Source: a virus | Length of the DNA: 23,788 bases | Virus record (IMG/VR): IMGVR_UViG_3300047496_000077 | Span: 1-23,788 of that record | Reading direction: 5' to 3' (one strand) | Part shown: piece after piece, positions 1-23,788 of the stretch | How the letters are laid out: every line of letters starts with the position of its first letter | How positions within the stretch are numbered: position 1 is the first letter of the stretch | Notes under the pieces: model-generated | The model's database searches: none | The model's input: only the letters and a program-made list of their open reading frames with translations | Told to the model about the DNA's origin: nothing | Position numbers and translations under genes: made by a program

Positions 1-391
1 TGTACACATCGTTCTCAAGAGGCTCGAATAAGTCGGCTCCAGTATTCTCTAGACTTGTGAATATATCAGCCATGTTAACTCCATCAGAGGGATTCTTGTC
101 GCTCCCTTTCTGTTTCATGTCAATCCACGTAAACCGGGGGGTTATTCCTGGAGAACCGACATTCTTCCTGAGAGCAACTAGGAACGCTCCCGCGTGGGCG
201 CCGCAGGCGGGTCTCTGGCCTTGGTTGTATATTTGAGCACCGAATGCTTGCGGAAGGGTATACGTCAGCGGTAGGTCAATTTTGGGGCTTACAGACCCCT
301 GTGCCTCGTTCTTGTCGAATAGGCGTCGTTTACCACCCAGATTGGTGAATCCGTGGGGATTAGGCTCGTGGAGGATAGGAGGCATGTCCAT
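1..391 (-). CDS. Papain-like (C1 family) cysteine peptidase, 3' end outside window
   Basis: The frame opens with ATG at 391, three bases after the holin-like gene's stop, and stays open to the window edge, giving 130 codons of an unfinished gene. Residues 56-63 (NQGQRPAC) align with the papain active-site block: Gln57 would form the oxyanion hole, and Cys63, exactly six residues later, would be the nucleophile, as in papain Gln19/Cys25. The Trp that usually follows the Cys is missing (CGAHAGAF), and the disulfide Cys position is Arg60. The catalytic His and Asn lie beyond the window, so activity cannot be judged. Its place after a holin-like gene suggests a role in lysis, entry or virion maturation, but this is inference. 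No Shine-Dalgarno is seen; the leader is A/T-rich. Confidence 0.8.
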   Translation of the reverse strand, partial: MDMPPILHEPNPHGFTNLGGKRRLFDKNEAQGSVSPKIDLPLTYTLPQAFGAQIYNQGQRPACGAHAGAFLVALRKNVGSPGITPRFTWIDMKQKGSDKNPSDGVNMADIFTSLENTGADLFEPLENDVY

Positions 392-393
392 GG

Positions 394-627
394 TTATTTT
401 ACAAAGGGTATTAAGATACTTACTAGGGTAGCGACGACTCCAGCTCCTCCCACAATCATCCATCGCTGTTGTTCAAGTGCTCGTATCCTAGTCTCATGAT
501 CAAGGGTACTAGATTGGACGATGTTCTTAAGATTATGTATGTCTTCTCGCACAGCACCCATGATGGTCTTTAACTCTATCAGGAGATCGTGGTCTCCTTG
601 ATTCCAGCTAGCTGGAGTATCAGGCAT
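394..627 (-). CDS. Small membrane protein, holin-like (XhlA-type layout)
   Basis: From the Met at 627 the protein has 77 residues. It has a polar N-terminal two thirds with a heptad-like, coiled-coil-prone stretch (DIHNLKNIVQ to RIRALEQQ). One membrane segment near the C-terminus follows (about GGAGVVATLVSILIPF) and the protein ends in Lys. A soluble helical part followed by a single C-terminal anchor is the layout of XhlA-type holin/haemolysin-accessory proteins, which make the membrane lesion for phage lysis. An alternative ATG at 648 would add seven residues and lengthen the overlap with the ATP-grasp gene from 8 to 29 nt; neither start has a good ribosome site. The neighbouring peptidase gene fits a lysis cluster. 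A spanin-like or tail-anchored structural protein is also possible. Confidence 0.6.
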   Translation of the reverse strand: MPDTPASWNQGDHDLLIELKTIMGAVREDIHNLKNIVQSSTLDHETRIRALEQQRWMIVGGAGVVATLVSILIPFVK

Positions 628-1969
628 AGTAAATATCGTTAGTTTCATTGAAGCGTCTCATAATCGAGGTTGGGTAGTCTCCAAGGAAATCCTCTTTGGA
701 CCGAGCGTATTTCTCTTTGAAGACAAGCGAATCGTAGTTATTGTAGACATTCTCTATGGCCTCCCGGACTGAATTGCCTCTCCCGGTGATTACCCCCAAG
801 TCCCAGCACCCATCTATAGAGACGTTCTTCCCGTCCTTGGCTTGCATCTCGAACATCCAAGCGGGCTTCCATTTACCCATGATTATCTCTTGATCCTCTG
901 CCCTATTAAGGTTAAAGACCCTAACCGCAGTACCATATTTGAAATGTTCAAGCGGATTCTGCTTCGCCATGATTTTCTCGAAGAATTCGGAGGGACCGTG
1001 CGCCATCGTCATCTCGGTAAACAGGGCATCATACCCGAAGCGGTTAGAGCAGAATTCACCAAAAAATATCCCGTCGTCGGTAATGTAGAGGGAAATATCC
1101 CATATGAAGATACCCGTGTGCTCTTTAGCCATTTCATAGACCTTATCGGGGAAAGCAATACGGTTGATCTCGTCATTCAGGTCAGTACGGACTATCAGAT
1201 TCGAACCGCAACCCACCTGGTTCCCGTTGTTCTCTCCGTCTCCTATATTCTTTGTCTCTATATCGAGGTCCGTGAACACAGGCTCCCCATTCCAAAAGAT
1301 GATTTGAGGAGTGATTTCCACCGGTTTCACTAGCTTCTCCTTTAGAATTATCTCGCCCTTAGCATATTCCTTCTCGTGTTTATCAAGGGCAGCTAGAATG
1401 GTCTGTTTGCTCTGCTCGACATCATCAGGTCCGACGATAGTTGAAACAAAATCACCTTCGGACTGTATTACTAGAGGTACGTCCGAGTTTTCTACTATCT
1501 CTCTTGCCTCATCAGCAGTCTTCACCTTCTGATGGGGGATTATCTGGACTTCGGGGTAGTACTTCTCCACGAAATCCATAGCCTCTTCCCGTCCTTTCTC
1601 GAAGTCAAAGTCAGCTTTAGTAGGGAAGTTTCCTTTAGTGAATCCTGCTTTCAAGAGCTCCTCGGAATAAGCGAAAAGGGAGTTCTGATCGCAGTAGATG
1701 AAGTAATCATCCTTGTTCTTTACTTTCTTCAGAGCTTTTACGAGTCTGGACGCTGGGTACTTTTTAAGTATGCCGTCATATTGAGCTAGTCGAGACTCCT
1801 TCTCGTCAGGTTTCTCCTCTTTATCCCCCGTTTTTAGTTCAGCCTTGTCCTGCACCTGCCCAACAACAACATTCTTGCCCTCTTGTTGTAAGTGATGAGC
1901 TACAGGAAAACCGTCCCAACCTTGCGTGAGTAATACCCAGGTCTTTACTGTACTTTCAGGAGGGTTCAT
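620..1969 (-). CDS. ATP-grasp enzyme related to phosphoribosylamine-glycine ligase (PurD-like)
   Basis: The protein has 449 residues. The C-terminal half follows the PurD (GARS) pattern: DGENNGNQVGCG (about 244-255) matches the family's D-x-GPNTGGMG loop. GEFCSNRFG (about 300-309) matches the E-x-N-x-RFGD metal-binding block, with Glu, Asn and Arg kept. GRGNSVREAIENVY (about 393-406) matches the C-terminal domain's G-x-(T/S)-x-x-EA-x-x-x-VY motif. ATP-grasp enzymes of this fold join a carboxylate to an amine using ATP. At the usual viKadG strand the sequence reads VIQSEG (about 163-168), so the ATP-contacting Lys seems to be Gln. No other purine gene is near; the neighbours are ejection and lysis genes. 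A specialised ligase or a non-catalytic derivative is therefore likelier than routine purine synthesis (inference). Confidence 0.72.
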   Translation of the reverse strand: MNPPESTVKTWVLLTQGWDGFPVAHHLQQEGKNVVVGQVQDKAELKTGDKEEKPDEKESRLAQYDGILKKYPASRLVKALKKVKNKDDYFIYCDQNSLFAYSEELLKAGFTKGNFPTKADFDFEKGREEAMDFVEKYYPEVQIIPHQKVKTADEAREIVENSDVPLVIQSEGDFVSTIVGPDDVEQSKQTILAALDKHEKEYAKGEIILKEKLVKPVEITPQIIFWNGEPVFTDLDIETKNIGDGENNGNQVGCGSNLIVRTDLNDEINRIAFPDKVYEMAKEHTGIFIWDISLYITDDGIFFGEFCSNRFGYDALFTEMTMAHGPSEFFEKIMAKQNPLEHFKYGTAVRVFNLNRAEDQEIIMGKWKPAWMFEMQAKDGKNVSIDGCWDLGVITGRGNSVREAIENVYNNYDSLVFKEKYARSKEDFLGDYPTSIMRRFNETNDIYYA

Positions 1970-2043
1970 GGTAGTATTGGGTCATGGAAGCATTCTTTGG
2001 AATCATTATCGCTCTCGTCTGTATTCTCATAGTTTCGAGTCAT
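1966..2043 (-). CDS. Possible 25-residue acidic peptide gene
   Basis: A short frame fills the gap between the ejection-like gene and the ATP-grasp gene. It starts ATG at 2043 and ends in a TGA that overlaps the next ATG in the usual ATGA fashion (1966-1969). The product begins MTRNYENTDE and is rich in Asp, Asn and Glu. The overlap favours a real gene, but it is very short and has no Shine-Dalgarno at normal distance; a strong AAGGAGG lies about 21 nt upstream, inside the end of the previous gene. The opposite strand also has a 24-codon frame. Treat this as a weak candidate. Confidence 0.25.
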   Translation of the reverse strand: MTRNYENTDESDNDSKECFHDPILP

Positions 2044-2051
2044 GACAAGCG

Positions 2052-3530
2052 TTATTGATTTATACCTCCTTGTATAGTCTTAGCGACGCCAGTAACGACG
2101 TCTGGGCTTGCCGCAGCGCGTTCACCAAGACTCCTAGCGACCCCAGGTAGTTTTTGAGAGGCCATTTCGCCTATAGCACCACCTACTATCTTTCCTCCTA
2201 TACCCGGAGAGACTAATTGACCAACAGATTCGCCTGCCCAGAGACCGAACATGCGTCCAAATAGACCTGAGTCGTTCTTATACTGGGAGATTCCCGTAAG
2301 GTTCTTTGAAGTTATTGCATCGCTATAGACCTTATTGAAGTCCTGCATAGATACCTCCTTTGCTCCATCAAAATACTTTGAGAGCGTGGCAGGAACCTTT
2401 ATCATTCCACCACCTTTATTATTTATCTTTACTACAGAGTCCAAAGTGTCCGAAAGAGCCTTTTGGAAGCCTTGTTCTACAGCATAAGAGCCCTCTGCTA
2501 CGACATTAGGATCCCTCACCGAGAACTTGCTCTGCTTGAATGCTGCGCTGCCATAAGAACGCTTGGCGTTTAAGGCGTTCTTGAGACTTACAGAATCTCC
2601 CTCCTGACTGTTCATTAAGTCTATAGCCCTGTCTGCCGAAGAACGGGCCTGATTATAGATCGCAGGATCTTCCGTCTTAAGTTGCTCGACAGTGGAATTT
2701 ATATTCTGTATCACTTCTGACTTAGGAATCTTTACATTCTCAGGGAGAGATGATTGTAATGCGCTCTCAAGTGAGCTATTGAGCTGCGTTAGTTTCTGGA
2801 ACTTAGAGGATTCAGAACCGAGGATGCCGTTCTTGGTCATGAACTTTGCCGCACTGTCTACCTTGCTTGCGGCCTTGGCCTCTTGTGCAGGAGATAGTTT
2901 GAAGTCTGCCTTTTGCAAGGACTCGGCCATTCCCTTACCAAATGTACCCAAAGCTCCAGAAATACCCCCTGCAACTCCTCCGAACTCAGCAGCACCCTTT
3001 GCTTGGCTCAAATCGCCCGTCTGGGCTGCTGTAGTACCTCCAAACGATAAACCACTCACTGCGGCCTTAAGTGCTGTCTTAACGGCTCCCACGACCCCAG
3101 ACGCGGTCTTGCCTGTTAGCCCTAGTAGGTCAGGTAATTTTTCAATCACCGGAGCTGCCTTCTCAGCCAAATCTCCTTCTGCGCCTCCTGGAGCCAAGAA
3201 TTGACCTATAGCGGCACCGGTGGCACCAACCTTTTCACCTAACCCTTGGGGTTGAAGAGACGGATTGGCGGAAGTAACGGCAGAGGTAGCTGCGGTGTTT
3301 GCGTGCACCCCTGGAATTAGGTTTGCTACAGTATCAAGACCTTTTTCTACACCAGTACCAATATTCCCCAGCGTAGTTATAGTCTCTTTTGAAGCTCCAG
3401 CAGCCACATTCTTGAGAGTATTCATCACAAGGCTATTAGAATGCCCGAGCGCGGCAGAGGCTTGTCCTGGATTAGGAATGAACCCAGGGGTCGAACTTAT
3501 GGAAGTATCTGGTACGAATTCAGGGTTCAT
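2052..3530 (-). CDS. Ala/Gly-rich internal virion (ejection-like) protein
   Basis: The 492-residue protein is rich in Ala, Gly and Ser, with several weakly hydrophobic stretches that could be amphipathic or membrane-active helices (about 100-115, 140-200 and 415-460) separated by polar helical parts. No enzyme motif was seen. It overlaps the preceding LysM-containing virion gene by 4 nt (ATGA). In podoviruses, pairs of large helical proteins encoded after the tail genes are carried in the head and injected to form a channel through the envelope; composition and position fit that role, but no named family was recognised. A membrane-interacting structural protein of another type is the main alternative. 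Confidence 0.5.
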   Translation of the reverse strand: MNPEFVPDTSISSTPGFIPNPGQASAALGHSNSLVMNTLKNVAAGASKETITTLGNIGTGVEKGLDTVANLIPGVHANTAATSAVTSANPSLQPQGLGEKVGATGAAIGQFLAPGGAEGDLAEKAAPVIEKLPDLLGLTGKTASGVVGAVKTALKAAVSGLSFGGTTAAQTGDLSQAKGAAEFGGVAGGISGALGTFGKGMAESLQKADFKLSPAQEAKAASKVDSAAKFMTKNGILGSESSKFQKLTQLNSSLESALQSSLPENVKIPKSEVIQNINSTVEQLKTEDPAIYNQARSSADRAIDLMNSQEGDSVSLKNALNAKRSYGSAAFKQSKFSVRDPNVVAEGSYAVEQGFQKALSDTLDSVVKINNKGGGMIKVPATLSKYFDGAKEVSMQDFNKVYSDAITSKNLTGISQYKNDSGLFGRMFGLWAGESVGQLVSPGIGGKIVGGAIGEMASQKLPGVARSLGERAAASPDVVTGVAKTIQGGINQ

Positions 3531-5722
3531 TGTGAGGTTGCAGGAGCGTTCTGTATGAGGCTAAGGAAGTCTGGCATGTTACCTCCGTAGTTAAGGGGGA
3601 TACCCTGGCCTTGGAGGTTAGTCATCGCCTGGACATACAGTTGCTGATATTGAGTCTGATAATTCGAAAATACTGATTGGGCAAGATTAACCAATTGAGT
3701 GCGTTGACTTGGGGAGAGGACACCGCCCTGTCCAGTGATTTTATCTCCCTCTACGGCGAATTTGTCCGCAAATGACTGGCCTGCGAAGTAGGTGCTTATC
3801 TGGGAGTCGGTAACTTGCCCTCCTCCTGTCTCGATTTTGATGATAGCATCGGCTAACGAAGTATCGGAGATGGATCCAGGATCTTGCACGGCGGCATTTA
3901 TGCGGGCTAAATAACTTGCTCCAGAGGAGACAGCTGCATACACAGGGCTCGCAAGATAGTTCGATAGAGCAGAGTTTGCATTCCTGGTCATACGCCCCTT
4001 ATTAAGGGGGGAACCGCTGATAGGGTTGGCTTCTGCCGCCTTCACCTTCGCGGCCATAGCAGTGTATTGGGTGGCTATAGTGGATTGAGGGGCACTTATA
4101 GGTGTTCCACCTAGCTGGGTGTATTTTGATGCGTCGAAAGACGATGGAAGGATATACCCAGTCTGTCCTGAAGCGTTATCTTTCACCTGAATTGGTATCT
4201 GGATGCTCTCCCCTGGTTGGATCGCGTTTTCGTTAGCAATCCCATTGAGAGAAGCTATCGCTTTTACACCTGCGTCTGTTGTTATCCCATTTTGTGCAGC
4301 AATTCCTTTGAGCGTATCCCCAGAGGCTACGGTGTACGAACTTGAAGACTGTGCGGCGTTTACAGGATTATTCTGTGCGAACGGTGAGACATTCGTGGCT
4401 GGCGTCAGGTTGGTCGCAGTACCTCCACTCCCGGCTGTCGTTGGTGTTCCGCTAGGGACAGAGACACTTACTGGATACCCCGCATTATAGCCATAAACAG
4501 CAGCGCGTTGGGCCGCGATTTGAAGCTGTATCTGCTTGTAAGAAGCATTTGTAAGTATCTGAAGTTCTTGAGGATCAGAAAGAGTACCTGGCGCCAGGCC
4601 CATTATGCTTTCGACATAGGGTTGCATCGAGGAGGGGACAGTCGAGGCGAAGGCTGAATAATCCCCACCAAGAGTGGTCAAGGTCTTCTGGTAGTTTGAG
4701 AGTGCATTTTGCTGCATTGTCATACCCATAGACTGCATATTGCTCTCTATCGAGGCCATATTCTCTACTATTCCCGCAGTCGCCTGCTGTACTTGGAGCT
4801 GATTACTCTGGTCTTGGGAAGCGTACTGCATCAGATTCGTTACGTTCGTCTGTGCCGCCTGATACTGCGTTGCAAGAGCGTTGTATTGCTTTTGAATTAC
4901 GGTATTCCGCGCAGAGCTCATTGCTTGTATCTGAGATTCGGAAGCAGACCCTCCTGCGGCCGTTATTTCTTGACGTATATCGTCGGTCGTCCCATTCATA
5001 ATATTCTGTAGGTTGAGCAACTGGGCATTCATATCAGGCAGGTCGTACTGTGCAGAGAGCTGGTTATACTCATTTTGGAGAGAGACTGCCGTAAGCTGCG
5101 GATTATTTATGTTGGAAAGCACTTGGTTTAACGACTGCATTATCGGAGCCAAAGAGGAAGTCATTGCATTCAGTACGGGGTCGGTCGAGGGTTGGGTGAG
5201 TTGGCTTATGACTGCATTTGCCTGCCCTGCCTGGTTAGGGGCAGGTTGATTTTGTACAGAGCTAAAGACGTTTGAATACTTTTGCGAAAGAGCCTGTTGG
5301 GTCTGGTTGTTGTATTCCCCATTAGGAGTTACCCCAAGCTGTTGCTGAAGTTGCGCTACGGCTGCGGTAGTCTGAGGTCCATACGTTCCTTGGCCTCCCG
5401 TAAGCTGGTTAGGAGTCAGATACCCCATTTGCACGAGATAGTCCTGAAGCTGTTCTACATTCGCTCCCTGCGCTCCAGTAGCAAGATCGCTTGTGGGAGG
5501 GGCTTGGTTAGGCTGTGCCTGTGTAGCGGTGGCTGCGCTGGGCGATATAGTACCACCAGTCCCTCCGAGAGATGGAGCGGCAGTGCCGGAAGTAGTAAGC
5601 GAAGGAGAATTGGGAGATGCCCCCATTTGTGTCTGGTACGCGGCGAGACCAGAATCATCTCCTGAATAATAGGTAGTCTGTCCATTTGAACCTGTAACTG
5701 GGACATTCGTGAGGTTCGCCAT
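3527..5722 (-). CDS. Large virion protein with peptidoglycan-binding and LysM domains
   Basis: The protein has 731 residues. A low-complexity Ser/Thr/Gly/Ala N-terminus leads into a PG_binding_1-type domain at about 84-144 (GANVEQLQDYL, then TYGPQTTAAVAQLQQQLGV). A long Gln/Asn/Ala helical region follows. A LysM domain sits at about 459-509 (YTVASGDTLKGIAAQNG to IQPGESIQIP). The last 200 residues are helical and Gln-rich. Both domains bind the cell-wall glycan, but I see no transglycosylase, amidase or peptidase motif. This suggests a virion protein that docks on peptidoglycan during DNA entry rather than a free lysin. The stop overlaps the next gene by 4 nt, linking it to the ejection-like protein. 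Confidence 0.72.
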   Translation of the reverse strand: MANLTNVPVTGSNGQTTYYSGDDSGLAAYQTQMGASPNSPSLTTSGTAAPSLGGTGGTISPSAATATQAQPNQAPPTSDLATGAQGANVEQLQDYLVQMGYLTPNQLTGGQGTYGPQTTAAVAQLQQQLGVTPNGEYNNQTQQALSQKYSNVFSSVQNQPAPNQAGQANAVISQLTQPSTDPVLNAMTSSLAPIMQSLNQVLSNINNPQLTAVSLQNEYNQLSAQYDLPDMNAQLLNLQNIMNGTTDDIRQEITAAGGSASESQIQAMSSARNTVIQKQYNALATQYQAAQTNVTNLMQYASQDQSNQLQVQQATAGIVENMASIESNMQSMGMTMQQNALSNYQKTLTTLGGDYSAFASTVPSSMQPYVESIMGLAPGTLSDPQELQILTNASYKQIQLQIAAQRAAVYGYNAGYPVSVSVPSGTPTTAGSGGTATNLTPATNVSPFAQNNPVNAAQSSSSYTVASGDTLKGIAAQNGITTDAGVKAIASLNGIANENAIQPGESIQIPIQVKDNASGQTGYILPSSFDASKYTQLGGTPISAPQSTIATQYTAMAAKVKAAEANPISGSPLNKGRMTRNANSALSNYLASPVYAAVSSGASYLARINAAVQDPGSISDTSLADAIIKIETGGGQVTDSQISTYFAGQSFADKFAVEGDKITGQGGVLSPSQRTQLVNLAQSVFSNYQTQYQQLYVQAMTNLQGQGIPLNYGGNMPDFLSLIQNAPATSQ

Positions 5723-5731
5723 AATTACATT

Positions 5732-6001
5732 TTACGAGACACTTCCCGCCCCGTCTACCCACGTCATGATAGACGGATTCCAATAGACTGGCCTTCCGAT
5801 AGAGGTGTCGAAGTATTGCTGTCCTGCGACGGAGGAAACAGGCCTATTTGCCGTCGTGCCGTTCGAATTTACATACTTCCTATTCACTAACTGGTTATTA
5901 TCAAGTGGCGTATCTCCTAATTTACGGGAGCGAAAGTCAAAACCCTTAGCTATCGAGCTGTTGATCATCCCTTGTATCTCCTGCTGTTGGTTCCAGTCCA
6001 T
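5732..6001 (-). CDS. Small tail-associated protein with fibre-tip-like C-terminus
   Basis: The 89-residue protein opens MDWNQQQEIQGMINSS, and its second half contains NRPVSSVAGQQYFDTSIGRP followed by VYWNPSIMTWVDGAG. The pattern RP-x7-G-x-x-YFDT-x-x-G-x-P-x-x-W is common at the ends of phage tail or neck accessory proteins and fibre tips. It lies between two virion genes, 2 nt after the preceding stop and 9 nt before the next start. The 15 bases around its start (GGTAAATAGATATGG) also occur at the start at 7650. It is probably a minor virion component; its role is unknown. Confidence 0.55.
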   Translation of the reverse strand: MDWNQQQEIQGMINSSIAKGFDFRSRKLGDTPLDNNQLVNRKYVNSNGTTANRPVSSVAGQQYFDTSIGRPVYWNPSIMTWVDGAGSVS

Positions 6002-6003
6002 AT

Positions 6004-7650
6004 CTATTTACCAGACGGAGCCCAATCTACTTCTATCTTGTGGATAGTCATATTGGTCGTGCCTGTGTTAGTTATACGAACCCCCACGGAATAGACATCT
6101 TTCATTGTTGGAGTGAAGTCTATACGCTCCAATGAGCCCTGAAGGAGAGTTATGTCAGTACCTGAGGCATAGGTGTAATTGAACGTACCGTTAGTAATTA
6201 CATTCCCGCCGCTTCCTATAAGATCTACCTGGAAACCATTGCCCGATGCGGTTGGCTCTGTGTATACGCGAATTGCCTTTATGGTCGCCCGTTTGGAGAA
6301 GATCTGGTTCTGCGTCTCGTACACACCGAGTTGCGGTGGAGTGTTCGCGGCCGGAGGCAATACGAACCTATAGAAGTGATAATTCTCCTGTTGCAGATTG
6401 GTGTCGTACTCAATGACCGAGATGTAGTGCTTCCCCCACCCAGCGACGAATGTCTGAGAGAATGAATAGTTGTTAACCATCATATTCAACGGGGTTTTCC
6501 ACGCCACGCCATTCGGACTGCTAGGGGCCTGGCGCATCATCCTCCAAAGCCCAGGCTCATTCTCTCCATCAAGGTATCCATAGTAATAAAGTGATGTAAA
6601 GGAGTTCTGACCGCCCCCTGTAGAGACGTTGATCGTGCCTGTTATCTCAGGAGCAGCCCACGTGAGGAATGTGCCGTTTGCATCTACTCCGTGGTTCATA
6701 GGAGAGACATTGGCTGGGAGAGTTAGGAGTTTCTGATTGCCTTCGTAGAGACCTACACCGAGCCCGTCAGTATTGAAAGTATACTGGCTACTAAGGAAAG
6801 TTTTTATCGCAGTCGCGGGGAATGAAGGGAGTATCACCTGCGAGGTATAGGACTGGTCTGAACCATTCCAAAAATAGAGCGCAGAACCCATAGCATATGG
6901 GTTTCCTCGGTCTGATTTGGACGCCGGGTTGCTTATATCTGTCGGGTACAGATAGGAGGCCGCGATAATCATATAGTTACCATCTGGAGTAACATCGAGC
7001 GCTTGAATATACGTACCCGCAGGGAGCGGAGGAGTAAGCACGGCATAATTTACGACCGTGTTGGTCTGATCTACTTCCATAAGGTTGTTCCCATTTCCCA
7101 TAAAGAGTTTCCCTATGAATTGAATGAGCGGATGATATATCGAACTGACGATGCTGGATGAGCCTATCGGTGTAAGGGAAGTCCCGGTAAATGTCGTGTG
7201 GTACAGAGAGCTGCTTGTCGTGAAATAAAGAAGTCCATTAAATGCTTCGATATCAGCCCCATAACTCATCACGCTTGGGGATGTACTCAACTTACTTATG
7301 ACGCTTGCCGTGTCATATAATGGCGTGTCCGCCGTTGCTGAATTAGTAGGGTCTATGAGATAGAGATTTGTGGGGCTTGCGTTCTGATCTATGGCATATA
7401 CGAAACGCTGTGTGGTCGCGGGGCTATAGAGTGTAGCGGCGATTATCCCACCAGGAGACACGCTGGCTAAGTCTGTGGGTTGGTAGAGCCACGTTAGGTT
7501 ATTAGGCTTAGAGAACGGGTCGTAGCCGAATGATGTGGTGAACTTCGCATAGCCCGAGTTAGGGTCTCCATCGAATATGCGGGTAAGTCTCCCCCCGAAA
7601 TTTGTTATTTCGATTGTCTGTACATTGTTTGGTGGTTGTTGATCAGCCAT
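6004..7650 (-). CDS. Large beta-rich tail protein, possibly propeller-like
   Basis: The 548-residue protein is rich in Thr, Ser, Asn, Tyr and Gly, with many short blade-like units (for example VYAIDQNASPTNLYLIDP, NGLLYFTTSSSLYHTTF and VTPDGNYMIIAASYLY), as in beta-propellers. The last 120 residues look like a jelly-roll domain that could bind sugar or a partner protein (IKAIRVYTEPTASGNGFQVD, then IHKIEVDWAPSG). It begins 2 nt after the glycine-rich gene. P22-like podoviruses use beta-rich plug or hub proteins in the tail machine, and this could be an analogue; a receptor-binding protein is the other option. No exact family was recognised. Confidence 0.5.
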   Translation of the reverse strand: MADQQPPNNVQTIEITNFGGRLTRIFDGDPNSGYAKFTTSFGYDPFSKPNNLTWLYQPTDLASVSPGGIIAATLYSPATTQRFVYAIDQNASPTNLYLIDPTNSATADTPLYDTASVISKLSTSPSVMSYGADIEAFNGLLYFTTSSSLYHTTFTGTSLTPIGSSSIVSSIYHPLIQFIGKLFMGNGNNLMEVDQTNTVVNYAVLTPPLPAGTYIQALDVTPDGNYMIIAASYLYPTDISNPASKSDRGNPYAMGSALYFWNGSDQSYTSQVILPSFPATAIKTFLSSQYTFNTDGLGVGLYEGNQKLLTLPANVSPMNHGVDANGTFLTWAAPEITGTINVSTGGGQNSFTSLYYYGYLDGENEPGLWRMMRQAPSSPNGVAWKTPLNMMVNNYSFSQTFVAGWGKHYISVIEYDTNLQQENYHFYRFVLPPAANTPPQLGVYETQNQIFSKRATIKAIRVYTEPTASGNGFQVDLIGSGGNVITNGTFNYTYASGTDITLLQGSLERIDFTPTMKDVYSVGVRITNTGTTNMTIHKIEVDWAPSGK

Positions 7651-7652
7651 AT

Positions 7653-8564
7653 CTATTTACCGACTCCTTGAAGTGCTCGGAACGGCAGAGAGACAGTTCC
7701 ACCGAAGGTCGGCGTCCACGTCCCGCTCGTATTGAATGTCCAGTAGTCATAGGTAGCGTCCGTAGTGTGTGTTCCACCAGTTGCGGAAGTAATCGTGTCA
7801 AGTGGAGCGTAGATTACCACTAAGCCATTTCCTCCGTTGCCTCCGGCGATAGATTGACCTCCTCCTCCTCCAGCTCCAGGCGTGCCTCCGTTAGAGTTGT
7901 TGCCGCCACCTCCACCACCAGAATCCAATCCAGTGCCATTTGCTCCTGGACTACCACCACCACCAGCAGAAGCTCCGCCAGAACCTGTTCCTGGTGCGAA
8001 GTTGCCATTACCGCTTATACCTGCTGAACTAGCACCCCCAGTAGAGCCGTTTGTTGCTGTCCCTGGACTACCTGTCATAGATGTGGCACCTGTTCCACCA
8101 CTACCACCTGCACCCGCGACTGCATTGCCACCTGCTGTATTTGCACCACCACCACCACCGCCTGAGGTGTCTGCTGTACCTCCACCACCAGCTGTAGTAC
8201 CACTTACATTTGTCGGTGCTACAGTGCCAGCAGTTCCACCACCTCCACCACCACCGCCAGCTGCTATGTAGGTTGTGCCAAACGCAACCGCAGACGACCC
8301 TCCACCACCGCCGCCAGCGTAAACACCTCCAACAGAAGCCCCTGCCCCACCGGATTGGAATCCCGTTCCACCAGCACCTGCGCCACTCGCAAACGCACCA
8401 GCACCACCTGTAGCGACAGTGATTGTGTAGCCAACCCCGGAAGTAATCGAGATACCGGTCTGATTCACATAAGCCGCAGCACCGCCTCCATTAACAGAAC
8501 CAGAAGAGGTACGAGCTCCACCCCCACCACCTCCTCCCCACAGTGCTAGATTAGCGGTAGCCAT
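7653..8564 (-). CDS. Glycine-rich tail adhesin-like protein
   Basis: Of 303 residues, the first 240 are dominated by Gly, Ala, Ser and Thr, with runs of five to eight Gly separated by short Ser/Asn/Thr segments and ending GGNGGNGLVVIYAP. That ending is typical of polyglycine-II sandwich adhesins, such as gp38-like tips on T-even phage fibres, where Gly helices pack together and the loops contact the receptor. The last 50 residues form a separate beta domain (TYDYWTFNTSGTWTPTF). It is encoded directly after the repeat fibre. Receptor binding or a fibre-tip role is likely; the exact receptor is unknown. Confidence 0.65.
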   Translation of the reverse strand: MATANLALWGGGGGGGARTSSGSVNGGGAAAYVNQTGISITSGVGYTITVATGGAGAFASGAGAGGTGFQSGGAGASVGGVYAGGGGGGSSAVAFGTTYIAAGGGGGGGGTAGTVAPTNVSGTTAGGGGTADTSGGGGGGANTAGGNAVAGAGGSGGTGATSMTGSPGTATNGSTGGASSAGISGNGNFAPGTGSGGASAGGGGSPGANGTGLDSGGGGGGNNSNGGTPGAGGGGGQSIAGGNGGNGLVVIYAPLDTITSATGGTHTTDATYDYWTFNTSGTWTPTFGGTVSLPFRALQGVGK

Positions 8565-8566
8565 TC

Positions 8567-10012
8567 TTATGGAGCGGTATATCCGCTTGCGGAGACGTAG
8601 ACGCTGGCCTGTACGCTCGATACGACCCCTAGACTACCTGCGGTACTTGTCTGTCTTAGAGGAAAGGGGAAAGACACCGAGAAGCCACCGCCAGAGGCCG
8701 CAGCATATCCCGAGTAGACCACCTGTCCTGCGTCTATGAGGCTTACGGTAGTACCCGCGGCCGCTGCATTGGTAACGAGGACTTGGGTAACATAATTTCT
8801 CTGACCACCTGCCGCAGTCGGTAGAAGCACCACAGAGGCTGTTCCTGTGATAACTGACGGGGAACCCGATACAAAACTCGAAGTGGGTGCGTAGAGCGTT
8901 ACGGGGCCTCCTACGACGCTCGTAGTCCACGCGCCAGATTGAGTGGCCGCTAATGTGCCCACCACCGATACAGTATTTGCTCCCGCGAGCGCGACAGATG
9001 ATATGCCTCCCGATATGGAGGTTATCACTCCTCCTGAGACGGAGGTTATCTGAGTGCCTCCCTGGAATCCAACAACCGAGCCAGAGACGTTGACCGTCCC
9101 AGATATAGACGCGGCCACGGCTCCGATTACTGCATTACCAGCAGGAAGTTGCCCGATAATAGACGCCCCCACTGTCCCTGACACCGATTGATTTCCCGAC
9201 GGACTAAACGACCCCTGCACAGACCCCGTTATGACGAGCGGGTTGGGCATCCCTATGATAGACGCACCGACAGTACCAGATACGCTTTGATTACCGGAAG
9301 GACTGAACGATCCTTGAACTGAACCTGTTATAACCAGAGGATTCGGTATGCCTATGATACTTGCTCCGACTGTGCCTGAGACTGATTGATTTCCTGAAGG
9401 AGAGAAAGAGCCTTGGATAGAACCTGTAATGATATAAGGATTTGTGCCTTGGATTGCGACGACAGAGCCTATGGTCGCTGTCCCCCCAGGTAACTGGCCA
9501 AAGATCGAGGCACCGACGAGTACGCTTGAAGGAATCGAACTGGCTATGGAGGTGATGAAAGTTCCTGACTGCACAACAGGTACAGTACCTATTACAGATG
9601 CCCCTACAGTACCCGAGACCGATTGGTTGGCTGCTGGTGTTATAGATGCTTGAACAGAGCCGGTGATAATCCAAGGATTTGTCGTCTGTGTTACTGGGAC
9701 GGTGCCTATTATGCTAGAACCGACCTGCCCAGAGATAGAGGGAGTACCGACTATCCCTACAGACCCAGACACCGATGCCCCCTGTAGTCCTGCGACAGTG
9801 ACGGTACCCGAAATAGACGGATTACCCACCATCGTGAATGACGGTGTACCGATTATGGAGGCTTTTATAGAGCCATCGGGATTTATACCAAGGACACTTG
9901 CCCCGCCAGCACCATAGATCTCTACCTCTTGGTAGCTCGTCCCTGCTACCAGTTCGGCAGCAATAGAACTCGTTCCTGCTCCTCCTGTGATTGGTACTGG
10001 TGTTTGAGACAT
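8567..10012 (-). CDS. Repeat-rich tail fibre-like protein
   Basis: The 481-residue protein is rich in Ser, Gly, Val, Ile and Thr. Its centre is built from short beta units of the type SVSGTVGASIIG and NPLVITGSVQGSF. Three copies are tandem 33-residue repeats coded by 9149-9445, and looser copies lie toward the N-terminus (about 9580-9680). This looks like a beta-solenoid or triple-stranded fibre shaft. The last ~100 residues form a different, compact domain (NYVTQVLVTNAAAAGTTVSL to SVYVSASGYTAP) resembling small C-terminal beta domains seen at the ends of phage fibres. Position after the adaptor-like gene and before the glycine-rich protein supports a fibre or head-fibre role. Confidence 0.6.
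   Translation of the reverse strand: MSQTPVPITGGAGTSSIAAELVAGTSYQEVEIYGAGGASVLGINPDGSIKASIIGTPSFTMVGNPSISGTVTVAGLQGASVSGSVGIVGTPSISGQVGSSIIGTVPVTQTTNPWIITGSVQASITPAANQSVSGTVGASVIGTVPVVQSGTFITSIASSIPSSVLVGASIFGQLPGGTATIGSVVAIQGTNPYIITGSIQGSFSPSGNQSVSGTVGASIIGIPNPLVITGSVQGSFSPSGNQSVSGTVGASIIGMPNPLVITGSVQGSFSPSGNQSVSGTVGASIIGQLPAGNAVIGAVAASISGTVNVSGSVVGFQGGTQITSVSGGVITSISGGISSVALAGANTVSVVGTLAATQSGAWTTSVVGGPVTLYAPTSSFVSGSPSVITGTASVVLLPTAAGGQRNYVTQVLVTNAAAAGTTVSLIDAGQVVYSGYAAASGGGFSVSFPFPLRQTSTAGSLGVVSSVQASVYVSASGYTAP
9149..9445 (-). repeat. Three tandem 99-nt coding repeats in the fibre gene
   Basis: Three 33-codon units start at 9445, 9346 and 9247. Units 2 and 3 encode 32 identical residues (PNPLVITGSVQGSFSPSGN and onward to GASIIG). 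By my codon-by-codon reading, 24 of those 32 codons differ, all silently. Unit 1 differs in a few residues and is equally diverged in codons. Confidence 0.85.
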
Positions 10013-10014
10013 AA

Positions 10015-10206
10015 TTAAGTGGCTTTAGGTATATTCGTCCAGGACGTTCCAGAGGCTTTAGTAATGTTAGTCCAGATGCTCGTGGCTGGCGTCGTACTGC
10101 TTGTAGAGTAAGTCAGTGCGAGTAAAAGACCAATAGGCATTCCTGGTGAGACGGTGTGGGTTCCACTTCCATCGGTCGGTTTCGGTATGTTAGTCCACGT
10201 AGTCAT
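10015..10206 (-). CDS. Small repeat protein (WTNIxK motif), probable virion accessory
   Basis: The 63-residue protein carries three copies of a W-T-N-I-x-K motif: TTWTNIPKPT at the start, SIWTNITKAS near residue 44 and SWTNIPKAT at the very end. The middle is TVSPGMPIGLLLALTYST. There are no charged catalytic residues or membrane signals of note. It sits between the adaptor-like gene and the fibre gene with 2-nt gaps on both sides. The repeats suggest beta-hairpins in a small fibre or collar protein. No family was recognised with certainty. Confidence 0.5.
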   Translation of the reverse strand: MTTWTNIPKPTDGSGTHTVSPGMPIGLLLALTYSTSSTTPATSIWTNITKASGTSWTNIPKAT

Positions 10207-10208
10207 AC

Positions 10209-10901
10209 TTAGTATTGCCAGCCTGTAATCTGGAGCGGGGTGGGGTTAATGGGCTGCTTCGACTGGGGAGCAAGTATGTTTATCGCGTCACCTATCTTCT
10301 TTGCATAGGAAGCTTCCCATTGCTGGGCGATGTCAAATTTCTCTAGGGAACGGTAGTAGTAGGTCAATATCCTGTCTCCGAGACAAGTAACATCGAGCGT
10401 CTGGGGGTAATTTATCGTCGAGGCAGTCGTAGCGTACGGCGTAGGCTGGAGGTAATAGTAAATCTTTATCAGGCAACTTCCCCCTTGGACAGTCGGGAAT
10501 ATTTCGCCCGTATCCCCGTGGTTAGTGAATTGCGGATCATCTGTTCGCTGGTTCTGGCGCACGAAGTCCCAAGAGGTATTCCCTTGGAGGTTAGCCACGT
10601 CGAGTTTTGTAGCTTGTATGAATGCTTGCCCACCAGCGCCTGTGTAGTCCACTTCTACCGTCTTTAGGGCAAACATACCCGTAGGCCATGCAAACGTGCT
10701 TGTAGTGCCTCCTGTGGGCGCTGTGAGGGTCGTGTAGGCCTCTTGTGTCTGCGCCGCATCTATACCCCTATTGATAAGGTCTCGGGTTATATCTATGAGG
10801 CCGTTATTAGCCCACGCTAGCCCTGTGGTATCGGTAATACCATTAGAGTCAGTCTGGGCTAACTGACGTGCGTATGTAATTTCATCTGCTACGGTTGCCA
10901 T
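10209..10901 (-). CDS. Head-tail adaptor/connector-like protein
   Basis: The 230-residue protein opens with a helical segment (MATVADEITYARQLAQTDSN, then LAWANNGLIDITRDLINRG), continues with a beta-rich middle (residues 60-165) and ends in helices (RILTYYYRSLEKFDIAQQWE, AKKIGDAINIL). Helical ends around a beta insert, with the gene directly after the capsid gene, match adaptor or connector proteins that dock under the portal in podoviruses. It is the rare gene here with a strong ribosome site, GGGGGAGG, only 3 nt before the ATG, and that site lies in the arm of a hairpin. Family assignment rests on architecture and position. Confidence 0.5.
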   Translation of the reverse strand: MATVADEITYARQLAQTDSNGITDTTGLAWANNGLIDITRDLINRGIDAAQTQEAYTTLTAPTGGTTSTFAWPTGMFALKTVEVDYTGAGGQAFIQATKLDVANLQGNTSWDFVRQNQRTDDPQFTNHGDTGEIFPTVQGGSCLIKIYYYLQPTPYATTASTINYPQTLDVTCLGDRILTYYYRSLEKFDIAQQWEASYAKKIGDAINILAPQSKQPINPTPLQITGWQY

Positions 10902-10905
10902 ATTC

Positions 10906-10929
10906 CTCCCCCCAATGCTTTAGGGGGAG
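10906..10929 (-). promoter_or_regulatory. Hairpin between capsid and adaptor genes covering the ribosome site
   Basis: On the transcript, CUCCCCC (10929-10923) pairs with GGGGGAG (10912-10906) over a 10-nt loop, a perfect 7-bp G/C-rich stem. The 3' arm is the Shine-Dalgarno of the adaptor gene. No U-run follows, so it is not a classical terminator. It could lower adaptor translation relative to capsid or protect the capsid mRNA end. Confidence 0.55.
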
Positions 10930-10939
10930 AATATAGAAC

Positions 10940-12040
10940 CTAGCTCGACGCTGCGGACTCAACGCGAATGATGCGCTGGGTACCTGGCGTGTCCTCGAAA
11001 CGAGTAACACCGAGGGTAACCTTTCCACCAATCGAGGTGAAGAGGTTCAACGGGTTATTCGAGTCAGGAGTGGTAACGAGTATCGGCGTCGGCTGCTGGA
11101 AGTAACCCCAACCGAAGCTCTGATCTCCCAAGACCGTGGTCGGGAAGACAGGGACCGTCGAGTTGAAGTAGTTCTGGTACGCCGAACGGAGATAGCGGAT
11201 ACCACGGAAGTCGCCGAGAGCGCCTGCGCGGAGGTCATCAACCGAAGTGTAGCGACCGACGTCTACGAATGCACCAGCACTCGTATTGGTCATAAGGTCA
11301 GCTTCCACGAACGGATGAACGACGGCTGCGTAGTACTTGCCCTCGAACGGCTTAAGGCCTGCCGCGTTGCTCGAAGCAAGATTGCGGTATGCCTTGGTCA
11401 TCTCAAGCTGGGTAGCGATATCGCCTGCACCGAGACCGGTACGAGACGTTTTACCACCAGCATAGATGACACCATTGGAACCTGCGTTAACGACAGTCTG
11501 GACGACCGTATCAACGAGGCGTGCGAGAGAGTTCTTGACCTGCATCGTGCAGGAGTCAACAACTTCAATCGCGGAGTTATGAACAAGGAGGTCGGAAACC
11601 TGAACCAAGATACCGAACTGGAACGGGCCAGAGCCGTAGGACGTTGCGCCCCACGTAACTGCTGTCGGGTTGGTACCTTCGGTGATGGCCGCGACACCCT
11701 GCGTCGAAGACACAGGATAGCCTGACGGATCAGAGGCCTGACCACCTTGGATAGAAGCACCTGCACCCCAAACCGAGCCACCGACACCACCACCGATAAC
11801 TGAACCGAAGCTCGTGATAGAGCTCTGGTTCATGTTCACGTTGATTTTAACCGGCAACTGGTTGGTCTGCGGGAAGAGAATGCGGTCGAATCCTTTCGGA
11901 CTGTCGCGACGCACGCCCAAGCGGGCATACTGAAGTTGCGGTTCGAGCACCTTGATCTCATCGTTGATGTAGGCAACGAGGAGTTCGGAGGCATTACCCG
12001 AAGCGCCGCCCCAGCTTGAATTTCGTACTGTAACAGCCAT
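10940..12040 (-). CDS. Major capsid protein, N4-gp56-like family
   Basis: The 366-residue protein has the N4-gp56 family layout: N-terminal helix region (LLVAYINDEIKVLEPQLQYA), then LGVRRDSPKGFDRILFPQTN, a Gly-rich loop region (about 75-110) and a helix with VKNSLARLVDTVVQTVV. The signature stretch reads YYAAVVHPFVEADLMTNTS, then DDLRAGALGDFRGIRYLRS, where the family has IHPDV and GEIGKLYGVRFV. These are HK97-fold shell proteins. The candidate scaffold gene lies 15 nt upstream, the usual order. The start at 12040 is embedded in a perfect small hairpin. A 38-nt spacer with a G/C-rich stem follows the stop. Confidence 0.85.
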   Translation of the reverse strand: MAVTVRNSSWGGASGNASELLVAYINDEIKVLEPQLQYARLGVRRDSPKGFDRILFPQTNQLPVKINVNMNQSSITSFGSVIGGGVGGSVWGAGASIQGGQASDPSGYPVSSTQGVAAITEGTNPTAVTWGATSYGSGPFQFGILVQVSDLLVHNSAIEVVDSCTMQVKNSLARLVDTVVQTVVNAGSNGVIYAGGKTSRTGLGAGDIATQLEMTKAYRNLASSNAAGLKPFEGKYYAAVVHPFVEADLMTNTSAGAFVDVGRYTSVDDLRAGALGDFRGIRYLRSAYQNYFNSTVPVFPTTVLGDQSFGWGYFQQPTPILVTTPDSNNPLNLFTSIGGKVTLGVTRFEDTPGTQRIIRVESAASS

Positions 12041-12051
12041 TTTTAATGGCT
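12035..12051 (-). promoter_or_regulatory. Hairpin containing the capsid start codon
   Basis: The transcript reads AGCCATT-AAA-AATGGCT (12051-12035), a perfect 7-bp stem with a 3-nt loop. The capsid ATG (12040-12038) is in the 3' arm. A weak GAGAG element lies just upstream. This could tune ribosome access, or it could be chance; the stem is short. Confidence 0.4.
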
Positions 12052-12055
12052 CTCG

Positions 12056-12499
12056 TTAGGTAATGATGAGGGCTTCTTCGAGAGCTGCACGGCGTTCTGC
12101 CTGGGTCATCTCCGCTGCCGACTTGGTAGTCCCCTGTGAGGGAAGATTGGTCGAAGCAGAACCTCCTGCATTAGTGATAGTCGGCTCGGGTTGGTTCCCC
12201 AACTTGCCCGCCTTCCCTAACACTGCAAACGTCGCATCTTCTAAAGACATCCCTGACATCACTTTGGTCTGTATATCAGCTTTGAAGTCTTTCGCAGCTG
12301 GATTACTCGCAACGATGTCAGTGAATCCTTCGGCAAATGATGCTCGGCGTTCCGCTTCGGCCGTTTTAGCGGCTTCAGCATCTGCACGGGCAACTGCCTC
12401 ATCTCTCTCGGTCGCCGTCGTCTCTACCTTACTAGAGAGCGACTTAATCCTCTTTTCTGCATCAGAGGGTTCGTTAATAAGGGTATCTAGCTCAGCCAT
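12056..12499 (-). CDS. Candidate scaffolding protein
   Basis: The 147-residue protein is highly charged, with a long helical, coiled-coil-prone N-terminal half (AEKRIKSLSSKVETTATERD, then AVARADAEAAKTAEAERRAS). A flexible Gly/Ser/Thr/Pro segment follows (about residues 100-125), then a short C-terminal helix (AAEMTQAERRAALEEAL). This is the usual shape of phage scaffolds, which line the inside of the procapsid and bind the shell through a terminal helix. The gene lies directly upstream of the capsid gene, the standard position. The leader is A-rich (AATAAAACAAAACT) with no Shine-Dalgarno and follows a spacer with two hairpins. Confidence 0.65.
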   Translation of the reverse strand: MAELDTLINEPSDAEKRIKSLSSKVETTATERDEAVARADAEAAKTAEAERRASFAEGFTDIVASNPAAKDFKADIQTKVMSGMSLEDATFAVLGKAGKLGNQPEPTITNAGGSASTNLPSQGTTKSAAEMTQAERRAALEEALIIT

Positions 12500-12584
12500 A
12501 GTTTTGTTTTATTTGTCAGTGCGTAGGGTGGTCGATTCCCTACCCGCGAATAATGCCTTGTCAGTATAGGGGCGGCACTCCCTA
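12500..12584 (-). promoter_or_regulatory. Non-coding spacer with two matched hairpins upstream of scaffold-capsid
   Basis: In transcript sense the spacer holds ATAGGG-(8 nt)-CCCTAT (12585-12566), then ACTGACAA (12565-12558), then GTAGGG-(9 nt)-CCCTAC (12543-12523), then again ACTGACAA (12520-12513). Both stems are perfect over 6 bp, and each is followed within 0-2 nt by the same octamer. The first stem's 5' arm starts in the previous gene's stop codon. No U-tract follows, so intrinsic termination is unlikely. RNA processing or stability, protein binding, or a promoter in this spacer are possible. Confidence 0.6.
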
Positions 12585-13025
12585 TTACGCTGTTGCCCTC
12601 TTAAACCGCTTCTCGTGAGCGCGTGAACACTCATAAGAATCGCACCAAACGATAAGTGTACTTGGATTATCTGGATGCTCCGCAATGTTCAGATTGGCGT
12701 GGTAGATGATCTCATCAGGGTCTTTGTTCTCAGGGCAATAAGAGCACCTAAGTTGCATACCACGGTAATGAGGGCACATCTTGTACTGATATTGCGAGGC
12801 AGTGTTTGAATCCAATACTCCGCAGTACTCGCAGATTCCTCCTCTAACCATTGGGAATCGGCGGGTATACGGTTCGCTTTGTGCTCCCTGGCGTTCTACG
12901 CGCATCTGCCTTGGAGCCTGTGGTGGTTGATACACGGGCTGGGGCGGAAGCGTGGCGGTTTCAGGAGCAGGTTCGCGCTCCGTCGCGGGCTGGGAATCAG
13001 CCTCAGTCTTTCTCGGTCGTGCCAT
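12585..13025 (-). CDS. Cys-rich (zinc-binding-like) protein, function unknown
   Basis: The 146-residue protein has a disordered Pro/Gln/Arg-rich first third (PPQPVYQPPQAPRQ). A Cys/His-rich core follows: CEYC near 65, CPHY near 84, CSYC near 94 and WCDSYECSRAH near 127-137, enough ligands for one or two zinc sites. I see no His-Asn-His catalytic order, so it is not an obvious HNH nuclease. The start has one of the few recognisable ribosome sites here (AAGGA, 7 nt before the ATG), which supports the chosen start despite a 23-nt overlap with the previous gene. It may be a minor head protein or a nucleic-acid-binding factor. Confidence 0.55.
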   Translation of the reverse strand: MARPRKTEADSQPATEREPAPETATLPPQPVYQPPQAPRQMRVERQGAQSEPYTRRFPMVRGGICEYCGVLDSNTASQYQYKMCPHYRGMQLRCSYCPENKDPDEIIYHANLNIAEHPDNPSTLIVWCDSYECSRAHEKRFKRATA

Positions 13026-13368
13026 ATTGTTTCCTTATGTTTGTTAATTCTTGGCGGAATACAGCTTCTAACTTGGATAAGTCAGAAAACTTCTCCGCCC
13101 AGACGAGTTGCCCTGTGAGATACCGTAAGATATCTACATCAGGCTTCGTCTTTTTGGCTTCACTTTGAATCTTATCGCTAAGGTTCTGGGTTACACCATC
13201 GAACACGTTCTCTTTCAAGGTACTCCAGTCTTTTGAATCCTGAACTTTACGTATAGCACCGAGAATCTTTACTAACTCTACCTCGCGCTCCCTGACTTCT
13301 GGCGTGTGGTCTACGGGAGTCTCGACGTGGAGATTTACTGATTCTACGGCGAAATACGAATTGTTCAT
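13003..13368 (-). CDS. Conserved-looking helical phage protein, function unknown
   Basis: The 121-residue protein has a short beta-like start (MNNSYFAVESVNLHVETPVD) and then charged helices to the end (VREREVELVKILGAIRKVQD, LVWAEKFSDLSKLEAVFRQE). It has no Cys cluster, membrane segment or signal peptide. Its ATG shares a base with the previous stop (TAATG at 13368), so translation is probably coupled to the structural gene upstream. Position between portal and capsid suggests a head-assembly or head-completion role, but nothing in the sequence proves it. Confidence 0.55.
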   Translation of the reverse strand: MNNSYFAVESVNLHVETPVDHTPEVREREVELVKILGAIRKVQDSKDWSTLKENVFDGVTQNLSDKIQSEAKKTKPDVDILRYLTGQLVWAEKFSDLSKLEAVFRQELTNIRKQYGTTEKD

Positions 13369-13874
13369 TAGCTCGTGAAGTCAGTGGTCGGAGCGTACAC
13401 CACTACGTTGATACCACCGGTGGTGATGGTATTGGCGTAGGTTATCTGTACGCGGTTTGCCACTCCCATGACAGGAAGACCGCTCGTTACTCCTACAGCA
13501 GAAGCTGCGGGCGTACCCGCAGAGAGCGTAGAAGCAGCTACTGAACCAATCCAGTTTGTAGATCCCTTATTGACACCTGCCGCTAGGGCTACTGAGAAGA
13601 ACTGGGCGTTCTGATTGTTCATCGTCGCAGCAACGGTAGCGGCTCCGACCGATACGACGGCCATATCACGCCACGTTGTACCGCCATCTTCGGAAGTCTG
13701 GAAGTACACGAGCGCAGAACCGGAGGCATTCCAAGTACTGTTGAGGTATACCTTACCGATGATGCTCTGAGCATCCTGCGGAACGGTGAACGGATACAAG
13801 ATGGTACCAGCCGTGTTTACGTCGGTAACAGCTAGGATGGAACGAGAACTTGCACTAGGAGAAGCTAAAGCCAT
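13368..13874 (-). CDS. Probable virion structural protein (beta-rich)
   Basis: The 168-residue protein is rich in Ala, Ser, Thr, Val and Gly, with alternating hydrophobic strands and one clear element, YFQTSEDGGTTWRDMAVVSV, of the kind found in immunoglobulin-like or decoration domains of phage heads and tails. The C-terminus (RVQITYANTITTGGINVVVY) is also strand-like. It lies among head genes, 1 nt after a small acidic protein gene. A capsid decoration or head-fibre protein is a reasonable guess; no family was named. Confidence 0.5.
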   Translation of the reverse strand: MALASPSASSRSILAVTDVNTAGTILYPFTVPQDAQSIIGKVYLNSTWNASGSALVYFQTSEDGGTTWRDMAVVSVGAATVAATMNNQNAQFFSVALAAGVNKGSTNWIGSVAASTLSAGTPAASAVGVTSGLPVMGVANRVQITYANTITTGGINVVVYAPTTDFTS

Positions 13875-13875
13875 A

Positions 13876-14046
13876 TTACTCTACGTTATCCTCTGGTAAT
13901 TCGACCTCTACATCCTTAGTCTCTCCGGACATATCAACTGCCTCTGGGTCTGCCGCTACGGCTTCCTCCTCCGAGGAATCAGACGGAAGACCGTGGCCGA
14001 AGTCCGGCACGCCATTAAGATTGTTTACATTAGGTATTTCGTCCAT
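13876..14046 (-). CDS. Small acidic protein, function unknown
   Basis: From the ATG at 14046 the product has 56 residues and is strongly acidic (SEEEAVAADPEAVDMSG, then VEVELPEDNVE). A longer version from 14091 would overlap the preceding tiny gene and adds an unlike, Arg/Trp-rich stretch, so I prefer 14046. The leader is A/T-rich without a Shine-Dalgarno. It lies between a tiny basic protein gene and a structural gene. The composition is like a disordered head-assembly factor, but no function can be assigned. Confidence 0.5.
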   Translation of the reverse strand: MDEIPNVNNLNGVPDFGHGLPSDSSEEEAVAADPEAVDMSGETKDVEVELPEDNVE

Positions 14047-14050
14047 AAGT

Positions 14051-14167
14051 TTATTTGCTATAAAGACCCCCCATAGCCTTGCCTGCCGCATTGCCCATCA
14101 TAGACATCTTGCGCTTAGCAACCATTTCGGGTGTCATCTTCTTCTTCATTGTCTTTTTACTCTTCAT
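14051..14167 (-). CDS. Tiny basic protein, function unknown
   Basis: From the ATG at 14167 the product has 38 residues and is rich in Lys and Met (MKSKKTMKKKMTPEMVAKRK, ending MGGLYSK). A longer frame from 14302 lies entirely within the upstream gene's coding region, so the internal start after that gene's stop is preferred. No ribosome site is visible. It resembles two other tiny basic products encoded near the portal (15255-15464 and 15112-15252), possibly minor virion or DNA-binding peptides. Confidence 0.45.
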   Translation of the reverse strand: MKSKKTMKKKMTPEMVAKRKMSMMGNAAGKAMGGLYSK

Positions 14168-14186
14168 ATTAGTCAATAGTGGATAA

Positions 14187-14567
14187 TTAGAATTCGGCTC
14201 CGAATACAGAACCAGCACCACCGACCTGTTTGATCGATATCTGGTTATAGAGCCCATTCGCCGCGTTTGCACCTTGGATGCTCGGATATACCCCTGCGAC
14301 ACTCTGAGGGACTACGAACATCTGGGGGGTATTCACAGGGATAGTCCCGTCAAAGTTAGTCGCCGTGACACTTGATGGACCCCATTTGAAGTTTGCAGGA
14401 TTCCCCAGAGCGACAAGCTGTATTGCGGTGGTGTTAGCATTAAGGCCGATTGTCGAGGATACAGTGAATACACTACCCCAAGACTGATTGGACACTTGTC
14501 CGGGGATGGAGACAGAGTAGGGATTGTTGTTCTTATCTACAGGCAATTCGCGCGCATATTGAGCCAA
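14187..14567 (-). CDS. Probable virion structural protein with a TTG start
   Basis: The 126-residue protein is beta-rich and Asn/Val/Gly/Ala-rich (YSVSIPGQVSNQSWGSVFTV, PQMFVVPQSVAGVYPSIQ), probably a head decoration or head-completion protein. The only usable start is TTG at 14567, because the next in-frame Met is about 80 residues inside. The start is buried in the last 31 bases of the HNH gene. There is no ribosome site at normal distance; the nearest GGAG is about 20 nt upstream. The sequence from TTG onward (TTGGCTCAATAT) looks like an ATGGCT start whose first base was replaced when the HNH gene arrived. Confidence 0.6.
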   Translation of the reverse strand: MAQYARELPVDKNNNPYSVSIPGQVSNQSWGSVFTVSSTIGLNANTTAIQLVALGNPANFKWGPSSVTATNFDGTIPVNTPQMFVVPQSVAGVYPSIQGANAANGLYNQISIKQVGGAGSVFGAEF

Positions 14568-15109
14568 ATTAAGTTCGCTTTGACTAACTCCTGAAAATAA
14601 GGAGATAATCTCATTTCATCGTTTCTTTTCCGAGGGTGATGAAAGTGGCAAAGCGTAATGCCATTATTAACCTCGTACCGTAATTCTGAATAATCTCGCC
14701 ACGGTAAGATGTGGTGCGCTACGACCTGCCCAGAACAATCATCGTTGAAAATCTTGCACTTCCAACAGTCCCTGTTCTTGACAGACCGACTCCATTCTCT
14801 ATGGAGCTGCCCTCCCCTATCTTTGTGGTCGTCTTTCAATTTACTACGGTCCTCTATCCATTGATAATTGTTCTTGCCAGATACGTCAAGACGCTTCTTG
14901 CCAAGCCAAGGTTGAGGGATACGAGGATCTTCTACTCTCGTCTTTCCCTTATTCCAAACTCCTATCCTTTTGATGATTTCTGCTATGTTCTGATTGTTAT
15001 GCCCCAGTATGTACCGGCACGGCTGCCCTTTAATGCGGCCGTTCTTTACGGATGTGTGCGTAGCAAGGCTGGTTTCCCTGCCACATCCACATGCGCAAAG
15101 CCTGGGCAT
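14537..15109 (-). CDS. Free-standing HNH homing endonuclease with NUMOD3-like motif
   Basis: The 190-residue protein has a Cys-rich N-terminus (CACGCG), a NUMOD3-like DNA-binding motif (VWNKGKTRVEDPRI, about 51-64) and a second element (SGKNNYQWI). The C-terminal HNH domain has CWKC, then VVAHHILPWRDYSEL and NNGITLCHFHHPRK, with the His-His and Asn of the family. Such enzymes nick or cut DNA to copy their own gene into unoccupied sites. It lies between two structural genes, begins 2 nt after the stop of a tiny gene, and its last codons run over the next gene's start. No ribosome site was seen. Confidence 0.82.
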   Translation of the reverse strand: MPRLCACGCGRETSLATHTSVKNGRIKGQPCRYILGHNNQNIAEIIKRIGVWNKGKTRVEDPRIPQPWLGKKRLDVSGKNNYQWIEDRSKLKDDHKDRGGQLHREWSRSVKNRDCWKCKIFNDDCSGQVVAHHILPWRDYSELRYEVNNGITLCHFHHPRKRNDEMRLSPYFQELVKANLIWLNMRANCL

Positions 15110-15111
15110 AA

Positions 15112-15252
15112 TTATGTGGATGAGTTAGTACCAAGGCCTCGGCGCTGGTTCAGAGCCTTAGCAAGGCGCTTCCTGAATGTCTTCTTTTCACCAAGCGGCT
15201 TGGGCTTCTGCCCTCCTGGGTTCTGTTTTGTTACGGATGTTTTCTTTTTCAT
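15112..15252 (-). CDS. Tiny basic protein of 46 residues
   Basis: A complete frame with ATG at 15252 and TAA at 15112 encodes a 46-residue product that is very rich in Lys, Arg, Gly and Pro (MKKKTSVTKQNPGG, then KTFRKRLAKALNQRRGLG). It starts 2 nt after the previous gene's stop and ends 2 nt before the HNH gene, the tight spacing of neighbouring genes here, which is the main support. No ribosome site and no family were recognised. It may bind DNA or act as a small head component. Confidence 0.5.
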   Translation of the reverse strand: MKKKTSVTKQNPGGQKPKPLGEKKTFRKRLAKALNQRRGLGTNSST

Positions 15253-15254
15253 AG

Positions 15255-15464
15255 TTAGAATTTAAGTACTTTCTTAGCGACTTTGGCCATCTTCTTTCGA
15301 GCAGGGCTCTCACCACGGAGTCCAGTGGGCTTGCCTGCCTTAATGAGCTTCTGGGTCCCAGCCATAGACTTCGCCTGTGCTTTTGCCTGAGGGCTCATGG
15401 CCATAGCCGCATTCCGCGCCCCGAGCGACCTAAGCGCTGTCTTACCTTGAGGAGTCATCGCCAT
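15255..15464 (-). CDS. Small basic protein with internal repeat
   Basis: The 69-residue protein is rich in Ala, Lys, Met and Gly, with a two-fold repeat (MAMTPQGKTALRS and MAMSPQAKAQAKS) and a very basic end (ARKKMAKVAKKVLKF). It starts 1 nt after the portal's stop. A strong positive charge and a gene immediately after the portal suggest a DNA-contacting minor head protein, but this is inference. The leader is A-rich (AAGAAATAAT). Confidence 0.55.
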   Translation of the reverse strand: MAMTPQGKTALRSLGARNAAMAMSPQAKAQAKSMAGTQKLIKAGKPTGLRGESPARKKMAKVAKKVLKF

Positions 15465-15465
15465 A

Positions 15466-17370
15466 TTATTTCTTGCCTTTCGGCGTTAGTTCTTGTTTAA
15501 GTGGTGCCGTCGCTGCCTTAGGGTCTTTCTTGTCTTCACCAACCTTGGGCTTCTCAGCCTGATCTGGCGGAGGTTGCTGGCCCTCCTGCTTCTGTTGCTG
15601 CATTTGCTGCTGTTTCTGTTGGCCCAACAATTCCTCGTGCCAAGCAATATGCACCCACTTGGCCCAAGTGTTCTGAGCCATATAATGAATTGGAATGTGC
15701 TGCTCGTGGTTGTCCGTGTCCTTCACCTGAGGCAACGAGTTCTCGTTGATGCTGTCATTTTCCTGCTCGGCGTTAATCTCGTCAATAGTCTTTGGAACAA
15801 GGATGTCCATCATCGTAGGATCTTGGAGGAACTTAGGGAGGAAGACATATTTGTTGAAGTTCCGCATACCATCTGGGCCGAGCGTCTCCTGGAACTGGCC
15901 GTACATCTGCATAAGGTCTCGACGGAGGACCATTTCCTTGTATTCCGCCTCTTTTGCACTGAAAACAAGTACCCCGGGAGGATACTTGGTCTTGATATCC
16001 TTAAACTCAATCTTCTCGAAGGTCATACCCTTAACACCGACAATCGTGGCTATTTTAGTATCCCCCGCTTTCGTATAACGAACATAACGTTGGTACCACT
16101 GTTTCCAGAACTCCTCCTCACCGAACTGCATAACCTTGCTTTGAAGGCTTTGGGCTAGATCGTTCAACTGCTGTTGGATGGCCGATTCCGTGGCCGACTG
16201 CTTGCCCTTCTTAGCGGGCGCGAGAGCCATACCAGTGCCTACAGGGTCATTTGCCTCCTGTGAGAGCATAGACATAAACGCCGCTAGACCGTTGTCCATC
16301 GGATTAGCAGTGTTCAGAGGGGCTATAGACGCACTGACGTCCTTGACCGGTATGTGTTGCCCTATCTGTCTTGAGAACAACTGGGTCTGGTCAAGGACGT
16401 TCTCTGGTACGAACTGATACAGAGGGTTTGCCTTATCCTTGGCTGCTATGAATGCGAGGTTTAAAAGCACAGAACGGGCTCGATGCTTGTCTTCGAGAAG
16501 GTCAGCTACCGAGAATACAACACTCGCGTGGGGTTCCCTGAATGCCTCTTTGACTACTATCGGCCAGTTGGACTCGCCATTGTCCCCATCCCGTAAATCT
16601 AGCTTTTCTTGGTATAAGACCTTGCTGAAGTCCCTATCAAGCCAGAATACCGACTTATCCCCATCTCCATCGTACCCGAAGAACTCAAGGATCTGATACA
16701 CATCGCCTTGGTACGAGTCAGCGGCTTGTGGGGTGGCTAACTTAGCCTGTTCACGGCGTATCTTGTATTCCCATAGATAGGGGTCTATCCCCGACGGAAG
16801 TTCTTTAGCATCAGCTATCCCCTTAATCTTTCCTGCCTTAATTAGTTTGTTTATCTCCCATTTGGACTTTGTAATCCACTTCCAGTAGTAGCGCCACTGC
16901 TGGGGGTTATCGAAATACGGATCATAGCCGAACACAAGAGGGTTAATAACGTGGGGAACCATTATCTTTCGCTTGGGGTCGAACTGCAAGGTCTCCATAT
17001 AGCCACGACCGAAGAACAGCGTGTCCCATGCCCAGTCGTAGTCCAACCGCGCCTTGTCCATCTCACGGTAGTCATTTTGGGCGAGGATGTTGAGTGTGTT
17101 GACCTTCTTCTGGTCGAGCTCCTCGCCAGGTACAAACTTGACCTGCATCTTATCGTCATAAAGGTTCGAAAGTATGCGGTTAAATAAGGTCAGGAGAAGC
17201 GTGGATGCAATGTTCTCGTCCCCACGCTGGAGGTTGTTCAAGAGCACCAGTTGGTTCACCTGGCGCTTCTTTCTGGTCTGGAGGAACTGGAATGATTCAT
17301 CATATTTCGAGTATATGTCCCTCGTGTCCAAGGGTAGCGCCATATAGATCTTTTGTGCTTCGGGGTTCAT
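15466..17370 (-). CDS. Portal protein
   Basis: The 634-residue protein matches podovirus portals in length and layout. It has an N-terminal helical part (FQFLQTRKKRQVNQLVLLNN), a wing with WAWDTLFFGRGYMETLQFDP and NPLVFGYDPYFDN, a clip/stem region rich in Asp and aromatics, then long helices (SATESAIQQQLNDLAQSLQS). The last ~75 residues are a disordered Gln/Lys/Pro tail. The portal forms the dodecameric ring through which TerL pumps DNA. Its ATG overlaps the preceding stop by 4 nt (17367-17370), and terL lies two genes upstream, the standard order. The Gln-rich tail is longer than needed for the core and may be a phage-specific addition. Confidence 0.82.
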   Translation of the reverse strand: MNPEAQKIYMALPLDTRDIYSKYDESFQFLQTRKKRQVNQLVLLNNLQRGDENIASTLLLTLFNRILSNLYDDKMQVKFVPGEELDQKKVNTLNILAQNDYREMDKARLDYDWAWDTLFFGRGYMETLQFDPKRKIMVPHVINPLVFGYDPYFDNPQQWRYYWKWITKSKWEINKLIKAGKIKGIADAKELPSGIDPYLWEYKIRREQAKLATPQAADSYQGDVYQILEFFGYDGDGDKSVFWLDRDFSKVLYQEKLDLRDGDNGESNWPIVVKEAFREPHASVVFSVADLLEDKHRARSVLLNLAFIAAKDKANPLYQFVPENVLDQTQLFSRQIGQHIPVKDVSASIAPLNTANPMDNGLAAFMSMLSQEANDPVGTGMALAPAKKGKQSATESAIQQQLNDLAQSLQSKVMQFGEEEFWKQWYQRYVRYTKAGDTKIATIVGVKGMTFEKIEFKDIKTKYPPGVLVFSAKEAEYKEMVLRRDLMQMYGQFQETLGPDGMRNFNKYVFLPKFLQDPTMMDILVPKTIDEINAEQENDSINENSLPQVKDTDNHEQHIPIHYMAQNTWAKWVHIAWHEELLGQQKQQQMQQQKQEGQQPPPDQAEKPKVGEDKKDPKAATAPLKQELTPKGKK

Positions 17371-17771
17371 TTAGAGTGGACTATCTGGGATAAGGTCTGG
17401 GGTCTCTCGTGCAGTGTGTGTCCTTTCATCGGCTTAGCACCTACGAAAATGCGGTACTTGGTCTGCTTCTCATTGATAGTTACCTTGGGGTCTACGTCAG
17501 GCATAACAGTCATACCATCCTTCCACAGCATCACTTCTATGCCCTTGGAGTGGTAGTTGAAAAGCTCTTGCCTGGTAGGAGTATGAGCCCTGAAAGCCTC
17601 TGGGCTGGCGGCGAACTCAAAGACGCGGATGATTGCGGCCTCGCCTGAGCCCAAGTCGTCTTCAAGATGCGTCTCGGACTTCGACGCTAGGTCTTGAGAC
17701 TGCCACGGCGTGTTGTCTATCTCGCCGACACTAGCCTCGCCAATGAGCTCATTGTCCTTATTGTCTTTCAT
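17367..17771 (-). CDS. Phage protein between terminase and portal, function unknown
   Basis: From ATG at 17771 the product has 134 residues: an acidic N-terminus (NELIGEASVGEIDNTPW), then a mixed alpha/beta part (IIRVFEFAASPEAFRAHTPT, VMLWKDGMTVMPDVDPKVTI). An ATG at 17783 is possible, but the start at 17771 forms the common ATGA overlap with the HNH stop and would have been served by the GGAGAGG at the terL end before the HNH gene was inserted. The stop overlaps the portal start by 4 nt, so it is translationally coupled to the portal. No named family was recognised; a packaging or portal-assembly accessory is plausible. Confidence 0.55.
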   Translation of the reverse strand: MKDNKDNELIGEASVGEIDNTPWQSQDLASKSETHLEDDLGSGEAAIIRVFEFAASPEAFRAHTPTRQELFNYHSKGIEVMLWKDGMTVMPDVDPKVTINEKQTKYRIFVGAKPMKGHTLHERPQTLSQIVHSK

Positions 17772-18286
17772 TTTCCGCGCCATATATCGATATTAGGCCG
17801 ATAATCGAATATTTCAGTGTGTTTCCTAGAATTACATGAGTGACATAGTGGTTGGATGTTATTTATGGTGTTAGAACCGCCACGGGTTATAGGAATAATA
17901 TGATCCTTAGACAACTTAATCTCTGGCTCGAACCGCTTGCAGCATAAGCACATGTATTTATACTTACGCTTCAAGTCCATCCATTCTTGGATGGTAAACG
18001 TCCCTTTTGCCCCCTTTATGCGAGCGTACCGTAGTAAGCTGTGGTAGGTCTTATATCCTTCCTGTTTAGAGACACCAAATGGCTTGAGATGTCCCCTACG
18101 ATTCTTCTCCTTTGCACTTTCGGTATGGGTGCGACCCTTCATTGGTGATACCTTGCCAGTCATCACTATAGACTGATGTGATCCCCAACATTCAAGGCTA
18201 CAGTACTTCCTATTCTCCCATTGCCTCAAAGAGAATTTAACTGGTCTTGAGAACGACTTATTACATTGTAAGCAGATTTTGTTCAT
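17768..18286 (-). CDS. Free-standing HNH endonuclease inserted after terL
   Basis: From ATG at 18286 the protein has 172 residues. It has an N-terminal zinc finger (CLQCNKSF and CSLEC), a central basic part, then an HNH core with CLCC, KLSKDHIIPITRGGSNTINN and CHSCNSRKH, which supplies the Cys4 zinc site and the Asp-His/Asn/His catalytic set. The start at 18286 shares a base with the terL stop (TAATG) and has GGAGAGGA just upstream; an upstream in-frame start at 18301 is less likely. Its last residues, DIWRGK, nearly repeat TerL's last residues, EIWRGK, and its stop overlaps the next gene. This is a mobile endonuclease gene lodged at the terL 3' end. Confidence 0.85.
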   Translation of the reverse strand: MNKICLQCNKSFSRPVKFSLRQWENRKYCSLECWGSHQSIVMTGKVSPMKGRTHTESAKEKNRRGHLKPFGVSKQEGYKTYHSLLRYARIKGAKGTFTIQEWMDLKRKYKYMCLCCKRFEPEIKLSKDHIIPITRGGSNTINNIQPLCHSCNSRKHTEIFDYRPNIDIWRGK

Positions 18287-19503
18287 TATTTTCCTCTCCA
18301 AATCTCTACCATCTTGTCATTAAAGGGTTGTTTAATAAAAGGCTTTGAGATTGAGTGAGTCATCACCACGTATCTCATAGCATCTATCGCGTGGTTGAAT
18401 TCGTCAATAGGCTTTTCAGTAGCATTTCGATACGGGCTCTTATCCGCATAGCTGTAGGTCTCTAACTCGCTTATGAGGTTGACACAGGAGCTGTGAATAA
18501 AGAGTTTGTTCTGCTTAAACAGTTCACGAATCTGGTCTATGCCTGCCTGGATAGAGTCTGCGCCCTTCACTACGTCTCTTATGTTTACGCCCTTACGCTT
18601 CATAACCTCGATGGACTGGGGCTGAGCTGGGTCTGGATAGACCTTGTTGTACCTATTTGCACTTACGTAATCAGCGGTCTCTTCGTCAGTCATACCAGTC
18701 CTGTAAAGCTCGTGTACGACGTAAAATGCCCCATCCTTGACCTTCATATCCAATACTGCGGTTGGGTTAGTAAACCCGAAGTCCACACCAGCGAGTTTCT
18801 CTGAAAAGCCATAGATGACGTCGGTGAATAGATGCCTGTCCCGGTCAAACTCCTTGAACACGAGGCCTTCTGACTTCTTAAACTCGGCTAGGTATTCCTG
18901 TGCAAATCGGTCTTCCGGGAGCTCCTGCTTGGCTTTTTCGATCTCTTCACGCGGGATATAAGGATTATCGTACGTTGTGAAGTGGAATGAACGGTAATCC
19001 GTATCCTTATAGGCCAGATTGTAAAGGTCATAGAGGTGATTAAAACCTTTTGCTGTCCCAGTGAATAGAGCTGACCCGCGCCTTGGAGTGAGCGTAGGAC
19101 GCATTGCCTCCTGCCAGCCCACCCAGAAGTTCCTGTAGTCCTGCACCTCATCCGCTAGGATGAAATCGAACTCATCGCCTCGATAGTTGTTCACGAGTTC
19201 CCAAGAGCCTAGGAACACATCACTTACTCCTCCCTTGAGCGTGCGTACCTTGAGTTCCAAGCGTGTGTCGTTCTCTTTGATTATTCCCTGTCCAAACTCC
19301 CTTCTAAGCCTATCCCACATGAGTCTACGAGCATCACCTAGGGTAGGAGCTAGGTATAGTACCCGCTGGTCGTTCTTGAATATCGCTGCTCCCTTAATCT
19401 CCTCAGCATCGAGTGTGGTCTTGCCGAACTTACGCCCACACACCACTACTCTGAACCTGTGTAGATCGCTCGCTATCTCATTCTGTGCTGGATTGAGGAT
19501 CAT
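18286..19503 (-). CDS. terL: Terminase large subunit
   Basis: The 405-residue protein is the packaging motor with nuclease. Walker A is GRKFGKTT (23-30) and Walker B is FILADE with D118 and E119. The coupling motif FTGT lies near 147-150. The RNase H-like nuclease residues are D241 in AGVDFG, D291 in YPDPA and D374 in NHAIDAMRY. It cuts concatemeric DNA and pumps it through the portal encoded two genes downstream. The start overlaps the candidate small subunit by 26 nt, and its N-terminus (ILNPAQNEI) is typical of the family. The 3' end carries a GGAGAGG that now serves the inserted HNH gene. Confidence 0.93.
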   Translation of the reverse strand: MILNPAQNEIASDLHRFRVVVCGRKFGKTTLDAEEIKGAAIFKNDQRVLYLAPTLGDARRLMWDRLRREFGQGIIKENDTRLELKVRTLKGGVSDVFLGSWELVNNYRGDEFDFILADEVQDYRNFWVGWQEAMRPTLTPRRGSALFTGTAKGFNHLYDLYNLAYKDTDYRSFHFTTYDNPYIPREEIEKAKQELPEDRFAQEYLAEFKKSEGLVFKEFDRDRHLFTDVIYGFSEKLAGVDFGFTNPTAVLDMKVKDGAFYVVHELYRTGMTDEETADYVSANRYNKVYPDPAQPQSIEVMKRKGVNIRDVVKGADSIQAGIDQIRELFKQNKLFIHSSCVNLISELETYSYADKSPYRNATEKPIDEFNHAIDAMRYVVMTHSISKPFIKQPFNDKMVEIWRGK

Positions 19504-19789
19504 TATGCTTCTTCGCTATAGCTTCTGACACTGAGTAGTTCACTACCAAATCTCCCTTAATCTCTGCCGTAGGATTACCCTCAGCCATCTTCCACACATC
19601 AGCTTTATCCATGCCTTGTAGGAACTCTAACGCTTCTTTCTTGTTGAGCGTAGCGAGATAGTTCGCAGCTCTCGTCTTCATAGAGATGGCTCCCTTAGGC
19701 TTACCTGAGAGATTGCCTGATTGACCTGGCTTGAACTGATGAGGCTTTAAATGCTCAGCTCGGTTCCTTTTGGGCTGAATCGCAGTCAT
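19478..19789 (-). CDS. Candidate terminase small subunit
   Basis: The 103-residue protein begins with a basic segment (KPHQFKPGQSGNLSGKPKG) of the type seen at the N-terminus of many small DNA-binding phage terminase proteins (the FKPGQSGNP-GRPKG pattern). Helices follow (MKTRAANYLATLNKKEALEF, DVWKMAEGNP). The small subunit recognises the packaging site and passes DNA to TerL. Support is the motif and the position directly upstream of terL with a 26-nt overlap. The usual HTH is not obvious, so a general DNA-binding protein cannot be excluded. Confidence 0.65.
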   Translation of the reverse strand: MTAIQPKRNRAEHLKPHQFKPGQSGNLSGKPKGAISMKTRAANYLATLNKKEALEFLQGMDKADVWKMAEGNPTAEIKGDLVVNYSVSEAIAKKHNDPQSSTE

Positions 19790-19804
19790 AGACTAATTAA
19801 ACAC

Positions 19805-21268
19805 TTACCAATCACTATCGTCAAGAACACTCCTTTCTTTCTTCCTCTTCTCTGAGACTATCCCGCTTATCTCTAGTAACTCGCAAGAGATAGATACCGC
19901 AGTCTCTAGTGCTGCTACGAGTACTTCAGTAGGATCGTATACAGTATCGTCTAAGAACTCCTTGCCATTCTCTTCTAATACCCTCCTGGGAGCTTTGAGA
20001 GCCTCGTTCAGTGTCTTAGATGAAGTCGTTATAGCCTCAAACGTCTTCCCTCCTCCGAGTACTATACCATGCTTAAAAGCCATCTTAGTAGCACTCACTG
20101 CATCCTCTACCTTAGCCTTGATAGACCGTTGCTCATTCTCAGTCGCAGCTCCTACGCGGATTATCGCCACGCCGCCTGTAAGGTTAGCTATACGCTTTTC
20201 TGCTTCCATCTGCTCGAATTTCGAGTCGCCCTTCTCTACTGACTCTATGTAGGTAATCCTATCTGCTATACCCTTCTTAGAGCCAGTTCCTCCAACGAAT
20301 ATGGTCGTATCCTTCCGAGCGATTACTTGTTTCGCTAACCCAAATGATGACGACGTTACCTCTGCAAGAGAATCGCCTTTCTTTGGATCAATAACAATAG
20401 CTCCAACCACTGCGGCTATGTCTTTGAGTAGTACCGACTTCTTCGCCCCGTATCCAGGTGCTTCTATGAGAAGCGGTGAGAATGTACCTTTTAGCTTATT
20501 CATGATTATACCTCCTATGGCATCTTCACCGAAGCCTTCTGCGATTACCACGAATTCCTTTCTTCCACTCTCTAATACGAGCTTTATGGCAGGAACTAGA
20601 TCCGAGAATGAATCTACCTTCTGTGCAAAGAGTAGGATTAATGGGTTATCCAGAGAAACCCTATCATCTGAATTTATGAGATAAGGGGATATGAATCCTT
20701 TCTCTATCTCAAGACCAGAGGTTATCTCACACTCAGTATTCATGCTCTTAGAGTCATGGACAGAGAGGCTGCCCTGCTCTCCTATCTTGAACACAGTATC
20801 CGATATTACACGCGCTATTTCCTCGTTATTATAGGAGTTATGCGCAATCCTGTACAGATCTTCCTTTGTCTTAACCTTTTTAGAAGACTTCTTAATCTGA
20901 GCTATCGCCTCAACTAATCCCTTCCTGAGGGAGATTACTTCAGCATGAGTATTAATTGGCTTACTAAATTCGTCCTTAGGAGTGAGAAGAAGACGGACTA
21001 TTGAGGACATTAATATAGCAGCGGTTGTAGTGCCATCACCTACTCTGTCATCGGTCTTTGAGGTCGTCTCTTTTATAAAAGAGACGATATGATTCTCGTG
21101 CTCGTCTGGTAGCTCAAATTCCTGCGAAGCAAGTTTACCGTCATCTATCGCGCCCGTGCTAAGGAGTATCTTCTTCCCAGCGGGTCCGTAGGTTGGAGCT
21201 ATATAAGAATAGTACTTGTCGAGTGCTGATAATATGGACTCACGAGGATCAAAATCTATTATCTTCAT
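19805..21268 (-). CDS. Phage-encoded GroEL-type (group I) chaperonin
   Basis: The protein has about 487 residues, against 548 in E. coli GroEL. Conserved blocks are TYGPAGKK (26-33), IDDG (41-44, at the D52 site) and GDGTTTA (77-83, at D87). FISPYLIN opens the apical domain (about 191). GGVAIIRVGAATE (about 364-376) and KVEDAVSATK (about 385-394, at D398) follow. VLGGG (about 402-406) and YDPTEVLVAALETA (about 443-456) close the equatorial domain. The ATP-hydrolysis residues appear present. The C-terminal Gly-Gly-Met tail is absent, replaced by a charged end (SVLDDSDW), and the equatorial part before DPT is shortened. The start overlaps the previous stop by 4 nt. No GroES gene is visible; it may work alone or with the host co-chaperonin. 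Confidence 0.93.
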   Translation of the reverse strand: MKIIDFDPRESILSALDKYYSYIAPTYGPAGKKILLSTGAIDDGKLASQEFELPDEHENHIVSFIKETTSKTDDRVGDGTTTAAILMSSIVRLLLTPKDEFSKPINTHAEVISLRKGLVEAIAQIKKSSKKVKTKEDLYRIAHNSYNNEEIARVISDTVFKIGEQGSLSVHDSKSMNTECEITSGLEIEKGFISPYLINSDDRVSLDNPLILLFAQKVDSFSDLVPAIKLVLESGRKEFVVIAEGFGEDAIGGIIMNKLKGTFSPLLIEAPGYGAKKSVLLKDIAAVVGAIVIDPKKGDSLAEVTSSSFGLAKQVIARKDTTIFVGGTGSKKGIADRITYIESVEKGDSKFEQMEAEKRIANLTGGVAIIRVGAATENEQRSIKAKVEDAVSATKMAFKHGIVLGGGKTFEAITTSSKTLNEALKAPRRVLEENGKEFLDDTVYDPTEVLVAALETAVSISCELLEISGIVSEKRKKERSVLDDSDW

Positions 21269-21663
21269 AGTGAGTTTACGTGCTTGTCGTAGTGGTCCCA
21301 GTTCACTCCAAGATATTCAGCCATCTCCCGTTCTATCTTTGAGGCTATCTGGTGTTCCTTGTAATACGGAGCTTTTAAGCTATCCCCAGGCTCGGTGGTT
21401 GGTTTGTGCACCCCCCTGTCCCGCTCCTCTTCGAACTTAATATCAAACGCGTCTATCTCCTCTATACTAACACCTTTCTGGTCAATAAGATACCACTCGA
21501 TGAGTTCATGAAGGGCCACGAGGAACTCGTGGTTTGCGTTCATCTTGCTCACTCTGATGTTTAGCGCTCCCTTGGCTTTGTAGTAGTCCCCAGCAGTGGG
21601 GTAGCGCTGCTTATTATGAGGAACGATGTCTATGACGATCTTTGGTAGGTGCTTTACTTGCAT
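21265..21663 (-). CDS. Phage protein with HELIE motif, function unknown
   Basis: The 132-residue protein has a central LVALHELIEWYLIDQKGVS (about 48-66), where His, Glu and Glu could be metal ligands, and a second His-containing helix (YKEHQIASKIEREMAEYLGV, about 101-120). The HExxE pattern resembles but does not match HExxH zinc peptidases. No membrane segment was seen. It overlaps its upstream neighbour by 10 nt and the chaperonin start by 4 nt, so it is co-translated with the chaperonin. It lacks the GroES mobile-loop motif, so it is not an obvious co-chaperonin. Confidence 0.6.
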   Translation of the reverse strand: MQVKHLPKIVIDIVPHNKQRYPTAGDYYKAKGALNIRVSKMNANHEFLVALHELIEWYLIDQKGVSIEEIDAFDIKFEEERDRGVHKPTTEPGDSLKAPYYKEHQIASKIEREMAEYLGVNWDHYDKHVNSL

Positions 21664-22433
21664 AGATGTAAATAGGGGATGGGGTTAGTCTTCAAATACT
21701 CTGGCCAATCGGTAGTATCGAACGTAAAAAAGAATGGCCTTCCTAGATAGTCTCTACCACTCTCTACCTGTTCTTGCAAGTGCCCTTGTACTTCCGGGGT
21801 GTTATAAGAGTCTTCGGTATACGAGTCATCGAGTTTCCGCTTGACCTCTTTATATCCTCCCATTGAGGTGAAGTGCCAGCCGTGGTATGCGTCAGTTCTC
21901 AAGCCGACATCAGTGCGTACGTGATTGAGAACCTTGCCCTTCAGATAGCCATATTTAGCTACTACTGTGCCCCAGAACTCCTCACTAGAGGCATTATTCA
22001 GGTAGTAAGCGAATACTCGTAGTTTTAGCTTCGCCGGGGCCAGATAAGCGCTTGGCTCCCATATCTCATCTACATCCCCTATATACACGATGTCATCATC
22101 GTGCACATCATAGGCGATAAGGGCATCTTTCATTCTCTCTTTTTGTAAAAACTCATTCTTCCAGTGATCGGCGCCGAACGTATTAGGCGAGTTCCACGCT
22201 AATGCGCGTTCCTGTACCGTATAATGCTCGTTTATTATATGGAACTCCATTTTAGGCCAGAACTTCTTGAAGTGCCGCTCATCACGGCTAAAGTACAGGG
22301 GTTTCTCTTTACCAGAAAACGTTGTCTTTGCCTCACAGATTATGAACTTATCCACATGCGGACTTAGCATGTTAAGCCTGAGGTCCAACATTTCCCGCTC
22401 GCCATTGTACGAAAAAATGTCAAAAACAGCCAT
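21654..22433 (-). CDS. GT17-like glycosyltransferase
   Basis: From ATG at 22433 the protein has 259 residues. The start MAVFDIFSYNGEREMLDLRL and the next block VDKFIICEAKTTFSGKEKPL match the N-terminus of GT17 enzymes (beta-1,4-GlcNAc transferase family). YIGDVDEIWEP (about 118-127) supplies the DxD sugar-nucleotide motif. Toward the C-terminus, GWHFTSMGG is also family-like. An in-frame GTG at 22454 would add seven residues, but the conserved family start lies at 22433. It probably transfers a sugar to a phage or host surface molecule. It shares the cluster with DUF3431- and GT11-like genes. Confidence 0.8.
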   Translation of the reverse strand: MAVFDIFSYNGEREMLDLRLNMLSPHVDKFIICEAKTTFSGKEKPLYFSRDERHFKKFWPKMEFHIINEHYTVQERALAWNSPNTFGADHWKNEFLQKERMKDALIAYDVHDDDIVYIGDVDEIWEPSAYLAPAKLKLRVFAYYLNNASSEEFWGTVVAKYGYLKGKVLNHVRTDVGLRTDAYHGWHFTSMGGYKEVKRKLDDSYTEDSYNTPEVQGHLQEQVESGRDYLGRPFFFTFDTTDWPEYLKTNPIPYLHLCK

Positions 22434-22487
22434 ATTTTTCAGTATTTCTATCACCTTTCACAGAGTTGCATCTAGCACATATTTGTC

Positions 22488-23105
22488 CTAACGCCATAGT
22501 AGGTAGTAACTACGCTCACACAGCTGCGCTTCCCCAGGAAGTTGATTGTATTCCAACATATCCTTCATTTGTTGGTAGACATCACGGCTATAACGGTGCA
22601 CTCGCTCTCTGGTGAGGATATAGCTACCCCCTGGGGCAAAGGGGATATATCCAAGCTTAGGCAGTTGAAAGTGGTCTGCCCACTCACTCCATGAGTGGAC
22701 GTACCTCGGAGCGACTTCTCCTAGATACCAACTATCATTTCTCTCATAATATATCCCGTCTTTGTAGAAGCATACGGGGCCTAACCTATCCTCGTACGTC
22801 TTATGGCTTTGCGTTAAAAGTGGCGTAAAGTCTCGGTTATTCTTTACCTTGTCAAACTCCTCGGGACTAATGAACTTAAATAGGTTGCTCTTAGACCAAA
22901 GAAAAACATCGGGGAGGGACTCGTAGTTTTCAATAAGATATGAAAGTTTGTCGTAGTCCGCGTTGCCGATGTTTTTCGTCTTAATTATCTTCTCTTTTGG
23001 GAATCCCGCAAGATAGCTATCGTCGTCTGAACGATCATAGATGAGATAGTCATCATCTTCCATCCAGCTGGGAGTATGGTTGTAGTTAACGAGTATTTTC
23101 AGCAT
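22488..23105 (-). CDS. DUF3431-like protein (putative glycosyltransferase-related)
   Basis: The 205-residue protein carries the DUF3431 pattern: KNIGNADYDKLSYLIENYES followed by LPDVFLW (about 44-70), equivalent to the family's N-x-G-x-E-x-x-x-Y-x-x-x-I-x-x-NY-x-x-L-x-D motif. Near the end FAPGGSYILTRERVHRYSRD is followed by a CERSYYLLW terminus. The family has no proven reaction that I can name; it often lies beside glycosyltransferases, as here. The start overlaps the previous gene by 20 nt and follows an A-rich leader (GAAAGAAAAT). Confidence 0.7.
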   Translation of the reverse strand: MLKILVNYNHTPSWMEDDDYLIYDRSDDDSYLAGFPKEKIIKTKNIGNADYDKLSYLIENYESLPDVFLWSKSNLFKFISPEEFDKVKNNRDFTPLLTQSHKTYEDRLGPVCFYKDGIYYERNDSWYLGEVAPRYVHSWSEWADHFQLPKLGYIPFAPGGSYILTRERVHRYSRDVYQQMKDMLEYNQLPGEAQLCERSYYLLWR

Positions 23106-23271
23106 ATTTTCTTTCGTAGGCTAACCGAGCACTGAGCTTTGCACTCCAAGTCAATGCAGTACACCCCAATATTGCTTCGAGGTTACACTTATCGCAACAA
23201 TTTCCGTACCTTTCATACCTACCTTCATCTATCGGTATAGAGGCTTCACATATGAAGCATTTATCGGTCAT
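23086..23271 (-). CDS. Small Cys-rich, zinc-ribbon-like protein
   Basis: From ATG at 23271 the product has 61 residues, with CFIC (5-8) and CCDKC (about 28-32), likely a single zinc site, followed by a basic helical tail. I chose 23271 because it forms an ATGA overlap with the upstream stop and has GGAG 6 nt ahead; a Met at 23283 would add four residues and lose that spacing. It lies between two sugar-related genes. Zinc-ribbon peptides of this size in phages are often nucleic-acid- or protein-binding, but no role can be read here. Confidence 0.6.
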   Translation of the reverse strand: MTDKCFICEASIPIDEGRYERYGNCCDKCNLEAILGCTALTWSAKLSARLAYERKYAENTR

Positions 23272-23788
23272 ATGTATCTCCATCGCTTATCTGAATAGTA
23301 ATTTTGAGGTAAAGCCCACACATGGGTATTTCTCCGGGCCCAGTATCGTGGTGCTATAACCTCTCTCACATTTTCGTTTAATAGACTTGGAAGTATATAG
23401 AAACTACTATTAGCTATAATCAACTCTTTTGCGTACCTCACCGACCGCCAATTCAGTCCTATATCGTGGATGCACTCAAAATCAGGGAAGAACTGCTTGG
23501 CGGTAGCCACATCATCTGTATGCACCTGGAAGCGCATATTTGGCTTGTAGGCGCGTTTGAGGGCTATAGCAGTGTCCCAGTACTCTTTTGGTAGGAACAG
23601 GTCAGGGAAGGCCGTATATTCGCCCCCACGGAAGCCTATAATGCAGAGGTCGTCTGGTGGGTCGAGTGGCTCTACTTTCAGCCACTCTCGTATTTCAGAT
23701 AACCGGTGCCCGAAATACCGCTCGTCTTGGAATTCGCCGTCTATGATGGTGTTGTCTTGGACGAAGTTTATCTCTGGATCGTAGGGAC
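23268..23788 (-). CDS. GT11-like (fucosyltransferase-like) glycosyltransferase, 5' end outside window
   Basis: The frame is open from the window edge to the stop at 23268, giving 172 codons plus stop of a gene that starts beyond the window. IDGEFQDERYFGH corresponds to the G-x-F-Q-x-x-x-YF motif of GT11. CIIGFRGGEYTAFPDLFLP matches the H-x-RRGDY nucleotide-sugar motif, with the His lost and FRGGEY in its place. FQVHTDDVATAKQFFP and ELIIANSSFY match the later (F/S)xDD and ANSTFSWW-type motifs. Family members transfer fucose to surface glycans. An internal Met at 23537 is not the true start, because the conserved motifs lie before it. Confidence 0.75.
   Translation of the reverse strand, partial: PYDPEINFVQDNTIIDGEFQDERYFGHRLSEIREWLKVEPLDPPDDLCIIGFRGGEYTAFPDLFLPKEYWDTAIALKRAYKPNMRFQVHTDDVATAKQFFPDFECIHDIGLNWRSVRYAKELIIANSSFYILPSLLNENVREVIAPRYWARRNTHVWALPQNYYSDKRWRYI

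Follow-up and report, generated by a model that had tools for sequence, protein, structure and literature searches.

A probable homing-type HNH endonuclease gene at the overlap of terL and the following gene in a phage, with one copy of the overlap for each gene

Genes and tail copies at the terL junction

The stretch of DNA analysed here (the window, 23,788 nucleotides of the IMG/VR record IMGVR_UViG_3300047496_000077) carries terL, an HNH gene, a 138-codon gene and a portal gene, in this order on the minus strand.

18286-19503, minus: terL, encoding a 405-aa-type large terminase; C-terminus NDKMVEIWRGK, stop TAA
18306-18286, minus: proximal copy, the terL tail; GAGATTTGGAGAGGAAAATAA, encoding EIWRGK-stop
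18293-18299, minus: GGAGAGG, within the proximal copy, 6 bases 5' of the HNH ATG
17768-18286, minus: HNH endonuclease gene, 172 aa; C-terminus RPNIDIWRGK, stop TGA
17810-17950, minus: HNH domain (residues 113-159); CxxC, DH, N and CxxCN motifs intact in the alignment
17788-17768, minus: distal copy, where the HNH frame ends and the next gene starts; GATATATGGCGCGGAAAATGA
17783, minus: most likely start of the next gene, inside the distal copy; ATGGCGCGGAAA, MARK...
17367-17783, minus: next gene (in relatives it follows terL), 138 aa, MARKMKD..., with its ATG inside the distal copy
15466-17370, minus: portal protein, SU10-portal-like (Pfam SU10_portal, 2e-9)

TerL matched Pfam Terminase_3C and Terminase_6N (2.7e-15 for both) and is 70% identical to the TerL of L001, the nearest relative by both TerL and portal. 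The portal is 84% identical to that of L001 over part of the protein, and a search for it in the phage collection gave no match. The product of the next gene is 63% identical to its homologue in L001 and 52% to that in L050; it had no match in Pfam or PHROG, and no relative of the gene was found in viral contigs. Two genes upstream of terL, the window encodes a chaperonin (19805-21268, minus strand; Cpn60/TCP-1, Pfam 3e-21), and by sequence inspection chaperonin-like genes lie near terL also in L028, L029, L091, and L018.

The HNH protein matched Pfam HNH_5 (8.7e-13) and HNH (2.4e-11) and PHROG HNH families, whereas its AlphaFold model (pLDDT 45) was of too low quality for use. The gene starts at an ATG shared with the terL stop (TAATGA), and its G+C content of 42% is lower than in either neighbour, with 48% in terL and 52% in the next gene. 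It is free-standing, with an intact nuclease domain. A group I intron carrying the HNH gene was ruled out, since Rfam gave no match anywhere in the window and the HNH coding frame fills the insert, leaving no space outside the ORF. The GGAGAGG motif is likely the ribosome site of the HNH gene. A preliminary description of this DNA supposed that the motif had been taken over from the next gene; it is absent at the empty junctions of L001, L050, and L051 and sits in the proximal copy before the HNH start, and that idea is not supported.

The same description drew attention to the common end of TerL (VEIWRGK-stop) and the HNH protein (IDIWRGK-stop), and this likeness is real. The end of the upstream gene is repeated at the end of the HNH ORF, in frame with it, and the proximal and distal copies are identical at 16 of 21 bases. 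One of the five differing bases causes a replacement (Glu/Asp), and the others are silent or alter the stop codon. No further site on either strand of the window matches the proximal copy at 15 bases or more. Five of the six terminal residues were shared in two of about 1,015 adjacent ORF pairs from the window and the fetched loci: the terL/HNH pair and one in L055, with KHLCL ends, that we judged to be paralogous genes. Adjacent pairs served as the null because random pairing of ORF ends (522 of 2,000,000 pairs) is inflated by related TerL tails and was discarded.

The overlap of the distal copy with the next gene, also described before, stands, with a different start: the gene most likely begins at 17783 and not at 17771, because its homologues in L050 and L051 start at that position. 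The N-termini are alike, MARK in the window against MARV and MARI in L050/L051. The distal copy would have been retained because the next gene starts in it. A second, different HNH gene of the window (14537-15109, minus strand) overlaps the next start (TTG, 14567) with its 3' end by about 31 bases. This end contains ATATGCGCGCGAA, which is like ATATGGCGCGGAA of the distal copy and may be a coincidence.

Empty and occupied junctions in relatives

Relatives were found with a portal profile (80 loci), which together with L001 gave 62 distinct readable tails. Comparison with relatives lacking the HNH gene had been proposed beforehand, and its outcome is the expected one. In about 60 distinct relatives of this kind, TerL terminates in a peptide of the same sort; the distal copy looks like the empty sites of these relatives, that of L051 being the closest. 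The HNH gene is missing from all but one of the roughly 60 readable relatives, in line with its earlier interpretation as an insertion. Its presence at this fixed site is sporadic: nearly all of the approximately 60 junctions are empty, and the occupied ones are those of the window, the one contig with this state in its lineage, and of L066.

The empty junctions differ in how the two genes meet. In L001, DKMVEVWRGN-TAA is immediately followed by the next-gene ATG, downstream of the terL stop. In the junctions of L050 (GACATATGGCGCGGGTAA) and L051 (GATATATGGCGCGGATAA), the next-gene ATG lies within the terL tail, at the Ile-Trp codons (ATATGGC). Since the next gene of L001 starts after the terL stop, the overlap in the ancestor of the window may have differed from that in L050 and L051.

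Compared as a 19-mer, the distal copy has 2 mismatches to L051 (the best match), 4 to L050, and 5 to the proximal copy; from 17794 on (from AATAT), 20 of 21 bases match L051. The proximal copy lacks the ATG present in ATATGG sites and has 3 mismatches each to L053, L059, and L110. Over this short sequence, the distal copy is closer to the terL end of HNH-less relatives than to the proximal copy, although copies of 21 bases do not suffice to prove their sources. The HNH frame reads through the distal copy, which has the codons and the overlap of the empty sites (L051, L050), and this agrees with the proposal that a displaced original tail was fused to the HNH protein.

The C-terminus was readable in about 50 HNH homologues, and none terminates in IWRGK; this ending is thus not native to the family, as the preliminary description required. 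A weak HNH match in L159 has VW near its end and lacks the remainder of IWRGK. None of the other HNH insertions of the same family that we checked shares the tail of its upstream gene, and only two loci came from an HNH scan of bacterial genomes, both lacking a shared tail.

In L066, an HNH gene 47% identical to that of the window lies directly after terL, at the same junction; it was the best match of the HNH scan, whose query profile included L066. This locus is far from the window on the portal tree and has a Terminase_3-type TerL. Its HNH frame is followed by the tail-like DNA GTAGACATATGGCGAAAC (V-D-I-W-R-N in the terL frame), which contains the next-gene ATG and is out of frame with the HNH gene. 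In L053, an HNH_3 gene (4000-4467; Pfam 5.1e-10) occupies the same junction and starts at an ATG within the terL tail. L066 and L053 are occupied too, and the junction of terL and the next gene is a repeated target.

Some further observations concern these junctions. Further downstream in L053, the next gene has a start of its own and a possible promoter. L059 carries a small ORF with CxxC motifs (4329-4571) at the same terL junction, which overlaps the next-gene start with its end and had no Pfam match. As in the window, HNH genes of the same family in L037, L038, L042, and L044 end at or within the region where the following gene starts, and such an ending seems usual for this family.

A conserved TerL tail peptide

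The tail peptide of TerL (FNDKMVEIWRGK; 18286-18312 in the window) follows F-x-D-K-[TM]-x-[ED]-[IV]-W in 63 TerLs (the window, L001, and L021-L115). The search pattern demanded the Asp and the Ile/Val-Trp-like pair, so these columns are not independent evidence, whereas Phe, Thr/Met, and Glu/Asp were not demanded. The search pattern also occurs in approximately 5% of other ORF ends (63/1,293), and a tighter form was found only in this TerL. Identity between TerL subfamilies is 0.55 in the nine tail residues, compared with 0.05 to 0.12 in preceding stretches. Synonymous codons vary freely and thus the peptide, not the DNA, is conserved; the terL tail is under protein selection.

Among TerLs of the window's subfamily, the tail is present where the portal is (the window, L001, and L049) and absent in 18 loci without the portal or with only remote likeness to it. 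TerL type switches at least 12 times on a quick portal tree while the tail is retained, a count that uses two broad TerL groups (BLAST) and a tree with weak forks. The tail peptide is portable: it goes with the portal rather than with the terminase family and is common to different terminase types. In D6E, TerL is proposed to contact the portal through a C-terminal arm, for which there is support in T4 (PMC5727402). The tail peptide may correspond to such an arm and is a direct and testable candidate for a motor-portal docking signal in a large group of uncultured phages.

Origin of the two copies and comparison with known systems

Taking these data together, we consider it probable (about 0.75) that a free-standing homing-type HNH endonuclease has settled at the overlap of terL and the next gene, with one copy of the overlap for each gene. 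Empty junctions like those of L050 and L051 have the final terL codons overlapping the beginning of the next gene. The overlap would be needed twice, by TerL for its conserved C-terminal peptide and by the next gene for its start codon, so that an insertion would be tolerable only if each gene keeps one copy. The TerL tail is encoded by the proximal copy, in which the inner ATG has been lost, and the distal copy retains the ATGGCGCGG start of the next gene. Because it is in frame with the HNH gene, the distal copy would have been appended to the HNH C-terminus as a by-product. In the most likely mechanism, a nick or cut made by the HNH protein in the empty overlap is repaired from an occupied genome, and the HNH gene is installed in this way; recoding of the proximal copy and separation of the two halves would protect the occupied site. 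A mobile nuclease could thus enter a two-gene overlap without breaking either gene.

The insertion could have carried the tail alone, as in fungal elements (PMC3630166), or an entire terL. The proximal copy may be native rather than brought by the endonuclease, since it continues the normal C-terminus of a 405-aa-type TerL (DKMVEVWRGN in L001); it fits 405-aa-type TerLs but other tails as well. The distal copy may have been left by another, Terminase_3-type terminase, such as that of L051 (NIDIWRG).

These likenesses bear on a terminase exchange with the HNH gene at its boundary, which is compatible with the homing reading and specifies the origin of both copies. We regard it as possible, though not as the favoured account. 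A 405-aa-type terL with a complete tail of its own would have replaced a Terminase_3-type terL, and the distal copy would be the remnant of the old tail, kept as the start of the next gene. Besides the distal NIDIWRG and the 20 of 21 bases matching L051, which has the other TerL type, the Asn at that distal position is rare (2 of 63 tails) and both TerL types occur within the window's portal clade (L047 vs. L001, L049, and the window). The changes of TerL type on the portal tree point in the same direction, and nuclease genes are documented at exchange boundaries (PMC10448857). However, L001 and L049 have a 405-aa-type TerL without the HNH gene, so the latter is not required for an exchange; moreover, a 21-base match is thin and the tree forks are weak. 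More speculatively, and we think this unlikely, the overlap could be a landing site at which endonucleases ferry whole terminases between phages; each newcomer would bring a docking tail of its own, and the resident tail would persist as the start of the next gene. This would explain one C-terminal peptide on different terminase types beside the same portal.

A simple duplication, in which the insertion copied one 20-base stretch (a staggered break with fill-in) followed by divergence at silent sites, seems doubtful. It would account for IWRGK being encoded by both copies with mostly silent differences, but each copy is nearer to the tails of other phages than to the other copy (2 mismatches between the distal copy and L051 and 3 between the proximal copy and L053, L059, or L110, against 5). 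We know of no target duplication in this HNH enzyme family. With a Terminase_3-like distal copy and a proximal copy that continues a 405-aa-type TerL, two sources are favoured over one duplication, within the limits of so short a stretch.

It is very improbable that the HNH protein takes part in packaging, docking on the packaging machine through its IWRGK end as TerL does. Its end does equal the conserved TerL peptide tied to this portal, and HNH proteins that partner the terminase are known from HK97 (discussed in PMC10448857) and Skunavirus (HrdP, PMC12724721), but the HNH protein of L066 lacks this end and the gene is missing in almost all relatives, unlike packaging HNH genes. Chance likeness of the two C-termini can be dismissed: the shared residues are only five to six, but the match of 16 of 21 bases is unique in the window, the terL/HNH pair is the one adjacent pair not judged paralogous, and the distal copy is independently matched in empty sites.

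Among known systems, the packaging HNH genes of the HK97 type and Skunavirus HrdP (PMC12724721) share the position between terL and portal. HrdP is present in all analysed genomes of its genus, whereas the HNH gene of the window occurs in very few relatives; being absent from almost all of them, it is not a conserved member of the packaging module. Nucleases at exchange boundaries also lie beside the terminase, with flanks maybe of different histories, but they belong to other nuclease families, and the excerpts of PMC10448857 describe no tail duplication.

The homing reading has closer counterparts in free-standing phage homing endonucleases such as T4 mobE, an HNH gene of sporadic occurrence in an essential operon, with a UAAUGA start-stop overlap with the upstream gene nrdA (excerpts of PMC2988022). 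Mobility is reported for mobE and only presumed for the gene of the window, and a duplicated gene end is not described in those excerpts.

The fungal mitochondrial precedent suggested in the preliminary description does exist (PMC3630166): endonuclease ORFs with duplicated gene C-termini are known at Allomyces atp6 and at Glomus atp6, atp9, cox2, and nad3. Within the open-licence literature, we found duplication of a C-terminus by endonuclease ORFs in fungal mitochondria only, and found no report of a phage setting, so tiny a duplication or a double role in an overlap. As in the window, the fungal endonuclease ORF lies at the 3' end of an essential gene, the gene end is present twice with largely silent differences, the displaced distal copy groups with ORF-less relatives, and the ORF is in phase in some cases (PMC3630166). 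Here, in contrast, the host is a phage, the nuclease is of the HNH type, and the copy is about 20 bases long and also serves as the start of the next gene. Elements of this kind are already known; what is apparently new is the occurrence in a phage, with so short a duplicated stretch that plays two roles in an overlap, and a phage case would make C-terminus duplication accessible to genetics.
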